Positions 1 through 64,000 of a stretch of 64,000 nucleotides of DNA are shown here, one piece after another. Each line of letters opens with the position of its first letter. Position 1 is the stretch's first letter. Origin of the DNA: Allorhizocola rhizosphaerae (lineage in GTDB: Bacteria; Actinomycetota; Actinomycetes; Mycobacteriales; Micromonosporaceae); contig NZ_QJUG01000002.1 in the NCBI RefSeq assembly GCF_003426775.1, positions 1 to 64,000 of the forward strand, in the 5' to 3' direction. The notes below the pieces were generated by a model. That model was not told the origin of the DNA. It ran no database searches and saw only the letters and a program-made list of their open reading frames with translations. Position numbers and translations under genes: made by a program.

Positions 1-327
1 GACGAGAAAATCCCAGATGTGGTACCGAGCACCGCCACCCACTTCCACCGGCTGGCACGCCGCCGCGACCGACAGCGCGTGCGCCAACGACAGCCGCGCG
101 AAGGCGGGCGTGTCGCGGTGGATCGCGATCGCGCCGAGCGCGGCCCGGCGCAGGCCGAACGGGTCGCCCCGGCCGCTGGGCAGGCCGACGGTCACGGCGA
201 GACCCGTCAGCGAGTCGAGCCGGTCGGCGAGGGCGACAAGCGCACCGCGGGGCCCGGCGTGTTCATCGGTGGCCAGGGCGAGCGCGATGGTCGCGACGCG
301 GTCGGCGCGGTCGGCTGTATGACGCAC
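1..327 (-). pseudogene. Glycyl-tRNA synthetase beta-subunit fragment, runs off left edge
   Basis: The minus-strand frame is open from a possible GTG at 327 to the window edge, and its third codon positions are mostly G or C, as in real genes here. The translation contains ALADRLDSLTGL and RGDPFGLRRAALG, which match the C-terminal half of the bacterial GlyRS beta subunit (GlyS), where the pattern LADKLDTL...KDPFALRRAALG is diagnostic. The beta subunit is about 700 residues, but nothing resembling its N-terminal part lies upstream, because the frame begins 8 bases after the stop of another gene fragment. I infer a truncated remnant. A split or domain-only gene cannot be excluded, since the 3' end lies outside the window. 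Confidence 0.5.
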
Positions 328-334
328 GGAATCC

Positions 335-691
335 CTACTTGATGGGGTAGACGGTCGTTGGCACGAACGTTTCCACCTCGACCGGCTCTCCGGCGCGCAG
401 TTTCAGCAGTTGCCGCACGGCCAGGTCGGCGACCTTCTGGGAATCTTGCGCAACGGTGGCCCGAAACGGCGTCCCGCCCGACCGGATCACCGCCAGCGCC
501 TCATCGGTGCCGTCGACGCCTATCACGGCGATGTCGGCGGACCCGGTGCCGGCTGTGGTCCGTTGCTGGATCGCGTCGACGGCGCCCAGGGCCATCTCGT
601 CGTTGGTGCAGAAAATGATGTGCGGGTGTTCGCCCTTCTGGCCGAGCTGCGTGAGGTGCCGGTCGACGATTTCACGGCACCGTTCAACCAT
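335..691 (-). pseudogene. Sugar ABC solute-binding protein, C-terminal fragment
   Basis: Encodes 118 residues ending VPTTVYPIK. Segments such as IIFCTNDEMALGAVDAIQ, AVIGVDGTDEA and FRATVAQDSQKVADLAV are typical of the C-terminal lobe of periplasmic sugar-binding proteins of the Peripla_BP_4 (RbsB-like) family. Members have 300-350 residues with a signal peptide. Here the signal peptide and first lobe are missing, and the frame upstream runs into the 3' end of the phosphotransferase gene without any homologous sequence. No permease or ATPase genes are nearby. It is probably a non-functional remnant lying next to the GlyS remnant. Confidence 0.6.
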
Positions 692-723
692 GCATTGCAG
701 TCGATGGAAGAACTGTAGGGTGG

Positions 724-1641
724 TTACGGCGTGCCGTCGAGGAACATGCGCAGCCGGGCGAAGGTGCGCTGGTCATCGCCTGGGACATGCCCGTTGACCG
801 CGCGGCACGCCCAGCCCAGGCGCAGCGCCAGTTTGGCCGCGGCCACGAGGTCGCCGCCGAATCGCTCGGCGAAGGGCGCCAGATAGGCGTCGCGGAACGG
901 GGCCGTGTCAACGGAGTTGGCGACATCGTCGAGGCCCCACGCCAGCATGCCTTCGAGGGTCACGGACAGGGTGAAGAACGGGTGCGAGACGCACGCGTCT
1001 CCCCAGTCGAGCACGAGGTGCCGGCCATCGCGCACGAACACCTGCGCGTCGTGCAGGTCGTCGTGCTGCACGAGCTCGGGCAGCCCGTATGAAGCGAGCT
1101 CGGCACACATGTCGGCGACCATCGGCGCCGCGTCGCGGAACCGCCGCTCGGCGGCGAACTCGTCCATCAGGCGCTCGTATGCCTTTGGCAGCACCGCGAG
1201 CCGCATGTCCGGCAGGCCCATGGCGAGCAGGTCGTCCACGTCGCCTGCCAGGTCAAGCTGGACACCGGCATAGCGCGACAGGATGTCGTGCCACCGGTCG
1301 AGGCTGCGCTCCCGCGCCGACACCACGCGCAGGCTCTCCCCGGCATCGGACATCAGCATCCAGCCGGACACGGTGTCCGCGGCGAGCAGCGGGGGCACGA
1401 CATCCGGGCGGCGCAAGGCGATCCGTTGCACCACCGCGGCCTCGTGCCGCAGCGAGTCGGCGTTGGCCTTGAACCAGACATCGCCAGCATCGGTCGGCAC
1501 CCGCAGCACCGTCGACCACAGGACCAGGTGCGGCTGCTCGATGTCGCCCGTGCGGGCGACGCCCAGCTCGCCCAGCCGGGCATCGATCCACGTGTGCACC
1601 CCGGCCAGCCAATCGGGGTCCCGCCAACGCTGCTCATCCAC
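724..1641 (-). CDS. Phosphotransferase of the APH/kinase-like family
   Basis: A 305-residue protein of the aminoglycoside phosphotransferase superfamily, cytosolic small-molecule kinases with a protein-kinase-like fold. The catalytic loop is visible as HDDLHDAQ (residues 193-200) and the metal-binding motif as LDWGD (211-215). In most members the loop reads HGDLHxxN; here the last position is Gln200 instead of Asn, which normally helps coordinate magnesium, so activity may be altered. The start is GTG 1641, with TAGTCT at 1649-1654 ending 7 nt upstream, suggesting a leaderless transcript. No resistance or biosynthesis genes are adjacent, so the substrate is unknown. Confidence 0.75.
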   Translation of the reverse strand: MDEQRWRDPDWLAGVHTWIDARLGELGVARTGDIEQPHLVLWSTVLRVPTDAGDVWFKANADSLRHEAAVVQRIALRRPDVVPPLLAADTVSGWMLMSDAGESLRVVSARERSLDRWHDILSRYAGVQLDLAGDVDDLLAMGLPDMRLAVLPKAYERLMDEFAAERRFRDAAPMVADMCAELASYGLPELVQHDDLHDAQVFVRDGRHLVLDWGDACVSHPFFTLSVTLEGMLAWGLDDVANSVDTAPFRDAYLAPFAERFGGDLVAAAKLALRLGWACRAVNGHVPGDDQRTFARLRMFLDGTP

Positions 1642-1681
1642 GGCGACGAGACTAGCGAGGATCGCCTGCCCGCGACACCTG

Positions 1682-2479
1682 TTATTCCGGCAGAGCCTCG
1701 CCGGTTTCGAGCAGCGTCTTGAGCCCCGACAGCAGGTGCGGCCACCCGTCGCCGACCATGGTCGCCAGCGTGCTGCCGGGCTCGAAATCGCCGTGCGTCA
1801 CGGTCAGTTTGACGACAGCTCCGGCCGGCTCGATGTCGAACGTGACCTTCGACCGACGCTCGGTGGAGATTTTCTCGTACACCTCGGGGGTCACGCCGAC
1901 CGCTTCGGCGAACTCCGGCGTGATGCTGTGCCACGTGTAGGAGAGCCGACTGTATGGATTGGACTCCAGCACCACCTGCTCGGGGTCATCCATGATGGTG
2001 CCCTTCATGTCCCAGACGATGCGCGAGCCCGGCTTCCAGTCGCTCTTGAAGGTCACGCCCCAGTAGCGGCTGGTGAACGAGGGATCGGTCAGCGCCTGCC
2101 ACAGCTGCTCGGGCGTGGTCTTGATGTAGGTCTTGTAGACGAAATCGTTGTCTGCCATGGCTGTTGCCTCCAGTGCCTCTTTCAGGTCGTCGAGCGCGCG
2201 CACGCGCTCGCGGGCGTATCGCCCGATCCAGCGTTCGGCGATGGCGTTGACCGGTGCGGCGTTGAGGAAGTGAAGCTTCTCCCGCCCCCGCCAGGACGTG
2301 GTCACCAGGTCGGCCGCCTCAAGCACGGCCAGGTGCTTGCTCACCGACTGCCGCGCCATGTCGAGGCCCTCGCACAGCTCGCGCAGGGTCTGGCCGTTGC
2401 GCTCGTTGAGCCGGTCGAGCAACTTCCGCCGGCTCGGGTCGGCCAGCGCCTTGAAAATCTCGTCCACGCCGATCATCAT
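1682..2479 (-). CDS. ArsR-family HTH fused to AHSA1/SRPBCC domain
   Basis: About 265 residues. The first ~95 form an ArsR winged helix-turn-helix (ALADPSRRKLLDRL and MARQSVSKHLAVLEAADLV are signature segments), a dimeric DNA-binding module. The rest is an AHSA1/SRPBCC (Bet v1-like) domain (TTPEQLWQALTDPSFTSRYW, GDGWPHLLSGLKTLLETG) with a hydrophobic pocket that may bind a ligand. In many genomes these are two adjacent genes; here they are one polypeptide, so ligand sensing and DNA binding could be directly coupled. Several starts are possible (TTG 2488, ATG 2479, ATG 2476, GTG 2467). Two palindromes immediately upstream are candidate autoregulatory operators. The ligand is unknown. Confidence 0.8.
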   Translation of the reverse strand: MMIGVDEIFKALADPSRRKLLDRLNERNGQTLRELCEGLDMARQSVSKHLAVLEAADLVTTSWRGREKLHFLNAAPVNAIAERWIGRYARERVRALDDLKEALEATAMADNDFVYKTYIKTTPEQLWQALTDPSFTSRYWGVTFKSDWKPGSRIVWDMKGTIMDDPEQVVLESNPYSRLSYTWHSITPEFAEAVGVTPEVYEKISTERRSKVTFDIEPAGAVVKLTVTHGDFEPGSTLATMVGDGWPHLLSGLKTLLETGEALPE

Positions 2480-2490
2480 CCCCACCAAAC

Positions 2491-2538
2491 ATGCAGCCGC
2501 GAGGCTGCATTACCCACGATAGGCAGCCAACTGGCTGC
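2491..2538. promoter_or_regulatory. Twin palindromes, likely ArsR-type operators
   Basis: Two related inverted repeats: ATGCAGCC-GCGA-GGCTGCAT at 2491-2510 and GCAGCCA-AC-TGGCTGC at 2523-2538. Both contain the half-site GCAGCC/GGCTGC. They sit between the ArsR-AHSA1 gene and the divergent RTX gene, the usual place for an autoregulatory operator. Binding by the ArsR protein is inferred. Confidence 0.6.
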
Positions 2539-2545
2539 ATGTCAA

Positions 2546-2566
2546 CCACAGCTTTTTCGCAACAGG
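2546..2566 (+). promoter_or_regulatory. Shared upstream element, copy 1 (CCACA-N3-TTTTCGCAAC-N-GG)
   Basis: The pattern CCACA, three variable bases, TTTTCGCAAC, one base and GG lies 56 bases before the RTX gene start at 2622. The same pattern recurs at 3592-3612 before the next secreted-protein gene. Its function is not known. Confidence 0.4.
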
Positions 2567-2621
2567 ACCGCATGCGCTCGCCCATCCACTGGTCTCAAGC
2601 GAGAGACAAGGAGACAGACCG

Positions 2622-3563
2622 ATGACAAAAAGATGGGCAAGCCTGCTGACGGTGTCGGCGATGGTGATCGCGCAGGGCGCGCTCTGGGCCGGCACCGCGC
2701 ACGCCGCGACGGGCAACGTGTCCCTGAACGGCTCCGTGGTCCACTACGAGGCCGACAACGTGAACAACCTGATCACGATCACACACGTCGGTACCAACAT
2801 CATCATTGACGACGTCTGGCCGATGACGGCGGGAGTGGGGTGCTGGACGCTCGACAGCACGAGGGTCGCCTGCGCCGACAGCGGGGTGACGGCCGTGCGG
2901 GTGGACGGCAACGATGGCGACGACCGGATCAACAGCGCGATGGACCTGCCGGTGGGGCTGTCCGGCGGGGACGGCGACGACGTGCTCTCCGGCGGCGACG
3001 GCAATGACACGCTGCGCGGCGGGCCGGGCTCGGACACCATGGCCGGTGACGGCGGGCGTGACGTCGTGACCTACTCCGGGCAGCTCCGCGGCATCCAGGC
3101 CGACCTTGAGGGCGACCGGGACGACGGCGCCTCCGGCGAGGGCGATCTGATCGACGCGGATGTCGAGGACCTGATCGGCGGCGACGGCGACGACACGCTG
3201 CGCGGAGACCACGGCAGCAACCGCCTGTACGGCAACGGCGGTGACGACACCGTCTTCGGTCGCAGCGGCGCGGACACGATCTACGGCGGCGCGGGCAACG
3301 ACGTTCTCGAAGGCATGGACGACGACGACGATGTCTACGGCGGGGATGGCAACGACCGGATCGGCGGTGGCAACGGCGACGACTTCCTCTCCGGCGAGGC
3401 GGGCAACGATGTGCTGGAGGGCGGCTTCGGGTTCGACAGCCTCCTCGGCGGCGCCGGCAACGACCAGCTGTTTGGCCAGGGCGATCCCGATTTCATGGAC
3501 GGCGGCCCGGACGGCGACATCTGCGAGGATTCGTCCACGTGGGTGGCCGTGAGCTGCGAATAA
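2622..3563 (+). CDS. Secreted RTX-type calcium-binding repeat protein
   Basis: 313 residues with a Sec signal peptide (about 1-28, ending TAHAA) after a purine-rich ribosome binding site (AAGGAGAC). Residues ~95-295 are a run of glycine/aspartate nonapeptides of the GGxGxDxLx type (GGDGNDTLRG, GGAGNDVLEG, GGAGNDQLFG), the hemolysin-type calcium-binding repeats that form a calcium-stabilised beta-roll outside the cell. There is no catalytic domain and no type I secretion signal or transporter nearby, so Sec export and a structural or matrix role are more likely than toxin activity. Two cysteines near the C terminus (CEDSS, SCE) may form a disulfide. It shares an upstream element with the following secreted-protein gene. 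Confidence 0.85.
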   Translation: MTKRWASLLTVSAMVIAQGALWAGTAHAATGNVSLNGSVVHYEADNVNNLITITHVGTNIIIDDVWPMTAGVGCWTLDSTRVACADSGVTAVRVDGNDGDDRINSAMDLPVGLSGGDGDDVLSGGDGNDTLRGGPGSDTMAGDGGRDVVTYSGQLRGIQADLEGDRDDGASGEGDLIDADVEDLIGGDGDDTLRGDHGSNRLYGNGGDDTVFGRSGADTIYGGAGNDVLEGMDDDDDVYGGDGNDRIGGGNGDDFLSGEAGNDVLEGGFGFDSLLGGAGNDQLFGQGDPDFMDGGPDGDICEDSSTWVAVSCE

Positions 3564-3591
3564 TCCAACGGTCGTCCCTGCGAAGGGGCGG

Positions 3592-3612
3592 CCACAACAT
3601 TTTCGCAACTGG
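3592..3612 (+). promoter_or_regulatory. Shared upstream element, copy 2
   Basis: Second copy of CCACA-N3-TTTTCGCAAC-N-GG, 14 bases before the ATG of the Calx-beta-like gene and overlapping its leader. All the non-N positions match the copy at 2546-2566. The shorter distance to the start argues against a fixed -35 role and for an operator or leader element. Confidence 0.4.
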
Positions 3613-3626
3613 TAGGAGCTACAAAG

Positions 3627-4139
3627 ATGCGCATGAAGTGGTTGAGAGCCGTGCTCGCCGTCCCGTTGCTGCTCATGCCCACCGCCCCGGCGGCCGCGTC
3701 CGATACGTCGACGCCCATTCCGGCTTGGTGTGTCCGCGACCTCGCCATCCGTCCGGTGCAGATGGCCGAGGGCACGCTCGGCCCAGGCGACACCTCGCCC
3801 TTCACCTGGTTTGGTTTCACCGTGCACGCCACCGGCTGCCAGATGACCGGCGCGACCGTTGTCTATCGCACCGTGCCGCTGAGCACCGAGGAGGACGACC
3901 TCATCGCCGAAAGCGGCACGCTCACCTGGAATGCGTTCGACATGTCCACCCGCACTGTCTACTACAGAGTGTACAAAGACGACAATCGGGAGTCCGACGA
4001 GGAATTCGTGTTCAAGGTCGTCTGCGAGGAGTCGCAGGGCATCTCCGCCGGCACCTACGCCAGGGGAACCATCCTCAACGATGACGGGCTGACGTTCAGC
4101 TCCGAGCAGCTGGTCTATCACTACCACTGTCGGCAATAG
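3627..4139 (+). CDS. Secreted protein with Calx-beta-like domain
   Basis: 170 residues with a signal peptide (about 1-24, LLLMPTAPAAA). The remainder resembles a single Calx-beta domain: ESGTLTWNAFDMSTRTV, then VYKDDNRESDEEFVFKVV and GTILNDD near the C terminus correspond to the typical GTLTF...D...E.DE.F...GTI.NDD layout. Such domains are extracellular beta-sandwiches that often bind calcium. Four cysteines could form disulfides. It follows the RTX gene by 63 bases and probably belongs to the same cell-surface function. Its 3' end overlaps the convergent SARP gene by 44 bases. Confidence 0.7.
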   Translation: MRMKWLRAVLAVPLLLMPTAPAAASDTSTPIPAWCVRDLAIRPVQMAEGTLGPGDTSPFTWFGFTVHATGCQMTGATVVYRTVPLSTEEDDLIAESGTLTWNAFDMSTRTVYYRVYKDDNRESDEEFVFKVVCEESQGISAGTYARGTILNDDGLTFSSEQLVYHYHCRQ

Positions 4140-6933
4140 ACAGTAGTTCGGTGAGCCGTGCCAGTTCGTAATCGTCGGGCAGGGTGCGGCGCAGCGCCAG
4201 CGCGAGGCTCAAGTGTTCGGTCGCACTTGGAAAATCCTCTTTGATGAGGTACGCGTGTGCGACGTGGCCGAGCACGATCGACTCCACGTGCTGGTCGCCG
4301 AGCTCCCGGCACAGCGCCCTGGCCCGCGTGAGGTGGGCCAGGGCGGCGTCGTGGTCGCCCATCGCGAGCAGCGTCGCGCCGATGTCGGCCAGCGTGTCGG
4401 GCACCCTGTGCTGGTCGCCGATCCGCCGGTAGGTCTCGACCGACTCGTGCAGCGCGTCGAGCGCCTCCGTGAAGCGGGAGCCGTTGCGGTGAGCCAGCCC
4501 CAGCCCGTGCAGTACGGCGGCTTCCAGCGGGGCGTTGCCGGTTTCGCGGGCGAGTTCGAGTGCCCGCGTCAGATGGCTCACGTCGCTTCGCCCGGCCTGC
4601 GCTCCCGCGTACCCCACGTTGTTGAGCGCGACCGCGAGCGCTGCCGGACTGTTGCGGGACAACAACTCCAGCGCGCGTTCGAAGTGTGCCGCCGCCTCGT
4701 CGAAGCGGCGCATGCCCGCGTGGGCCACGGCCATGTTGTTGTGCAGGTGTCCTTCGTCTGCTCCGCTTGCCAACGGCAACGCCGACCCGAGCACTTCCAA
4801 CGCCTCGTCATGGCGGCGGCTCGCGTTGTAGGCGGCACCGAGCGCACTGAGCATCAACGCCTCATAGGTGACATCCCCAAGTCGTTGCGCCGCAAGCACA
4901 CCCAGCTTGCAGATCGCGATGCGGTCGGCGCCGCTGCCCCGCCGCATGAAGAACCCACCGAGCAGATATGTCAGCTCGCACACCGCGCGATGGCGCCCGG
5001 CCTCCAGCGCGCGCGCCACGACCGGCAGGAGATTGTCCCGTTCACGGTCGAGAAAGCCAACGGCCGCAGCCGATTCGAGCGGGAATGGCAGCGACTCCGG
5101 CGGGTGCTCGATAGTGGGCACGAGCCTGGTCCGGGTGGGGCTCAGCGCGGTGTTCGTCGCGGCGCAGACAGCGAGGTACCAGTCGAAGAGACGATTTTCG
5201 TCGCCCTCGGAAAGCTCGCGGGCGTAGAGCCGGATGAGGTCGTGGAACCGGTACCGTCCACTTTCGATTTCCGTGATGAGGTGTGCGGCGGCCAGCTCGT
5301 CGACGCTGCGGCGCACCCGGCCGAGCGAGACACCCGCCAGCGCGGCGGCCAGGTGCGGTCCGAAGGTGTCACCCGGGTGCAGGCCAAGCAGCCGGAACAG
5401 CCGCGCGGCCGGCTCGCTGAGCGCGTGATAGGCGGTGGCGAGGACGGCGCGGACGCCGCGCGAGTCGCCCGGCACGGACAGCACGTCGAGTCGATCGTCA
5501 TCATCGGACAGCTCGGCGACCAGATCGGCGACGCGCTGGCGCGGGCGTGCGGCGAGTTTGGCTGCGGCGATGCGCAGCGCGAGGGGAAGCCGCCCGCACA
5601 GTTGGCTCAGCCGGACCGTCGCCTCCGGCTCGGCGTCCACTCTGGACTGTCCCAGCACCCGGGCGAGCAGTTCGGTGGCGTCGGCCCGGTCCATCGCGCC
5701 GAGCCTGACCGGGTGCACGGCGTGGTGGATGAGCAGCGCGGAAAGCTGTTGCCGGCTGGTGACGACGAGCGCGCTGCTCGTGCTCGACAACGCGGGCACG
5801 AGCGGGAGCACATGATCGGCCATGCCCGCGTTGTCGAGCACGAGCAGCACCTGGCGTTCTTCAACCACGGAACGGAAAAGTGCGGCCTGAGCGTCCACTT
5901 CGGAAGGGACGCGGTCGGCGGGCACGCCGAGCGTGCGCAGCACGTGCGCCAGGGCTTCGGACGGGGTGAGCGCGGAGTCGGGGTCGTGCCCGCGCAGATC
6001 GAGGAACAGCTGGCCGTCGGGGTAACGCTCGCGCGCCTCATGCGCCCACTGCAGAGCGAGGGCGGTCTTGCCCGCGCCCGCTGGGCCGGAGATGACGGCG
6101 ATGGACGTGTCCGGCTTCCAGCCGCGCAGGTCCGCCAGCTCGGCGTAGCGGCCGGAAAAGTGCCCGGCGGGTGGGGGGAGTTGGGCAGGCGCCTGCTTGC
6201 GAACGTCGAGTGTCCTATCGCGACGCAGGATCGCGAGGTGGAGATCCTGGATCCGGGCGCCGGGCGCGATTCCGAGCTCATCGGACAGTCGCGAATAGAG
6301 GCGCTGATAGTGGTCGAGCGCGTCGGCTTGGCGGCCCGCACGGTACAAAGAAAGCATGAGAAGCTCAATTGTCCGCTCGCGCAACGGGTTCGCGGCGGCC
6401 AGCTTCTCCAATTCGGCCACGGCAGGCAGATGGTCGCCCAGCCGCAGCCGGATCTCCCACATCTCCTCGGCGGCGGCCAGGCGCAGGGCGCGCAGGCGTT
6501 CGCGCTCGGCGGTGGACCAGTCGTCCTCGCCAACGTCGTTGAGCGCGCCGCCGCGCCACAGGCCCAGCGCCGTCGCGTATTTGTCGGCCGACGACTCGGC
6601 GCGGGCCTCGCGCACCAGATCCTCGAACCGGTGGGCGTCGACGTCTCGCCGGTCGACGGCGAGGGCGTAGCCTGGGCCGCGGGTCACCAGCAGGTCGGGC
6701 AGGCCGCACGCGTCCAGTGCCTGGCGCACGCGGGCGACGTGACTCTGCAGCGTGCGCAGCGCGGTGCGGGGAGGGTTATCGCCCCACAGCGCGTCGATCA
6801 GGCGCGACTGCGTGACGACCGTGCCGGGTTCGAGGGCGAGCAGCGCGACCAGGGCCCGCTGCCGCGTGCCGGCCAGGCCCGTGGACGCGACCGGCCCGAC
6901 CACCTCGACCGGTCCCAATATCCGCACCCGCAC
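4096..6933 (-). CDS. SARP/AfsR-type regulator: DNA-binding, BTAD, NB-ARC, TPR
   Basis: 945 residues. Residues 1-95 form an OmpR-like winged helix, 96-240 the bacterial transcriptional activation domain, and from 260 an NB-ARC/STAND ATPase with P-loop GPAGAGKT (283-290), Walker B QVLLVLDNAG (361-370) and a RLPLAL motif. The C-terminal third is made of TPR repeats (for example ALNNVGYAGAQAG and LADIGATLLAMGDHDAALAHL). The architecture matches AfsR-family pleiotropic regulators, which oligomerise on ATP binding and activate transcription through direct repeats overlapping the -35 element. No secondary-metabolite cluster is adjacent, so targets are unknown; the two secreted-protein genes next door are candidates. 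The start is GTG 6933. Confidence 0.88.
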   Translation of the reverse strand: MRVRILGPVEVVGPVASTGLAGTRQRALVALLALEPGTVVTQSRLIDALWGDNPPRTALRTLQSHVARVRQALDACGLPDLLVTRGPGYALAVDRRDVDAHRFEDLVREARAESSADKYATALGLWRGGALNDVGEDDWSTAERERLRALRLAAAEEMWEIRLRLGDHLPAVAELEKLAAANPLRERTIELLMLSLYRAGRQADALDHYQRLYSRLSDELGIAPGARIQDLHLAILRRDRTLDVRKQAPAQLPPPAGHFSGRYAELADLRGWKPDTSIAVISGPAGAGKTALALQWAHEARERYPDGQLFLDLRGHDPDSALTPSEALAHVLRTLGVPADRVPSEVDAQAALFRSVVEERQVLLVLDNAGMADHVLPLVPALSSTSSALVVTSRQQLSALLIHHAVHPVRLGAMDRADATELLARVLGQSRVDAEPEATVRLSQLCGRLPLALRIAAAKLAARPRQRVADLVAELSDDDDRLDVLSVPGDSRGVRAVLATAYHALSEPAARLFRLLGLHPGDTFGPHLAAALAGVSLGRVRRSVDELAAAHLITEIESGRYRFHDLIRLYARELSEGDENRLFDWYLAVCAATNTALSPTRTRLVPTIEHPPESLPFPLESAAAVGFLDRERDNLLPVVARALEAGRHRAVCELTYLLGGFFMRRGSGADRIAICKLGVLAAQRLGDVTYEALMLSALGAAYNASRRHDEALEVLGSALPLASGADEGHLHNNMAVAHAGMRRFDEAAAHFERALELLSRNSPAALAVALNNVGYAGAQAGRSDVSHLTRALELARETGNAPLEAAVLHGLGLAHRNGSRFTEALDALHESVETYRRIGDQHRVPDTLADIGATLLAMGDHDAALAHLTRARALCRELGDQHVESIVLGHVAHAYLIKEDFPSATEHLSLALALRRTLPDDYELARLTELLSIADSGSDRPAARS

Positions 6934-7065
6934 GATCAGAAGGATCGCATGCGGACGCCATCCAGGTCGTCGGGATCACGACTTGTACACGCGAAGGTGC
7001 AGATGCGTCACGCGATCACCCTGGACGATGCGTGGGTCGTCGGCGGGGTGGCGTAGATTCTGGCC

Positions 7066-7575
7066 GTGACATCACAGCATTCTGACCTGGCGCTGCGCCC
7101 GGCGAACCCGGAGGATGCGCCGATCGTGGCCCGGATCTGGCATGACGCCTGGGGCGACGGGCACCTCGGCAATGTTCCTGACGCACTGGTCGCCGTGCGG
7201 ACCCGCGAGTGGTTCGACGCCTGGGCGGCGCAACGCGTGCCCCATGCCACCGTGGCAACCGTCGGCGGCGACATCGCGGGCTTCGTGGTGGTCGTCGACG
7301 ACGAGGTCGAGCAGGTCTATGTGGACAGGCGCCACCGTGGCGCGGGCGTGGCCAACGTGTTGCTCGCCGAGGCGGAGCGTCAGGTCGCCGCCAACGGCCA
7401 CGACCGCGCGTGGCTCGCCGTCGTCGGCGGCAACGCCCGCGCCCGCAGGTTCTATGAGCGCAACGGCTGGCACAGCGAGGGCCTGTTCGACTACCTCGCC
7501 ACCACGGCCGACGGCCCGCTGCCCGTGCCGTGCCACCGCTACGTCAAGCCCGTATCCGCCACGACAACGACCTAG
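7066..7575 (+). CDS. GNAT-family N-acetyltransferase
   Basis: 169 residues covering one Gcn5-related acetyltransferase fold. Motif A, which binds the acetyl-CoA pyrophosphate, is visible as VYVDRRHRGAGVANVLLAEAE, followed by ARRFYERNGW, the usual C-terminal signature. The start is GTG 7066; TAGATT at 7054-7059 ends exactly 6 nt upstream and there is no ribosome binding site, so the mRNA is probably leaderless. The substrate cannot be predicted from sequence. Confidence 0.85.
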   Translation: MTSQHSDLALRPANPEDAPIVARIWHDAWGDGHLGNVPDALVAVRTREWFDAWAAQRVPHATVATVGGDIAGFVVVVDDEVEQVYVDRRHRGAGVANVLLAEAERQVAANGHDRAWLAVVGGNARARRFYERNGWHSEGLFDYLATTADGPLPVPCHRYVKPVSATTTT

Positions 7576-7884
7576 CCGGACGCCTCGCTGGCGCAAGGCC
7601 TCGCCTCGCGGTTCCGTTTCCAGCCAACTGGTGTGCTTCCGGTTGGCGGTCGCGCGCTTTGGGCCGAGGCGGTTTTACCGTCCGCGCAGCCGACCGTTGC
7701 TTTCTGCGGCCTACTGTTGGCCTTTGGCGGGTGGATACGCAGCAGCCATGATCCGGGCCAATCGCGTTACGTCATCAGGCCTGGCTCTGTCACGCACGAG
7801 TCCAAGTCCGGCTGGACCGATGGCTGATTGATGACTGCCACTATGCTTCGTGGGGACGGCATATCACGAGGTCAGGTGGCGATC
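7576..7884. other. Intergenic region without recognisable gene
   Basis: About 310 bases between the acetyltransferase gene and a small membrane protein. Short open frames exist, but none has a ribosome binding site together with coding-like third positions. I see no strong hairpin or repeat. It may hold the promoter of the downstream gene. Confidence 0.4.
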
Positions 7885-8337
7885 ATGGGATGGAAGGTTG
7901 CAGGCAACATAATCATCGTGCTGGCCATTGCGTTTCCCACCCTCGTGGCGCTTGATGGAGCCGCCTGCCTGTTTGGTCTTACCGAGGTCAGGCAGGTTCA
8001 TATCGTCAGCGAAGAAGAGCGGTGGGGGGTCCAGCCACATATCGGGGAGCCGTCGAGCATCGAGTCGATCGATCTGCGCCATGGCTACTACACAGATTCT
8101 GCGGGCAAGCGCTGGAAGACGTTGCTCATCAGCGATTCCCTTGAGGTGGGAACGACCGTGACGGCGTACGGAACTCTTTTTGATCCTCCCTGGACAGAGA
8201 CCAAGGTCAGCTTCGTAAGTCGAGGACAGGGCGCGTTCTTCATGTTCTGTGGAATTCTTCTCGCCCTTGTGGCGGTGATCGGCAGGAAGTGGCTGGACAA
8301 CCCGGATCTGAAGCAGCCTAAAGACCAGGACCGCTGA
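7885..8337 (+). CDS. Small membrane protein, two transmembrane segments
   Basis: About 150 residues from ATG 7885 (upstream in-frame starts at 7876 GTG and 7828 TTG are possible). Hydrophobic helices lie near the N terminus (NIIIVLAIAFPTLVALDGAACLF) and C terminus (GAFFMFCGILLALVAVIG), with an ~80-residue segment between them that would be extracytoplasmic. That layout resembles DUF3592-like proteins, but I do not recognise the family. The gene has more A+T than its neighbours, which may mean recent acquisition. Confidence 0.55.
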   Translation: MGWKVAGNIIIVLAIAFPTLVALDGAACLFGLTEVRQVHIVSEEERWGVQPHIGEPSSIESIDLRHGYYTDSAGKRWKTLLISDSLEVGTTVTAYGTLFDPPWTETKVSFVSRGQGAFFMFCGILLALVAVIGRKWLDNPDLKQPKDQDR

Positions 8338-8390
8338 TCTCGGGCATGCCCGGAGGCTCGGTCGGGCGTGACCAGATCGAGCTCGACGCG

Positions 8391-8573
8391 TCACCGCTCG
8401 ATCTCCCAGGAGAACTGCTCGGGCAGCGGACCGTCCACATGCGACGGCGGTTTGTCCAGGCCCCAGAACGACTCCGTCGGCGCTACGAACACCCCGCGCC
8501 GGTCCGTGTCGGACTCGGGCCCGGCGAGCCCATATGCCCGCGACCCGACCACGCACGAGTACACGGTCTTCAC
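8391..8573 (-). pseudogene. Truncated RNA-repair-associated nucleotidyltransferase
   Basis: Only 60 residues: VKTVYSCVVGSRAYGLAG, ESDTDRRGVFVAP and GPLPEQFSWEIER, then a stop. This is the N-terminal part of a Pol-beta-type nucleotidyltransferase (YcgL/DUF4269-like group), with the GSRAYG and SDTDRRG motifs corresponding to the GS and DxD metal site. Complete proteins have about 250 residues. The start GTG 8573 overlaps the Pnkp stop codon (GTGA), so it was the translationally coupled third gene of the Hen1-Pnkp operon. After the stop I find no continuation in any frame, so a deletion removed the rest. Catalysis is unlikely. Confidence 0.65.
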
Positions 8574-11029
8574 AGCCGCGGGTCCACGGGCTCCGACTCG
8601 CACGCGAGAATGCCGAACACCAGCTCGTGGAAGGCCCGCCCGGCCGCGACCGCGTCGAGCGCGGCGAGGCCGAGGGCGTGCTCGCGCAGGGCAAGGCTGC
8701 GCTTGCGCCCGAGCCGCCGCTGCCGAAGCTGCGCCAGCTGGTCGGGCTCGGTGTAGGACGGCCCGTAAATGATGCGCAGGTATTCACGCCCGCGGCACTT
8801 CACGCCGGGCTGCACCCGACCCCCGCCGAACGCCAACCCGTCGTAGGGCTTGACGACCATGCCCTCCCCGCCTGCGGCCGTGAGCTCCAGCCACCAATCA
8901 GTAACCGAAGCTTCGGCGTCGGGCGTGACCACGAGCCGCCGCGTGGGTGTGAAAAGCGAAGGGTCCGCCTCGACGAGCCGATCCGCGATCGCCAGGTGCC
9001 ATCCGTGGTCGCGCGCGGCGTAGGAAACCCCTTTGCCGGCCAGCACAGCGAACGGCGCGAGCGTTACCTCCGCCTCGGAAACGTACGGCCGATAGGCGGC
9101 CGAATAGGCGTGCACACCGTCCAAAGCCGACTCCACGCGCCCCCGCAGCTCGCCGACCTCCAGCCCGCGCGCCGCCGCCTGGTCGAGCACCGAGAGCGCG
9201 ACGGGCAGGGCCGCCCGCCCGGCGGCACCCACAGCCGCGAACCCCTGGATCAGGGTGTGCGCCTTGGCAGACCACGGCAGCAGCTCGCAGTCAAGCATCA
9301 GCCAGTCGGTGTCGAGCTCGTCCCAAACCCCGGCCGCGTCGATCGCCGCCCGCACCCGCGCGAGCAACGCCTCCGTCTTCGCACTGTCGAAAAAGGACCG
9401 ACCGGTGCGGGTGTAGATGACCCCGGTCGAGCCGTCATCGGCAAACCGTTGCGCCGCAATCTCCTGCGAACGGCAGACAACCACGACCGCCCGCGAGCCC
9501 ATGTGCTTCTCCTCGCACACCACCCGCTCCACGCCCGCCTTGCGCATGTCGGCCAGTGCCTCGATCGGGTGCTCCAGATAACCGTCCACACTGGACGACG
9601 GCGCGGGCGCCATGGTCGGCGGAAGCCAGAGCAGCCAGCGCGGATCGACGGCGTACCGGCTCATGACCTCAAGCGCGGCCGCCGCGTGCTCGGCCGGGAC
9701 GGTTACGGTCCCGTAGTCCGTCGTGATGTGCCGCCGCCCCGTGACCTCCGACAGCTTCGACAAGCCTCCCGAAGCAATCGACGGGGCCTGCAACGGCCGG
9801 ACCGGCTCGTAGTATTGCCGCTCCGCTTCAACAAAGACCAATTCCTTTTCCGGGTACCGCATCGCGGTCAGCCTGCCGCCGAACACCGCACCCGTGTCGA
9901 GGCAGATCGTGTTGTTCACCCACTCGGGGATGAGCACCGGCGTGTGTCCATAAACGACCATCGCGCGCCCGCGATAGTCGTTTGCCCATGGATATCGCAC
10001 GGGCAATCCGTATTCATCGGTCTCGCCGGTCGTGTCACCGTACATGGCGAACGCACGGACCCGGCCCGACGCCCGCCCGTGGTATTCCTCCTTGAGCCCG
10101 GCGTGCGCCACGACCAGCCGCCCGCCATCGAGCACATAGTGCGAGATGAGGCCGTCCAAAAACGACACCAGCCCCTCGACGGGCGAGGTCTCCAATTGCG
10201 CAAGCGTCTCGCCGAGCCCGTGGCTCACCCTGACCTTGCGCCCCTGCAAATGCTTGAGCAGCTTCGCCTCATGGTTTCCGGAAACACACAAAGCCCGCCC
10301 GCGCGCCACCATGTCCATCACGAGCCGCAGCACGCCCGGCGAGTCGGGCCCGCGATCGACGAGATCGCCCACGAACACGGCCGTCCGCCCTGCCGGGTGC
10401 GCCCAACCGTCCACGGTGGACTCCCACCCGAGCTTGCCCAGCAACAGCTCCAGCTCGGCCCGGCAGCCATGCACATCGCCGATGATGTCGAACGGCCCGC
10501 TCAGCTCCCGCCGGTCGTTGAACAGCTTGTCGAACCGGACCTCCACATCGGACGGATCGGTGAGCACGTGCACCCTGCGGAATCCCTCGCGCTGCAGCTG
10601 CCCGATCGACCGGCGCAGATCGCGCCCCTGCCGGCGCAGCACCTCGCGCCCGAACTCCCGGTCGGGCCGGGCCTGCGTGCGCTCCCAGCACACCGCCTCG
10701 GGCGTGTTGAGCACGATGGCGACCGGGAGCACGTCATGCTCCCGCGCCACCCGCACCAGATCGGCCCGCGCGTGCGCCTGCACGTTGGTCGCGTCGACCA
10801 CCGTGAGCCGCCCGGCGCGCAGCCGCTTGCCCGCAACATGGTGCAGCACCTCGAACGCGTCGCCCGAGGCCGACTGTTCGTTTTCGTCGTCGGCCACCAT
10901 CGCGCGGAACGCGTCGCTCGACAGCACCTGCGTCGGCCGAAAATGCTTGCGGGCGAACGTCGACTTGCCCGAGCCCGAGATGCCAACGAGCACGACCAGT
11001 GACAGCTCCGGCAGATCCACAATGGACAT
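8570..11029 (-). CDS. pnkp: Bacterial polynucleotide kinase-phosphatase-ligase (Pnkp)
   Basis: 819 residues with three RNA-repair modules. Residues 1-170 form a 5'-OH polynucleotide kinase with P-loop GISGSGKS (16-23). Residues 178-400 form a calcineurin-like 2',3'-phosphatase with GDVHG (184-188), GDLVDRGPDS (221-230) and GNHE (251-254). The C-terminal part is a ligase-like nucleotidyltransferase with EEKHMG, whose Lys508 is the AMP-accepting residue, plus EGMVVKPYDG and VKCRGREYLRIIYGP. Bacterial Pnkp heals and seals RNA cut by ribotoxins and works with Hen1, which 2'-O-methylates the repaired 3' end. The start ATG 11029 shares one base with the hen1 stop (TGATG), indicating translational coupling. 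All key residues appear intact. Confidence 0.95.
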   Translation of the reverse strand: MSIVDLPELSLVVLVGISGSGKSTFARKHFRPTQVLSSDAFRAMVADDENEQSASGDAFEVLHHVAGKRLRAGRLTVVDATNVQAHARADLVRVAREHDVLPVAIVLNTPEAVCWERTQARPDREFGREVLRRQGRDLRRSIGQLQREGFRRVHVLTDPSDVEVRFDKLFNDRRELSGPFDIIGDVHGCRAELELLLGKLGWESTVDGWAHPAGRTAVFVGDLVDRGPDSPGVLRLVMDMVARGRALCVSGNHEAKLLKHLQGRKVRVSHGLGETLAQLETSPVEGLVSFLDGLISHYVLDGGRLVVAHAGLKEEYHGRASGRVRAFAMYGDTTGETDEYGLPVRYPWANDYRGRAMVVYGHTPVLIPEWVNNTICLDTGAVFGGRLTAMRYPEKELVFVEAERQYYEPVRPLQAPSIASGGLSKLSEVTGRRHITTDYGTVTVPAEHAAAALEVMSRYAVDPRWLLWLPPTMAPAPSSSVDGYLEHPIEALADMRKAGVERVVCEEKHMGSRAVVVVCRSQEIAAQRFADDGSTGVIYTRTGRSFFDSAKTEALLARVRAAIDAAGVWDELDTDWLMLDCELLPWSAKAHTLIQGFAAVGAAGRAALPVALSVLDQAAARGLEVGELRGRVESALDGVHAYSAAYRPYVSEAEVTLAPFAVLAGKGVSYAARDHGWHLAIADRLVEADPSLFTPTRRLVVTPDAEASVTDWWLELTAAGGEGMVVKPYDGLAFGGGRVQPGVKCRGREYLRIIYGPSYTEPDQLAQLRQRRLGRKRSLALREHALGLAALDAVAAGRAFHELVFGILACESEPVDPRL

Positions 11030-12372
11030 CAGTTCACCCCGCTCCTTTTGAACAGCGCGAGTTGTGTGGGCGCGCCCAGCTGTGGGTCGTTGTCGCCCAC
11101 CCCTCGCAAGTCGACCGTGTAACCGTAGGCTGAAGCCACCTCGTTGGCCCACGCCGCGAACTCCGCACGCGTCCATTCGAAACGGTGGTCGCGATGCCGC
11201 ATCGTCCCGGCCGCCAGCGACTCGTAGCGCACGTTGTATTCAGCATTCGGCGTGGTGACGACGACAAACGCCGGGGCGGCATGCCCGAACACCGCTTCGC
11301 ACAGGGCGGGCAACCGCGGCTCGTCCACGTGCTCGATGACCTCCATCAGCACGGCCGCGTCGAATCCCGCCAACCGATCGTCCACATAGGTCAGTGCGGT
11401 CTGGATCAGCTCCGCGCGCCCGCGCAGCCGCCGCGACGCGAGCTCGAGCGCGCGCACCGACACATCGGCCCCGACGACGCGCGTGTAACGCCTGCCCCGT
11501 ACCAAATCGCTCAACAAAGCGCCCGCACCACACCCGAGATCGAGCACACTCTTCGCACCCGTCGACGCGAGCGCCTCAAGCACGGCCTCCCGCCGAAGCA
11601 CATTGAGCGGTTTGCTCTCGTTGTCGAGGTCCTCCACCACGACCGCATCCGGAGCCAGCTCGTCGAAACGCGACTCGGCCTGCTTGGCGAGCGCACCTTG
11701 ATGGGCAAGGAATCGCTTGGTAATCAACGACCTTTCGGGATGCGCGCCGAGCCAGCCCTCGCCCTTGTCCAGCAGCTTGTCGATTTCATCGGGCGCGACC
11801 CAATAATGCTTGGCATCATCCAGTACCGGAATAAGCACATAGAGATGGTTGAGTGCATCGGCAAGCCGCACCGTGCCGCTCAGCGTCAGGTCGACGTAGC
11901 GGCTGTCGCCCCACGCCGGGAAAGCCGGATCGAGCGGCACCGCAACACCGCGCACCTCCCACCCCAGGGGCGCGAAAAGCCGTTGCGCCAGGTCGATTCC
12001 GCCCTTGCAGCGCAGCGCGGGCACGCGCACCTCCAACGGGATCGGCGCAGCCGCAAGCTCCGGCCGGTCCCGGCTCTCACCCCGCGCCGCCGTGCGGAAC
12101 ACCCGGTTGAGTGCGGCCGACAACAGGCTGGACGCGGCGAACGGGCGATCATTAACATAACGGTTCAGCTGTTCGCCCGCGTTGTTCTCCAGACGCCGCG
12201 GATCGGCCTCCAGCAGGAGCGCAGCCGTGCAACGCCGCTCGGTCGCCTCGGGAAACACCACCGTGGCCGTGCCGTAGGGCAGGTCGAACCGGTGCACCCG
12301 ATCCGGATGCTTCACCAGCAGATATCCCAGATCGGTCGCCGGCCGGTGAGTCGTGGTCAGGGTGAGTAGCAC
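11029..12372 (-). CDS. hen1: Hen1 3'-terminal RNA 2'-O-methyltransferase
   Basis: 447 residues. The N-terminal ~230 form the bacterial Hen1 domain (LLTLTTTHRPATDLGYLLVK at the start is characteristic), which supports Pnkp ligase activity. The C-terminal half is an SAM-dependent methyltransferase with DLGCGAGALLSDL, MEVIEHVD and RHRDHRFEWT, supplying the Glu, Glu, His and His ligands of the catalytic metal. Hen1 methylates the ribose at the repair junction so the RNA cannot be cut there again. The start is GTG 12372; TACGAT at 12379-12384 ends 6 nt upstream, so translation is probably leaderless. It heads the Hen1-Pnkp operon. Confidence 0.95.
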   Translation of the reverse strand: MLLTLTTTHRPATDLGYLLVKHPDRVHRFDLPYGTATVVFPEATERRCTAALLLEADPRRLENNAGEQLNRYVNDRPFAASSLLSAALNRVFRTAARGESRDRPELAAAPIPLEVRVPALRCKGGIDLAQRLFAPLGWEVRGVAVPLDPAFPAWGDSRYVDLTLSGTVRLADALNHLYVLIPVLDDAKHYWVAPDEIDKLLDKGEGWLGAHPERSLITKRFLAHQGALAKQAESRFDELAPDAVVVEDLDNESKPLNVLRREAVLEALASTGAKSVLDLGCGAGALLSDLVRGRRYTRVVGADVSVRALELASRRLRGRAELIQTALTYVDDRLAGFDAAVLMEVIEHVDEPRLPALCEAVFGHAAPAFVVVTTPNAEYNVRYESLAAGTMRHRDHRFEWTRAEFAAWANEVASAYGYTVDLRGVGDNDPQLGAPTQLALFKRSGVN

Positions 12373-12408
12373 CCAGTCATCGTAGTGGGAGGGCGCGTGC
12401 GCCGTAAT

Positions 12409-13602
12409 GTGGATTTCACCGTGCTGCTTGCCTACGCGGCCTTCGTGCTGATCGGCCTGAGCACGGGCGTGAGCGGCGTGCTCCTGCTGTCGCAAATGCA
12501 CGATTACGGCGTGGACCGGGCGGTGATCGGCATCACGTTCTTCACCGGGTCCGGGGGCTTCCTGTTGGGCAGCACGACCGTCGGTGTGCTGATGAGCCGG
12601 TTCGGCACGCGTGCGGCGGTGGTCGCGGGCGGTGTGCTGTTCCTGGTCGCCGGGCTCTACACGGCCACACGCCCGTCGTTCGTGGTTTTCCTTGCGGTGC
12701 AAGTGGTTCTTGGCTACGGCACGGGCTTGCTGGAGTCGGTGCTCAACGCGCATCTGGCCGCGCTGCCCAACGCCACCAATCGGCTCAACCGGCTGCACGC
12801 GTTCTTCGGTGTGGGCGCGCTGCTCGGGCCGCTGCTCGCCACGTGGGTCACCGGATTCGCCTCATGGCCCATCGTCTGGCTGGTGCTCGGGCTCGCCGCG
12901 CTCCCACTCGTCGTGGGTTTCCGCATGGCGTATCCGAGCGTGGCGCGTGCGGCCGAGCCGGTGGTGGCCACGGGCGAGCGTGGCGTGTTGCGCCGGCCGG
13001 CTGTGCTTCTCGGCGCGGCGTTGCTCGCGGTCTACGTGGGCATCGAATTCTCCATGGGCAACTGGAGTTTCGGCTATCTGGTCCAGGAGCGCGGGCAGTC
13101 CGAGGCGATATCGGGCTATGCGGTCAGCGGGTACTGGTTCGGGCTCACCGCGGGCCGGTTCGTGCTCAGCCCGATCGTGGCGCGGCTGGGCCTGGGCACG
13201 GTGGGCCTGATGTACACGTGCCTGGTCGGCGTCGCCGGGTCGGTCGGCCTCACCTGGCTCGCGCCCATCGCGGGCCTCGCCGTGCTCGGCTTCTTCCTCG
13301 GGCCCATCTTCCCGACCACCATGGCGGTCACGCCGCAACTCGTTGAGCCGCGCATGGTCCCGTCCGCGATCGGGATGCTCAACGCCGGTTCGGTGGTGGG
13401 CGGTTCGCTCATGCCGTGGCTGGCCGGTGTGGTCGCGCAGGGCGTGGGCGTGTGGACGCTGCTGCCGTTCACCCTGGCGCTCGCCCTGCTCCAGCTGGCC
13501 GTCTGGTGGCCGATGGCGCGGGGGCTGGACGGCGTACCCCCTAAAAATCCAAATCCACCCACACCGCTGCATGATCCGAAGCAGCATGCTTCGCCGCTGT
13601 GA
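12409..13602 (+). CDS. MFS transporter
   Basis: About 397 residues with roughly twelve hydrophobic segments. VLMSRFGTRAAVVAGG after the second helix is the loop 2-3 signature of the major facilitator superfamily, and VSGYWFGLTAGRFVL is the equivalent in the second half. It resembles sugar MFS transporters of the FucP/YbjJ type, but the substrate is not deducible. GTG 12409 is preferred because GTG 12385 would add a charged stretch. The gene diverges from hen1 with under 40 bases between start codons. The hydrophilic tail (GVPPKNPNPPTPLHDPK) overlaps the 3' end of the convergent nuclease gene by 62 bases. Confidence 0.85.
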   Translation: MDFTVLLAYAAFVLIGLSTGVSGVLLLSQMHDYGVDRAVIGITFFTGSGGFLLGSTTVGVLMSRFGTRAAVVAGGVLFLVAGLYTATRPSFVVFLAVQVVLGYGTGLLESVLNAHLAALPNATNRLNRLHAFFGVGALLGPLLATWVTGFASWPIVWLVLGLAALPLVVGFRMAYPSVARAAEPVVATGERGVLRRPAVLLGAALLAVYVGIEFSMGNWSFGYLVQERGQSEAISGYAVSGYWFGLTAGRFVLSPIVARLGLGTVGLMYTCLVGVAGSVGLTWLAPIAGLAVLGFFLGPIFPTTMAVTPQLVEPRMVPSAIGMLNAGSVVGGSLMPWLAGVVAQGVGVWTLLPFTLALALLQLAVWWPMARGLDGVPPKNPNPPTPLHDPKQHASPL

Positions 13603-14743
13603 TGTCCTCGTAGACGGTCCAGTGTTTGGACGCCTTGACGTTGCCGGAGTCGCCCCACAGGCCCTTGCGGAAGATGCCGCCATCGACCACCCGATCCGCC
13701 AACTCGGGCGACAGCAGGATGTAGTCGAGCCGGTTGCGCAGCGTGCACGACTGGAACGTGCCCGGCCGCTCGCGCTTGAGGTCCTTCGGGTCGAACACGC
13801 CGGTGAACTTCGGCAGCCGGTAGGCGTCGGTCAGCGGTGACTTCGGGCCGAGCAGGGCCTCCAGAGTGGGCGGCGGCAGCTCGGGGTGGTCGCGGTCGGG
13901 GCCCTTGTTGAGATCGCCCACCACCGCGACGAACTTCGCGCCCTCCTTGCGCATCTGCTTATAGATCTTCAACACCTGGTCGGCCTGCCTGGTGCGCAAG
14001 GGATCCGGGTCGCCACCGATGAACGACTGCGACTTGAGATGGTTGACCATTACGAACAGGTCGTCGCCCGATGGCAGGCGCAGGCTGAACACCGGGCAAT
14101 CCCGGCTGAACAGCCGCCGCTTCGCGTTGGCCGGGTCGGGCACATCGACGTGGCTGCGCATCCACCGGATGTCGATTCCTTCGGCACACATGATGCCGAC
14201 ATCGATGCCGCGTAAGTCGTTACCGTCGATGAGCATGGCGTGCGGATACCTCCCGCGCAGCAGCTCGTCGTTGAACCGGGCCAGCGACGGCCGGCTCTCC
14301 GCCTCGACCACGCACAGCACGTCAGCGCGCACGTCCTTGATGACCTGCGCGGTCATCCGCGTGGCGATCTCGTCAACCGGCTCGGTGGCCAGCTCCACCC
14401 AACCGATCCAGTCCCCACGACCCTTCGCCACGATTCGCGGCTCACGGTGGGGCGGTGCGGAAAGGAAATCGCCGCGGTTTTCCCGCAGCAGTGCCCAGGC
14501 ATCCTCGAATTGACGCTTGTTGAGCCTCAATCCTTCTTTGGTATGGACGATGATGCGCAGAGTTTCCAGCGCCCGCAGCATCACGGCCTTGTCGTCGTCG
14601 CTGTAGTCGCGCTGCGCGGCGATCCGGTTGAACGTCTCGAACGCCTCCAGCGCGGCCCGCCCCTTCGACCACGTGGCGGTATGGAGCGCCTTCGCCCGCG
14701 CGAACAGGTTTTCGACGTTGAACGTCGCGAGCCTGATGCTCAT
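13541..14743 (-). CDS. Endonuclease/exonuclease/phosphatase family protein
   Basis: 400 residues starting MSIRLATFNVENLFARA, the usual beginning of the EEP (DNase I-like) fold, where the Asn and the following Glu coordinate the metal. Further signature pieces are VLCVVEAES, VVVGDLNKGPDRDHPE-type sequence (AVVGDLNKGPD) and ASDHAAVWVDL near the C terminus. It probably hydrolyses phosphodiester bonds in nucleic acid or another phosphoester. There is no signal peptide, so it is cytosolic. A GAGGGC ribosome binding site precedes ATG 14743. No operon partner is evident. Confidence 0.85.
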   Translation of the reverse strand: MSIRLATFNVENLFARAKALHTATWSKGRAALEAFETFNRIAAQRDYSDDDKAVMLRALETLRIIVHTKEGLRLNKRQFEDAWALLRENRGDFLSAPPHREPRIVAKGRGDWIGWVELATEPVDEIATRMTAQVIKDVRADVLCVVEAESRPSLARFNDELLRGRYPHAMLIDGNDLRGIDVGIMCAEGIDIRWMRSHVDVPDPANAKRRLFSRDCPVFSLRLPSGDDLFVMVNHLKSQSFIGGDPDPLRTRQADQVLKIYKQMRKEGAKFVAVVGDLNKGPDRDHPELPPPTLEALLGPKSPLTDAYRLPKFTGVFDPKDLKRERPGTFQSCTLRNRLDYILLSPELADRVVDGGIFRKGLWGDSGNVKASKHWTVYEDITAAKHAASDHAAVWVDLDF

Positions 14744-14809
14744 GCCCTCATTGTCACAACCGAAGCGGCACGCTGGGGCCGATAGTCCCAGATCTGATAG
14801 GCATGGTGC

Positions 14810-15226
14810 ATGAGTACACCCTGGTTTCACCTCGCCATCCCCGTCGACGACCTGTCTGCCGCCCGTGCCTTCTACGGCGGGGTGCTCGGCCTGCCCGAGG
14901 GCCGCTCCGCCGAGCATTGGGTGGACTGGAACTTCTACGGCCACCAACTGGTGACGCATGTGGCTCCTGGCGCGGCAGCGAAGGCGACGAATCCCGTTGA
15001 CGGGCATGAGGTCCCGGTGCCGCACTTCGGTTTGATCCTGTCGATCCCGGCCTTCCACCAGCTCGCCGAGCGCCTGCGCGCCGCGGGCACGAAGTTCGTC
15101 ATCGAGCCATACCTGCGTTTCGAGGGCCTGCCGGGGGAGCAGTGGACGATGTTCCTCACCGATCCTGCCGGAAACGCCTTGGAGTTCAAGGCGTTCCGCG
15201 ACGAGTCGCAGGTGTTCGCCAAATGA
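14810..15226 (+). CDS. VOC (glyoxalase/bleomycin-resistance) family protein
   Basis: 138 residues with the paired beta-alpha-beta-beta-beta modules of the vicinal oxygen chelate superfamily: FHLAIPVDDLSAARAFYGGVLGLPEG at the N terminus and MFLTDPAGNALEFKAF at the C terminus. The His in FHLAIP and Glu in LEFK are typical metal ligands. The stop overlaps the start of the SDR gene (ATGA), so the two are co-translated. TAGGCA at 14798-14803 ends 6 nt before ATG 14810, which suggests a leaderless transcript. Substrate unknown. Confidence 0.85.
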   Translation: MSTPWFHLAIPVDDLSAARAFYGGVLGLPEGRSAEHWVDWNFYGHQLVTHVAPGAAAKATNPVDGHEVPVPHFGLILSIPAFHQLAERLRAAGTKFVIEPYLRFEGLPGEQWTMFLTDPAGNALEFKAFRDESQVFAK

Positions 15227-15912
15227 GCCGGGGGGTACTGGTCACGGGCGCGTCGCGCGGGATCGGGCGCGCCGTCGCGGATGCGTTCGAGGCAAACGGC
15301 GACCGGGTGGTCAGGCACAGCACGGGCCAGGGCGACCTGCGCGATCCCGAACAGGCCCGCACGGTGGTGCAGCGGGCGGTCGAGACCCTGGGCGGGATCG
15401 ACGTTCTGGTCAACAACGCGGCTGTCTACATCGGACACCCGATCGCCACGACCTCCTACGAGGACTGGCAGGCGGCGTGGCGGGAGACGTTCGCGGTCAA
15501 CGTCTTCGGCGCGGCCAACGTGACCTACTGCTCGGCCCGGCACATGATCGAGCGCGGTGCGGGCGGGCGGATCATCAACGTCGGCTCGCGCGGGGCATAC
15601 CGGGGTGAGCCGGACCATCCGGCATACGGGGCCAGCAAGGCCGCATTGCACTCGTTCGGCCAGTCGCTCGCGGTCGCGCTCGGCCCGCACGGCATCGCCG
15701 TCGCCAGCGTCGCACCCGGGTTTGTGCACACCGAGCGCCAGCATGACGCGATCACCGGGCCGGAGGGCGAGCGGATCCGGGCGCAGAGCCCCTTCGGCCG
15801 GGTGGGCACGCCCGAGGAGGTCGCCGCGGCTGTGATGTACCTCGCATCAGGCCCCGCGACCTGGGCTTCCGGCACCGTACTCGACCTCAACGGGGCCTCC
15901 TATCTCCACTAA
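15223..15912 (+). CDS. Short-chain dehydrogenase/reductase
   Basis: 229 residues. It has the NAD(P) Rossmann motif VLVTGASRGIGRAV, the structural motif NNAAVY, the catalytic serine in IINVGSRG, and YGASKAALHSF (Tyr-x3-Lys). The C terminus (SGTVLDLNGASYLH) is a usual SDR ending. The start at 15223 overlaps the VOC gene stop by four bases, indicating coupling. The coenzyme-binding arginine pattern is ambiguous, so NADH or NADPH preference and substrate remain open. Confidence 0.9.
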   Translation: MSRGVLVTGASRGIGRAVADAFEANGDRVVRHSTGQGDLRDPEQARTVVQRAVETLGGIDVLVNNAAVYIGHPIATTSYEDWQAAWRETFAVNVFGAANVTYCSARHMIERGAGGRIINVGSRGAYRGEPDHPAYGASKAALHSFGQSLAVALGPHGIAVASVAPGFVHTERQHDAITGPEGERIRAQSPFGRVGTPEEVAAAVMYLASGPATWASGTVLDLNGASYLH

Positions 15913-15929
15913 AAGCCGATCATCGGGAA

Positions 15930-15949
15930 TTGAGTCGACCCGACTCAAG
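15930..15949. promoter_or_regulatory. HAIR-type operator (HspR binding site)
   Basis: TTGAGT-N7-ACTCAAG fits the HspR-associated inverted repeat (CTTGAGT-N7-ACTCAAG) apart from the first base. It lies 50 bases before the hsp20 start. A tandem 10-bp repeat GGCACCTAGA follows at 15964-15983. HspR repression relieved by heat is the established model for such sites in actinomycetes. Confidence 0.8.
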
Positions 15950-15999
15950 TTTCCTCTGACACCGGCACCTAGAGGCACCTAGATAGGAGAGAACAGGAC

Positions 16000-16404
16000 A
16001 TGAGCGCATTGACGTTGTGGACCCGTCGCGACCCGTTCGCGGAGTTCTTCGGTCCGGTCGGGATCGAGCGCGGCTTCGTTCCCGCCGCCGAGATCGTGCG
16101 CGACGGCGACGACGCGGTCGTCCGGCTGGAGCTGCCGGGCGTCGACCCGGACAAGGACGTGACCGTCGAGCTCGACCGCGGCCGGTTGGTCGTGCGCGGT
16201 GAGCGGCGCGACGAGCGGGCCGAGCAGGAGGATGGGCGGACGCTGCGTGAGGTGCGCTACGGCTCGTTCAAGCGGTCGTTCGTGCTTCCCGCCCACGTGA
16301 CTTCCGAGGCGGTGAGCGCGTCCTACGACGCGGGCGTGCTGAGCGTGCGCATCACCAACGCCCACGTCAACAACGAAGCGAAGAAGATTAGCATTACCGT
16401 TTGA
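16000..16404 (+). CDS. Hsp20/alpha-crystallin small heat-shock protein
   Basis: 134 residues, the common length for actinobacterial small heat-shock proteins. The alpha-crystallin domain covers ~25-130: VVRLELPGVDPDKDVTVEL, LVVRGERRDER, GSFKRSFVLP and the A-x-Y-D-A-G-V-L-S-V-R segment (ASYDAGVLSVRI). These ATP-independent holdases bind unfolding proteins as oligomers. The usual C-terminal IxI motif may be ISITV. AGGAGAG precedes the ATG, and the HAIR palindrome upstream predicts heat-induced expression under HspR. Confidence 0.92.
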   Translation: MSALTLWTRRDPFAEFFGPVGIERGFVPAAEIVRDGDDAVVRLELPGVDPDKDVTVELDRGRLVVRGERRDERAEQEDGRTLREVRYGSFKRSFVLPAHVTSEAVSASYDAGVLSVRITNAHVNNEAKKISITV

Positions 16405-16411
16405 TGCCAAC

Positions 16412-16446
16412 GGCCGGGTGCTGTCCTATATGGACAGCGCCCGGCC
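16412..16446. terminator. Hairpin terminator after hsp20
   Basis: 15-bp stem (GGCCGGGTGCTGTCC pairing with GGACAGCGCCCGGCC, one G-U pair) and a TATAT loop, starting 8 bases after the hsp20 stop. There is no U tract, as is common in actinomycetes. Confidence 0.7.
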
Positions 16447-16488
16447 GGCCCACGTTTCGGTGTGCTGCCCGATGGGTACCGTCCACAT

Positions 16489-17319
16489 GTGATAGTTGAC
16501 CGGCTACGCCCTGGCGACCACGTCTGCTGGGCATTCGATGCGGATGACACGGCAACGGAAGTGGTCACCGAATATGTCGAGAGCGGACTGCGCGACGAGC
16601 ACAAGGTGCTCTACTTCGGCGCCGAGCTGCTTCCCGCCGCGCTGCTCGACACGCTCGACGGAGCCGATGGCCAGTTCGAGGCGAGCCCGGCCGCGCAGAT
16701 TTTCCGGCCCGACGGCAGTTTCGAGCCCTCGCGCGCGGTCGAGACGATGGCGGGCCACATCGCCACCGCGCGCAGCGAAGGCTGGACCGGCCTGCGGGTG
16801 CTGGGCGAGATGGCATGGGCGGCCACGGACCGGCCCGTTGCGGTCAAGCGGCTGGCGCAGTTCGAGGCCGACGTCAACCAGCTGTTCATCGACGACTACG
16901 CGATGGCCGTATGTGCGTACAACCGCAGGCTTTTCAATTGGACCGACTTGAGCGAGGTCTGCGCGAGCCATCCGGGGGCGGTCACGTCCAATCATTCCAT
17001 TGACTGGGACCCGTTGCTGCGCATGCGCCGCACAACCGATCCGTTTGGCGTCGCACTCTCCGGTGAGGCCGACGCGTCCAATCAGCGCTCGCTGGCCGCC
17101 GTGCTGCGCGCGCTCATCGCCGAGTCCAATGGCGACACTCTCACCGTCGACGCCACCGGCCTGCGCTTTGCCGACGTGTCCACGGCCCGCCAGATTATCG
17201 GCGCGGCGGAAGCGGTGCAGGGCGTCGTGCGGGTGGTCGGCGCGTCGCCCACGCTTGAGTGGTTGCTCAGCTTCGTGCCGAGCCGGCCCGTGCCGAACCT
17301 GACCGTGGAGCGTGCGTGA
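16489..17319 (+). CDS. MEDS-STAS domain protein
   Basis: 276 residues from GTG 16489 (GTG 16462 is an alternative). It begins with the MEDS sensory domain (LRPGDHVCWAFD; KVLYFGAELLP; GLRVLGEMAWA; CAYNRRLF), found in DcmR-type sensors and thought to bind a ligand. The last ~85 residues form a STAS-like domain (LTVDATGLRFADVSTARQII), a fold used by anti-sigma antagonists. Actinomycetes often carry MEDS proteins near anti-sigma switches, but none is visible here. TACCGT ends 6 nt before GTG 16489, suggesting a leaderless mRNA. It is 27 bases upstream of the HSP90 gene and may act in the same stress response. Confidence 0.75.
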   Translation: MIVDRLRPGDHVCWAFDADDTATEVVTEYVESGLRDEHKVLYFGAELLPAALLDTLDGADGQFEASPAAQIFRPDGSFEPSRAVETMAGHIATARSEGWTGLRVLGEMAWAATDRPVAVKRLAQFEADVNQLFIDDYAMAVCAYNRRLFNWTDLSEVCASHPGAVTSNHSIDWDPLLRMRRTTDPFGVALSGEADASNQRSLAAVLRALIAESNGDTLTVDATGLRFADVSTARQIIGAAEAVQGVVRVVGASPTLEWLLSFVPSRPVPNLTVERA

Positions 17320-17346
17320 CAGCTCTCTGCGGTAGTGTCCACGGCT

Positions 17347-19119
17347 GTGTCATTCACGTTTCACGTCGATCTGCGCGGGATCGTCGACCTGCTGAGCCAT
17401 CACCTCTACGCGAGCCCCCGGGTCTACGTCCGCGAGCTGATGCAGAATGCCGTCGACGCCATCACGGCCGCGGGCCGCACAGCGGAGGGCCGCATCGACA
17501 TCGAGACGCAGGCGGTCACCGGCGGACCGCTGCGCATCACCGACAACGGCATCGGTCTGACCGAGGCACAGGTCCACGAGCTGCTCGCCACGATCGGGCG
17601 CAGCTCCAAACGCGACGATCTGGGCTTCGCCCGGCACGAGTTCCTCGGCCAGTTCGGCATCGGGTTGCTGTCGTGCTTCCTGGTCGCCGACGAGATTGTG
17701 GTGCACACGCGCTGTGACGGTCACCCGGCGGTCGAATGGGTCGGCTCATCGGACGGAAGCTACCGCGTTTCCGTGCTTCCAGATTCAAACCTCCCCTTTG
17801 GTACGGTCGTGAGCCTGCAGCCGCGCCATGGTGCGCGCGAGTGGCTGGAGCCCGCGACGGTGCGCGAGTTGGCCACCCTCTACGGCTCGATGCTGCCGAT
17901 CCCGGTGCGCGTCGACGGTGAGCCCATCACCTTGGGCCTGCGGCCGTGGGAGACCGCCGACGGCGAGTCGGCTCTGGCCCGCCGCACGCGGCTGTTGTCA
18001 TACGCCGAGGAGCACTTCGGCTTCCTGCCGTTCGACATCATCGATCTGGAGGCGGCCGAGGCGGGCCTGCGCGGTGTGGCGTTCGTGCTTCCCGTGCCGT
18101 CGTCTCCGTCGTCGCGTGCGGCACACCGTGTCTATCTCAAGCAGATGCTCCTGGGTGAGGGCATCGAGGGACTGCTGCCCGAGTGGGCGTTCTTCGTGCG
18201 CTGCGTGGTCGACACCACCGAGCTGCGGCCCACCGCCAGCCGCGAGGCGCTGTATGAGGACAGTCTGCTCGAACAGGTGCGTGACGCGCTCGGCGACCAG
18301 CTGCGCGGCTGGATGACCCGGCTGGGCGCCACCGACCACCACCGGCTCGACGCGTTCCTGCGCATCCACCACCTGGGCGTCAAGGCGCTGGCCGCGCACG
18401 ACGACGAGATGCTGCGGCTCGTGGCGCAGTGGTGGCCGTTCGAGACCACGGTCGGAGCCATGACCCTCGCGGAGTTTCGCGACCGGCACGGGCTCATCCG
18501 CTACGCGCCCTCGCTCGACGAGTTCCGCCAGATCGCCGCGGTCGCGTCCGCGCAAGGCATCGCGGTCGTCAACGCCGGTTATGTGTACGACGCCGACCTC
18601 ATCGCGCGCCTGCCCGAGGTCGACAAGGAGGCGGTGGTCGAGCCGCTCGCGGCGACCGATCTGACCACCCGGCTGGACGAGCTCGAACCCGACGTCGAGC
18701 TCGGTCTGCGCCCGTTCCAGCTTGCGGCGCAACGCATCCTGGACCGGTTCGGGGTGGAGCTGCTGATCCGGGCGTTCGACCCGGTGAGCCTGCCCGCGCT
18801 GTACCTGCTCGACGGCGACACCGCGTTCAACATCGACCTGCGCCGGGGCCAGGAACAGGTCGACGACGTGTGGGCGTCGATCCTGGGCTCGTTCACCGCC
18901 GGGCGCACCGACCGCCCGCAGCTCGTGCTGAACCACCGCAATCCGTTGGTGCGCCAGGCGATGTCCATCGCCGAGCCCGACCTGGCGGTGCTCGCGGTGG
19001 AGGGCCTGTATGTGCAGGCGCTGCTGCTCGGGCACCAGCCGCTGCGCCCGGTCGACACGGCGGCGATGAACCAGTCGTTCCTCGGACTGCTGGGCCGTGC
19101 GATGAAGGCGCAGTCATGA
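17347..19119 (+). CDS. HSP90-family (HtpG-like) ATPase
   Basis: 590 residues. The N-terminal GHKL ATPase domain shows ELMQNAVDAI (Glu and Asn of motif 1), ITDNGIGLT and the lid-region glycines GQFGIGLLSCF, as in HtpG. The middle domain follows (KQMLLGEGIEGLLPEWAFFVRCVVDTTEL; TASREALYED matches the HtpG NVSREILQ segment). The C-terminal part is divergent with no MEEVD tail. HSP90 proteins are ATP-driven chaperones acting as dimers. I prefer GTG 17347 because TAGTGT at 17333-17338, a likely -10, overlaps GTG 17335. The stop overlaps the next gene (ATGA), so the TPR protein is co-translated, which suggests a functional complex. Confidence 0.88.
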   Translation: MSFTFHVDLRGIVDLLSHHLYASPRVYVRELMQNAVDAITAAGRTAEGRIDIETQAVTGGPLRITDNGIGLTEAQVHELLATIGRSSKRDDLGFARHEFLGQFGIGLLSCFLVADEIVVHTRCDGHPAVEWVGSSDGSYRVSVLPDSNLPFGTVVSLQPRHGAREWLEPATVRELATLYGSMLPIPVRVDGEPITLGLRPWETADGESALARRTRLLSYAEEHFGFLPFDIIDLEAAEAGLRGVAFVLPVPSSPSSRAAHRVYLKQMLLGEGIEGLLPEWAFFVRCVVDTTELRPTASREALYEDSLLEQVRDALGDQLRGWMTRLGATDHHRLDAFLRIHHLGVKALAAHDDEMLRLVAQWWPFETTVGAMTLAEFRDRHGLIRYAPSLDEFRQIAAVASAQGIAVVNAGYVYDADLIARLPEVDKEAVVEPLAATDLTTRLDELEPDVELGLRPFQLAAQRILDRFGVELLIRAFDPVSLPALYLLDGDTAFNIDLRRGQEQVDDVWASILGSFTAGRTDRPQLVLNHRNPLVRQAMSIAEPDLAVLAVEGLYVQALLLGHQPLRPVDTAAMNQSFLGLLGRAMKAQS

Positions 19120-20984
19120 TTTTGTCCGAAGTGGAGCTCAGCCAGCGTTGGGTGCAGGCCTACGGCATGCCGCGCGGCCCGGCGAAGTTCGAGGCGCTCG
19201 ACTACGTGCTGCGGCACGCCGACGCGGCCGGGCTTACCCAGCATGCGCTCAGCTGGCGCATGATGGCGCTCACCGAGTTCCACCACGGCGGCGACCCGGC
19301 GCGGGTGTTCCTCGCGTTCTCCCAGTGCCTGGCGGCGATCGACCGCGACCCGTCGCTTCAGTACAGCGAGCACAGTCTGCTGTGGACGTTCAAGTGGGTG
19401 GTGTGGGCGCTGCCGCAGTTCCCGGAGATCCCGCTGGAGCGCACGTTCGCCGTGCTCGACGATATGCAGGCGCGCTATCTGCGCGCCGGGCACAGCCTGC
19501 ACGCCTTCTATCAGCACCGATGGCTGGTCTCCCACCACATCGGACTGTCCGATGCGGAGGAATGGTACGTCAGGCTCGTCACGGCCGAGCGAGACAGCCT
19601 GTCCGACTGCCGGCATTGCGTCCCGTCGTCGCAGGTGCGCCACCTGGCGACGATGGGACGCGACGAGGAGGCCATCGAGGTGGGCGCGCCGTTCACCAGT
19701 GGCGGCTGCACTGAGCAGCCCCAATGGATGCTCTCCGAGCTGCTTGTGCCATACCTGCGCACGGGCCGTTGGGAGCAGGCGGCCGACGCCCACCGGGTCG
19801 GCTACGCGCACATGCGCGGCGACCGGCACCACCTGGACAACATCGCGCAGCACGTGTTCTTCTGCGGTTTGAGCGGCAACGAGGTGCGCGGGCTGGAGCT
19901 CGTCGACCGGCATCGCGGCTGGCTCGACGCGCCGTCGTCGCCTTATGCCGCAATGGAGTTCGCGTCCGCGGCGGCGCTCGTGCTGCGCCGGGTCGGTGAG
20001 GCGGACGACGCGGCGCGCATGGCGCGCCTTGCCCGTGACATCGCCGCGCGGTTCGACGCCCGCAACGGCAACACCCATCAGAGCACCCGCATCGAGGCTC
20101 GCATGGCCGCCGAGCCGTTGGCCGAGCGTGTGGCGCTCACGGCCGTCGGCGGATATCGGCGCGGCATGCCGAAGGCCGCGGCCAGGCTGCTGGATCTCGT
20201 CGGCGAGCTGACCGCGCAGGGCGATCCGGAGACGGCGGCGAGCACGCTGTTCGCGGCGGCGCGCCATCTGCACGCGGCCGGGCAGGCCGACGACGCCATC
20301 GAGACCGCCGAGGAGGCGGTGCGCGCGCTCGACCGGCACGCTCTGACCGAGGAGGCGCTGCGCTGCCGGGCCCTGCTCTGGGAGCTCTACCTGGACTGGA
20401 CGAACGACCGCGAACGGGCCGACGCGCTGCTCGACGAGCTGTTGGCCGCACCGAGCCTGCCCGAGGGCGTGCCGTCGCACGCCGACATGTGCCAGCGGGC
20501 GGGGCGTTACGTCGAGGCGGCCGCGCACCATCGGCAAGCCGGTGATCGGTTGGGCGAGCTGCGGGCGCTGCTGTGTGCGCTGCCCTCCGACGACGCGGCG
20601 ACCCTCGCACACGCGGAGGCGGTGGCGGCCGGCGACTGGGCGCCCACGGAGCTCCTGGCCGCGCTCGACAGCTTCGCCGCGGAGGCGCTCTATCGCGCGG
20701 GCGACTACGTGGGCGCCGTTGCCCGCACAGAGGTGGGGCTGCGCCGCGAGCCCGGCGACGAATTCTCGGCGCGGCACCGGCTCCGGATGACGGCGGCGCA
20801 GGCGCTGGTGCGTTTGGGCAGACCGGCCGAGGCCGAACCGCTGGCGCGCGCCGAAACCGATGACTACTCGGTCGCCGGGCCCTGTGTGCTGGCTCTGGTC
20901 CTGCGGCGGCTCGGCCGCGACGCCGAGGCCGAAGCGGTGATGGACCTCTACGGGCTCGACGAGCACGATCTCTATCTGGAGTAG
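19116..20984 (+). CDS. TPR-like helical repeat protein, HSP90 partner candidate (paralog 1)
   Basis: 622 residues, predicted almost entirely helical with degenerate TPR-like repeats (AASTLFAAARHLHAAGQADDAIETAEEAVRAL-type segments). It is a paralog of the next gene: both share HADAAG, FLAFSQxLAAxDRDP, EHSxLWxFKW, FPEIPLxRT, GNEVRGLEL and the motif SDCxxCVPSxQ (Cys165 and Cys168), a possible metal or redox site. The start overlaps the HSP90 stop by four bases. TPR proteins are classical HSP90 co-chaperones in eukaryotes, so a client-delivery or regulatory role is plausible but inferred. No enzymatic domain is visible. Confidence 0.75.
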   Translation: MILSEVELSQRWVQAYGMPRGPAKFEALDYVLRHADAAGLTQHALSWRMMALTEFHHGGDPARVFLAFSQCLAAIDRDPSLQYSEHSLLWTFKWVVWALPQFPEIPLERTFAVLDDMQARYLRAGHSLHAFYQHRWLVSHHIGLSDAEEWYVRLVTAERDSLSDCRHCVPSSQVRHLATMGRDEEAIEVGAPFTSGGCTEQPQWMLSELLVPYLRTGRWEQAADAHRVGYAHMRGDRHHLDNIAQHVFFCGLSGNEVRGLELVDRHRGWLDAPSSPYAAMEFASAAALVLRRVGEADDAARMARLARDIAARFDARNGNTHQSTRIEARMAAEPLAERVALTAVGGYRRGMPKAAARLLDLVGELTAQGDPETAASTLFAAARHLHAAGQADDAIETAEEAVRALDRHALTEEALRCRALLWELYLDWTNDRERADALLDELLAAPSLPEGVPSHADMCQRAGRYVEAAAHHRQAGDRLGELRALLCALPSDDAATLAHAEAVAAGDWAPTELLAALDSFAAEALYRAGDYVGAVARTEVGLRREPGDEFSARHRLRMTAAQALVRLGRPAEAEPLARAETDDYSVAGPCVLALVLRRLGRDAEAEAVMDLYGLDEHDLYLE

Positions 20985-20996
20985 AGGAACCTCCAA

Positions 20997-22814
20997 ATGT
21001 CCAGTGAGCAGGAACTGCAGCGCATGTTCGGCGACGCCATGGCCATGCCCGACAGCGTGGTCAAGATGGCCGCGCTGGACGCGGCGATCCGGCACGCCGA
21101 CGCGGCCGGCAGCCAGAAGCTGGCGTTCCAGTTCCGGCACCAGGCGATCACGCCGTTCCACTTCGCGGGCGACGACCGGCGCGCGTTTCTGGCGTTCTCG
21201 CAGAGCCTGGCCGCGTACGACCGGGACCCGACGATCGCGCCCAACGCCGAGCACTCGATCCTGTGGCAGTTCAAATGGATGGTCAGCGCGCTGACCGAGT
21301 TCCCGGAGATCCCGCTGGACCGGACGTATGCGGTGCTTGCCGATATGCAGCAGCGGTACCAGCGTGCCGGCTACAGTCTGCACCCCGTGCACCAGCGGCG
21401 GTGCCAACTCGCGCTGCACATCGGCGACTTCGAGCAGGCGGCACGGTCCTATCACGACATGGTCACGGCCAAGCGGGACGGCATGTCCGACTGCGCGGTG
21501 TGCGTGCCGTCCGGGCAGACCCGCATCCTGTCGGCGATGGGCCGGTGGGAGGAGGCGCTGGAGGCGGGGCATCCGGCACGCAACGGGCGCTGCGCGCGGC
21601 AGCCGCAGTGGGTGCAGGCCTTTCTGCTGCAGCCCTATGTGCGGGCGGGGCGGGTCGATGAGGCGGCCGAGATGTTCCGCGCGTCCTATCGGCGCATGCG
21701 CGAGGCGCACACCTACCTGGGCGGCATCGGGCTGCACCTGTCGTTCCTCGCGGCGACGGGCAACGAGGTGCGCGGGCTGGAGTTGATCGAGCGGCACCTG
21801 CCGTGGCTGGACGTGTCGCACACGCCAGGTGACCGCATGCACTTCGCGTCGGCTGCGGTCAATGTGCTGCGGCGCTTATCGGACAACGGTTATGGCGCGC
21901 AGGAGACGGCGCGAGGGTCCACTGTGGACGAGCTCGCGGCTTCGCTGCGCGCCTATGCGCTGGAGCTCGCCGCGAAGTTCGACGCGCGCAACGGGACCGA
22001 CCGGCAGGCCCGACTCGCGGAGGAGCGCATGACGGCGCCGCGGCTGGTGGGGGATCGGGTGCGGCTCACGGTGCTTTCGCCCGGTACCAAAAATGGCAAG
22101 GAAATGCTCGACGCGGCGCTGGCCATGAAGGACCAGAAGCAGGTGGAGGAGGCGCTGTCGGCGGCCGAGGAGGCCGCCACCGCGCTGGAGCGGGCCGGAG
22201 AGAGCGAAGACCTTTGGCGCGCAAGGCTTTTGCTGTGGGAGTTGTACAGCCGGGATTACCGGCACACGGAAGCGGCGCTCGCCGTGCTGGAACTTTTGCT
22301 GGGCAACGAAAACCTGCCGGAGCGCGGCAAGCTCGCCGAGCGCGGTGCGCGGATGGCGTGGGGTGAGAAAGCTTTCCCGCGCTGGGTCGTGGCCGCGGAC
22401 CTCTATCGGGCGGAGGGCGACGGGCTGAGCGAGCTGCGGGCGCTGCGCTGGGCGATCGCGACGGGCGGGTCGGTGGAGCTGCTGGAGCGCGCCGATGCGA
22501 TCGAGGGCGAGCAGACCGCGCCGTGGCAGGAGGAGCGGGGGCACCTCGACATCGCGGCGGCAGGCCTGTTGCGGCGCCAGGGACGGCCCGAGGCGGCGCT
22601 GGCCCGGGTCAGCCAGGCGTCGATCGCGCGCGACGACTGGCTGATCTGCTCCCTGCTGCTGGAGCTCGGCCGGCCGGCCGAGGCGGAGGCGCTGGCCAGG
22701 GAAACCGAGCAATACGACATGCTGGTGCCGGCGTTGCGCGCGCTCGGCCGGCACGAGGAGGCCAAGGCCGTGATGGACGAGCAGGACCTGGAGGAGGAAG
22801 ACCTCCACCAGTGA
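20997..22814 (+). CDS. TPR-like helical repeat protein (paralog 2)
   Basis: 605 residues, paralogous over its whole length to the preceding protein, including SDCAVCVPSGQ (Cys166, Cys169) and NEVRGLELIERHLPWLD. It lies 12 bases downstream with a short GGA ribosome binding site, so HSP90 and both TPR genes form one operon. The C terminus is acidic (VMDEQDLEEEDLHQ), like that of paralog 1 (VMDLYGLDEHDLYLE). Tandem duplication followed by divergence suggests the two may form a heterodimer or serve different clients. Directly after the stop, the DNA changes to the truncated end of a convergent gene. Confidence 0.75.
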   Translation: MSSEQELQRMFGDAMAMPDSVVKMAALDAAIRHADAAGSQKLAFQFRHQAITPFHFAGDDRRAFLAFSQSLAAYDRDPTIAPNAEHSILWQFKWMVSALTEFPEIPLDRTYAVLADMQQRYQRAGYSLHPVHQRRCQLALHIGDFEQAARSYHDMVTAKRDGMSDCAVCVPSGQTRILSAMGRWEEALEAGHPARNGRCARQPQWVQAFLLQPYVRAGRVDEAAEMFRASYRRMREAHTYLGGIGLHLSFLAATGNEVRGLELIERHLPWLDVSHTPGDRMHFASAAVNVLRRLSDNGYGAQETARGSTVDELAASLRAYALELAAKFDARNGTDRQARLAEERMTAPRLVGDRVRLTVLSPGTKNGKEMLDAALAMKDQKQVEEALSAAEEAATALERAGESEDLWRARLLLWELYSRDYRHTEAALAVLELLLGNENLPERGKLAERGARMAWGEKAFPRWVVAADLYRAEGDGLSELRALRWAIATGGSVELLERADAIEGEQTAPWQEERGHLDIAAAGLLRRQGRPEAALARVSQASIARDDWLICSLLLELGRPAEAEALARETEQYDMLVPALRALGRHEEAKAVMDEQDLEEEDLHQ

Positions 22815-22932
22815 CCCGCGGCTCGAAGATCTCGTCGATCGTCTTCGCGACGAGCGCCGCATCGCCGGTGTTGACCGCCTCCTCCAACCGTCTGAACATC
22901 GCTTTGTTGCTTGCTTTCTGCACTGTCGACAT
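22815..22932 (-). pseudogene. Ester cyclase (SnoaL-like) N-terminal remnant
   Basis: ATG 22932 has a good ribosome binding site (GGAGATCC) and encodes MSTVQKASNKAMFRRLEEAV and NTGDAALVAKTIDEIFEP, the N terminus typical of actinobacterial SnoaL-like ester cyclases (NTF2 fold, ~140 residues). Homology ends after ~40 residues at the TPR gene's stop codon, beyond which the frame merely reads the antisense of that gene. It is therefore truncated by a rearrangement. It was the third gene of the hemerythrin-DoxX operon, and SnoaL-like genes are plausible ECF41 partners. Confidence 0.6.
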
Positions 22933-22948
22933 TGGATCTCCTGTCATG

Positions 22949-23305
22949 TCAGCCACCCCACGCCACGAAGACGCTGAGCGCGAGCAGGATCAGCGTCATT
23001 ACGATTCCCCGGGCTTCGCGCCGGCGGACGTGCACGATGAACCCGCCGGCCATCAGCAACCCCAGACCGATCGCGGCCAGCGGCACCAGGATGGGCGCAA
23101 TGCCAAGTGCAGCGGGCAGGATCAGGCCCACCGCAGCCAGGATCTCCAGGACTCCGATGGCCTTGATGCTGCCGGTGCTGAAGTCTTCGGCCCATCCCAT
23201 GCCGGCGGCGGCCAGCTTCTCCTTGAACTGGGCCAGCTTCACGACACCGCTTGCCGCGAAGACCACGGTCAGCAGTCCCGCAACGACCCGGACAGCGATG
23301 CTCAT
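22949..23305 (-). CDS. DoxX-like family membrane protein
   Basis: 118 residues with four hydrophobic helices (VVAGLLTVVFAASGVVKLA; IGVLEILAAVGLILPAAL; ILVPLAAIGLGLLMAGGF; GIVMTLILLALSVFVAW), matching the DoxX-like fold, a four-helix inner-membrane protein. DoxX-like proteins are linked to oxidative stress and are frequent neighbours of ECF41 sigma factors. It lies 3 bases after the hemerythrin gene, so the two are co-transcribed from the ECF41-like promoter at 23987-24013. Confidence 0.85.
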   Translation of the reverse strand: MSIAVRVVAGLLTVVFAASGVVKLAQFKEKLAAAGMGWAEDFSTGSIKAIGVLEILAAVGLILPAALGIAPILVPLAAIGLGLLMAGGFIVHVRRREARGIVMTLILLALSVFVAWGG

Positions 23306-23308
23306 GGC

Positions 23309-23944
23309 TCAGGCTCCGGGGTTCCATCGGTCCAAGGCGGCATAGGCGGGCTGCCACTGGTCCCGGTAGGCCGCGCGCACCGGTTCCGGCAGGAGCGCCA
23401 GCATCCTCGCGGCGACCGGCTCGTCCGCGTCGTCGAGCATCCACGGGGTAAGCAAAGACGCGTCGGGACCGATCCGCTTCCCGCTGACCACGCCGAAGTG
23501 CTGCCACTGCTCCAGCGTCAGGGTCGCCTCGATCAGTGGCAGTGCCTCGCCCTCCTCGTGCCTCAGGTGTCCGCTCAGCGCATCGACCAGCACACCGGAC
23601 AGTTCCCCGACGCGTTCCGGCCCGGAGTCACGGTCGGCCAACGCGGCGTCGATCGCCTCGATGAGCGGGTCGATCGCGGCGTGCTCGGCCTCCATCGCAT
23701 CCAGCAGGGCCAGGTCACCGGGCCGGTCGGCCAGGGCATCGCGCATCGCCGGCCACAGCGCCTCGTCCTCGGCGCTGTGGTGGATGTGCAGGGCCTTCTT
23801 GAAGATCCCCCAGCCGACGGCGTTGGCGAGGACGATCCGGGGGTCGTCGCCGGCGTTCGCCGTTATCTTCGCGATGTGCTCCAGTTCGCGCCGCAGCGCG
23901 TTGTGCAACGCATACATTGCTGTCATGTCGAGTCTGCCGCTCAT
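23309..23944 (-). CDS. Hemerythrin HHE-domain protein
   Basis: 211 residues. The His/Glu ligands of a hemerythrin-type di-iron site are spaced as expected: HNALRRELEHI, HIHHSAEDEALWP, EAEHAAIDP and LSGHLRHEEGEALP. Such proteins bind O2 or NO or act as iron-linked stress sensors. ATG 23944 follows GGGAGAAACC. The C-terminal ~60 residues (QWHFGVVSG-like, LLPEPVRAAYRDQWQPAY) are a tail common to actinobacterial members. It is the first gene of the operon divergent from sigJ. Confidence 0.85.
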   Translation of the reverse strand: MSGRLDMTAMYALHNALRRELEHIAKITANAGDDPRIVLANAVGWGIFKKALHIHHSAEDEALWPAMRDALADRPGDLALLDAMEAEHAAIDPLIEAIDAALADRDSGPERVGELSGVLVDALSGHLRHEEGEALPLIEATLTLEQWQHFGVVSGKRIGPDASLLTPWMLDDADEPVAARMLALLPEPVRAAYRDQWQPAYAALDRWNPGA

Positions 23945-23986
23945 GGTTTCTCCCGTGTTCGGTTCGTGTGTTGCTCTCAGGAGTCC

Positions 23987-24013
23987 GACGACACAGCCCT
24001 GCGGAATGTGACG
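23987..24013 (-). promoter_or_regulatory. ECF41-type promoter for hemerythrin-DoxX operon
   Basis: On the minus strand CGTCACA, 16 bases, then CGTC. This agrees with the ECF41 consensus as I remember it (TGTCACA, about 16 bases, CGTC) except for the first base. It points toward the hemerythrin start at 23944. Confidence 0.6.
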
Positions 24014-24025
24014 TCGCCGTGCCGG

Positions 24026-24052
24026 CCTCACATTCGGGCGCCCCATCTCGTC
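24026..24052 (+). promoter_or_regulatory. Possible ECF41-type autoregulatory promoter for sigJ
   Basis: On the plus strand CCTCACA, 16 bases, then CGTC, 8 bases before the sigJ ATG. The spacing equals that of the opposite promoter, but the -35 matches only five of seven bases. Transcription would start at or next to the ATG. Confidence 0.35.
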
Positions 24053-24060
24053 GGAGAAGC

Positions 24061-24930
24061 ATGAGCATCGAGTACGAGATCGTGCGGGAGCGGCGGCAGC
24101 TGATCAACCTCGCGTACCGGTTGCTCGGCTCGCTTTCCGAGGCCGAGGATGTCGTGCAGGAGACCTATGCCCGCTGGTACGCCATGTCCCCGCAGCAGCA
24201 GGAGGCGATCGAGTCGCCCGGCGCCTGGCTGATGAAGGTCGCCAGCCGCATCTGTCTCGACGTGCTCGGCTCGGCACGGGTCAGGCGGGAACGCTACGTG
24301 GGCGAGTGGATCCCGGAGCCGCTGCCCGATGACCCGGCGGATCCGGGTGACCGGGTCACCCTCGACGAGTCGATCAATATGGCCTTCCTCGTGGTGCTGG
24401 AGACGATGACTCCCGCCGAACGCGTCGCGTTCATCCTCCACGAGGTCTTCCGCTACTCGTTCGCCGAAGTGGCCGAGATCGTCGGCCGGACTCCGGCGGC
24501 ATGCCGCCAGCTGGCCACGTCGGCCCGCCGCCGGATTCGCGCGGCGCAGCCTCCAGCGACTCCCACCGCCCGGCAGGCCGGCATCGTCCGGGAGTTCAAG
24601 CGGGTGTGGGAAGCGCACGACATCGACGGCCTCATCGGCCTGCTCGACCCGGACGCCACGGTGGTCGCCGACGGCGGCGGCGTGGTCAGTGCGGCGCTGC
24701 GCCCGATCGAGGGCCGCGAGCACATCGCGCGCACCTACATGGATATCGCCCGGCTCGCACCCGACCTGACGCTCCTGGAGCGCATGGTCAACGGCCAGCC
24801 CGGCCTGGTGGTCCAGCAGGGCGGGGTCACCCTGACGGTGTTCGCGTTCGCCATCGTGAACGATCGGATCAAGCACATCTGGGCCGTCCGCAACCCCGAC
24901 AAGCTCCACGCCTGGACCGCCCCGCGTTGA
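24061..24930 (+). CDS. sigJ: ECF41-group RNA polymerase sigma factor (SigJ-type)
   Basis: 289 residues. Sigma region 2 is at ~5-75 (LINLAYRLLGSLSEAEDVVQETYARWY) and region 4 at ~110-165 (LPAERVAFILHEVF-like, FAEVAEIVGRTPAACRQLATSARRR). The linker carries WIPEPL, matching the WLPEPL hallmark of ECF41. The C-terminal ~110 residues form a SnoaL-like domain with DGGG and NPDKL, the conserved motifs by which ECF41 factors regulate their own activity instead of using an anti-sigma factor. The divergent DoxX and hemerythrin genes are the likely targets. Confidence 0.93.
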   Translation: MSIEYEIVRERRQLINLAYRLLGSLSEAEDVVQETYARWYAMSPQQQEAIESPGAWLMKVASRICLDVLGSARVRRERYVGEWIPEPLPDDPADPGDRVTLDESINMAFLVVLETMTPAERVAFILHEVFRYSFAEVAEIVGRTPAACRQLATSARRRIRAAQPPATPTARQAGIVREFKRVWEAHDIDGLIGLLDPDATVVADGGGVVSAALRPIEGREHIARTYMDIARLAPDLTLLERMVNGQPGLVVQQGGVTLTVFAFAIVNDRIKHIWAVRNPDKLHAWTAPR

Positions 24931-24961
24931 TCATGAATTAGCGTCCATGTTCGACGGCGTG

Positions 24962-24983
24962 TTTATCCTAGTGCTAGGATAAA
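24962..24983. promoter_or_regulatory. Perfect palindrome over the -10 of the PadR gene
   Basis: TTTATCCTAG-TG-CTAGGATAAA has perfect 10-bp arms. The right arm contains TAGGAT (24975-24980), which ends 6 nt before GTG 24987, so the palindrome overlaps the -10 of a leaderless promoter. Autorepression by the PadR protein is inferred. Confidence 0.75.
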
Positions 24984-24986
24984 AGG

Positions 24987-26111
24987 GTGACACCCTCGGA
25001 ACTCGTCTTGCTGGGCCTGCTCGCCGAGCGCCCGCGGCACGGCTACGAGCTGGAAGAGGTCATAACCGCGCGGGGGATGCGCGAGTGGACCGAGATCGGG
25101 TTCAGCTCGATCTATTACGTGCTCGGCAAGCTGCGGGAGCGCGGGCTCGTCAGCGAAACGGCCGCGCCATCGGCCCGCGGCAAACCCCGCAAGGTATATG
25201 AGCCGACGCCGGCCGGCCTGCGCGAGCTGGCAAAGGCGGCGGAGGCGGCGGTCGCGCAGCTCCGCCCCGTCTATCCCGCACTGCTCGTGGGGCTGGCCAA
25301 CGAGCCCTCGATTCCGCGCGCCCGCCTCGTCGCCGCGCTCCAGACCCGCCTGCACGCGATCGACGAGCGCCTCGCGGCCGTGCGTGCGGCGGCAACCGCG
25401 CAGCCCGGCGTGCCGGACTTCGTGACCGCCATTTTCGATTACAGCCTGGGCCAGCTGGAGGCGGAAAAACGCTGGCTGGAAAACTATCTGGGAGGCAGGA
25501 CCGTGCCGGCATATGACGTGAAGAAGGACCTCAAGCCCTTCTACGCGCCGAAAAACACCGATTGGGAGATCGTCGAGGTGTCCCCGATGCGTTACATCGG
25601 GATCGACGGCTCCGGCGACCCCAACACCGACAAGTCCTATTCGGACGCTGTCGAGGCGCTCTACACGATCGCATACACCATCAAGTTCGCCCATAAGGAC
25701 AGGCCGTTCACGGTGGCTCCGCTTGAGGGACTGTGGTGGGCCGACGACCCGTCCACCTTCGTCGCCCGCCAGAAGGCGGCGTGGAAGTGGACGATGCTGA
25801 TCAGCCAGCCACCGTGGATCACCGACGCCGACATCGAATCGGCCAAGCGGACCGCGCTGGCGAAGAAGAAGCTTCCCGCCATCGAGCGGGTGCGGGTGGT
25901 CTCGCTGTCCGAGGGGCCAAGCGCGCAACTGCTGCACATCGGCTCGTACGACGACGAAGGGCCCAAACTGGCCCGGCTGCACGAGGAATTCATGACCCGA
26001 CACGGGCTCGACTTCAACGGAAGGCATCACGAGATCTACATCAGCGACCCCCGCCGCACCGAACCGGCGAAACTGAAGACCATCCTGCGCCAGCCGGTCA
26101 AGCCAAATTGA
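24987..26111 (+). CDS. PadR-family regulator fused to GyrI-like ligand-binding domain
   Basis: 374 residues. Residues 1-90 form a PadR winged helix (ELVLLGLLAERPRHGYELEE; IYYVLGKLRERGLVS), followed by a helical region to ~175 that resembles the PadR dimerisation domain (Vir_act_alpha_C). From ~178 on is a GyrI/SOUL-type effector-binding domain (FYAPKNTDWEIVEVSPMRYI; GLWWADDPSTF; RHHEIYISDPRR), which binds amphipathic small molecules and drugs in BmrR-like regulators. The fusion gives a one-component sensor. There is no adjacent transporter, so the target may be itself or distant genes. Confidence 0.85.
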   Translation: MTPSELVLLGLLAERPRHGYELEEVITARGMREWTEIGFSSIYYVLGKLRERGLVSETAAPSARGKPRKVYEPTPAGLRELAKAAEAAVAQLRPVYPALLVGLANEPSIPRARLVAALQTRLHAIDERLAAVRAAATAQPGVPDFVTAIFDYSLGQLEAEKRWLENYLGGRTVPAYDVKKDLKPFYAPKNTDWEIVEVSPMRYIGIDGSGDPNTDKSYSDAVEALYTIAYTIKFAHKDRPFTVAPLEGLWWADDPSTFVARQKAAWKWTMLISQPPWITDADIESAKRTALAKKKLPAIERVRVVSLSEGPSAQLLHIGSYDDEGPKLARLHEEFMTRHGLDFNGRHHEIYISDPRRTEPAKLKTILRQPVKPN

Positions 26112-26175
26112 TGGGAACCCATCCGGCCTCCGCCGGGCGCGTCTTGCCAAACGGTTCTCAGGGGGAGGAAACCCA

Positions 26176-26562
26176 ATGCCATTTTTGGGTACCCGGACAA
26201 CCTCGGCCGCGTTGGCCGCGTCGCTCGGCGCTCCAGCTGGAGGCCGGCAACACGGCATGGTTGGAGCTCGCGCGATGCCAACAAACCGACTGCTCCCGTA
26301 TATCGTCCAATTTGCTCAGTCAGGCCCGCTCGCACGCGTTCCCGCCGTACAACTCCCAAGCGGAGCGGCTGCAGTCGCGCTCCCGCTGGACCTTCATGGC
26401 GCTGAGCCGCAACGGCGACACGCCGGGGCGCAGGCCGGCTGGCGATGTTGGCATCGTGGCCGTCCTGCTCCGTTCCCGCCGAGGTCAGCGCGGTGGAGGA
26501 TTTGGCCGGGCGGTCCGGGCCTCGCGCCGAGCGGGTCTGGGCCGCATCCGGATGACCTATAG
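26176..26562 (+). pseudogene. Possible frameshifted small gene
   Basis: ATG 26176 follows an excellent ribosome binding site (GGGGGAGGAAACCC), and the first ~20 codons have coding-like third positions (MPFLGTRTTSAALAASLG). From about 26236 the coding signal moves to the +1 frame, which reads LEAGNTAWLELARCQQTDCS and RSRWTFMALSRNGD with strongly GC-rich third positions. A single frameshift near 26230 would join the two. I do not recognise the protein. It may be a broken gene, a sequencing error or chance; the rest of 26112-26597 shows nothing else. Confidence 0.3.
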
Positions 26563-26597
26563 TGGATCTCCGTTTCGCGTGCGAATGGAGGTCTGCG

Positions 26598-27224
26598 ATG
26601 AGAAACCGGCGAGTCAATCTGCTCGACATCGGGCTCGACACGTCGTTCGACGCCTCCATGACGTTTGTGCAGTCGACACTGCAGAACATCAACGCGGGCT
26701 GGGATGCGCCCATTGTGGACATCGACTTCGTCCGGTCGCGGGACCTCGGCACGGTGCTCGCCGCCTTCACCGCCAAGTGCGACGTGCTGCATGTCATGGC
26801 CCACGGGGATCACAGCGAGACACCCACGTTCAGCAGTAGCGACGGGACCACCGTGGTGTCGATGGAGAAGCTCGGCCTGCTCGCCGCCGATCAGGGCAAG
26901 GGCATCCGGACCGGCGCCGTGCTCGCTGATGGGTGCAAGACCGGCACGGGCGCGTGGCAGACCGCCGTGCGGGACTGCCTGCACGACAACGTGACCTATA
27001 TCGGCACCTCGGCGCAGGTGGGCTGGCACGAGGGCACGGTCTTCTGTTCCGCCTTCTATGGCGCGCTGTTTCGCAACAAGGGCAAGGGGATGCCGGCCGC
27101 CGAACAGGCCGAGGACGCGGCATATCGGGCCATCCGCGCGTATATGGAGATCACCGGCAAGCCATGTCCGTACAAGGTGAAAATCCTCAAACCAAGCAGC
27201 TGGGCACGCCGGGCGTTTTCCTGA
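26598..27224 (+). CDS. Stand-alone CHAT/caspase-like protein
   Basis: 208 residues after a strong GGAGG site. A strand-helix pattern with VLHVMAHGD (His69) and VLADGCKTG (Cys113) matches the His-Gly and Cys of the caspase/CHAT protease dyad, and TYIGTSAQVGWHEGTVFCSAFYGALF resembles the following CHAT segment. CHAT domains are cysteine peptidases usually fused to TPR or NACHT modules in bacterial immune and death systems. Here the domain is alone, without signal peptide or membrane segment. The two motifs and their order are seen; protease activity is inferred. Confidence 0.55.
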   Translation: MRNRRVNLLDIGLDTSFDASMTFVQSTLQNINAGWDAPIVDIDFVRSRDLGTVLAAFTAKCDVLHVMAHGDHSETPTFSSSDGTTVVSMEKLGLLAADQGKGIRTGAVLADGCKTGTGAWQTAVRDCLHDNVTYIGTSAQVGWHEGTVFCSAFYGALFRNKGKGMPAAEQAEDAAYRAIRAYMEITGKPCPYKVKILKPSSWARRAFS

Positions 27225-27372
27225 ACGGGTAGGGGACGACATCGGGTCTTGCCTGGCCGACCGGGTGAGCGGCGGCTACGACAACCCGACACTTCACCAA
27301 TCGTTCACCCGATAATGAGTCATCAGCGGCCGCACTAGCCTCCGGGGCACGACTGTCTGGAGGCCTGCCAAA

Positions 27373-28704
27373 ATGCGGATATCCCGCCTTGTTGCCCTGT
27401 TCGGGTGCGCGATCGTCACCACGGCAGCGTGCTCGGCGCAGCCCGACGACCCGCCGGAGCGCCCCTATCCCGGCGCGTTCATCTACGGTTCCGACGGAAA
27501 CGTGCAGAACGGATTCGGCGCCCAGTTCAAGGACCACCCCGGCATGCTGCACGGCATGAAGGGCACGGCCCCGGCCGTCCGGCTCGACGCGGGCTTCCGC
27601 AATCGCCTGACCGCGATGGACTCGGGCCTCAACGACACGCTGTTCGCGGGCGAGACCTACGACGCGGTCGTCATCGTGAGCATCGCCGCGCAGCTGGCCG
27701 GCTCGACCGACCCGAAAGCGATCGCCAAGCAGATCAGCGGGGTGACGGTCGGGGCCAACGTGTGCACCACGGTCGCCGACTGCCTCGCGCACGCGCGGGC
27801 CGGGCGCGACCCCGCCTATCGAGGCGCCACGCTGCGGCACGGCTTCACGCCCGCGGGTGAGCCGTCCACGGCCAGCTACGGGATCTATCACTTCGGCTCG
27901 GACAACCGGCTCGACGACGGCAAGACGGAGTATCTCAACACGGGCAACGAAAGCGCGGCGACGAACGAGCAGCCGCCGGCCCCGGTCGTGGCCGGCGGGC
28001 GCGAACGCGGGCAGCAGCTCGTGCTCGGTGGGCTGCTTCCGGTCGAGGGCGGGCTGTCGTTCGCGTACCCGCCGATGATCGCTGGGGCGAGGCTGGCCCT
28101 CAAGGAGGTCAACGAGGCGGGCGGGGTGCTGGGCCAGCCGGTGCAGTGGCGCGACGGCAACGATTTCACCGATCCCGCGAAGGCGCTTGCCACCGTGCAA
28201 AAACACAAGTCCGACGGAGTGCACGTCATCATCGGCGCGGGCGCGTCGGGCGTGAGCCTGGCCGTGCTGCCGGAGGTGGTCAAGGCAGGCATGATCCTGT
28301 TCTCCTCGTCGAACACCGCCGCCGCACTGAGCACTGTGGACGATGCGGGGCTGTACTTCCGCAGCGCGCCTTCGGACATCCTGCAGGCCCGTGCGCTCGC
28401 CGACGTGATGCTGCGCGACGGCCTGCGGCGGATCTGCATCGTCGCGCGGGGCGATGCGTACGGCGAGGGCCTGATGAAGGACGTGCAGAAGGAGCTCGTC
28501 GCGGCCGGGGTGTCCGAAGGCGACATCCGGACGTTCAAATATGAGGTGGGCGAGAACGGCATGCTTGCGACGCCCGGCCAGGTCGAAGGCGTGATCGGGC
28601 AGATCGCCGATTGGCGGCCGGACGGGGTACTGGTGATCGGGTTCGAAGAGTCGGCCGAGGTGATCAAAGGTATGGCGAAGACCGGCCTCAAGTTCCGCCG
28701 CTAG
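27373..28704 (+). CDS. Solute-binding lipoprotein with permuted lobes (LivK-type)
   Basis: 443 residues with a lipoprotein signal (VTTAAC, Cys20). Both lobes of a branched-chain-amino-acid-type binding protein are present in reversed order. Residues ~32-190 (FIYGSDGNVQNGFG; FAGETYDAVVIVSIAA; CTTVADCLAHARAGRDPAY; PSTASYGIYHFGSDN) correspond to the C-terminal lobe. Residues ~215-443 (LVLGGLLPVEGGLSFAYPP; IIGAGASGVSLAVLPEV; GLYFRSAPSDILQARALAD; VLVIGFEESAEVIKGM) correspond to the N-terminal lobe. An Ala/Pro-rich linker (~191-212) joins them. It may still fold as a circular permutant. No permease or ATPase genes are adjacent. Confidence 0.8.
   Translation: MRISRLVALFGCAIVTTAACSAQPDDPPERPYPGAFIYGSDGNVQNGFGAQFKDHPGMLHGMKGTAPAVRLDAGFRNRLTAMDSGLNDTLFAGETYDAVVIVSIAAQLAGSTDPKAIAKQISGVTVGANVCTTVADCLAHARAGRDPAYRGATLRHGFTPAGEPSTASYGIYHFGSDNRLDDGKTEYLNTGNESAATNEQPPAPVVAGGRERGQQLVLGGLLPVEGGLSFAYPPMIAGARLALKEVNEAGGVLGQPVQWRDGNDFTDPAKALATVQKHKSDGVHVIIGAGASGVSLAVLPEVVKAGMILFSSSNTAAALSTVDDAGLYFRSAPSDILQARALADVMLRDGLRRICIVARGDAYGEGLMKDVQKELVAAGVSEGDIRTFKYEVGENGMLATPGQVEGVIGQIADWRPDGVLVIGFEESAEVIKGMAKTGLKFRR
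28661..28700 (+). repeat. Imperfect 40-bp direct repeat, copy 1 (gene 3' end)
   Basis: The last codons of the permuted binding-protein gene, encoding VIKGMAKTGLKFRR. The sequence recurs at 28911-28950 with 37 of 40 bases identical, exactly 250 bases downstream. Confidence 0.85.
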
Positions 28705-29145
28705 CCGTTGCCTGTCACGTGGTCAACAGCAGCACGACAAATTCCCGCACCGACTGTCGATGCCGCGGATCGCCGCGCGGTGCGGGCTCGGTTGCGCCCG
28801 GACCCTCCGCTCGGCGTTCACCCGCAGATATGGCATCACGCCGTCGCATTGTCGAGCGGTCCACCGGCGAAGCGCCGCCCGAGCCCACGGGTGTGAAACC
28901 GCGGCCAGGGTGCTCAAAGGTATGGCGAAGACTGGCCTCAAGTCCCGCCGGCAGCCACCCGACGGTCCGGTCAGGAGCCGCCGCATGGCCGTTGACCAGG
29001 GAATCGACCGGATGAAACGCTGATCGGGCCGGGTTCGCTGGCCGCGCGTGGACATGGATCGCCTCTGGCCGGGCCGATTCCGACCCCTCGCCCGCGGGCC
29101 CGGCGCAACCTCACCCCGTGATCAGTTGGCGTGTAGACATCGGCC
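28705..29145. other. Non-coding stretch with duplicated gene end
   Basis: About 440 bases without a convincing gene. It contains the second copy of the binding-protein gene end (28911-28950, encoding VLKGMAKTGLKSRR), followed by an open frame to 29023 that resembles nothing known. This looks like debris from the tandem duplication that probably produced the permuted gene. Confidence 0.5.
28911..28950 (+). repeat. Imperfect 40-bp direct repeat, copy 2
   Basis: Copy of 28661-28700 with three mismatches, in a region lacking the rest of the gene. It marks a past tandem duplication. Confidence 0.85.
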
Positions 29146-29180
29146 ATGCGGACGCCGGCGCGAGTCGCCGGCGTCCGCAT
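29146..29180. terminator. Hairpin terminator
   Basis: Perfect 15-bp stem (ATGCGGACGCCGGCG and its complement) around the loop CGAGT, 5 bases after the stop of the minus-strand gene ending at 29186. It can act in both directions. Confidence 0.8.
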
Positions 29181-29185
29181 GATCC

Positions 29186-29917
29186 CTAGCGTCGGGTCGG
29201 CGCGCCCTCGACGAGGTCCACCCGGATCGTCTGCGACGGGTGGCCCGCCGCGGTGCGCAGTTCCGCGACGGTGTCGAGGCCCTGCATGAACACGGTGGCG
29301 TCGTCCATGACGGGCAGCTGGATGTTTCCTTGCGCGTCAACGGTTCCAAACATGTCACCGTTGCGGCTGATGGAGTACATGTCCGGCGCGTACGCGTGGC
29401 GGCCCTGCCGATCCAGGGAAACCACCACCCGTTCCAGGGCACGCAGGCCGTTCATCGCGGCGGTCGCGTCGGCGCCGCGGTCGATGATGACCGCGAACGT
29501 GACCGTGCGCTGCCCGGCGACCTTCCCCCAGGCCTCCTCGACGGCGAGCGTGACCTGCACCGTGCGCCACAGCGCGTCGGGCGCGTTGAAGTCGACCTGG
29601 GTCGACTTCGGCGCGTCATCGGGATGGGCGAATCCCCGTCCGGCACGCACGTCGGTGATCCGTCCAATCACTACTCCGCTGCCGCGCGGTGCGGCCGGTG
29701 CCCCGTTGACGCTGAAACTCTGCGAGGGAAGCATCTCGGCGAACGACGTCTCGACCCACACCGCGTCGGTCGCGTGGCTGCGAGATCGTAGATGGTCGAT
29801 GAGATAGTGGGAGTCGGCGTGCGCGGAGGCTTGGCGCGCCTCCCAGGCGGCGAGCCCCAGCACGGACAGCAGTCCCGCCGCCACCAGCCCGCCCGCGACG
29901 AACTTTTTGCGATTCAA
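29186..29917 (-). CDS. Membrane-anchored exported protein of unknown function
   Basis: 243 residues starting at TTG 29917 behind a GGGGAG ribosome binding site. An N-terminal helix (FVAGGLVAAGLLSVLGLAAW) anchors or exports it. The remaining ~210 residues look beta-rich (AVWVETSFAEMLPSQSF; VVIGRITDVRAGRGF; LWRTVQVTLAVEEAWGKV), and I do not recognise a family. It lies 14 bases downstream of a secreted metzincin protease gene and is probably in the same operon, so it may be a partner or inhibitor of the protease; that is inference only. Confidence 0.65.
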   Translation of the reverse strand: MNRKKFVAGGLVAAGLLSVLGLAAWEARQASAHADSHYLIDHLRSRSHATDAVWVETSFAEMLPSQSFSVNGAPAAPRGSGVVIGRITDVRAGRGFAHPDDAPKSTQVDFNAPDALWRTVQVTLAVEEAWGKVAGQRTVTFAVIIDRGADATAAMNGLRALERVVVSLDRQGRHAYAPDMYSISRNGDMFGTVDAQGNIQLPVMDDATVFMQGLDTVAELRTAAGHPSQTIRVDLVEGAPTRR

Positions 29918-29931
29918 GGCATCTCCCCAGA

Positions 29932-30540
29932 TCAGTAGTTGTCGTTGAGGTGGTCGCGGTCGTGCGTGGAATACGCGAGCGCCGGTTTGGGATAGCCCTG
30001 CTGCATGCACGAGGTGCTCGATGTCCTGTGCGCGAGCCCGAGGGTGTGTCCGAGTTCGTGGCAGGCCAAGCCCCGCCGGTTGGCCGTCGTCGTGCCGGCC
30101 GTGAAGTTGATGTTGTATCGGACCGTGTGCCGCTCACACTCGTTGGCGGAGTTGTCGTCGTCGCAGGAGGCGAGGCCGACGACGCCACTGTTGCCGGGCG
30201 TCATCCAGTCGTGGCCGCAATAGTCGTCGTAACGCTGGTCGCGGACCACCACATCGGTGAGGTCGTCCAAAGTGGAATCGTAGACCGTGTTGACGGCGGT
30301 CGGGTTCAGGATGTTCGCACGGGCCCAGGTCGTGGCATTCTCGTTGTGCTCGGCCAGATCCACGTAATGAAAGGTGTGCGTGGCGTTGTCGGCCTCGTTC
30401 AGACCCCCGTCGCAGCCGGTGCTTCCCGTCGCGCCCGAGTAGTTGTCGGCGTGTGCCGGCCAGGCCGGTGACAATGCGGTGCAGGCGAGAGCAGCGGTCA
30501 TGACCACCGCCAGCCGTCTGGGTGCGGGTATGAATTTCAT
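29932..30540 (-). CDS. Secreted metzincin-type zinc metalloprotease
   Basis: 202 residues with a signal peptide (1-~31, ending AHA). The zinc site HELGHTLGLAH and the following SCMQQG, a candidate Met-turn, identify the metzincin clan. The short catalytic domain resembles actinobacterial matrixin-like or snapalysin-like proteases. Several Cys pairs (GCDGG, YCGHDW, SCDDD, ECERH) could form disulfides, as expected outside the cell. No propeptide is evident. It is followed by the exported protein gene at 29186. Confidence 0.85.
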   Translation of the reverse strand: MKFIPAPRRLAVVMTAALACTALSPAWPAHADNYSGATGSTGCDGGLNEADNATHTFHYVDLAEHNENATTWARANILNPTAVNTVYDSTLDDLTDVVVRDQRYDDYCGHDWMTPGNSGVVGLASCDDDNSANECERHTVRYNINFTAGTTTANRRGLACHELGHTLGLAHRTSSTSCMQQGYPKPALAYSTHDRDHLNDNY

Positions 30541-30619
30541 GCAGCCATCATGATCGCGTGGATATGCGCCGGGCATGCAGATGAATTGAATCTCCTGGTC
30601 AACGCGCCTTTGGCGGACC

Positions 30620-31576
30620 CTAGTCGTGCTGCTGCGGGGCCGGGATGGGCTTGCCGGTGTCGGCCCAGACGTTGCCCGAGTTCTGTGCGAGCACGGTCTT
30701 GGTGCTGATGAGGATCGGGCAGTTGAAGAAGGACTTGCGGCCGAACCGGTTGCCGATGACACGATTGCCGGTCAGGGGCCGGCCGTCACGGTGGGCGAAG
30801 TTGAGCGTGCAGCCGCCGCCGTCGAGCCAGTTGTCCTCGACGAGCGAGTCGCTGGCCGAGGTCTGCCAGGCGGCGTTGGCCCGCTTGTCTGACGACAGGT
30901 CAATATTGTTGTGCCGCAACGTGATCCCGCTGTCGCCCTCGAAGGACTGCACCCCGTCGTTGTGCGTCGGGCCGCCGCCCTGGTTGGGGTCGGAGGCGAA
31001 CCACTTCATGTCGTGGATGTAGGAGTCCTGAATGAGCACATTGGACTCCGCCTTCACCCCATCGACCACACCGTGGATGTTGACCCTATACATCTTCGTG
31101 TTGCGCGCCCACACGCCGTCGATGCCCGCCGACGGGCTCGCGGCGACGAACTCGGAGTCCTCGACCACCGTGTTGGTGCTCTTGCGCGTGTCCAGCAGGG
31201 ACGCGTTGTTGGACGTGGCCCGCCCGCGGAAGACGCATTTGCGGAACGTCACGTTGGCCGCCGTCACCTTGACGAACCCGCGGAACTCCTTGCCGGTGAT
31301 GACCTGCCCGGGCGTGGAGAACGTCTGGTCGCCCGTCACGACGGTCAGCTCCGTGCCGGCCGGCACGCCCGTGTTGTCGGCCATGGGTTTGCCGCCGCGC
31401 GGCCGCGCGGGCGACGAGGGAGAAGGCGATGGGGCGGGCGCCTGGGTCGCGGAAAGCAGCGTAGGCTCGGGCGAAGCGCTTGCCGAGGGGGAGGGCAGGA
31501 CGAGGGTGGGCTCCGGCGAGGAGGAGCACCCCGCCACGGCGAGGGACAGGGCGAGCACCATCACCACCGAGCGCAC
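30620..31576 (-). CDS. Lipoprotein with right-handed beta-helix domain
   Basis: 318 residues. The lipobox is LAVAGC, followed by a long Ser/Pro-rich spacer (~20-65) and a parallel beta-helix domain of pectate-lyase-like repeats (FRGFVKVTAANVTFRKCVF; TNTVVEDSEF; SNVLIQDSYIHD; SGITLRHNNIDL). GGGPTHNDGVQ resembles the polysaccharide-binding or catalytic turn of such proteins. It probably binds or cuts an extracellular polysaccharide. The start is GTG 31576, with TAGCGT ending 6 nt upstream on the minus strand, overlapping the divergent lhgO promoter. Confidence 0.75.
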   Translation of the reverse strand: MRSVVMVLALSLAVAGCSSSPEPTLVLPSPSASASPEPTLLSATQAPAPSPSPSSPARPRGGKPMADNTGVPAGTELTVVTGDQTFSTPGQVITGKEFRGFVKVTAANVTFRKCVFRGRATSNNASLLDTRKSTNTVVEDSEFVAASPSAGIDGVWARNTKMYRVNIHGVVDGVKAESNVLIQDSYIHDMKWFASDPNQGGGPTHNDGVQSFEGDSGITLRHNNIDLSSDKRANAAWQTSASDSLVEDNWLDGGGCTLNFAHRDGRPLTGNRVIGNRFGRKSFFNCPILISTKTVLAQNSGNVWADTGKPIPAPQQHD

Positions 31577-31582
31577 CCGGCC

Positions 31583-31592
31583 ACGCTAGCAT
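31583..31592. promoter_or_regulatory. Overlapping divergent -10 elements
   Basis: TAGCAT (31587-31592) is 6 nt before the lhgO ATG, and on the other strand TAGCGT (31588-31583) is 6 nt before the lipoprotein GTG. The two hexamers share the core GCTAGC, so RNA polymerase cannot open both at once. Confidence 0.55.
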
Positions 31593-31598
31593 GCGTGC

Positions 31599-32783
31599 AT
31601 GCCGACCCGTTACGTCATCGTCGGAGGCGGGATCGTCGGGCTGGCGACCGCGCACCGGCTCATGCTGGACCGACCCGACGCCGACATCACGGTGCTGGAG
31701 AAGGAAAACGCGGTCGGCCTGCACCAGACCGGGCACAATTCGGGCGTGATTCACGCGGGCGTCTACTACAAACCGGGGAGCTTGAAGGCGCTGCTGTGCA
31801 AGGCCGGAAGCCGTTCCATGGTCGATTTTTGCACCGAGCACGGCATCCCGGTCACCGTGTGCGGCAAGCTCATCGTGGCCACCGATGAGAGCGAGATGGC
31901 GCGCCTGCGCGCGCTGCATGAGCGGTCGGTGGCCAACGGCCTGCAGGTCAAGCTGCTCGACGGTGCCGCGGCGAAGGAGTTCGAGCCGCATGTGTCGGCC
32001 GTGGCCGCGATGCATGTGGCCACCACCGGCATCACCGACTTCGCCCAGGTGTGCCGCGTCCTGGCCGACCTGCTCGGCAAGGGCGGGGCGCAGGTGCGGC
32101 TGGGCACGCGCGTGACCGGCATCCGGCCCGACCGCGTGCTCACCAACCACGGCGACATCCCGGTCGATGTGCTGGTCAACTGCGCCGGCCTGCACGCCGA
32201 CCGGGTGGCCCGCCTGGCCGGCGCCGACCCGCGGGTGCGGATAGTCCCGTTCCGAGGCGAATATTATGAGCTGCGGCCCGATCGGCGAGATCTGGTGAAG
32301 GGATTGATTTATCCGGTACCCGATCCGCAGTTCCCGTTCCTCGGAGTGCACTTCACCACCATGGTCGACGGCAACGTGCACGCCGGCCCCAACGCTGTGC
32401 TGGCCTTCAAGCGGGAGGGCTACGGGTGGGGCAAGGTGAGCGTGCGCGACCTCGCAGACTCGGTCGGGTACCGCGGAATGTGGAATCTTGCACGCAAGCA
32501 CTGGCGCCACGGACTCGATGAGGTGCGCAGATCCTTGTCCCGCAAGCGGTTCGCGGCGAGCCTCGCCCGGCTCGTGCCGGAGGTGACGCCCGCCGACCTG
32601 ACCCCTTCGGGCGCGGGCGTGCGCGCCCAGGCCATCCGGCCCGACGGCGCGCTCGTGGACGACTTCCTCATCGTGCGGCGGGAGCGGCAGGTGCACGTGC
32701 TCAACGCGCCGTCGCCCGCCGCGACCAGCTCGCTGGAAATCGCCCGTCATATCGTGGGACAGTTGCCGACCGTCGCCGAATAA
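31599..32783 (+). CDS. lhgO: L-2-hydroxyglutarate oxidase (LhgO family)
   Basis: 394 residues of the FAD-dependent DAO superfamily. The dinucleotide motif IVGGGIVGLATAH is at the N terminus, followed by QTGHNSGVIHAGVYYKPGSLKA, a signature of L-2-hydroxyglutarate oxidases. Later segments (RGEYYELRP, VPDPQFPFLGVHFT, GPNAVLAFKREGY, LNAPSPAATSSLEIA) also match. The enzyme converts L-2-hydroxyglutarate to 2-oxoglutarate and passes electrons to the membrane quinone pool. A leaderless transcript is likely (TAGCAT, 6 nt, ATG). Confidence 0.92.
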   Translation: MPTRYVIVGGGIVGLATAHRLMLDRPDADITVLEKENAVGLHQTGHNSGVIHAGVYYKPGSLKALLCKAGSRSMVDFCTEHGIPVTVCGKLIVATDESEMARLRALHERSVANGLQVKLLDGAAAKEFEPHVSAVAAMHVATTGITDFAQVCRVLADLLGKGGAQVRLGTRVTGIRPDRVLTNHGDIPVDVLVNCAGLHADRVARLAGADPRVRIVPFRGEYYELRPDRRDLVKGLIYPVPDPQFPFLGVHFTTMVDGNVHAGPNAVLAFKREGYGWGKVSVRDLADSVGYRGMWNLARKHWRHGLDEVRRSLSRKRFAASLARLVPEVTPADLTPSGAGVRAQAIRPDGALVDDFLIVRRERQVHVLNAPSPAATSSLEIARHIVGQLPTVAE

Positions 32784-32804
32784 GGACCGAACGGCCGATG
32801 CGCT

Positions 32805-32825
32805 AAATGTCCGTTGTGGACGTTT
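32805..32825. promoter_or_regulatory. Inverted repeat upstream of sugar dehydrogenase gene
   Basis: AAATGTCC-GTTGT-GGACGTTT, seven of eight arm positions paired, in the 138-base gap after lhgO. It could be an operator for the downstream gene or a weak terminator. Confidence 0.3.
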
Positions 32826-32921
32826 CGTCACCAGCTGTACGTCACACGGTCCGGAAGATGACAACACTGCGGCCTGATCTCGTGATTTCCTTTCTCCCAA
32901 TCAAAGGCATTGGGAGGAATT

Positions 32922-35900
32922 ATGGTGCGGCGCCGTTCCTTGCGCGCGCTGTTGGTCGGGGCGCTGGTCGCAGGCGCCATCGGGCCGCTGCACGCGGCCT
33001 CGCCCGCGGCGGCGATCACGCTGCCCGCAGGGTTCCAGGAGCAGATCGTGTACTCCGGGCTGACCCAGCCGACGAACATCGAGTTCGCCTCCGACGGGCG
33101 CGTGTTCGTGGCCGAAAAGGGCGGGCGTATCAAGGTTTTCGACGGCCTGGCCGACACCACGCCCACGGTCTTCGCCGACCTGTCCACCAACGTGCACAAC
33201 CAATGGGACCGCGGCCTGCTGGGCCTCGCGCTCGCGCCGAACTTCCCGACCGACCCGTATGTGTATGTGCTCTACACCTATGACGCGCCGCCCGGCCGGA
33301 CCGCGCCGGTGTGGAACGACGTCTGCACCAACGCCAACGACGGCCGGTGCGTGGTGACCGGGCGGCTGTCCCGCCTGCGGGCCAACGGCAACGTGATGAC
33401 CGGCAGCGAGCAGGTGCTGCTGCACGACTGGTGCCAGCAGTTCCCGAGCCACTCCATCGGCGACATCGCGTTCGGCGCCGACGGCATGCTCTATGTCACG
33501 GCCGGCGACGGCGCGAGCTTCAACGTCGTGGACTACGGAAACCTGCCGGCCGGGGCGCCCACCAACCCGTGCAGCGACCCGGCCAATGAAGGCGGTGCGC
33601 TGCGCTCGCAGGACGTGCGCACCCTCGCCGACGAGACCCAGCTCGACGGCACGCTGCTGCGGCTGGACCCGGCCACGGGCGCCGCGGCGCCGGGCAATCC
33701 GCTGATCGGGTCGGCCGACCTCGACGCGCGGCGCATCGTCGCCACCGGCCTGCGCAACCCGTTCCGGCTCACCATGCGGCCCGGCACCAACGAGGCGTGG
33801 ATCGCCGACACCGGCTGGACGACGTGGGAGGAGATCGACCGCGTGGTCAACCCGACCGCGGGCGTCACCAACTTCGGCTGGCCCTGCTATGAGGGCCCCA
33901 ACCGGCAGTCCGGTTACGACAGCGCCAACCTGCCGGTTTGTGAAAACCTCTATGCGGAGGGTACGAGCGCGCACGCGCAGCCGTTCGTCGCGTGGCACCA
34001 TTCGAACAGATTGGTGCCCAACGAGACCTGCCCGACGGGCAGCTCGTCCTCGACGGGTGTCGCGTTCTATCCCACCAGCGGTGGGCCGTACCCGGCCACA
34101 TACAACGGGGCCATGTTCTTCGCCGACTACTCGCGCAAGTGCATCTGGGCGGCCCTGCCCACGACCCCCGGCGGCCTGCCCAGCGCATCCAACATCATCA
34201 CGTTCGGGTCGAGCTCGGCGAACCCGGTCGACCTGGAGGTCGGCCCTGGAGGCGAGCTGTACTACGCGGACCTGGGCGGCACCGTGCGGCGGGTGCGGTA
34301 TTCGCCGGGCAACCAGACGCCGGAGGCGGTCATCGAGGCCACGCCGACCCAGGGCCCGGCCCCGCTGACCGTTTCGTTCCATGCCAACGGGTCGACCGAC
34401 CCGGACCCGGCGGACGCGGGCAAGCTCACGTACGCCTGGGACTTCACCAACGACGGGACGACCGACGCGACCACGGCAACGGCTTCGTTCACCTACACGG
34501 GTGTGGGCAACTACACGGCGAAGCTCACGGTCACGGACACGCTCGGGGCCACCGACACGGCAACGGTCGCGATCACGCCCGGCAACGAGGCTCCGACCGC
34601 CACCATCAACTCGCCGGTCACCGGTACCACATGGAAAGTCGGCGACACGATCGCCTTCTCCGGCAGCGCAACCGATCCGCAGCAGGGCAACCTGGCCGCC
34701 TCGGCACTGACCTGGCATCTGCGCATGCAGCACTGCGACACGGGCGGCAGCTGTCACACGCACTTCCTGCAGGACTGGACGGGCGTGGCGAGCGGATCGT
34801 TCATCGCACCCGACCACGAGTATCCGTCCTATTTGGAGCTTGAGCTGGTGGCGACCGACCAGGGTGGGCTGAGCCACTCGGTGGTGCGCCGGCTCGACCC
34901 GAAGACCGTGGCGCTGACGTTCGCCAGCAACCCGAGCGGTCTGCAGCTCGCGGTCGGCTCGACCGCGGCCGCGACCCCGTTCACCCGCACGGTCATCCAG
35001 GGCTCGACCAACTCGGTCTCGGCGCCGTCGCCGCAGACGCTGAGCGGGACCGGCTACGCGTTCGGGACCTGGTCGGACGGCGGCGCGCAGAACCACGTCA
35101 TCACCGCGCCGACCACGGCAACGACCTACACCGCTTCGTTCAACACGGCCGTGCAGGAGACGTTCGGCAACACGCAGGTGGGCAGCCTGACCGACAGCGG
35201 CGACATGAACTTCATGAACGGGTCGCGATTCGTCACCGGGCCCAACGCGCTGACCATCACGTCGATGTCGGTGTATATCCGATCGGTCCAGGCCGCGCCG
35301 AACGACCAGTTCCAGCTCGCGATCTACAGTGATGCGAGCGGGTCGCCGGCCAACCGGGTCGCCTCAAGCACGAGCGGGGCGCTGACGGCCAACTCGTGGA
35401 ACAGCCGGCCGGTCTCGGCCACGCTCGCGCCCAACACGGCGTACTGGCTGATGTATAACACCAACGGCGACAACAACATGGCATATGCGACGGGTGCGGC
35501 CGGGCAGGGCGCGTGGAGCGCGGGCTCGCAACCATTCGGCACGTGGCCCGCCGCGTTCGGCGGCTCATACAAGACGAGCTATCTTTTCTCGATCTATGCC
35601 TCAGCCGGTACCGACACCAACCCACCGGTCGTCACGTCGACAGTGCCGGCATCGGGTGCGACCGGCGTGCCGGTCACCACGCCCGTCACCATCCAGTTCA
35701 GCGAGCCGATGACCGCGTCCACCATCACGGCCGGCAACATCGAGCTGCGCAACGGTGCGACACTGGTCAACTCGACCGTGGCCTACGACGTGGCCAACAA
35801 CCGGGCCACCCTGACACCGGCGGCGGCGCTCGCGCCGACCACGACCTACGGGGTCACGGTCAAGGGCGGCACCAACGGCGTGGCCGATGTGGCGGGCAAC

Positions 35901-36404
35901 CGCATGGCGGCAAACCACGCGTTCTCGTTCACCACGGGCACCGTCTCAAGTGGACAGATTCTTGGCTACAACCAGATCGGGACGCAGCTGGACTCCGGCG
36001 ACATGAACTACATGAACGGCTCGCGGTTCGTCACGGGCGCAAACTCCATGACAGTCTCCGAAGCGTTCGTGTACATGAAGTCCGTACAGGCCGCGCCGAA
36101 CAACCAGTTCCAGATCGCCATCTATACCGATTCGGGTGGCTCGCCCGGCACACTGGTCGCCTCCACCGCGAGCGCACCACTGACCGCCAACTCCTGGAAC
36201 AGCGCACCGGTCGCGGCCACGCTCGCGCCGAACACGGCGTACTGGCTGATGTACAACACCAACGGCGACAACAATCTCAGCTATGACACGGCGACCACCG
36301 GGTCGGGCGCCTGGAGCACGACCGGCCGCACGTTCGGCACGTGGCCAAGCACCTTCGGCCCGGCCACGCTGAGCAACTTCAAGATGTCCATCTACGTCAG
36401 GTAG
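32922..36404 (+). CDS. Large secreted PQQ-type sugar dehydrogenase with PKD and Ig-like domains
   Basis: 1160 residues from ATG 32922 (GGGAGGAATT ribosome binding site). Signal peptide ~1-32. Residues ~36-460 form a glucose/sorbosone dehydrogenase beta-propeller (DRGLLGLALAPNF; HSIGDIAFGADGMLYVTAGDG; GLRNPFRLTMRPG; FGWPCYEG). A PKD domain follows (~464-552; YAWDFTNDGTTDA), then another beta-sandwich, a repeat domain to ~740, a first ~145-residue module (SGDMNFMNGSRFVTG), a Big_5 Ig-like domain (~895-1005; PVTIQFSEPMTASTI), and a second copy of the module (SGDMNYMNGSRFVTG). The enzyme probably oxidises extracellular sugars. The C-terminal modules may bind polysaccharide. Confidence 0.88.
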   Translation: MVRRRSLRALLVGALVAGAIGPLHAASPAAAITLPAGFQEQIVYSGLTQPTNIEFASDGRVFVAEKGGRIKVFDGLADTTPTVFADLSTNVHNQWDRGLLGLALAPNFPTDPYVYVLYTYDAPPGRTAPVWNDVCTNANDGRCVVTGRLSRLRANGNVMTGSEQVLLHDWCQQFPSHSIGDIAFGADGMLYVTAGDGASFNVVDYGNLPAGAPTNPCSDPANEGGALRSQDVRTLADETQLDGTLLRLDPATGAAAPGNPLIGSADLDARRIVATGLRNPFRLTMRPGTNEAWIADTGWTTWEEIDRVVNPTAGVTNFGWPCYEGPNRQSGYDSANLPVCENLYAEGTSAHAQPFVAWHHSNRLVPNETCPTGSSSSTGVAFYPTSGGPYPATYNGAMFFADYSRKCIWAALPTTPGGLPSASNIITFGSSSANPVDLEVGPGGELYYADLGGTVRRVRYSPGNQTPEAVIEATPTQGPAPLTVSFHANGSTDPDPADAGKLTYAWDFTNDGTTDATTATASFTYTGVGNYTAKLTVTDTLGATDTATVAITPGNEAPTATINSPVTGTTWKVGDTIAFSGSATDPQQGNLAASALTWHLRMQHCDTGGSCHTHFLQDWTGVASGSFIAPDHEYPSYLELELVATDQGGLSHSVVRRLDPKTVALTFASNPSGLQLAVGSTAAATPFTRTVIQGSTNSVSAPSPQTLSGTGYAFGTWSDGGAQNHVITAPTTATTYTASFNTAVQETFGNTQVGSLTDSGDMNFMNGSRFVTGPNALTITSMSVYIRSVQAAPNDQFQLAIYSDASGSPANRVASSTSGALTANSWNSRPVSATLAPNTAYWLMYNTNGDNNMAYATGAAGQGAWSAGSQPFGTWPAAFGGSYKTSYLFSIYASAGTDTNPPVVTSTVPASGATGVPVTTPVTIQFSEPMTASTITAGNIELRNGATLVNSTVAYDVANNRATLTPAAALAPTTTYGVTVKGGTNGVADVAGNRMAANHAFSFTTGTVSSGQILGYNQIGTQLDSGDMNYMNGSRFVTGANSMTVSEAFVYMKSVQAAPNNQFQIAIYTDSGGSPGTLVASTASAPLTANSWNSAPVAATLAPNTAYWLMYNTNGDNNLSYDTATTGSGAWSTTGRTFGTWPSTFGPATLSNFKMSIYVR

Positions 36405-36419
36405 CGGCACCTGCCGTCA

Positions 36420-36456
36420 AGCAGCGCCGCGCGGGCCTGTCCCGCGCGGCGCTGCT
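36420..36456. terminator. Strong hairpin terminator
   Basis: Perfect 16-bp GC-rich stem around the loop CCTGT, 15 bases after the sugar dehydrogenase stop. Confidence 0.85.
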
Positions 36457-36580
36457 CATTGCCCGGCCGGCACGACAGCCCGCAGACCAGGTCGTCTATG
36501 GACATGTACCGCGGAAGTTGTAGATGGAATTCAAACCCTTGCTGTACTCATGAATCGGCCGATCTCGGTAATGTCCGGGC

Positions 36581-37888
36581 GTGGCACTCCAGGATGAACT
36601 TGAGCCGATCCTTAGCAAGATCTGGTCCGAGGCCCAGGTGGCGTGGGACAAGTCCCTCAGCCACATCCCGGCCGAAGACCAGGCGCGAGACGCCGCGACA
36701 TATCAGAAGGCCGCCAAGGAGTTCTACGGCACGGTCGAGGATCTGATAACCCGCTTCCGCAGATACTACGTTTTCGATGGACACGACTTCCAGGTGAACG
36801 TCGACCAGCTGGCCGATTCCAGCGGGGGCGGCGGACCGGCCGCCCGGCCACACGGCGGGACGGTGGACGGGTGCATCTTCTCCGCCAAGGAGAACTTCAT
36901 GAAGCCCGTCGCCGACATGATTGACCAGGACGAGTGGATCGGACCGGCCGCCAAGACGTTCGAGTCGAACTTCCTCAAGAAGTTCGACACCGCTTCGCTG
37001 TGGCAAAGGCAGTATGCCAGGGAGCTCGCCATCGCCGCGGCCGCATTCCAGGTGGCCTCCAGCCGATCCAGGCGGGCAATCAAGTTCGTCGCGGAAAGCT
37101 GCCTGAGCGCGCTGAGCGGCGGCCGGCCGATGTATCAAGGCGAGTTGGGCTTCGCCGATACCTCCAAGGATCTGCCGGGCAAGAGCGCCGCAGAGGCGGT
37201 GGGGATCATTGCCGGCGTGATCGGCCTCTTCGCGACCGGCCCGGTCGGGCTCGCCCTAGGTGGGGTCGGGTTGGCCAGCGGCCTCTGGGGTGTGTCGAAA
37301 ACCGGTAGCACGGAGCCTTACCTCCAGGTGGACCACACCGGGTCGCCGCAGGGCGTCGTAAGGAACACGGAGACCGCCATCAAGAACCTGGAGGAGTGGA
37401 TCGCTGACCAGGATGAGGCGCTTTCCAAGGGGTTGAACGAAGATCTCGGCGCCTACGACTCCTTCGGCAGCCCGAATCTGAAGGTGCCGGCCCCAGGCAT
37501 CGGCGCGGGCACATACAGGCAGCTCGACTTCTACGAGCGCCCCGGTGGGGAGAACCAGACCGTCATCTCGGTGGTCAAACTCGGCCGGGCGGGAGCCTAT
37601 AACCTGCCGGATGCCGCCGCGCAATACGAGCAGGCGGCAAGCAACGTGGGAAGGTGCGAGGTCCCCGGCAGCCTGAGCCAGTTTTTCCCGCGGTCGGTCG
37701 GGCCCTTCAACACCGCCGTCGACCGGCTCGGTGACATCCTGCGCGACGTCGGTGAAAGCCTCAGACGAGCGGGCGACGTCATGCTGACCGCGGCGCGCAA
37801 CTACGAGGCAACAGACGCGGACAGGGCGGAGATCATCCGGCAGATCGAGGTGGTCCCGTCACACCGCACCATCGCACCCACGAAGTGA
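36581..37888 (+). CDS. ESX/WXG100-like orphan protein
   Basis: 435 residues, mostly helical. WIGPAAKTFESNFLKKF (~110-130) resembles the W-x-G helix hairpin of type VII secretion substrates. The C-terminal LRRAGDVMLTAARNYEATDADRAEIIRQ resembles the second half of such domains, and a Gly/Ala-rich hydrophobic stretch (~205-240) lies between. There is no signal peptide and no EccC-type ATPase nearby, so if it is exported by a type VII system the machinery is elsewhere. The start is GTG 36581, with TAATGT ending 6 nt before it. Function unknown. Confidence 0.6.
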   Translation: MALQDELEPILSKIWSEAQVAWDKSLSHIPAEDQARDAATYQKAAKEFYGTVEDLITRFRRYYVFDGHDFQVNVDQLADSSGGGGPAARPHGGTVDGCIFSAKENFMKPVADMIDQDEWIGPAAKTFESNFLKKFDTASLWQRQYARELAIAAAAFQVASSRSRRAIKFVAESCLSALSGGRPMYQGELGFADTSKDLPGKSAAEAVGIIAGVIGLFATGPVGLALGGVGLASGLWGVSKTGSTEPYLQVDHTGSPQGVVRNTETAIKNLEEWIADQDEALSKGLNEDLGAYDSFGSPNLKVPAPGIGAGTYRQLDFYERPGGENQTVISVVKLGRAGAYNLPDAAAQYEQAASNVGRCEVPGSLSQFFPRSVGPFNTAVDRLGDILRDVGESLRRAGDVMLTAARNYEATDADRAEIIRQIEVVPSHRTIAPTK

Positions 37889-37993
37889 TCGCCGGACTTG
37901 CGCGAAGGCTGCGCATGACGCGACCAAAATGACCAAAACAATCGTTGGCTACACAAGCGTGACTTGGCTCACGGGGCCGGGCATGTTTCGGAA

Positions 37994-39001
37994 ATGCTTC
38001 GACGGATTTTCATCGGTGTTATTCCCGCGGTGCTCCTGGCCGCCGCGGGTTGTGCTGAACAGTCGGTCGGTGGGGACACCGCATCGACCGGGCAGGCCAT
38101 CGCCTACCCAACAAAGACTGTAAATATCATGGCGCCCGCAGGCGCCGGCGGCGGCTGGGACACCACGGCCCGGTCGCTGCAAAAGGCCCTGCAGGACGCG
38201 AACCTCCTCAATGGACAGTCGGCCGAGGTGCGCAACGTGACCGGCGCGGCCGGCACGATCGGCCTGGCCGAGCTGGTGAGCAGCCACGCCAAAAACCCGC
38301 ACCAGCTGATGGTGACGGGGTTGGTGATGGTCGGCGGCGTCGTGACCAACAAGACGCCGGTGAGCCTGGCCGACACCACGCCGATCGCCACGCTGACCGC
38401 CGAGTCAGAGGTCATCGTTGTGCGCAGCGACTCCAAATACACCAGCCTCAAGCAGCTCGTCGATGACGTGAAGGCCAACCCGGCTTCGGTCAAGTGGGGC
38501 GGTGGCTCGGCGGGCGGCACCGACCAGATTCTGGTGGGGCTGCTGGCCAAGGCGGCGGGCGCGGACGCGAAGGCGGTCGCCAAGCAGTACGTGGCCTATT
38601 CGGGCGGCGGTGAGACCAAGGCCGGCCTGCTGTCGGGCGATGTGAGCGTGGCCGTGTCCGGCACGAGCGAGTTCGCCGACCTCATCAAGGCCGGAACCGT
38701 TCGCGCCCTCGCGGTTTCCAGCGCCAAGGCCGAGGATGGCGTGCCGTCCATCAAGGAGAGTGGGTACGACCTCGAGCTCATGAACTGGCGGGGGATCGTT
38801 GCCCCGCCCGGGATTACCGACGCCGAGCGCGCGGCGGTCATCGCTCTGCTGGACAAGCTGCACGCCTCGCCGGCGTGGCAGCAGACGCTCAAAGACAAGA
38901 AGTGGCAAGACTTCTACAAGTCGGGCGACGCCGCGAAGTCCTATTTCGACAGCGAGAGCACGCGCATCAAGGGTGTGCTGACCGAGATCGGGCTGGGGTA
39001 G
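37994..39001 (+). CDS. tctC: Tripartite tricarboxylate transporter substrate-binding protein TctC
   Basis: 335 residues with a lipobox (LLAAAGC). Family features include VNIMAPAGAGGGWDTTARSLQ, NVTGAAGTIGLAELV, VKWGGGSAGGTDQI and NWRGIVAPPGI. The protein captures a carboxylate such as citrate outside the membrane and hands it to the TctBA permease in a sodium- or proton-driven uptake system. The stop shares one base with the start of tctB (TAGTG). The CitAB-type two-component genes at 42.9-45.1 kb are the likely regulators. Confidence 0.92.
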   Translation: MLRRIFIGVIPAVLLAAAGCAEQSVGGDTASTGQAIAYPTKTVNIMAPAGAGGGWDTTARSLQKALQDANLLNGQSAEVRNVTGAAGTIGLAELVSSHAKNPHQLMVTGLVMVGGVVTNKTPVSLADTTPIATLTAESEVIVVRSDSKYTSLKQLVDDVKANPASVKWGGGSAGGTDQILVGLLAKAAGADAKAVAKQYVAYSGGGETKAGLLSGDVSVAVSGTSEFADLIKAGTVRALAVSSAKAEDGVPSIKESGYDLELMNWRGIVAPPGITDAERAAVIALLDKLHASPAWQQTLKDKKWQDFYKSGDAAKSYFDSESTRIKGVLTEIGLG

Positions 39002-39417
39002 TGGGCGTTCGCATCGCCGGTGCGGTCGTGCTCGCTGTCGGCATTGGACTGTTCGTCCAGGCGCTGACGGGGGCCAACGGGAGCGGGGCGAGCTACGCCC
39101 CGCTCCTGATCACGGGGATGTGGGTGGTCGTGGCGACGCTCTATCTGGTCAAGCACAGCGGGCCGCTGCAGGTGCGGTGGCGCACGCCACTGCTCCTGCT
39201 CGGTGTGCTTGTCGCGTATGCGGTGGTGCTCAAGTACACGGTCGTGGGCTATGTGCTGGCGACGTTCGTTTTCTTCGTGGTTGCGGCGCGCCTGATGAGC
39301 ACGAAGCCACATTGGATACGTGACCTGTCGGTCGCGATCGGACTTTCGCTGGGGATCTATCTCGTGTTCACCAAGCTGCTCGGGATCTCGCTGCCCGCCG
39401 GGGTGTTGCCGATATGA
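39001..39417 (+). CDS. tctB: Tripartite tricarboxylate transporter small subunit TctB
   Basis: 138 residues with four predicted membrane helices ([62 protein letters not shown]). Its size and position between tctC and tctA match the poorly conserved small membrane subunit TctB. GTG 39001 overlaps the tctC stop, and the tctB stop overlaps the tctA start (ATGA), so the three genes are translationally coupled. Confidence 0.88.
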
Positions 39418-40913
39418 GTGATCTGCTTGGCGGGTTCGCCGACGTGCTCACCGTGCAAAATCTGTTGTACGCGGCGATCGGTGTCACCATCGGCACGCTG
39501 GTGGGAGTGCTGCCGGGCATCGGGCCGGCGCTCACCATCGCGTTGCTGCTGCCGGTCGCCCTGAAACTGGACGATCCCACCGGCACCCTCATCATGTTCG
39601 CCGGGATCTACGCCGGCGGGATGTATGGCGGCTCCACCACCTCCATCCTGCTCAACACGCCCGGAGAGTCGGCGTCGGTGGCCACGTCGATCGAGGGCTA
39701 TCAGATGGCGTTGCGCGGCCGGGCGCGGGCGGCCTTGGCGACGGCGGCGATCGGGTCGTTCGTGGCGGGCACGCTTTCCACGATCCTGCTGACGTTCGTG
39801 GCCAACCCGATGGCCAAACTGGCGGTCACGTTCCGCGCGTCGGACTACTTCGCGCTCTCGGTGCTCGCGATGGTTGCGGTCACGGCGCTGGTCGGGTCGT
39901 CGCTCATCCGCGGGCTCATGTCGCTGACGTTCGGGCTCTTCCTCGGGCTCATCGGGATCGACTCGCTCACCGGGCAGGCCCGGTTCACCTTCGGTGTGCC
40001 GTCGCTTTTGGACGGCGTGGACATCGTGGTCGTCATTGTCGGCCTGTTCGCGATCGGTGAGACGCTTTATATCGCCTCGCGCCTGCGTGAGCTGCCCTCG
40101 CAGGTGGCGCCGCTGTCCAAGCAGGGCATGACGAGAGATGACTGGCGGCGCTCGTGGAAGCCGTGGCTGCGCGGCACGGCGCTCGGGTTCCCGTTCGGCG
40201 CGCTGCCCTCGGGCGGAGCCGAACTCCCGACGTTCCTGTCCTATCTGAACGAGAAGCGGTTGTCCAAGCGCAAGGAGGAGTGGGGCAAGGGCGCCATCGA
40301 GGGTGTGGCTGGGCCGGAGGCCGCCAACAATGCGTCCTTCTCGGGTGTGCTCGTGCCGCTGCTGACGCTCGGCATCCCGACCTCGGCCACGGCCGCCGTG
40401 ATGCTGGCCGCGTTTAACTATTTCGACCTGTCGCCCGGCCCGCAGCTGTTCGAGAAGTCTTCGGCGTTGGTGTGGGCGCTCATCGCGTCGTTGTTCATCG
40501 GCAACATCATGCTGCTCACGCTGAACCTGCCGATGATCCGGGTATGGGTGAAGGTGCTGCAGATCCCGCGGCCCGTGCTTTATTCGGGCATCCTGGTGTT
40601 CGCTACCTTGGGTGTGTATGCGGTGTCGGGCAACATCATCGATGTCCTCATCGCGTACGCCATCGGCATTATCGCCATGTTCATGCGGCATCTGGAGTTT
40701 CCGGTCGCGCCCGTCATCCTCGGTGTGATCCTGGGCCCGATGATGGAGACCCAGTTCCGCCGGGCCATGCTGCTGGCCGACAACGACCTGTCCGTCTTCG
40801 TGACCCGCCCGCTGACCCTGACCCTGCTGCTGCTCGCGGTCGCGGCGATCGGCCTGCCGCACCTGCCCAAGCTGTTCAAGCGCAACCGGTTGGCGTTGGG
40901 GGAGGACGACTGA
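39414..40913 (+). CDS. tctA: Tripartite tricarboxylate transporter large permease TctA
   Basis: 499 residues with about eleven membrane helices. Conserved TctA motifs are [74 protein letters not shown]-type sequence and [18 protein letters not shown]. It forms the translocation path for the carboxylate delivered by TctC. Last gene of the tctCBA operon. Confidence 0.95.
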
Positions 40914-40930
40914 GCGGCTAACGTTGCCAC

Positions 40931-41398
40931 ATGAGGTTGGGTAAGACGTCGGACACCGGGGCGGGCTACGTGCGCGAGATCGTGGACGAGCTCGTGCCGG
41001 TCTTCGAGCGGCTGGAGGCCAAGCATCCCGATGCCGACGTGGAGGTGTTCACGTGTTTCCGATGCCTGCCGGATGCGTTGGGGCGCAAGACTCATCGCCG
41101 ATACGACAAGCGCGACAACGTGCTCTACCTCGATATGACGTTCAGCGAGGACCGATACGTCACACTGTCCAAGGAGGAGCAGCGGCGCGAGCTGAGCCAC
41201 GAATTCTACGACTATCTCGGCGATAGTTTGCGCAAATATCGGTTCGCGGGGTTGGATGTGGACGCCTTCCTGCTCGACCTGCGGGCAGAGCTCCGCGAGA
41301 TCGGCTGGCTCAAGGAGCCACGGGAAATCTACCTGTGCGCTGGCGCACAGCGCGACGAATGCGCATGCATCACGTGCATCCTCTACCCCAGCCCATAA
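40931..41398 (+). CDS. Small hypothetical protein, possibly immunity-like
   Basis: 155 residues, alpha/beta, rich in charged residues (RRYDKRDNVLYLDMTFSEDR; LSKEEQRRELSHEFYDYLGD). The layout reminds me of small immunity proteins of polymorphic-toxin systems, but I cannot name a family. The C-terminal ~20 residues are Cys-rich (LCAGAQRDECACITC) and may bind metal. TAACGT ends 6 nt before ATG 40931, suggesting a leaderless mRNA. The 3' end overlaps the convergent ATPase gene by 16 bases. No toxin gene is adjacent. Confidence 0.6.
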   Translation: MRLGKTSDTGAGYVREIVDELVPVFERLEAKHPDADVEVFTCFRCLPDALGRKTHRRYDKRDNVLYLDMTFSEDRYVTLSKEEQRRELSHEFYDYLGDSLRKYRFAGLDVDAFLLDLRAELREIGWLKEPREIYLCAGAQRDECACITCILYPSP

Positions 41399-42840
41399 AG
41401 CATTGCCAGATCAATGAGTTCGACGTCGGGCCGGTGCGCGGCGGAGCGTCGCAGCGCCACGCTGAACCCGGCCCGCCCAAACAGCAACAGCTTCGCCTCG
41501 CCCACCCCGATCAGCTCTCGCACATGCTCCAACCGGCGCAGGTGCTCCTCGCCCAGCACCCTGGTCGACGCCTTCGCCTCGCCTATCGCCAGCACCCGAT
41601 CCGCGCCCGGCCCGCCCAGCACCACAACGTCGAGCTCGTGCCCGCCACGATGCTCGCGGCAGGCAACGGTCGCAGGTCGGATTCCTCTTGGGACACCCCC
41701 AATCATCTCACGCGGTGCGTAGCGGAGCGCCCATTCTCGAGAGATGGTCGCGAACGCCGGCCCATAGATCTTGGAGCTGATGGTCTCCTGCACCGACTTC
41801 CACACCTCGTTGCCATGACCGCTGACGATCAGTGCCTCGTTGTCCCGGATAATGAGCTCATGGAACCGGATCACCGGCTCGGTGATCCGGTAGATCGGGC
41901 GCCGTGCATGAAGCGCATCCTCGACCCGCTCCACTAACTGGATTTCTTCAAGCAAGGCCAATGGGTGGGCGAGTGCGTTGTCCGGACGCCCAAGGCGGCC
42001 CGCAATCTCGCTGCGCCGGCCCGCTCCACCCGCGATGGCGCTCAGCACCGAGAAGTACAGTGTGGCGTCGGTCAACTCCGGTTGCTCGTAAAGCAGGGTG
42101 TTGCCCTCACGGAAAATCGCTGAGGCAGGATTGAGTAGTCCACGGATCACCCAGTCGTCGAAGTCACGCACGCCCCGCACCGGTCCATGGCTCATGGCTA
42201 AGTAGGCGGGTGTCCCGCCGACTAATGCATACACCCGGAAGGCGAGATCTGCGTTGGTGTCTATGCCCCACAGCCGTGCAGCCTCCCGATAGTCCAAAGT
42301 AGGCAGGTTGAGCTCCATCGTGGCCCGTCCGCGCAGGGGCGCGGTTCCCAACAGCAGTTTTCGCATCGTTGTCAGCGCGCTGCCACAGAGGATCAGGCGG
42401 GTGCGGCTCTGCCGCATTGCCCGGCTTCGCGGGCTCAATGCGATCTGGATGAAGGAGGAAAGCCCCGGTTCGGTCTCGAGCAGATAGGGGAACTCATCCA
42501 ACACCACCAGAGTCGGCTTGCTGTCCCGCTCACCGAGCCGGAGCAGACCGTCGACCGCTGCCTGCCAGTCGGTAAACGCCCCTACGGTGTCGGTATATGC
42601 TTGGTAGGCATGGCTGAGCGTGCGCAGGTTAGCCGGTCCATATCGCTGGGCCGCCGTGAACATGAAGCCATTGGTGGCCTCGCTCAGCAGCTCCAGCATG
42701 AACGTCTTGCCTTGGCGGCGCCTGCCGTAGAGCAGCCCTAGGGTCGCGCCGAGGTCGGGCTTTGTGGCGAAGTTGACCAGGGTTTTCCACTCCGAGTCGC
42801 GTTCCAGCAGTTCGGACGGCTTTCGATCATGCTGCCTCAC
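41383..42840 (-). CDS. Archaeal-type AAA ATPase with DUF234-like C terminus
   Basis: 485 residues. Walker A is GRRRQGKT (~40-47) and Walker B is LVVLDEFPYL, typical of the STAND-related archaeal ATPase family. A winged-helix segment (RSEIAGRLGRPDNALAHPLALLEEIQLV) and a C-terminal DUF234-like region follow. The latter includes GGHELDVVVLGG...LAIGEAKAS, resembling a PD-(D/E)xK nuclease core. Such proteins are widespread in mobile and defence-related regions, with unclear function. Composition is slightly more A+T-rich upstream. A nested palindrome sits directly before the GTG start. Confidence 0.8.
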   Translation of the reverse strand: MRQHDRKPSELLERDSEWKTLVNFATKPDLGATLGLLYGRRRQGKTFMLELLSEATNGFMFTAAQRYGPANLRTLSHAYQAYTDTVGAFTDWQAAVDGLLRLGERDSKPTLVVLDEFPYLLETEPGLSSFIQIALSPRSRAMRQSRTRLILCGSALTTMRKLLLGTAPLRGRATMELNLPTLDYREAARLWGIDTNADLAFRVYALVGGTPAYLAMSHGPVRGVRDFDDWVIRGLLNPASAIFREGNTLLYEQPELTDATLYFSVLSAIAGGAGRRSEIAGRLGRPDNALAHPLALLEEIQLVERVEDALHARRPIYRITEPVIRFHELIIRDNEALIVSGHGNEVWKSVQETISSKIYGPAFATISREWALRYAPREMIGGVPRGIRPATVACREHRGGHELDVVVLGGPGADRVLAIGEAKASTRVLGEEHLRRLEHVRELIGVGEAKLLLFGRAGFSVALRRSAAHRPDVELIDLAMLYGLG

Positions 42841-42843
42841 TCC

Positions 42844-42878
42844 ATCACATCTCCAGTTATGGTAACTCTACTTGTGAT
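42844..42878. promoter_or_regulatory. Nested palindrome upstream of the ATPase gene
   Basis: Inner repeat AGTTA-TGG-TAACT (42855-42867) and outer arms ATCACA (42844-42849) and TGTGAT (42873-42878) share the same centre, 42861. The AT-rich context and lack of a GC stem favour an operator over a terminator. Confidence 0.5.
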
Positions 42879-42894
42879 GAAGTGAAAATAGCAG

Positions 42895-43569
42895 CTACTG
42901 GGCCCAGCGGTAGCGGTGTTCGGGGCGGCCCGTGCCGCCGTAGCGCATGCGCACCTCTGCCCGGCCCGTCAGGACCAGATGTTCGAGGTAGCGGCGGGTG
43001 CTGACCCGCGACAGGCCGGCGAGCTCGGCGCATTCCGCTGCGGACAGGTCGGTGGCACTCGCCCTGAGGACCCCGGCTACCAGCGCCGCCGTGGTTTCTG
43101 TCAGACCCTTTGGCAAGGGGGTACCGGTTGAGGTGCGCAGCGTCCCGAAGAGCTTGTCTACATCGGACTGCGCTGCGGCCTCGCCCCGCGTGCCGAGGTG
43201 GTGCACGGCAGTACGGTACCGCTCCAGCCGGTCGCGCAGCGTGTCGAACGTGAACGGCTTGATGATGTATTGCACCACTCCACTGCGCAAAGCCGTGCGG
43301 ATGGTCTCGACGTCGCGCGCCGCCGTGATGGCGAGGACGTCCACCTCGGACCCGCCGGAACGCAAGCGCCGCAACACCTCAAGCCCTGAGATGTCGGGCA
43401 GGTAGATGTCGAGCAGCACCAGGTCGGGCTTTTGCGCGGCGACCGCTTCGAGCGCCGCCTCGCCGGTGTGGGCCATGCCGATCACGGTGAACCCGGGCAG
43501 CTTCTCCACGAAACCCTTGTGCACGCGGGCCACCATGAAATCGTCGTCGACGATCAGCACACGGGTCAT
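42895..43569 (-). CDS. CitB/DpiA-family response regulator
   Basis: 224 residues. The receiver domain has Asp8-Asp10, phosphoacceptor Asp54 (LVLLDIYLP) and Lys104 (IIKPF). The C-terminal part has the helix-turn-helix of CitB/DcuR-type regulators (LSAAECAELAGLSRVSTRRYLEHLVLTGRAEV). The start overlaps the kinase gene stop (ATGA). By family and context it probably activates the tctCBA operon in response to a carboxylate. Confidence 0.92.
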   Translation of the reverse strand: MTRVLIVDDDFMVARVHKGFVEKLPGFTVIGMAHTGEAALEAVAAQKPDLVLLDIYLPDISGLEVLRRLRSGGSEVDVLAITAARDVETIRTALRSGVVQYIIKPFTFDTLRDRLERYRTAVHHLGTRGEAAAQSDVDKLFGTLRTSTGTPLPKGLTETTAALVAGVLRASATDLSAAECAELAGLSRVSTRRYLEHLVLTGRAEVRMRYGGTGRPEHRYRWAQ

Positions 43570-45092
43570 CGCGCCACCGCCCCCAGCTCGGCTGTGAACG
43601 TGGCCCCGTCCACCTTTACCGTGCCACCGCGCGATCGGCAGATCTGCCGCACGAGGGCCAGCCCCAGCCCGCGGTGGCCGCCCGTGCCCTTGGTCGTGAA
43701 GCCGCTCGTGAACACCTTGTCGGCCAAGGGCTTCGCGACCCCGTCGCCCGAGTCCCGCACGGTCACGGTCACCGCCGCTCCCGTCTGTCCGATCAGGACG
43801 TTGACCCAGCCGCCCGCCTCGACCGCGTCCACCGCGTTGTCGATGAGATTGCCGGCGACGGTGACGAGATCTGACGACAGCACCTCGTCGACCGGGCCGG
43901 GCAGGGACGTGGCCGGGTCGAGTTCGAGCCGCACGTGCTGCTCCGCCGCCACGCTCGACTTGGCGACGATGAGCGCGGCCAGCGCCGGGTCGGCGATGCG
44001 CGACTGGACCTCCCGGCTCAACGACTCCTGCGCCCGGCTGGCCTGCATGATGAAGTTGACCGCCTCCTCGTAGTGGCCGAGCTGCACCAGGCCCGAGATG
44101 GTGTGCAGGCGGTTGGTGAACTCGTGTGCCTGCGCCCGGAGCGTGTCGGTGGCGTGCCGGCTCACGTCCAGTTCCCGCTGCAGCGAGGTGAGCTCGGTCT
44201 GGTCCCGCAGGGTCGTGACGGACCCGACCGTCTGGCCGCGCACGAGCACCGGCATCCGGTTGAGCACGAGCACCCGGGAATGGTGCAGGACCACCTCGTC
44301 GGCCTGTGCTGACGCGCCGATCAGCATGTCGAGCCCGAGCGCCCGCAACGACGAGCCCACCGGGTTGCGCGGCAGGTCCAGTAGCCGGATGGCCTCGTCG
44401 TTGGCCAGCGTCACCCGCCCGCTGGTATCGACTCCCATCAAGCCTTCCTTGATCCCGTGCAGCATGGCCTCGCGGTGCTCGACCAGCCCGGCGATCTCAT
44501 TGGGCTCCAGGCCCAGCGTCTGCCGCTTGACCCGGCGGGCCAGCAGCAGCGAGCCGGCAACCCCGATGGCCGAGCCCAGCAGCAGATACGTCAGCAGGTT
44601 GCGCGTCGAGTTGCTCAGCAGCTCCCACGTCGTCGGGTAGCTCTTGCCCACCGCGACCACGCCCAGCACCCGCCGTCCATTGGCCGCGTCGAGCACGGGT
44701 GCGTGCGCGACCAGAGCCCGGTCGATCACGCCCTCCCACGACCGCCCGGTGAGCGCGTCGCTGTCGCCCATTGCGGCCGGTCGGCCCTTGTCGGACCCGT
44801 TCAGCAGCATGCCATTGGCGTCGATCAGGAGCACAAAGCTCGGTCCCGACACGGCGCGGTTGGTCTCGGCCAGCGCGGCGAGCGAATCGTGCCAGGCCGC
44901 ACTGCCGAAGCCTTGGCGCACCGAGTCGTTGGCCGCCAGGGCTTCGGCGGTCGAGCGCAGTCTCTCCCCCTGCTCGCTGCGGAACGCGCTGTCGGCCTCC
45001 GCCAGGGACACCGCCGCGACCGCGCCGACCACCAGCACGACGATGCCGAGCTGGAAGAGCAGGAACTGCCGGGCCAGTGAGACCTTCAACAT
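43566..45092 (-). CDS. CitA/DcuS-family sensor histidine kinase
   Basis: 508 residues. TM1 (~10-32), an extracytoplasmic PDC/CitA-like sensor domain (~35-160, with GVVAVGKSYP), TM2 (~165-185), a cytoplasmic PAS domain (~205-300; GLMGVDTSGRVTLANDEAIRLL), then the kinase with phospho-acceptor His323 in QAHEFTNRLHTISG and ATP-binding motifs NLIDNAVDAV, DSGDG and GLGLALV. The family senses citrate or C4-dicarboxylates. It diverges from a tctC paralog with only 28 bases between start codons, so that receptor may present the ligand to the kinase. Confidence 0.92.
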   Translation of the reverse strand: MLKVSLARQFLLFQLGIVVLVVGAVAAVSLAEADSAFRSEQGERLRSTAEALAANDSVRQGFGSAAWHDSLAALAETNRAVSGPSFVLLIDANGMLLNGSDKGRPAAMGDSDALTGRSWEGVIDRALVAHAPVLDAANGRRVLGVVAVGKSYPTTWELLSNSTRNLLTYLLLGSAIGVAGSLLLARRVKRQTLGLEPNEIAGLVEHREAMLHGIKEGLMGVDTSGRVTLANDEAIRLLDLPRNPVGSSLRALGLDMLIGASAQADEVVLHHSRVLVLNRMPVLVRGQTVGSVTTLRDQTELTSLQRELDVSRHATDTLRAQAHEFTNRLHTISGLVQLGHYEEAVNFIMQASRAQESLSREVQSRIADPALAALIVAKSSVAAEQHVRLELDPATSLPGPVDEVLSSDLVTVAGNLIDNAVDAVEAGGWVNVLIGQTGAAVTVTVRDSGDGVAKPLADKVFTSGFTTKGTGGHRGLGLALVRQICRSRGGTVKVDGATFTAELGAVAR

Positions 45093-45120
45093 GCCTTCCT
45101 CGGGTGGTTACGCTGGGGCG

Positions 45121-46071
45121 ATGCTTCGCCGAACAGTACTCGCCGCTGCCCTGCTGGGTGTAGTGGCGGCCTGCGCGCGGCCACGCTCCGGCGACCTGCG
45201 GATCATGGTGCCGAACGCGCCGGGGTCCGGCTACGACATCACCGCGCGGACCATCGCGACCGCGCTCGACAACTCCGGGATCCGGCGCGGTGTCGAGGTG
45301 TTCAACCTGCCGGGCGGGCAGGGCGCCGTGGGACTGCAGCGGCTGGTTTATGAGCGCGGCAACGGTACCCTCATGATGCTTATGGGTTTGGGTCTTGTCG
45401 GTGCGCAACTGGAGGCCGGCCTGCCGGAAATCACCCCGATCGCCCGCCTGATCTCCGAGCCGGAGATCCTCGTGGTCACGCCCGACTCGCCGCTGCGGAC
45501 CATCGACGACCTGGTGGCGGCGTGGCAGCGGGATCCGGACAATACGGCCGTCGGGGGAGGTTCCGCTCGGGGCGGGCCGGACCATTTGGCGCCGATGCTC
45601 ATCGCCAGAGCGATCGGTGTCGAGCCGAAGCGGGTCAACTATCAGCAGTACGACGGCGGCGGAGCGCTGCTGGCGGCGATCCTGTCCCGGCAGGTGACGT
45701 TCGCGGTGTCAAGCGTGGGGGAGTGGGCCGGCCAGATCGACAAGGGCCAGCTGCGCGTGCTCGCGGTGACCGGCGACGAGCGCATCACGGGCGTGCGGGC
45801 TCCCACCCTGCGGCAGGCGGGCGTCGACGTCGTGTTCGCCAACTGGCGCGGGCTGGTCGCGCCGCCGGGACTGTCCACACACGACAGTTCGGCCTTGGCA
45901 GACCTGACGGAGCGGCTGCGCGGCTCGGCCGACTGGCGCGAGGCGATTGCGGGCCATCGATGGAGCGACGCGTACCTGGCGGGCCCCGGCTTCGGCTCCT
46001 TCCTGCGCGGCGAGCTGACCCGGGTGAGCCAGGTCCTCGGCGACCTCGGGCTGGGAGTGCCCTCGAACTAG
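45121..46071 (+). CDS. Second TctC-type receptor, divergent from the sensor kinase
   Basis: 316 residues with a lipobox (GVVAAC) and TctC features (IMVPNAPGSGYDITARTIA; FNLPGGQGAVGLQRLVYE; AVGGGSARGGPDHLAP; FANWRGLVAPPG). Unlike the copy at 38 kb it has no tctB or tctA beside it. Orphan TctC receptors next to two-component systems are known in beta-proteobacteria to act in signalling, and this arrangement suggests the same. TACGCT at 45109-45114 ends 6 nt before ATG 45121, indicating a leaderless transcript. Confidence 0.88.
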   Translation: MLRRTVLAAALLGVVAACARPRSGDLRIMVPNAPGSGYDITARTIATALDNSGIRRGVEVFNLPGGQGAVGLQRLVYERGNGTLMMLMGLGLVGAQLEAGLPEITPIARLISEPEILVVTPDSPLRTIDDLVAAWQRDPDNTAVGGGSARGGPDHLAPMLIARAIGVEPKRVNYQQYDGGGALLAAILSRQVTFAVSSVGEWAGQIDKGQLRVLAVTGDERITGVRAPTLRQAGVDVVFANWRGLVAPPGLSTHDSSALADLTERLRGSADWREAIAGHRWSDAYLAGPGFGSFLRGELTRVSQVLGDLGLGVPSN

Positions 46072-46080
46072 TCTTGGCGC

Positions 46081-46788
46081 ATGTGCACCGTGATCGTCAG
46101 CTTCGAGCCGGACTCGCCCACGCCGGTGCTCCTGGTGGGCGTGCGGGACGAGTTCCTGGATCGGCCGTGGGTCCGGCCGGGCCATCACTGGCCGCAGTGG
46201 CCCGAGCTGTCCGGCGGGCAGGACCTGCAGGCGGGCGGGACATGGTTGGCGGTCAACGAGGCCGTGCCGCGGGTCGCGTGCGTGCTCAATGGGATTGGCG
46301 AGCCGGCGGCCATTCGTCGATCGCGCGGTGAACTGCCGCTGCTCGCCGCGCGGGGCTTGGCGACCGAGGGCACGGGATACGACCCGTACCACCTGGTGGT
46401 CGCCTCGCCGCACGAGGTCTGGATGTCCACTTGGGACGGTGCCGAGCTGACGAGGCAGGAGCTCGGGCCGGGCCTGCACTTCATCGTGAACAGCGGGCTC
46501 GAAGGCGAGCTGGACTTCCCCGATCGGCGGGGGCGCGACGACATGCTGCGCCGGATCGCCCACTTCCGGCCGCGGCTGGCGTCCGTACCCAGGCCCGACC
46601 CGGTCAAGGACGACTGGGGCGACTGGCTGCCGATCGTCGAAGGGGACGGGCTCGAACCGCTCGAACCGCGCGCCATCGTGCTGCGGCGAGAGCTCGCGGA
46701 CGGGCACTTCTGGGGCACGAGCTCCGTATCGCTGGTGGCCCTCGGCCGCGACACACATCGATACGACTTCATCGATAAGAGTCGCTAG
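46081..46788 (+). CDS. NRDE-family (TANGO2-like) protein
   Basis: 235 residues starting MCTVIVSFEP; Cys2 would be the N-terminal nucleophile if Met is removed, as in Ntn-hydrolase-like NRDE proteins. The family motif is VGVRDEF (Asn replaced by Val before RDE), followed by GGTWLAVNEA (usual GGTWLG.N) and a C-terminal LRRELADGHFWGTSSVSLVAL. Eukaryotic TANGO2 is linked to lipid and heme metabolism, but the bacterial role is unclear. TAGTCT ends 6 nt before the ATG. Confidence 0.8.
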   Translation: MCTVIVSFEPDSPTPVLLVGVRDEFLDRPWVRPGHHWPQWPELSGGQDLQAGGTWLAVNEAVPRVACVLNGIGEPAAIRRSRGELPLLAARGLATEGTGYDPYHLVVASPHEVWMSTWDGAELTRQELGPGLHFIVNSGLEGELDFPDRRGRDDMLRRIAHFRPRLASVPRPDPVKDDWGDWLPIVEGDGLEPLEPRAIVLRRELADGHFWGTSSVSLVALGRDTHRYDFIDKSR

Positions 46789-46861
46789 ATCGGCGCCGGT
46801 TCCACCGGCCGATCCATGTGCCGCAGCCGTTTTGTCGGTGGGGTGGTCTAACATCGAATAC

Positions 46862-47779
46862 GTGTCCGGTCATGTTGATCAAAGGGCAGCTCTTGTCGCG
46901 TTGCTGCGTGAGCATGGGACGGGTTGGTCCGATATCGTCCATGACGTTCTCGAGCACGGCGATGCGATGACCGTCTTGGCCGCCAGGGTCGGTGCGGCGG
47001 ACACCTTGCTGCCCGACGGCGAGGCCGTCGAGCGGGCCCTCGCCGCCGCGTCAGATTTGATCGCCGGCTGGGAGGCGTGCGGCATCGGAGTGCACTCCTT
47101 CTTCGATACGACCTACCCGGAGCAGTTGCGGAGCGTCCATCAGATGCCACCGCTGTTGTTCACGCGGGGGGCGCTTAAGCCCGATCCGCGAGCGGTCGCC
47201 ATCGTGGGGACGCGCCAAGCGTCGGAGGAAGGCAAGCGGGCGGCCGCAAACGCCGCAGCGGCACTGACCGCATCGGGTGTGACGGTCGTGTCCGGCCTGG
47301 CCAAGGGAATCGACACCGCGGCACATCAGGCCACGCTGAGGTGCGGTGGCCGCACTGTCGCGGTGATCGGCACCGGCATCGACCGGTTCTACCCGGCGGA
47401 GAACGAGGCGCTCCAGCGTCGCATCGCCGCGGAAGGCTTGGTGCTGAGCCAGTTCTGGCCCGGATTCGCACCGACGAGGTTCAGCTTCCCTATGCGCAAT
47501 GCGGTGATGAGTGGTTATGCGGCCGCAACCGTGGTCATCGAGGCCGCATACCGCAGCGGCGCCAGGATGCAGGCTCGGCTTGCCCTTGAGCACGGTCGGG
47601 CCGTGGTGCTTCGTCGCGAACTGCTGGCTCACGACTGGGCCCGCTCCTACGCGCAGCGACCCGGCGTTTACGTGGTGGGCAGCATCTCTGAGTTGCTCAC
47701 CGTGGTCGACGAGATCATCAATAGCGTTCCCGTGAGCCCGGCGTCGCTTGAGGAGCTTCCCGATTTCGCAGCCGTCTGA
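46862..47779 (+). CDS. DprA/Smf-like SLOG-superfamily protein
   Basis: 305 residues from GTG 46862 (TAACAT ends 7 nt upstream). An N-terminal helical region is followed by a Rossmann-type DprA domain: AIVGTRQASEEGKRAA, TVVSGLAKGIDTAAHQATL, VIGTGIDRFYPAENEAL and a short final part. Housekeeping DprA (competence, RecA loading) normally carries a C-terminal winged helix and lies near topA or rnhB; here both are absent. The SLOG superfamily also includes nucleotide-sensing members of conflict systems. The next gene, a phosphoribosyltransferase, overlaps it by 32 bases, implying a functional pair. Confidence 0.82.
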   Translation: MSGHVDQRAALVALLREHGTGWSDIVHDVLEHGDAMTVLAARVGAADTLLPDGEAVERALAAASDLIAGWEACGIGVHSFFDTTYPEQLRSVHQMPPLLFTRGALKPDPRAVAIVGTRQASEEGKRAAANAAAALTASGVTVVSGLAKGIDTAAHQATLRCGGRTVAVIGTGIDRFYPAENEALQRRIAAEGLVLSQFWPGFAPTRFSFPMRNAVMSGYAAATVVIEAAYRSGARMQARLALEHGRAVVLRRELLAHDWARSYAQRPGVYVVGSISELLTVVDEIINSVPVSPASLEELPDFAAV

Positions 47780-48527
47780 CCCATGGGCGATCGCTTATGA
47801 CCATGTTGCCCGCCAGTCCAACTTTCTTAAGAACCCACTTCCGCCGGGTCCGGGGATATGCGTTGTCTGCCGCGGATACACCCGACCGGGCTATAACCGC
47901 TGCTTCAAGTGCAACGCCCACCATGGGATGGCCGGGGATAGCGTGGCGGACTTCGTTGTGCCCATTGCCTACAAGATCAATCAGCACTCGCACAATCTCT
48001 GGTCCTACAAGGCCGATCCACCTGTCGTGCAGGCTCAGGTAAGCCTCTCGGCGCTCCTGCGGGTCTTCCTTCGGACGCACTATCAGTGCCTGCGGGCAGC
48101 AGCGGGCGGCCGTTTCACCACATGGGCTCTCGTCCCAAGCACCAAAGGGCGCAGGGGAGCACACCCCATCGAAAGCCTATGGAATGGAGGCGGGTTGAGC
48201 CGTGTCCCGGCCACGGTCAACCCGCGCCACGACCCATCGAGCCGTGACTTCCACGCCGACTGGTTTCGAGTCGACTCGCCTTTGTCGGGTCATCGCACGC
48301 TCATCATCGATGACACGTGGACAACCGGAAGCCGCGCTCAATCCCTTGCTTATGCGATCAAACAGGCTGGTGCTGCGTCCGTCGTGACCGTCGTCCTCGG
48401 TCGCCACCTGAACCCGGAAACCCGAAACAACGAGGACATCATCAATCGACTTCGGGCTCAGCGACAGTTCCGCATCGAGCGCTGCGTGCTCGATGAAACG
48501 TCGAGTGGGCCTAGTCGATCACCTTGA
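47748..48527 (+). CDS. ComF-like phosphoribosyltransferase with zinc ribbon
   Basis: 259 residues from TTG 47748, the only in-frame start that keeps the zinc ribbon. The ribbon is Cys38-x2-Cys41...Cys52-x2-Cys55 (CVVCRGY...CFKC). The PRPP-binding loop is LIIDDTWTTGSR (~185-196), the type I phosphoribosyltransferase motif, and TWALVPSTKGRRGAHP resembles the preceding ComF segment. It overlaps the DprA-like gene. ComF and DprA both belong to natural transformation, but their pairing here without other competence genes suggests a separate nucleotide-linked system, perhaps defensive. Confidence 0.8.
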   Translation: MRSFPISQPSDPWAIAYDHVARQSNFLKNPLPPGPGICVVCRGYTRPGYNRCFKCNAHHGMAGDSVADFVVPIAYKINQHSHNLWSYKADPPVVQAQVSLSALLRVFLRTHYQCLRAAAGGRFTTWALVPSTKGRRGAHPIESLWNGGGLSRVPATVNPRHDPSSRDFHADWFRVDSPLSGHRTLIIDDTWTTGSRAQSLAYAIKQAGAASVVTVVLGRHLNPETRNNEDIINRLRAQRQFRIERCVLDETSSGPSRSP

Positions 48528-49134
48528 GGAAGGCGTCGGCCAGGACGGCGTGGCCGGGAAGGTTGGGGTGGATGCGGTCGTCCGACCAGTCGGTGGGTTT
48601 GGAGGCGGCCAGGACGCGGTCGTAGGCGAGCTGGGTGGGCACGTGCAGTGCGCCGAACTCGCCCGCCAGCCGGGCGACGACCTCGCAGTATTGGTCGGTC
48701 ATGGCCCGCTGCGGGTCGTTGCTGTCAGGCTCGATGATGTAGGGGTCGGCCAGGATGAGTTTGCAGGCCGTGGTTTCCACCGCCCGGCGCAGCAGGCTGC
48801 GATAGGTGTCTTCATATTCTTTGATGGGTACGCCTTCGTGCTCCCGCCCGTCGCTGAAGAAGCGCCACACGTCGTTGATGCCGATCATCACACTGAGCCA
48901 GTCGGGCCGGGCCTCGATGACGTCGGTGTCCCAGCGGGCGGCCAGGTGGCGCACGGTGTCGCCGCCGACGCCGTGGTTGGACCAGGTGAGCCCGAGCTCG
49001 GGATGGCGGGCGGTGACGAAACTGCGCACGAGGTTGAAGTATCCGTTGCCGAACGGCGGGTCGCCCCACGTCCGGCCGGCGTCGGTGATGCTGTCGCCGA
49101 TGAACACAACCCGTTGACCCGCTTGGAAAATCAT
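48511..49134 (-). CDS. SGNH/GDSL-type esterase
   Basis: 207 residues. Block I FIGDSITDAG with Ser15, block II GVGGDTVRHL, block III GINDVWRFF and block V DDRIHPN supply the Ser, Gly, Asn and Asp/His of SGNH hydrolases. There is no signal peptide, so it acts in the cytosol. It lies 2 bases downstream of the GH42 gene and is co-transcribed, so deacetylation of imported sugars is plausible; sialic acids are often O-acetylated. The 3' end overlaps the phosphoribosyltransferase gene by 17 bases. Confidence 0.85.
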   Translation of the reverse strand: MIFQAGQRVVFIGDSITDAGRTWGDPPFGNGYFNLVRSFVTARHPELGLTWSNHGVGGDTVRHLAARWDTDVIEARPDWLSVMIGINDVWRFFSDGREHEGVPIKEYEDTYRSLLRRAVETTACKLILADPYIIEPDSNDPQRAMTDQYCEVVARLAGEFGALHVPTQLAYDRVLAASKPTDWSDDRIHPNLPGHAVLADAFLKVID

Positions 49135-49136
49135 GC

Positions 49137-51065
49137 TTACACACCCTCCGGGTAGGACCACACCGCAACGTCGCGTGGATCAAGCTTAGCCGTGCCGATG
49201 AGCGGTGTTCCGCCCGGTGGAACGGCGACGGTCACCCGCTCACCGGAGTGGTTGAGCAGGAACAGATGCCGGCCGCGCCGGATCGCCTGCACGCCCTCGG
49301 GCAGGCCGGTCAGCACCGGCTGGACTCCGGCCTCGGCGCACGCGTTGTCCAGCAGCGTGCGCATCAGGCTTGGGGAAGGGCGGGTGGCTACATACCACGC
49401 GAGTCCTGCGCCATGGGCGTGCCGGGTCACCGCGGGCCGCCCGTCGTCGAACGTCGCGACCACGTCCGCGCCCTCAAGCGTGAGCCATTCCGACCATAGC
49501 GATGCCGTGTCACGCGTCCCGTTGAACGAGAGCATCGTTGGTTCGGACAACGGCCAGAACTCGTCCACGCGCAGGCCGAGCACCTCGCGCAGCGGCGCGG
49601 GATAGCCACCGGGATGAACCCGATCGTGCGCGTCGACAATGCCCGAGAAGTAGGACACCAGCAGGTGCCCTCCATTGTGGACATAGCGGGTCAGCGCGCT
49701 TCCGTCGTGCAGCAGATAGAGATTGGGCACCACCACCAGCTTGTAGCCGGACAGGTCCGCTGACGGGTGCACGACATCGCACGTCACATTGGCGTCGAAC
49801 AGCGGCTCGTAGTGTGCCATCAGCGTCTCGAACAGGTCGATGCGGGCCGGATGCGCGTCGCCCTCGACCGCGTGCCAGTTGTCCCAGTCGTGCAACACCG
49901 CGACATCGGCCCGGATCCGCCCGCCGCCTTCGACAAGGGTGAGTTCCTGCCCCAGCGCCCGGATCTCCTCATACACACGGGTCTGCGTCCCGCCGTGCGG
50001 GACCATCGCCGAGTGGAACCGCTCCGCCCCGCCCAGCGACTGCCGCCATTGGAAGAACATCACCGCGTCGGCCCCCTGCGCCACGGCCTGCCAGCTCCAC
50101 AGCCGCATCGTCCCGGGTGGCTTGGGCACGTTGTGCTCGCGCCAGTTGACCGCGCTCGGCGCCTGCTCCATCAACAGCCACGGCTGCCCGCCCCGGGCGG
50201 ACCGCACCAGGTCGTATCCGAGTGCGGCCTCCTTGTGTGCCCGCCCCGACACCGGATCGGGGTAGCTGTCGAGGCTGACGACATCCTGTTCCAACGCCCA
50301 TTTGAACGAGTCGATCGGCTTGTGCACCAGCCCGATGAAGTTCGTCGTCACGGGCTTGTCCGAAAACCGGCGCACGATCTCCCGCTCGGCCCGATAGCAC
50401 TCGAGGAGAGCGTCGTCGCTGAACCGCGCGAAGTCCAGCCGCTGCCCCGGGTTGAGCAACGTCGGCGCCGTCCGCGGCGGGTGAATCTCCGCCCAGTCGC
50501 TGTAGCGCTGCGACCAGAAGCTGGTCGCCCAGGCCCGGTTCAGCTCGTCGATCGTGCCGTAGCGAGCACGCAGCCAGCGCCGGAAATCCTCCGCCGACAC
50601 GTCGCAGAAGCATTGGCGCACATGGCATCCGAACTCGTTGCCGATGTGCCAGATGGTCAGCGCGGGATGGCCGGAATAGCGCGCCGCCACCTGTTCCACC
50701 AGCCGGGCCGCGTAATCCCGGTAGACCGGGCTCGACGGGCAGTAGTGCTGGCGCGAGCCGGGCCACAGGATCGTGCCATCCTCCTGCCGCGGGAGCACCT
50801 CGGGATGCCGGTGCGACAACCAAGGCGGGGGAGAGGCGGTCATCGTGGCCAGGCTCGCCCCGATCCCGTTGTCCGCGAAGTTGTCCATCACGCGGTCGAA
50901 CCAGCCGAAGTCGAACTCGCCGGGCCGCGGTTCGACGCTCGCCCATGAGAAGATGCCGACCGACATCAGGTTGACGCCCGCCCGCCGCATGAGCGCCATG
51001 TCTTCGGTCCACACCTCGGGGCCCCACTGCTCCGGGTTGTAGTCGCCGCCGTACCAGATAGTCAT
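49137..51065 (-). CDS. GH42 beta-galactosidase
   Basis: 642 residues starting MTIWYGGDYNPEQWG, the usual GH42 beginning. The acid/base is Glu144 (IGNEFGCH) and the nucleophile Glu300 (WLLMEQAPSAVNW). Cys109, Cys147, Cys152 and Cys154 resemble the zinc cluster of GH42. The trimerisation domain (YKLVVVPNLYLLHD) and a C-terminal beta domain follow. No signal peptide, so it hydrolyses imported galactosides. It diverges from the GntR gene at 51144, and GGACAT-GGG-ATGTCC lies 15 bases before its ATG, placing it in the putative sialoglycan regulon. Confidence 0.93.
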   Translation of the reverse strand: MTIWYGGDYNPEQWGPEVWTEDMALMRRAGVNLMSVGIFSWASVEPRPGEFDFGWFDRVMDNFADNGIGASLATMTASPPPWLSHRHPEVLPRQEDGTILWPGSRQHYCPSSPVYRDYAARLVEQVAARYSGHPALTIWHIGNEFGCHVRQCFCDVSAEDFRRWLRARYGTIDELNRAWATSFWSQRYSDWAEIHPPRTAPTLLNPGQRLDFARFSDDALLECYRAEREIVRRFSDKPVTTNFIGLVHKPIDSFKWALEQDVVSLDSYPDPVSGRAHKEAALGYDLVRSARGGQPWLLMEQAPSAVNWREHNVPKPPGTMRLWSWQAVAQGADAVMFFQWRQSLGGAERFHSAMVPHGGTQTRVYEEIRALGQELTLVEGGGRIRADVAVLHDWDNWHAVEGDAHPARIDLFETLMAHYEPLFDANVTCDVVHPSADLSGYKLVVVPNLYLLHDGSALTRYVHNGGHLLVSYFSGIVDAHDRVHPGGYPAPLREVLGLRVDEFWPLSEPTMLSFNGTRDTASLWSEWLTLEGADVVATFDDGRPAVTRHAHGAGLAWYVATRPSPSLMRTLLDNACAEAGVQPVLTGLPEGVQAIRRGRHLFLLNHSGERVTVAVPPGGTPLIGTAKLDPRDVAVWSYPEGV

Positions 51066-51080
51066 TATGCTCCAAACGTG

Positions 51081-51095
51081 GGACATGGGATGTCC
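51081..51095. promoter_or_regulatory. GntR operator candidate, site 1
   Basis: Perfect inverted repeat GGACAT-GGG-ATGTCC between the divergent GH42 and GntR genes. Near-identical sites lie before the sialidase gene and the transporter operon. Confidence 0.7.
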
Positions 51096-51143
51096 CTGCA
51101 CGAAGCTAGAGTGACATCCAAACATGCGTCAAGCGGAGGTTCG

Positions 51144-51821
51144 ATGGCCAAGGCTACGGTCCAGGATCGCATCGTCGACCTGATCCATGAGCGCGGGCTG
51201 CTTCCGGGCGCGCCCATGCCCACCGAGCCGCAGCTGATGGACCTGCTCGGGGCCAGCCGCAACAGCGTGCGTGAGGCCGTCCGTGCCCTGCAGGCACTGG
51301 GCATCGTCGAGATCCGGCACGGCTTCGGGACCTTCGTGGGGCGGGCCTCCCTCGACGTGATGAGCCCATCGCTGCGCTTTCGCATCCGCTCGGGTCCGTC
51401 CGGTGGCATCCACGCCCTGCGCGACCTGGTCGAGGTGCGCGAGCTGCTTGAGGTCGGCCTCATCGCGCGCGTCGCCGGCTCGACCACCCCCGCGCGACTG
51501 TCGGCATTGGACGCTCTGGTGACGGCGATGCGGACCGACCTGGAGGCCGACCGGGCGTTCCACGCGCTGCTCTACGAGTCGTGCGGCAACGAGCTCGTGC
51601 TGCAGCTGATCGATCTTTTTTGGATTGTGTACCACGACGTGGAGGCGCTGCTCGGGGCGCCGTCCGAGGGCAACGAGCAGATCGTGGCCAACCACCGGCG
51701 CATCGTCGACGCGCTGCGCCGCAGCGATTCCGACGCCGCCCAGCAGGCGATGCGCAACCACTTCCGCGACGTCAAGGCCCGCGTCGCCCGCGCGGAAAAC
51801 AAGGCTGAGCAAGCCGGCTAG
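51144..51821 (+). CDS. GntR/FadR-subfamily regulator (FCD domain), copy 1
   Basis: 225 residues after a GGAGG site. The winged helix (1-70) has MPTEPQLMDLLGASRNSVREAVRALQALGIVEIRHGFGTFV. The helical FCD domain carries the metal or ligand histidines in DRAFHALLYES, ANHRRIVDAL and MRNHFRDV. NanR, the sialic-acid repressor of enterobacteria, is in the same subfamily. The operator-like palindrome is 49 bases before its start. It resembles the second regulator at 55.6 kb over its full length. Confidence 0.88.
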   Translation: MAKATVQDRIVDLIHERGLLPGAPMPTEPQLMDLLGASRNSVREAVRALQALGIVEIRHGFGTFVGRASLDVMSPSLRFRIRSGPSGGIHALRDLVEVRELLEVGLIARVAGSTTPARLSALDALVTAMRTDLEADRAFHALLYESCGNELVLQLIDLFWIVYHDVEALLGAPSEGNEQIVANHRRIVDALRRSDSDAAQQAMRNHFRDVKARVARAENKAEQAG

Positions 51822-52177
51822 CCGGCGGAGACGATCGGGCGCACCTCGACCAGCCCATGCCCCGCTTCGGGGATGCGCGCCGCGTATTCGATCGCCCGAT
51901 CCGCCTCGCACTCGACCACAAAAAACCCGGCCAGATATTCCTTCGCCTCCGCGAACGGCCCGTCGGTCACCACGGCCGAGCCATCGTCCTCCGTCGTCAC
52001 GACCTTGCCCCGCGACGGGTCGGCCAGCCCTTGCACCAGCACGAGCTCCTCGGCCGCGGCCATGTCGGCCATCAGCGACCGATGCGCCGCCCAGCCCTCG
52101 GCCCGCTGCTCGTCGGTGAAGCCCTCCCAAATCTCCCGCGACTTCGGGTTGCTATAAATCATGATGAGGTACCGCAT
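51818..52177 (-). CDS. YCII-related domain protein
   Basis: 119 residues with the YCII ferredoxin-like fold: MRYLIMIYSNP at the start, ADPSRGKVVTTEDDGSAVV-type centre, TDGPFAEAKEYLAGFFVVE and an ARIPEAGHGLVEVRPI ending, the standard form of actinobacterial YciI proteins that often lie near ECF sigma factors. TTGGAGG precedes the ATG. No sigma factor is beside it here. Its end overlaps the GntR gene by four bases. Confidence 0.88.
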   Translation of the reverse strand: MRYLIMIYSNPKSREIWEGFTDEQRAEGWAAHRSLMADMAAAEELVLVQGLADPSRGKVVTTEDDGSAVVTDGPFAEAKEYLAGFFVVECEADRAIEYAARIPEAGHGLVEVRPIVSAG

Positions 52178-52269
52178 ACAGCCTCCAAGATTTTTTGCCG
52201 ATCATGTCGAGACGGGCCGCCCGGCTCCGACCCCTCCTCGAAGGCACGATGCACGAGAAGGGATTTTCG

Positions 52270-52866
52270 ATGAGCAAGCTCATGGTCTGCAACCACGTGA
52301 CGCTCGACGGGGTCATGCAGGCGCCCGCCGCGCCCGACGAGGATCGCAGCGGCGGATTCGCTCACGGCGGCTGGGCCATGTCGCGCAATGACGAGGTGAT
52401 GGGCCGCTTCATGGGCGAGAAGATGGCCGGCGGCGAGGGCACGCTGCTGCTCGGGCGGCGCACCTACGAAAACATGGCCGCGTTTTGGCCGCGCCAGGGC
52501 GACGACAACCCCTATGCCGCGGTCATCAACCGCACCCGCAAATATGTCGTCTCGCGCACGTCGACCGGCCCGCTGGAGTGGCACAATTCCGTGCTGCTCG
52601 AAGGCGACGTGGCCGAGGCGGTCCGCGAGCTCAAGCAGACCACCGATCTGACCGTGCTCGGCAGCGGCAATCTCATCCAGACACTGCTGCGCCACGGGCT
52701 CGTGGACGGATACCTCCTCCTCATCCACCCGCTCGTGCTCGGCACGGGCAAGCGGCTGTTCCCCGACGGCGTCCCGGCGGACGCATTGCGCCTCACCGAT
52801 TCTGTGACCACCACGACGGGCGTGATCATCGCGGTCTACGAGGACGAGCGTGGCGCGGTAGGCTGA
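52270..52866 (+). CDS. Dihydrofolate reductase-like (RibD C-terminal) protein
   Basis: 198 residues. MSKLMVCNHVTLDGVMQAP, LLLGRRTYENMAAFWP, KYVVSRTSTGPLEWHNSVLLEGD and LIHPLVLGTGKRLFPDG are the characteristic segments of the DHFR/RibD-C superfamily of NADPH-dependent oxidoreductases. The short, free-standing form usually has no assigned substrate. AAGGGA precedes ATG 52270. Confidence 0.88.
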   Translation: MSKLMVCNHVTLDGVMQAPAAPDEDRSGGFAHGGWAMSRNDEVMGRFMGEKMAGGEGTLLLGRRTYENMAAFWPRQGDDNPYAAVINRTRKYVVSRTSTGPLEWHNSVLLEGDVAEAVRELKQTTDLTVLGSGNLIQTLLRHGLVDGYLLLIHPLVLGTGKRLFPDGVPADALRLTDSVTTTTGVIIAVYEDERGAVG

Positions 52867-52872
52867 CTGCCC

Positions 52873-53721
52873 ATGACGGGGAGATTCAAAAGCACGCATG
52901 CGGTCGTGTTGGGCATGGCACTTGTCGTGCTCAGCATCACCGGTGCGGGAGTGTTGATGCTGCGCGGAAACGGCGGCTCGGCGGCCAACACGTTCGTGGC
53001 AGCGGAGTCGCCCGTGCCCAGTGTGGCGCCGTCGCCGGAGTTCACGCCCACGCCCACGCCCTCACCGAGCCCGACCCCGTCACCTTCCGCGTCGCGATCG
53101 CCTTCGCCCAAACCGAAGCCGAGCCGCAAGCCGACCACGAGCCCGGTGCCCGCCCCGCCCGCACCCCCGGCCGAGCCCAGCGGATGCGCCCCGCACTACG
53201 AGGGCACCAACGCGCCGCGCGAGCAGGTCGGTGCGGCCCTGTCGGCGGCTGCGGCCAAACGGTTCTGGACCGTCTCCAACGTCACGCTTCCGGAAAATCT
53301 CATCAAGGCGGTGGCCGAGCAGGAGAGCGGATGGCAGTCGGCGATCGTGTCGTGCGTGGGCGCGATCGGCGCGATGCAGGTGTTGCCCTCGACAGCCGAT
53401 TGGATGAACCGCCGATTTGGTACCGGTTACAGCGTGCGTGAGGTCTCCGGCAACGCGATGCTGGGCAGTGCATACCTGCAGTGGCTCATCAAATACTTCG
53501 CCGACAGCTACTTCGACAGCGACTACGCGCTACGCGCGTCGCACTGCTCGCAGGATCCGGCGGTCCCCGACCACCGTGAGTGGTGCCTGCTCAACGCCGT
53601 GATCTCGGCGTACAACATCGGGCACGGCGCGGTGGACAAATCGGCGACCGATGACGTGCCCGGATATTTCACCAACCACGCTTATATCGAAAACGTCCGC
53701 GCGCTGGCGTCCAGGTTCTAG
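52873..53721 (+). CDS. Membrane-anchored lytic transglycosylase (SLT domain)
   Basis: 282 residues. One N-terminal helix (VVLGMALVVLSITGAGVLML) is followed by an ~80-residue Pro/Ser/Thr-rich wall-spanning linker and an SLT-like catalytic domain with AVAEQESGWQSAIVS (Glu as catalytic acid) and GAIGAMQVLPSTADWM. VISAYNIGHGAV is the usual late motif. It cleaves peptidoglycan between MurNAc and GlcNAc. TAGGCT ends 8 nt before the ATG, hinting at a leaderless mRNA. Confidence 0.88.
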   Translation: MTGRFKSTHAVVLGMALVVLSITGAGVLMLRGNGGSAANTFVAAESPVPSVAPSPEFTPTPTPSPSPTPSPSASRSPSPKPKPSRKPTTSPVPAPPAPPAEPSGCAPHYEGTNAPREQVGAALSAAAAKRFWTVSNVTLPENLIKAVAEQESGWQSAIVSCVGAIGAMQVLPSTADWMNRRFGTGYSVREVSGNAMLGSAYLQWLIKYFADSYFDSDYALRASHCSQDPAVPDHREWCLLNAVISAYNIGHGAVDKSATDDVPGYFTNHAYIENVRALASRF

Positions 53722-53725
53722 AAGC

Positions 53726-53760
53726 GGTGTGGGGCGCGCGGCAGCTGCGCGCCCCACACC
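53726..53760. terminator. Hairpin terminator after the transglycosylase gene
   Basis: Perfect 14-bp GC-rich stem (GGTGTGGGGCGCGC and complement) with a 7-base loop, 4 bases after the stop codon. Confidence 0.85.
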
Positions 53761-53762
53761 CG

Positions 53763-53807
53763 GGGTGTTTCTCGACCGCCGCGGCGTGCGGCGGTCGAGA
53801 AACACCC
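53763..53807. terminator. Second terminator, 20-bp perfect stem
   Basis: Arms 53763-53782 and 53788-53807 pair perfectly over 20 bp around the loop GGCGT, between the convergent transglycosylase and sialidase genes. It should stop transcription from both sides. Confidence 0.88.
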
Positions 53808-53814
53808 GGACCGA

Positions 53815-55599
53815 TCAGGCGATCGACTCCAACGGCAACCGCAAGCCGAGGCGTCCGCCGATCGGGAGATTGTGTGTGCGGATGAGGTCGAGCTCGGTCG
53901 GGTGCAGCGCGCGGCGATAGACCCGGACCTCGTCGAGTGCGCCGAGGAGGCGGTCCACGCCGTCGATGCGCTGTCCGATGTGGATGCCGTGCACGCCGAA
54001 CTCCTTGCCCGCGGTGACTGAGCCGGGCGGGACCGAGGTGGCGCCCACCTCCACGCCGTCCACGCTGAGCACGAAACGACCGTTCGCGCGCTGTAGCACG
54101 ACATGGTGCCACTGTCCGTCGTTGTAGGACCGTGTGGATTGGACGGAGACGTTGAACCGGTCCACCATGATGAGCGCGCGGATGCGGTTGCTCGCGGGTT
54201 CGGCGCGCAGCCAGATTTGCGGCGTCGTCCCCGAACCAACGCGATATGCCCACAGGATGGCATGGGAGCCCGAGGTCGCCGAATAGCGCAACCACGTCAT
54301 CATCGTGAAGTCATCGCCCGCGACGTCGATCGACTCGTCGAACGGGACCTCGATCCGGTCGTCGACGCGGTCGAACGCCATCCCCTTGCCGAACCGCCCG
54401 TCCACCAGCGACGCCCCGCCGCGCACATAGGCGGGAGTGCGGCTGTGCGAAGGTGTCGTGGGCCCGGGCTCCGGTGGAGCGGGGATGCCGGGCGGCGTTG
54501 CGTTGGGCGTCTTCAGGTAGGCATCGTTGAAGCGCGCGAAACGAATCGACTCGTAGGGCGAGGCGTTGCCGGCCTCATAGAGCAGCCCGGTCAAACCGCC
54601 GATCGCGACCAGATCGGAGTATGCCGTTGGGCCCCAATGGATTACCTTGCCCTCCTGCCACGTCTCCCACGTGCGCCCGTCATCCCACGACGATCGGACG
54701 CTCATCACTTCGCGGGCCACGGGATGCGCGGGCGAAGACAGGAGCACCCGATTGCCGACCTTCAGTGTGGACGCCTGCACGTCGGGCATTTCCAGTCCGC
54801 GCACTATCCTGAACGGAGCGTCGAACGTGAGCCCGCCGTCGCTGCTGACGGCGTAGGCGCGGTGGCCCGGGTCGGTGCCGCGCTCCCGCGCCAGCGCATA
54901 GACCGCGCCGTCCGAGCGCTCGAAGACGGTCACCTCCTGCGCGATGATCGTGCCATCGTCGACCTGCGCGCTGGCGCCCACCCGCCAGGTCAGCCCGGCG
55001 TCATCGCTGACCAGCAGGTGCGTACCGTACACGTGCCGCGTGCCGTCGAACGATTCGTGTGATGCGCCCACGACGAGCCGCCCGTTGCGCAGCTGGATGC
55101 CGTGCATGGGACCCGTTGCGTACCAATGGTTCCAGCTCAGGTCCTTGGCGATCTCGCGCGGCGCCGACCAAGTGGCACCGTGGTCGTCGCTGTGCAGCAC
55201 CCACGGGTCGCGGTCGCACCCGTTGGGGCACGGTTCCGGTCCGTTGCGCGTCGTCACGAGCACGACCCGGCCGCTTGCCTCGTCGACGATCGGCACGGGA
55301 TTGCCATGCGTCGAGCCGTTTCCGGGATCGACCACCTGAACCGGTCCCCAGGTGCGACCGCCGTCGGTCGAGCGCTTCATCACCAGGTCGATGTCGCCGT
55401 CGTCGCCGCAGTCGACGACGCGGCCCTCGGCGAACGCGAGCAGATCCCCGTTGCCCGCCTTGACGATTGCCGGGATGCGGAAGCAGAAGTAGCCCGCTTC
55501 CCTTTGCTTGAACAGTGTTTGCTCTTCGAAGATGGGGCCTGAATCCACGGCCACAGGATTGAGGAGGGTCACCGCGAGGACGGTCGCGAGGAGGTTCAT
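53815..55599 (-). CDS. nanH: Secreted sialidase with LamG-like C-terminal domain
   Basis: 594 residues with a signal peptide (~1-19). The six-bladed propeller of GH33 sialidases spans ~22-375: FRIPAI (40-45, the arginine of the triad), Asp boxes STDGGRTWG, SDDHGATWS, SDDAGLTWR and SSDGGLTFD, and Glu/Tyr residues in later blades (LLYEAGN). A Pro-rich linker leads to a concanavalin-like LamG domain (~400-585; FTMMTWLRYSA, WHHVVLQRANGRFVLSVDG) that probably binds glycans. The enzyme releases terminal sialic acid outside the cell. The operator GGACGT-GGG-ATGTCC lies 17 bases before its ATG. Confidence 0.92.
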   Translation of the reverse strand: MNLLATVLAVTLLNPVAVDSGPIFEEQTLFKQREAGYFCFRIPAIVKAGNGDLLAFAEGRVVDCGDDGDIDLVMKRSTDGGRTWGPVQVVDPGNGSTHGNPVPIVDEASGRVVLVTTRNGPEPCPNGCDRDPWVLHSDDHGATWSAPREIAKDLSWNHWYATGPMHGIQLRNGRLVVGASHESFDGTRHVYGTHLLVSDDAGLTWRVGASAQVDDGTIIAQEVTVFERSDGAVYALARERGTDPGHRAYAVSSDGGLTFDAPFRIVRGLEMPDVQASTLKVGNRVLLSSPAHPVAREVMSVRSSWDDGRTWETWQEGKVIHWGPTAYSDLVAIGGLTGLLYEAGNASPYESIRFARFNDAYLKTPNATPPGIPAPPEPGPTTPSHSRTPAYVRGGASLVDGRFGKGMAFDRVDDRIEVPFDESIDVAGDDFTMMTWLRYSATSGSHAILWAYRVGSGTTPQIWLRAEPASNRIRALIMVDRFNVSVQSTRSYNDGQWHHVVLQRANGRFVLSVDGVEVGATSVPPGSVTAGKEFGVHGIHIGQRIDGVDRLLGALDEVRVYRRALHPTELDLIRTHNLPIGGRLGLRLPLESIA

Positions 55600-55609
55600 G
55601 CCGGGGATA

Positions 55610-56314
55610 CTACGTGGGACGTGGGATGTCCTCAAGACGCTTGAGCCGGTTTCGCACCCCGTCGAAGTGCGCCCGCATCGCCGCGACGGCCGCGACCCGG
55701 TCGCCGGCCATCACCGCCTCGTAGATGTCCCGATGTTTCTTGGCGACCACGACCGGACCCTCGTCGGGTGTGCCCAGCGTGTCCCGCAGCTGGTGGTAGA
55801 CATCCCAGAACGCGCCAAGCAGACTACCGACGAGCGGATTGCCCAGCGGCCGATAAAGCACCTCGTGGAACAGTTTGTCGGTCTCCGGCGACACGGGTCC
55901 GACTCGTGCCTCGGCCTCCATCCGCTCGATCACCAGCGCGGTCTCGCGGTCCTCGCAGCCGCGCTCGATGAGCAACTCCACCAGCCCGCATTCGAGCAGC
56001 TCGCGGATCTCGATCAGGTCGCTCAGGTGGGAGCGCAGGTCCATCCGCCCATGGAACGCGAGCTCGTCGACCAGCCCGTTGAACGACATGCGCCCGACGA
56101 ACATGCCGAACCCGTGCCGGATGTCCACGATCCCGACCGCCTGCAGCGACTTGAGCGCCTCGCGCACCGAGTTGCGCCCGATGCCCAGGGTGTCCATGAG
56201 CTCGGCCTCGGTGGGCAGGGGATCGCCCGCCACCAGGCCCCGCTGCAGGATGATGTTCTTGACTGCCTCCTGCACCTCCGCTGAGCGGGTCAAACGTCGG
56301 TTTTGAAACACCAT
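55610..56314 (-). CDS. GntR/FadR-subfamily regulator (FCD domain), copy 2
   Basis: 234 residues from ATG 56314 (AGGAG ribosome binding site; ATG 56320 is too close to it). The winged helix has LPTEAELMDTLGIGRNSVREALKSLQAVGIVDIRHGFGMFVGR, nearly the same recognition region as copy 1. FCD histidines lie in DKLFHEVLY, KHRDIYEA and MRAHFDG. Its 3' end contains the sialidase operator, and the operator at 56384-56398 lies before its start. The similar recognition helices and sites suggest that both regulators read the same DNA sequence. Confidence 0.88.
   Translation of the reverse strand: MVFQNRRLTRSAEVQEAVKNIILQRGLVAGDPLPTEAELMDTLGIGRNSVREALKSLQAVGIVDIRHGFGMFVGRMSFNGLVDELAFHGRMDLRSHLSDLIEIRELLECGLVELLIERGCEDRETALVIERMEAEARVGPVSPETDKLFHEVLYRPLGNPLVGSLLGAFWDVYHQLRDTLGTPDEGPVVVAKKHRDIYEAVMAGDRVAAVAAMRAHFDGVRNRLKRLEDIPRPT
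55617..55631. promoter_or_regulatory. GntR operator candidate, site 2
   Basis: GGACGT-GGG-ATGTCC, one mismatch between the arms, upstream of the sialidase gene and inside the last codons of the regulator gene. Confidence 0.65.
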
Positions 56315-56376
56315 GGACATCTCCTGGTCATCAGGCCTTGACCCGAGGCATGATCGCCCCTAGCCTCAACACCCTA

Positions 56377-56398
56377 GGACATCGGACGTGGGACGTCC
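56377..56398. promoter_or_regulatory. GntR operator candidate, site 3
   Basis: Perfect repeat GGACGT-GGG-ACGTCC at 56384-56398, with an extra half-site GGACAT at 56377-56382, between the divergent regulator gene and the transporter operon. Confidence 0.7.
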
Positions 56399-56417
56399 AA
56401 CGGTGTTAACTAGCAGC

Positions 56418-56453
56418 GGTTCGGGCCGGATCGCTCCGCGCCCGGCCCGAACC
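56418..56453 (+). other. Leader hairpin 1 of the transporter operon
   Basis: Perfect 12-bp stem GGTTCGGGCCGG / CCGGCCCGAACC with a 12-base loop. The right arm occurs again at 56533-56544, so two alternative pairings are possible with the same left arm. It lies in the 5' leader between operator site 3 and the TTG start at 56611. Confidence 0.6.
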
Positions 56454-56485
56454 GCGCAAGAGCACGGCTTCGCCTGAAGGAACCA
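56442..56485 (+). repeat. 44-bp perfect direct repeat, copy 1
   Basis: Identical to 56533-56576, with a period of 91 bases. It contains the right arm of hairpin 1 and a CCTGAAGG element. Confidence 0.9.
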
Positions 56486-56532
56486 GAGCCTTCGGGGCGT
56501 AGTCGGCGGGCAGGGTTGGGATCGCTTCGCTT

Positions 56533-56576
56533 CCGGCCCGAACCGCGCAAGAGCACGGCTTCGCCTGAAGGAACCA
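56533..56576 (+). repeat. 44-bp perfect direct repeat, copy 2
   Basis: Second copy, ending 34 bases before the first gene of the operon. Its 3' part pairs with following sequence in a hairpin. Confidence 0.9.
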
Positions 56577-56585
56577 ACCTTCAGG
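56564..56585 (+). other. Leader hairpin 2, close to the ribosome binding site
   Basis: CCTGAAGG and CCTTCAGG form an 8-bp stem with a 6-base loop, ending 14 bases before the AAGGAGG site. Copy 1 of the repeat can form a weaker version (GAAGG with CCTTC). Confidence 0.5.
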
Positions 56586-56610
56586 ACTCACCCTCGATAA
56601 GGAGGCACCG

Positions 56611-58212
56611 TTGAACGCCTTCGATAGACGCGATTTCTTGCGATACAGCGGCACGCTCGGCGCGGCGGCGGCCATCACCGCCACGCTCAACGCGTGCAGC
56701 GGTCCCGCCTCCACCACGACCACCGGTGCGGGCGGCGACAAGGATCTCGTCACGGCCGTCATCGGATACGGCAACAACCAGAGCTGGGACCCGACGATGA
56801 CGGCGTCGGCGTTCTCGATGGCCGCCAACAACCACATCTACGAGGGCCTGATCGACACCGACCCGATCACGCGTGAGCCCTATCCGGCCCTGGCCACGGC
56901 GCTGCCCGGCGACACGAGCGCGACGTCGTGGAAGTTCAGCCTGCGCCAGGGCGCCAAGTGGCACGACGGCAAGCCGGTCACGGTCGACGACGTGCTGTTC
57001 ACGTTCCAGCGCGTGCTCGACCCGCAGGCCAACACGCTCGTGCGCTCGTTCTTCGCGTCGTGGCTCAAGGAGGTCCGCGCGGCCGGTGACAGCGCGGTGG
57101 AGCTCGTGTTCCACTTCCCGTTCCCGGACGCGCTGCAGCGCCTGACGATCGCCAAAATCATGCCCAAGCACGTGTTCGGCGCGTCCGGCGGATGGGACGA
57201 GGCCAAGGGCGGCAAGGCGGTGGGCTCGGGCCCGTACAAGCAGACCGCGCACAACCCGAAGTCCAACACCACGTTCGAGGCGTTCGCCGACTACAACGGT
57301 CCGCGCAAGCCAGCAATCAAGAAGATGAACTGGCTGTCCATTGTGGACGCCCCGGCCCGCGTCGCGAAGATCTCCGGTGGCAGCGCGGAGGCACAGATCG
57401 CGGACAACGTGCCCTACGCCAACATCGACGCGCTGCGCAAGCAGGGCCTCACGGTCGAGGGCGGCAAGGGCATGAACCACATGTTCCTCATGTTCAATAC
57501 GGCCAACAAGCCGTTCGACGACGTGCGAGTCCGCCAGGCACTGCTCTACGCCATCGATACCAAGAAAATGATTGAGGTCGCGCTGAAGGGGCACGGCAGC
57601 CCGTCGACCAGCTTCCTCAACGAGCAGAACCCGTCCTATGCCAAGGCCAAGACGGTGTACGACTACAACCCCGACAAGGCCAAGCAGCTGCTCGCGGCCG
57701 CGGGAGTGTCCAATCTGTCCATCACGCTGATGGCCGTCAACGTGAGCTGGATCGCCGACTGCCTGCCCACCATCGCCAACTCCTGGGAGGCGATCGGGAT
57801 CAAAACCACGCTGGAGCCACAGGACACGAGCGCGCTGTTCACCAAGATGGACCAGTCGCAGTCGTATCAGGTGGTCGCGGCCGCGTCGAACCCCAACCAG
57901 TTCGGCCTCGACGCCGACCTGATCCTGCGCTACAACTACACATCCGGCGGCACGTGGATGAAATACACCAAGTGGGATGGCAGCCCGGAGGCCAAAAACC
58001 TCTTCCAGCTCATGGACGCGGCGACGCGGGAGCCCAGCCCGGCCAAGAAACTCGCGCTGGTACACCAATATCTGGACATCATCGCCGAGCAGGCGGTGCT
58101 CTATCCGGTGGTGCACACCGAGTTGATGACCGCTTGGGACGCCAAGAAGCTGACCGGTGTGAGACCGCAGGCCTACCCTGGCATCACCTTGTTGCAGGCT
58201 AAGAGGTCGTAA
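56611..58212 (+). CDS. Peptide-type ABC solute-binding lipoprotein (SBP family 5)
   Basis: 533 residues from TTG 56611 after AAGGAGG. A Tat-type signal (DRRDFLRYSG) ends in a lipobox (LNAC). The mature part has SBP_bac_5 features: YEGLIDTDPITREPYPALA, LRQGAKWHDGKPVTVDDVLFTF-type segment, VRQALLYAIDTKKMIEVAL and a C-terminal lobe. Family 5 proteins bind peptides, but those of SatABCD and the corynebacterial sialic-acid ABC system belong to the same family. With sialidase and a NanA-like lyase nearby, the ligand is probably sialic acid. First gene of a five-gene operon. Confidence 0.9.
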   Translation: MNAFDRRDFLRYSGTLGAAAAITATLNACSGPASTTTTGAGGDKDLVTAVIGYGNNQSWDPTMTASAFSMAANNHIYEGLIDTDPITREPYPALATALPGDTSATSWKFSLRQGAKWHDGKPVTVDDVLFTFQRVLDPQANTLVRSFFASWLKEVRAAGDSAVELVFHFPFPDALQRLTIAKIMPKHVFGASGGWDEAKGGKAVGSGPYKQTAHNPKSNTTFEAFADYNGPRKPAIKKMNWLSIVDAPARVAKISGGSAEAQIADNVPYANIDALRKQGLTVEGGKGMNHMFLMFNTANKPFDDVRVRQALLYAIDTKKMIEVALKGHGSPSTSFLNEQNPSYAKAKTVYDYNPDKAKQLLAAAGVSNLSITLMAVNVSWIADCLPTIANSWEAIGIKTTLEPQDTSALFTKMDQSQSYQVVAAASNPNQFGLDADLILRYNYTSGGTWMKYTKWDGSPEAKNLFQLMDAATREPSPAKKLALVHQYLDIIAEQAVLYPVVHTELMTAWDAKKLTGVRPQAYPGITLLQAKRS

Positions 58213-59168
58213 ATGGTTGTTGTCGTCAGGATGCTGGTGCGCCGGCTCCTCCTGTTGGTGCCACTGCTGCTCGGCGTCATCCTGTTCGTCTTCATCATCA
58301 TGCGGTTCTCCAACAACAAACCGGAGTACGCATACTTCCAGGGGGCGAACCCGACGCAGGAACAGATCAGGCAGTTCCAGGAGGAAAACGGCCTGCTCGA
58401 CCCGCTGCCCGTGCGCTACGTGCGGTTCGTCGGCGATCTCGTGCAGGGCGACATGGGCACCAGCGTGCTGACGAAGGCACCGGTGTTGGACTCGGTGCTC
58501 ACGGCCATGCCGCTGACGCTGCAACTGACGTTCATGGGGCTGGCGATCGCGATCGTGCTGGCGCTGGTCTTCGGGATCATCGCCGCGCTGTTCCGCGATC
58601 GCTGGCCCGATCAGGTGATCCGCCTGGTGTCGCTGATCGGGGTCGCCGCGCCCGCCTTCTGGTTGGCGCTGTTGATGATTCAGTGGCTGGCCGTGGATCG
58701 CGGCTGGTTCCCGACGGGGGGTTACATCAACCCGGCCGACTCGCTGGGCGGCTGGTTCAACTCGATGATCCTGCCTGCCCTGTCGCTGTCGTTGCCCGTT
58801 GCGGCGCAACTGACCCGCATCATCCGCACCTCGATGGTCGAAGAGCTCGACAAAGACTATGTGCGCACAGCGATCGGCAGCGGCCTGCCGCCGATCGTCG
58901 TGGTGGGGCGCAACGTGTTGCGTAACGCGCTCATCAATCCCTTGACGGTGCTGGGTTTGCGGATCGGCTACCTGCTCGGCGGGGCGGTGGTCATCGAACA
59001 GATCTATTCACTGCCCGGCATGGGGACGTTGATGATCAATGCGGTACGGGATGGCGATCCGGCGGTGGTGCAGGGCGTGGTGCTCACCATCGCGACCGGA
59101 TTCGTGGTGGTGAACTTCCTCGTCGACGTGCTCTATTTGCTGGTCAACCCGCGGTTGAGGGCGGCGTC

Positions 59169-59172
<4 letters not shown>
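58213..59172 (+). CDS. ABC permease DppB-type
   Basis: 319 residues with six membrane helices, and an N-terminal domain typical of DppB/OppB (NPTQEQIRQFQEENGLLDPL; RYVRFVGDLVQGDMGTSV). The EAA loop is YVRTAIGSGLPPIVVVGRNVLRNALINPL. It begins one base after the binding-protein stop and overlaps the next gene by four bases (ATGA). It forms half of the transport channel. Confidence 0.9.
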
Positions 59173-61029
<1,857 letters not shown>

Positions 61030-61043
<14 letters not shown>

Positions 61044-61953
61044 GCTCAAGGATGTGCACGTGGTGCACAAGGCGCGGTCGGGTGGGCTGTTCCGGCGCGA
61101 CCGGGTTTACGCGCTCACCGGGGCCGATCTGACGGTCGCCAAGGGTGAGACCGTGGGCATCGTCGGCGAGTCGGGTTGTGGCAAGTCGACGCTGGCAAAA
61201 GTCATTGTAGGGCTGCAGAAGCCGACGCAAGGGACCGTCGCCTATGGAGGGTCGCATGTGGGCATGGTGTTCCAGGACCCGTCCACCGCGATGAACCGGC
61301 GCCTGCCCATCCGCCAGATCCTGCGCGACCCGCTCGACGTGCACAAGCGCGGGACGATGGCGCAGCGGGAGGCTCGCGTGCGTGAGCTGCTCGACCTGGT
61401 CGGCCTTCCGGCGAGCGTGGCCGACGTGCTCCCCGGGCAGGTGTCCGGCGGGCAGCGGCAGCGGGTCGCGATCGCGCGGGCCCTGGCGTTGGAGCCCGAA
61501 CTGGTCGTGGCCGACGAGCCGACGAGCGCACTGGACGTGTCCGTCCGGGCCCAGATCCTCAACCTGTTGCAGGACCTGAAGGAGCGGCTCGGGCTGGCGA
61601 TGGTGTTCGTGTCGCACGACATCCAGACCGTGCGGCGGATGAGCGACCGGGTCGTCACCATGTATCTCGGCCGGATCGTGGAGCAGGCCCCGGCACTGGC
61701 CGTGCCCGACGCGACACGGCATCCATACACGCGCGCGCTGTTCTCGGCCACACCCGGGCTGCTGCACCCGATCGACCCCATCCCGCTGAGCGGACCCGTC
61801 CCATCGGCGACCCACCCGCCCAGCGGCTGCCCGTTTCGGACCAGATGCTGGCGCGCCGACGATGTCTGCGCGACCGAGATGCCCCCGACGGCGGGGGACG
61901 GCGGTCACGAATTCCGTTGCTACCACCCGATTTCCCGTGGAGAAGACCTATGA
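61030..61953 (+). CDS. ABC ATPase DppF-type
   Basis: 307 residues. Walker A GESGCGKST, signature VSGGQRQR, Walker B LVVADEPTSALD, H-loop VFVSHD, and a Cys-rich C-terminal oligo_HPY region (CPFRTRCWRADDVC). The distance from Walker A to the Q-loop (GMVFQDP) is somewhat shorter than usual. It pairs with the ATPase half of the fusion protein to power import. Its stop overlaps the lyase start (ATGA). Confidence 0.9.
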
Positions 61954-62873
61954 CGACCGCCTCGCTGACCGGAGTCATCCCGCCGGTCTGCACGCCGCTG
62001 ACACCCGAGTTCGAAGTGGACGTCAAGTCGCTGACCCGGCTCGTCGACCACCTGCTGGACGGCGCGGTGGATGGGCTGTTCGTGCTCGGCTCGTCTTCGG
62101 AGGCGGCGTTCCTGCCGGATGCGCATCGCCGGGTCGTGGTGGACACGGTGGTGCGGCACGTGGCGGGGCAGGTGCCGGTGGTCGCGGGTGCCATCGACAT
62201 GACCGCGCTGCGCGTCGCCGACCACGCGCGGACCGCGGTCGCGGCGGGGGCGGACGGGATCGTGGTGACGGCCCCGTTTTACACGCGCACGCACCCGGCC
62301 GAAATCGAGGTGCACTTCCGGACGATCGCGGCGGCTGCGGCCGTACCAATATATGCTTATGACTTGCCGGTATCGGTCCACAGCAAGCTTCCCGGGGAGC
62401 TGTTGTTGCGATTGGGGGCCGAGGGCGTCCTCGCCGGGCTCAAAGACTCCAGCGGAGACGAGGGCGGGTTCAGGTCGGTCATTCTCGGCAAGCGGGATCG
62501 CGGGCTGGCGTTCAGCGTGCTGACCGGTTCTGAGCTCACCGTCGACTCGGCGCTGTGGATGGGCGCCGACGGGGTCGTGCCGGGACTGGGCAATGTGGAC
62601 CCGCACGGCTATGTCCGGCTGTTCCGGGCCGCGCGCAGCGGCGACTGGGCGGCTGCACGGGCCGAGCAGGAGCGCCTCGTCCGCCTGTTCACCCTGGTCG
62701 GCGTCGGCGGCCCGCACATGGGCCGGGGCTCCTCGGCGCTCGGCGCGTTCAAGGCCGCGCTCTATCTGCGCGGAATTATCGACTACCCGACAACGGCCGT
62801 GCCTCAGATTCCGCTCGACGCGGACGAAATCGCCCAGGTCGGCAAGCATTTGGCGGATGCACAACTCCTCTGA
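61950..62873 (+). CDS. DHDPS/NanA-family lyase
   Basis: 307 residues of the class I aldolase family that includes N-acetylneuraminate lyase and dihydrodipicolinate synthase. GVIPPVCTPL at the start, GSSSEAAFL as the carboxylate-binding loop, Tyr137 in IYAYDLP and Schiff-base Lys165 in LAGLKDSSGD are visible. In context with sialidase and a sialic-acid-type transporter it most likely splits N-acetylneuraminate into pyruvate and N-acetylmannosamine. The motif differs from the classical KQTSGD of NanA, so another 2-keto sugar acid is possible. Last gene of the operon. Confidence 0.85.
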   Translation: MTTASLTGVIPPVCTPLTPEFEVDVKSLTRLVDHLLDGAVDGLFVLGSSSEAAFLPDAHRRVVVDTVVRHVAGQVPVVAGAIDMTALRVADHARTAVAAGADGIVVTAPFYTRTHPAEIEVHFRTIAAAAAVPIYAYDLPVSVHSKLPGELLLRLGAEGVLAGLKDSSGDEGGFRSVILGKRDRGLAFSVLTGSELTVDSALWMGADGVVPGLGNVDPHGYVRLFRAARSGDWAAARAEQERLVRLFTLVGVGGPHMGRGSSALGAFKAALYLRGIIDYPTTAVPQIPLDADEIAQVGKHLADAQLL

Positions 62874-62940
62874 TGCGCAACTAACGATCAGGTGCGATGA
62901 TGGGAGCCCTTCGAACCCCTCGGCACTAAGGAGCGCAAAC

Positions 62941-63420
62941 ATGGTCGAAGGTGAGGGCGGCGGGGCGAAAGTCCTGCGCGGCCTTTTGATCGCGGCGCTG
63001 ATCGTCATCGGGATCGTGCTGCTCGTCGTGTTCTGGCGGCAGGTCCTCGACGCCGGCGAGGCGACCTTCAACTACATCTCGGATCGCTTCCCGACAGAGG
63101 CCGGCCAACAGGCGACGGTCATCATCTACCTGGTGGTCGCGGGGATCCTCGGCATCCTGTTCTCCAAGGCGGGCCATTTCACGGCATACGGGATCGCCAT
63201 CGGGCTGGGCACGTTGCTATGGTTCCTGTTCTGGGAGGGCTTCCCGGCCATCGGCCTGTCGCCCAGCTGGGCGGAGAGCGCGGGCCTCGGCCACCTACCC
63301 CCGTCGATCGTCATCCTGTGGGCGGTCGTGGGCGCGGCCGTCATCACACTGGTGTTCGTGCCGCTGGAGGTCTGGGAAAAATTCCGTAAGCGCAAGCGTA
63401 GCCTGAGCGCCGAGCAATAA
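62941..63420 (+). CDS. Small integral membrane protein, four helices
   Basis: 159 residues after AAGGAGCG. Four hydrophobic segments: LLIAALIVIGIVLLVVFW, ATVIIYLVVAGILGILFS, AYGIAIGLGTLLWFLFW and SIVILWAVVGAAVITLVFV, with a basic C-terminal tail (KFRKRKRSLSAEQ). I do not recognise the family. It lies 67 bases after the lyase gene and has its own terminator, so it may be co-transcribed or separate. Confidence 0.7.
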   Translation: MVEGEGGGAKVLRGLLIAALIVIGIVLLVVFWRQVLDAGEATFNYISDRFPTEAGQQATVIIYLVVAGILGILFSKAGHFTAYGIAIGLGTLLWFLFWEGFPAIGLSPSWAESAGLGHLPPSIVILWAVVGAAVITLVFVPLEVWEKFRKRKRSLSAEQ

Positions 63421-63446
63421 CGCCGGCGCCGAACCAAAGCCCAATC

Positions 63447-63476
63447 CCGGCAGTGCCACCGCTATGGCACTGCCGG
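63447..63476. terminator. Intrinsic terminator
   Basis: 12-bp stem CCGGCAGTGCCA / TGGCACTGCCGG with a 6-base loop, followed by ATTCTTCTT, one of the few T-rich tails in the window. Confidence 0.85.
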
Positions 63477-63483
63477 ATTCTTC

Positions 63484-63753
63484 TTATCTGGTACCGGTTT
63501 CGTTGCGCGGGCCACGCTGGAGTCCTGACGACTGGTCACACTGGACAGTCGTGTCGGCCGGTGGTAGCGGTCGCTGGTCAGTTGGTGGGAGGGCCTTTAT
63601 GATCTGGGTGCGCTGGTCGGGCCGGGTGCCATGTCGTGCGAGCCACAGGAAGAGGCAGTTGCGGGCTTCCCGAGCCACGGTGGCCAGCGCTCGGACGAGC
63701 AGGGTCGTGGTGGCCAGTGCGGCCAGTGCGAGGCTCAGGGTGCTGGATGCCAT
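63484..63753 (-). CDS. Small single-helix membrane protein
   Basis: 89 residues from ATG 63753 (an upstream start at 63849 is possible). One N-terminal hydrophobic helix (STLSLALAALATTTLLVRAL) is followed by a basic region (ARHGTRPDQRTQIIKALPP) that looks like a real cytoplasmic tail. No recognised family. Support is limited to frame composition and the amphipathic layout. Confidence 0.4.
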   Translation of the reverse strand: MASSTLSLALAALATTTLLVRALATVAREARNCLFLWLARHGTRPDQRTQIIKALPPTDQRPLPPADTTVQCDQSSGLQRGPRNETGTR

Positions 63754-63851
63754 GCTGCTTATGGGAGCACCTAGCTGGGCCGTGGGGCCGCTGCCGCGCA
63801 TCCACCCCGTATGGATTCGGTCCACCCGGGGTGGACCTGACTGTCTCACGG

Positions 63852-64000
63852 ATGAGCGCGGATGCCTCTAATGTGGCGCGGGTGGACGAATGGCAGAGCA
63901 ATCACTGGAAGGCCCCTCCCCGCACCTCGGATGCCTGGCCGTATTCCCCCGACATCGCTGTGTTCGAAGCAACAAGTTCGGGGCCGGAACGTGACACCGA
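63852..64000 (+). CDS. Possible N-terminal part of a gene running off the right edge
   Basis: An open plus-strand frame from ATG 63852 (or GTG 63873/63882) to the window end, with mostly G or C in third positions (VDEWQSNHWKAPPRTSDAWP). Too short to assign. It diverges from the small membrane-protein gene. Confidence 0.3.
   Translation, partial: MSADASNVARVDEWQSNHWKAPPRTSDAWPYSPDIAVFEATSSGPERDT

Follow-up and report, generated by a model that had tools for sequence, protein, structure and literature searches.

In eukaryotes, HSP90 is served by TPR co-chaperones, which hold a clamp of three repeats and use it to bind an EEVD-type tail on HSP90. For bacteria, PMC3708813 states, where it turns to this subject, that no obligate HSP90 co-chaperones have been identified, and that genome-scale co-evolution study left out the hsp90B and hsp90C paralogues; PMC4428384, in its remarks on E. 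coli HtpG, likewise reports no identified co-chaperone. Bacterial HTPG genes have been divided into groups A, B and C (Chen 2006, PMC1525184), with group C described as including copies from Firmicutes and Actinobacteria and the two HTPG genes of S. coelicolor placed in different groups. A word search of the main text of PMC1525184 returned no mention of an operon or of TPR, and our search of the open-licence literature, conducted largely on titles and the starts of abstracts, found no description of HSP90-TPR pairing.

Here we describe such a pairing in Allorhizocola rhizosphaerae. The stretch analysed, referred to as the window, is 64,000 nucleotides long, and we consider it very likely that it encodes a functional HSP90-TPR module.

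The locus

The genes concerned are as follows:

16000..16404, + strand: HSP20 small heat-shock protein (PF00011 match)
16462..17319, + strand: MEDS-STAS protein, 285 aa (Pfam MEDS and STAS_2, both above cut-off)
17335..19119, + strand: HSP90 (NCBIfam NF010683), 594 aa, a chaperone with N, M and C domains (profile score, Foldseek and conserved residues)
19116..20984, + strand: TPR1, 622 aa; a conserved core (residues 1-345, approximately) that carries SDC165xxC168...C198 and FDARN, followed by a C-terminal TPR array of variable make-up and a tail rich in acidic residues
20997..22814, + strand: TPR2, 605 aa, a paralogue in tandem with TPR1; core 1-348 and second TPR array 361-602, with C166, C169 and C199

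The original prediction set out a four-gene layout (MEDS-STAS, HSP90 and two TPR genes), and these ORFs are present, all on the + strand. Both of its close junctions hold as well: HSP90 and TPR1 share the four bases 19116-19119, and TPR2 follows 12 bases past TPR1 (20984 to 20997). The MEDS-STAS stop lies 15 bases from HSP90, and position 16489, earlier given as the MEDS-STAS start, is an in-frame GTG within the ORF 16462-17319.

Two inverted repeats were seen in the DNA around HSP20. The one at 15929-15949, 51 bases 5' of HSP20, resembles HAIR (the HspR operator), with one mismatch to the consensus; 0.09 chance matches are expected at two mismatches or fewer. The other, at about 16415-16460 between HSP20 and MEDS-STAS, is GC-rich, was spotted by eye and is possibly a terminator that parts HSP20 from the operon.

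The HSP90

The HSP90 is not canonical HtpG; it belongs to NF010683 (PRK14083), a family whose description names no partner. Against that profile it scores 783.2 bits over residues 6-593 (cut-off 455), whereas its score of 149 bits against canonical HtpG (NF003555) is below the cut-off of 371. Pfam names the gene product an HSP90-like ATPase. Its predicted model (pLDDT 80.7) has a full-length HSP90 fold (Foldseek 7exp_B, E 7e-29, TMq 0.66, 625 columns) and matches TRAP1, HtpG and cytosolic HSP90 along its whole length. Glu34, Asn38, Asp70, Gly72, Gly74 and Arg303 are invariant in 89/89 aligned sequences, and T157 is kept in 87/89. The counterparts of the six invariant residues have catalytic (ATPase) roles in HtpG and yeast Hsp82, and the window HSP90 has its catalytic residues intact.

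The A. rhizosphaerae genome holds two HSP90s of the NF010683 family, and a TPR gene follows both of them. No third HSP90 or canonical HtpG was matched in the assembly, which is estimated to be 96.7% complete. An EEVD-type tail was found at none of 97 HSP90 C termini, and docking of the TPR proteins on such a tail was rejected for that reason. We infer that NF010683 corresponds to HTPG group C of PMC1525184.

Conservation of the gene pair

The original prediction named as its refutation a lack of conserved linkage in relatives; what we found is near-universal linkage, from Actinomycetota to Listeria and Paenibacillus. Three genome samples were used. They overlap (e.g., L086 is apparently G365:C55, and L098 is apparently G331:C584), and their counts are kept separate and are not additive. 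ORF calls in high-GC loci were mechanical.

In the phylum sample, 10 of 296 genomes had an NF010683 HSP90, and a TPR core lay directly downstream in all 13 of their NF010683 loci. A TPR core was present in 10/10 genomes with this HSP90 and in 2/286 without it (Fisher p = 5e-17, which is indicative only since the genomes are related). The second sample, a scan of public named genomes, covered the best 80 of 573 confirmed relatives, a set that leans to close kin of the window, and found a TPR core directly downstream of HSP90 in 80/80 (73 complete, 7 cut by a contig end). Its genera include Micromonospora, Actinoplanes, Streptomyces, Kitasatospora, Nocardia, Amycolatopsis, Actinomadura, Kribbella and Nocardioides.

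Within Micromonosporaceae (121 genomes), the TPR core was directly downstream in 103/110 HSP90 loci, and among the seven exceptions only G326, with HSP90 and TPR on different contigs, is clearly unlinked. Three loci (G365, G299 and G382) stop at a contig end, and one (G316) has the order reversed, with the TPR gene upstream of HSP90 and a four-base overlap. The remaining two have a divergent TPR-like gene, either directly downstream of HSP90 (G359; 20.5 bits, FDARN present) or 4.1 kb downstream, past a 995-aa gene (G298). As a negative control, we looked for a TPR core within 1.5 kb of sub-cut-off (HtpG-type) HSP90 loci: it was found at 0/20, compared with 9/9 NF010683 loci in the same test. 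HSP90-TPR linkage is beyond chance. No protein with HSP90 and the TPR core fused was seen.

Some copies are, or may be, interrupted. The TPR gene is split over two frames in L093 (Actinoallomurus spadix) and L116 (Actinomadura sp. CNU-125), through sequencing error or decay, and the HSP90 loci G324, G362, G392 and G410 each have one in-frame stop codon in the matched stretch, within the gene or at its end.

Searching plasmid records with tblastn yielded loci from Listeria monocytogenes and Paenibacillus cellulosilyticus, with the same HSP90-to-TPR order, an HSP90 identity of 33-37% and a cross-phylum TPR identity of about 24%. The Listeria monocytogenes record, although filed as a plasmid, is chromosomal DNA by its gene content and size. 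It has an NF010683-family HSP90 beside fri, and downstream of that HSP90 lie two TPR paralogues in tandem (324 and 320 aa); a second Listeria record has a single complete TPR core. The published lmo0942-fri spacing of 202 bases (from the part of PMC3534079 dealing with it) fits this arrangement, so the HSP90 and its two TPR genes should be lmo0942, lmo0941 and lmo0940. For lmo0941, a population study mentions selection signals and an unknown function (PMC6901971, in the section concerned). The partner is annotated as a hypothetical protein in both Listeria and Streptomyces globosus. HSP90-like genes of still greater divergence were also seen in L169 (5892-9596), L171 (3808-8881) and L172 (5983-9826). 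In all three a TPR-repeat gene comes next, and the pairing may therefore reach past NF010683.

The simplest objection to a functional link is that the two genes travel together as a selfish operon or by hitch-hiking inheritance. Genomes within each sample are related and their counts are not independent, as this explanation would have it. However, the linkage holds over two phyla at the low identities given above while the flanking genes change, and it holds in paralogous loci of one genome. We therefore regard hitch-hiking as very unlikely.

Joint evolution and TPR duplication

Trees and distances were built from 89 of the 97 HSP90 loci, leaving out L093 and others with a core under 280 aa or cut by a contig end. 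Across 89 pairs, the pairwise distances of HSP90 track those of the TPR core with a correlation of r = 0.90, compared with 0.26 for the best of 500 permutations. Shared genome ancestry adds to this value, so agreement within subclades carries more weight. The window's CxxCVP subclade, from which L133 (VP motif, placed elsewhere) was excluded, forms a single clade in the HSP90 tree and in the TPR tree (support 1.0) and has near-identical branching, the sole difference being a weak node in the HSP90 tree (0.42).

Tandem TPR copies have at least three origins: one in Listeria, one in G331 and one in the lineage ancestral to the window, G411, Catelliglobosispora and Catellatospora. Catelliglobosispora and Catellatospora retain only the TPR2 type, and the node uniting TPR1 and TPR2 of this last group has a support of only 0.62.

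Neighbouring genes

The MEDS-STAS gene had been counted as part of the module. This was not borne out, with no homologue at E 1e-6 among the ORFs of 96 other HSP90 loci. HSP20 was rejected as a member too, being beside no other HSP90 locus examined. Both are local neighbours only, outside the conserved module. No third gene is conserved across clades, and the recurrent neighbours resemble clade synteny: they vary by clade and are housekeeping-like (e.g., biotin carboxylase, TetR, GDSL lipase and tRNA synthetase). HAIR and CIRCE heat-shock operators showed no excess over shuffled sequence upstream of HSP90 in 97 loci.

These neighbours bear on whether the pair belongs to a system for stress or conflict (defence-like), where the threshold of an effector would be set by HSP90 and TPR. 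A patchy distribution, paralogous copies and tandem duplications would suit such a role, and chaperone/co-chaperone pairs are known in conflict systems according to the relevant part of PMC7159879. Against it, no effector gene is found repeatedly beside the pair, the differing neighbours look housekeeping, and PADLOC gave only weak matches, to the HSP90 ATPase domain, and none for TPR. Classification as a defence system was rejected on the PADLOC result, and we consider the conflict-system reading highly improbable.

A mobile or phage origin was also rejected: the "phage" records in which the pair occurs are short scaffolds without annotation, one of them labelled UNVERIFIED, and are most simply host DNA. 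That label belongs to L173 (MT837560.1), a 6.6-kb "Bacteriophage sp." scaffold with the pair at 1915-6488, which is likely host DNA filed as phage and may explain PHROG families 32952 and 34905. A scan of IMG/VR with P0002 gave one partial match, at 37%.

The TPR proteins

TPR1 and TPR2 are 41% identical, and the SDCxxCVPSxQ motif that they were said to share is present in both. The acidic C termini ascribed to them are a feature of TPR1 and TPR2 but are absent from the Listeria TPRs. Across the wider set, Cys166, Cys169 and Cys199 (TPR2 numbering) are each found in 91/92 cores, and the TPR proteins encoded next to HSP90 belong to a single family, marked by a CxxC...C site and by FDARN. The short Listeria proteins have CxxC and FDARN and nothing beyond the core, so the core appears to be the conserved part, and comparison of the sequences suggests that C-terminal arrays were added on.

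With Pfam, TPR1 and TPR2 have TPR matches below threshold only. The AlphaFold model of TPR2 (mean pLDDT 95) is more informative: it predicts that the protein is a TPR superhelix, spanning residues 1-348, with a second TPR array over 361-602. The top structural matches of the 1-348 core (VIA) are MalT domain III (Z 21.8), an APC/C subunit (21.6), Rap (19.2) and NprR (18.8). Helical repeats commonly reach such Z values, so these matches speak for a shared scaffold and not for a function.

Sensory TPRs are prominent in this list, which favours the main rival for the TPR role. Here, the TPR protein would be a dedicated client, i.e., a MalT- or RRNPP-like sensor or regulator whose folding or switching depends on an HSP90 of its own, much as steroid receptors and plant NLRs depend on eukaryotic HSP90. 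Variable C-terminal arrays would suit variable sensors. On the other hand, long helical repeats match one another readily, making the fold matches weak evidence, and, YbjN aside, Pfam detected neither a DNA-binding nor an enzymatic domain (HTH, phosphatase, ATPase) in the TPR proteins scanned. The latter point counts against a client, with the caveat that an absent Pfam match is itself weak evidence.

TPR genes without HSP90

The association is asymmetric: HSP90 without TPR is almost never seen, while 44 of the 150 Micromonosporaceae TPR matches listed (from 100/102 genomes) have no adjacent HSP90. YbjN is fused or adjacent in 9 of 19 unlinked TPR loci (17 from Micromonosporaceae, G171 and an Actinomyces oris plasmid); the other ten have no neighbour gene common to the group. 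The YbjN-linked TPRs form one clade of 11 tips (support 1.0), ten of them with YbjN. This clade includes G316, where a TPR-YbjN fusion adjoins HSP90. In L141, L149-L151 and L154-L158, the TPR-core genes either adjoin YbjN or are fused to it, and they lie in a syntenic chromosomal Micromonosporaceae locus with an FtsK gene. The orphan TPRs were also considered as kin of NsdA-type regulators, which are XRE-TPR proteins, and this was rejected: they have no XRE domain, and YbjN was found instead.

According to the pertinent part of PMC9503650, the YbjN fold is that of type III secretion chaperones. The TPR core thus keeps company with two unrelated chaperone-type proteins, HSP90 and YbjN, which favours an adaptor role, although a client of several chaperones would look alike. 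TPR genes that lack an adjacent HSP90 also fit the client explanation; of those sampled, roughly half neighbour YbjN instead. Taking both sides together, we rate the client explanation as rather unlikely.

A proposed HSP90-TPR module

An adaptor is the best reading of the TPR role. We judge it somewhat better than an even chance that the NF010683 HSP90 and the TPR protein are a conserved two-component chaperone module, in which the TPR protein is an adaptor (co-chaperone) dedicated to a distinct branch of bacterial HSP90. The basis for a module is operon linkage with close or overlapping start and stop codons, co-distribution, parallel phylogenies, the catalytic residues, the predicted TPR superhelix and the near-invariant CxxC...C site; as far as sequences can indicate, it is plausible that the TPR proteins are co-chaperones. 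Several points weigh against the adaptor. Operon linkage and parallel trees also fit a chaperone with its client, and the best fold matches include sensor TPRs, which do not partner chaperones. The lack of EEVD-like tails, the unlinked genes of G326 and the lack of any HSP90-TPR fusion count on the same side.

If the adaptor reading is right, HSP90 and TPR would be made together via translational coupling and would bind each other, with the N-terminal TPR core contacting HSP90 without any C-terminal EEVD tail. The variable C-terminal arrays and tandem TPR copies could then pick different clients, and the three cysteines (C166/C169/C199) may bind zinc in a structural role or serve as a redox site. 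In a fuller version of this proposal, an HSP90 branch would be served by a TPR co-chaperone that is obligate, is encoded in the operon and needs no EEVD for docking; the core would be a general adaptor for HSP90 or YbjN-type chaperones, and TPR duplication, at least three times, would diversify clients. We hold this version tentatively, its chance falling a little short of even.

Were TPR a true partner, bacteria would have their own HSP90-TPR system, which would bear on the origin of TPR co-chaperones and on whether they arose by descent or convergence.

Comparison with known systems

The window HSP90 has the N-M-C fold in common with canonical HtpG (NF003555), as well as the catalytic Glu and the middle-domain Arg. 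It differs in its TPR neighbour, which none of the 20 HtpG-type loci has.

The sensors MalT (domain III), Rap and NprR (RRNPP) share their superhelical TPR fold with residues 1-348 of TPR2. The window TPRs differ from them in having the CxxC...C and FDARN signatures and no output domain by Pfam.

The likeness to the eukaryotic TPR co-chaperones (e.g., Hop, FKBP51/52 and Cpr6) is that HSP90 is paired with TPR proteins. Unlike eukaryotic HSP90, however, the HSP90s of these loci have no EEVD-type C terminus and their partner is encoded in the same operon, and the TPR protein is a long superhelix in place of the short eukaryotic clamp. The near-constant pairing of the two genes suggests that bacteria have an equivalent of the teams of chaperone and helper known from eukaryotes.

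Follow-up and report, generated by a model that had tools for sequence, protein, structure and literature searches.

The window, a stretch of 64,000 nucleotides of Allorhizocola rhizosphaerae DNA, carries on its forward strand a gene for a circularly permuted solute-binding lipoprotein (27373..28704; ATG start, 443 amino acids and stop). The encoded chain opens with a signal peptide and lipobox (27373..27432), in which the lipobox-like motif TAAC marks Cys20 as the lipidated residue; this cysteine is invariant across 19 aligned permuted relatives, and its presence after the signal peptide is what is expected of the lipoprotein partner of an ABC importer. A short flexible tether (residues 21-33; 27433..27471) leads into segment 1 (residues 34-190; 27472..27942), which corresponds to the C-terminal ~40% of an ordinary LivK-type chain and contains the rest of the C-lobe, the second N-lobe part and the last C-lobe strand, including D41 and the conserved Cys131 and Cys137. 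An Ala/Pro-rich linker (residues 191-213; 27943..28011) then connects the native C-terminus to the native N-terminus, and segment 2 (residues 214-443; 28012..28701), which equals the N-terminal ~60% of such a protein and holds S292, T315 and Y363, completes the chain. Further downstream on the same strand, a 69 bp partial copy of the 3' end of the gene (28638-28706) lies at 28888..28956 with 81% identity; judged by its sequence, this copy of the last 23 codons, 250 bp downstream of the gene, is likely the remnant of a second copy. Immediately upstream and on the same strand, a 220-residue open reading frame (26562-27221) is without a match in Pfam or any meaningful one in NCBIfam, and on the reverse strand (29932-30762) a secreted-looking protein matches matrixin (Peptidase_M10). 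No transporter genes lie beside the permuted gene.

As encoded, the protein is matched by Pfam Peripla_BP_6 only over residues 218-441, corresponding to profile positions 4-217 of 343. Its 100.3 bits pass the curated cut-off of 31.7 for membership of the family and it fails a whole-domain collinear match; the permutation explains why automatic annotation covers only about half of the protein. Once the segments are put back in their usual order, the Peripla_BP_6 match spans residues 5-331 (profile 4-320) and the ANF_receptor match grows from 6-147 to 6-298. Since re-ordering raises the Pfam score only slightly (from 100.3 to 105.4 bits), more weight is carried by a family-specific profile built only from 64 collinear, that is, normally ordered, relatives. 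With this profile, residues 37-181 correspond to positions 225-367 (E 2.8e-38) and residues 215-440 to positions 2-219 (E 1.2e-62), and the same swapped two-domain pattern, with complementary breakpoints and no part missing, was found in all 61 of 61 permuted proteins. A chance match of segment 1 was ruled out, as 500 shuffles of residues 21-213 gave at most 3.4 bits compared to 134.5 bits for the real sequence. Likewise, an ordinary relative (L073) used as query aligned its residues 51-217 to window bases 28015-28512 and its residues 275-413 to bases 27484-27909, i.e., in swapped order (both in the 40-42% identity range). In the PDB, whose best matches to the protein are amino-acid binders, only residues 215-421 align, namely to N-terminal portions of leucine-binding and related proteins, and NCBIfam yielded weak partial matches only. 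The original prediction of a natural circular permutant is thus borne out by two partial matches in swapped order without a collinear match of the whole protein, and the motifs it quoted are found in the places it gave. That the gene is a genuine circular permutant of a LivK/Peripla_BP_6 lipoprotein is confirmed.

Permuted proteins are widespread in the Micromonosporaceae, the family of the window organism (our family code f1), where 232 of the 301 sampled genomes contain a match at E <= 1e-40. According to a count made from the match listing by E-value level, about 189 of the 301 lie below 1e-150, the level of full-length permuted proteins, and the other 43 at about 1e-43 to 1e-71, where collinear relatives score; a full-length permuted match occurs in most genera of the family. 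Beyond it, permuted proteins were observed in f16 and f13 of the same order, in f39, f49 and f41 of the same class, and in f68, f81 and f122 outside the class within the same phylum. At nearly all of these latter loci the gene lies in or beside livHMGF, usually in convergent orientation to livF and close to polA, and occupies the exact place of the normal binding protein in collinear relatives; both forms even occur within a single genus code (g103 of f41). No liv genes adjoin the permuted gene in a few second copies of f16, nor in any of the Micromonosporaceae permuted loci examined. Two cut types, 21 profile positions apart, can be distinguished: type A, which includes the window protein, ends at profile position ~220, while type B (f68, f81 and f122; loci L125-L130), which comprises at least two separate lineages, ends at ~241-243, so that it retains VYGCDGNMGNALG.. 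at the C-terminus and begins, at the N-terminus, with LEGMKGT.

The permuted chain had originally been described as having its two lobes in reversed order. The swapped order holds, whereas a lobe-by-lobe exchange does not: alignment to the leucine-binding protein 2lbp places the join between GLKFRR and GAFIYGSDG at approximately residues 219-222, and the simple lobe swap was accordingly corrected to a rotation with its cut, at about residue 220, inside the C-lobe. This cut separates the helix that closes with GLKFRR from the strand FIYGSDGN, a position that corresponds in the leucine-binding fold to a C-lobe loop linking a helix with the strand after it; because it lies inside the C-lobe, each segment contributes to both lobes. 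Ser79, Thr102 and Glu226 of leucine-binding protein, which bind the carboxylate and amine of the ligand, align with S292, T315 and D41 of the window protein, an assignment made at low identity. The equivalents of these three residues are invariant in all 126 proteins compared (54 type A, six type B and 66 collinear), the Glu226 position being Asp throughout. As D41 derives from segment 1 and S292 and T315 from segment 2, a working pocket requires both halves to fold together, and the ligand is most likely amino-acid-like, an inference made without ligand data. An AlphaFold model computed from only two sequences (the window protein and that of Catelliglobosispora) reached a pLDDT of 37.6, too low to show the expected closed two-lobe fold, which remains inferred. 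The chain would begin at the lipidated Cys and enter the C-lobe at the strand with the amine-binding acidic residue D41, reach the native C-terminus, continue by way of the Ala/Pro-rich linker into the native N-terminus, and finish inside the C-lobe after GLKFRR. The expected product is the usual two-lobe clamp with a pocket built from both halves and a membrane tether on the C-lobe rather than the N-lobe; the shift of the lipid anchor from one lobe to the other is likewise an inference.

The number of origins was addressed with a tree of 80 proteins, all put in common order, on which well-supported branches force every one of the five changes needed between the permuted and collinear states. 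The AU test rejects a grouping of all permuted proteins in one clade (p 1.35e-53), and with it a single origin. Also rejected are one origin of type B (p 0.0015), a grouping of the f41 protein from G460 with f39/f49 (p 0.0053) and a union of the type B proteins of f81/f122 with the f1/f16/f13 clade to the exclusion of collinear f8 (p 0.0047). The p-values near 0.005 call for caution, as the groups were partly named after inspection of the tree; the value of 1.35e-53 is beyond such doubt. A single f1, f16 and f13 clade with collinear f8 outside is not rejected (p 0.41), and the best tree places two collinear f8 rows inside it, so that one reversal or an extra event is still possible. A tree of the neighbouring LivF, which serves as an independent control, is in agreement: G460 groups with collinear f41 genomes, f68 with the collinear locus L144, and g146 of f49 with collinear f49. 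Because LivF follows the local collinear relatives in this way, the permutations took place in situ at the locus. On the evidence of these sequence trees, four to five permutation events, and at least four, are indicated.

How each event proceeded can only be inferred. In a general model, permutations arise when a gene is duplicated, the copies fuse and the outer parts are lost (PMC3320104), and the original prediction had invoked tandem duplication followed by outer loss. Support for this path is indirect only: tandem collinear copies occur elsewhere, signal peptides were retained (permuted and collinear members of the same family share 18 of 24 signal-peptide residues in f49 and 17 of 24 in f81, by our own count), and the linkers look like a native tail joined to a native flank. 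The linker start resembles the end of collinear proteins (ITGQI in G460 as compared to ISGNI-stop and IAGEI-stop in collinear f41) and the linker end their flexible start (KPGDGVLTVG as compared to AKGDGTFTVG). Read in this way, the linker would consist of the native C-tail followed by the native N-flank, in line with what permutation by duplication predicts. The source would be the substrate-binding component of the polA-livHMGF transporter of actinobacteria; most simply, the mature part of this protein would have been duplicated in place and the copies fused, with the first and last stretches then lost and the signal peptide kept in position. No fused two-copy intermediate gene was found in the loci examined. 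A gene that was split and whose halves were re-fused in the other order, without any duplication, would yield the same end product, and fission and fusion is likewise a described general model (PMC3320104). However, separate half-genes were not found at the loci examined, whereas two full collinear binding-protein genes stand in tandem at four polA-liv loci (L099, L100, L107 and L108), which leaves fission and fusion an outside chance beside duplication.

Repeated origin also has to be weighed against one ancient permutation that spread by vertical descent and horizontal transfer and acquired its cut types by later trimming of overlapping ends. The cut sites are indeed only 21 profile positions apart, and type B of f81/f122 falls with type A of f1/f16/f13 in one supported group together with the two collinear f8 rows; nevertheless, the AU tests reject the all-permuted clade and several partial unions, and both the LivF beside each permuted gene and the signal peptides match local collinear relatives, so that we consider such a history unlikely. 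Far less still can be said for the idea that faulty assembly or gene calling exchanged two segments of an ordinary gene, even though the draft assembly of the window genome comprises 493 contigs. A second permuted copy lies on an independent contig of the same genome (G000:C227:3111-4442; 49% identity over residues 1-442), the same full-length order recurs in Catelliglobosispora koreensis (67% identity) and on single-contig chromosomes (G001, G003 and G010), and the gene is a single open frame throughout; the conservation of the permuted order across independent assemblies refutes this explanation. In the window's family, the missing transporter and a long stem branch (0.69) in the tree would also fit a permuted gene that has stopped encoding a functional binding protein and is decaying as a pseudogene-like relic. 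This is very improbable, however, given that about 189 of the 301 genomes conserve an open frame and that the lipobox Cys, the pocket residues and the two cysteines are invariant. The best overall explanation, in which we place considerable confidence, remains a circular permutant of repeated, in-place origin that has become an orphan in the Micromonosporaceae.

The closest precedent is TpMglB-2 (Tp0684) of Treponema pallidum, likewise a naturally permuted type I substrate-binding lipoprotein and classified as a "type Ic / cluster Bc" ligand-binding protein (PMC4990184). Its crystal structure demonstrated that it keeps the two-lobe fold and ligand binding. A fourth link between the lobes is needed in this protein too, and its authors likewise suggested a tie to membrane tethering (PMC4990184). 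The window protein has the circularly permuted type I chain that defines type Ic, and its linker would provide the same fourth inter-lobe connection if the inferred fold is correct. The two differ in that TpMglB-2 is cut in the N-lobe between strands 3 and 4, with the first three strands moved to the end (PMC4990184), as opposed to a cut in the C-lobe. Moreover, TpMglB-2 belongs to the glucose-binding MglB branch and its permuted part is too diverged for sequence homology, whereas the window protein belongs to the LivK branch with clear homology of both parts, and its group offers two alternative cut sites, collinear orthologues at the same locus and several origins. No report of permuted LivK-type proteins was found in the literature searched, outside of which most subscription journals lay; the reported case of OpuAC could not be confirmed there. 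With LivK/LivJ-type leucine and branched-chain binders (Peripla_BP_6, PF13458; E. coli 1usg/2liv), the window protein shares the family and the positions matching Ser79, Thr102 and Glu226, yet its segments are rotated, its lipid tether would sit on the C-lobe and transporter genes are not alongside. The collinear binding protein of the actinobacterial polA-livHMGF locus (L073, L101) is an orthologue with the same locus, signal-peptide style and two conserved cysteines, but has the normal order and, in Micromonosporaceae genomes, accompanies an intact transporter. For saposin/swaposin and DNA methyltransferases, the permutation-by-duplication model applies to different folds (PMC3320104). Most natural circular permutations on record are isolated pairs that are old and difficult to date; in the present case, the same swap apparently occurred at least four separate times in actinobacteria, usually at one transporter locus, leaving an unusually good natural record of protein re-ordering. 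With normal and permuted orthologues at one locus, two cut sites and several origins, it becomes possible to test directly the duplication model, how cut sites are chosen and what follows when the membrane anchor changes lobes. If true, the repetition would mean that the permutation was selected rather than merely tolerated. The proteins also represent ready-made permuted scaffolds for amino-acid biosensors.

What the orphan does in the Micromonosporaceae is inferred from its surroundings. The cognate permease and ATPase genes expected for the lipoprotein partner of an ABC importer are lacking beside the window gene, and the best LivM of its genome is only 33% identical. LivM reaches 32-40% at best in Micromonosporaceae genomes with the permuted form only, compared to 50-60% or better for the LivM partners in genomes of the family with the collinear form and in one f16 genome (G039). 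As no LivM in the genomes with only the permuted form comes near true-partner identity, the permuted protein of this family has lost its own transporter; the gene would have been separated from it and kept as an orphan lipoprotein, and the broad conservation of the orphan gene argues for a function. A role as a sensing or shared-binding lipoprotein for an amino-acid-like ligand has about even chances, in the absence of ligand or expression data, the main alternative inferred being that it loads another Liv-type importer. The joint reading, in which the permuted form lost its coupling to transport and is now a widely kept stand-alone amino-acid receptor, falls somewhat short of an even chance and is put forward tentatively. 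Two neighbours, both absent beside the window copy and without a Pfam match where tested, often lie near the permuted gene in most genomes of the family (L082:7974-8642, L085:10861-11328 and other loci), namely an acidic DxDGDGxxD-repeat protein and a small conserved protein of ~136 amino acids.
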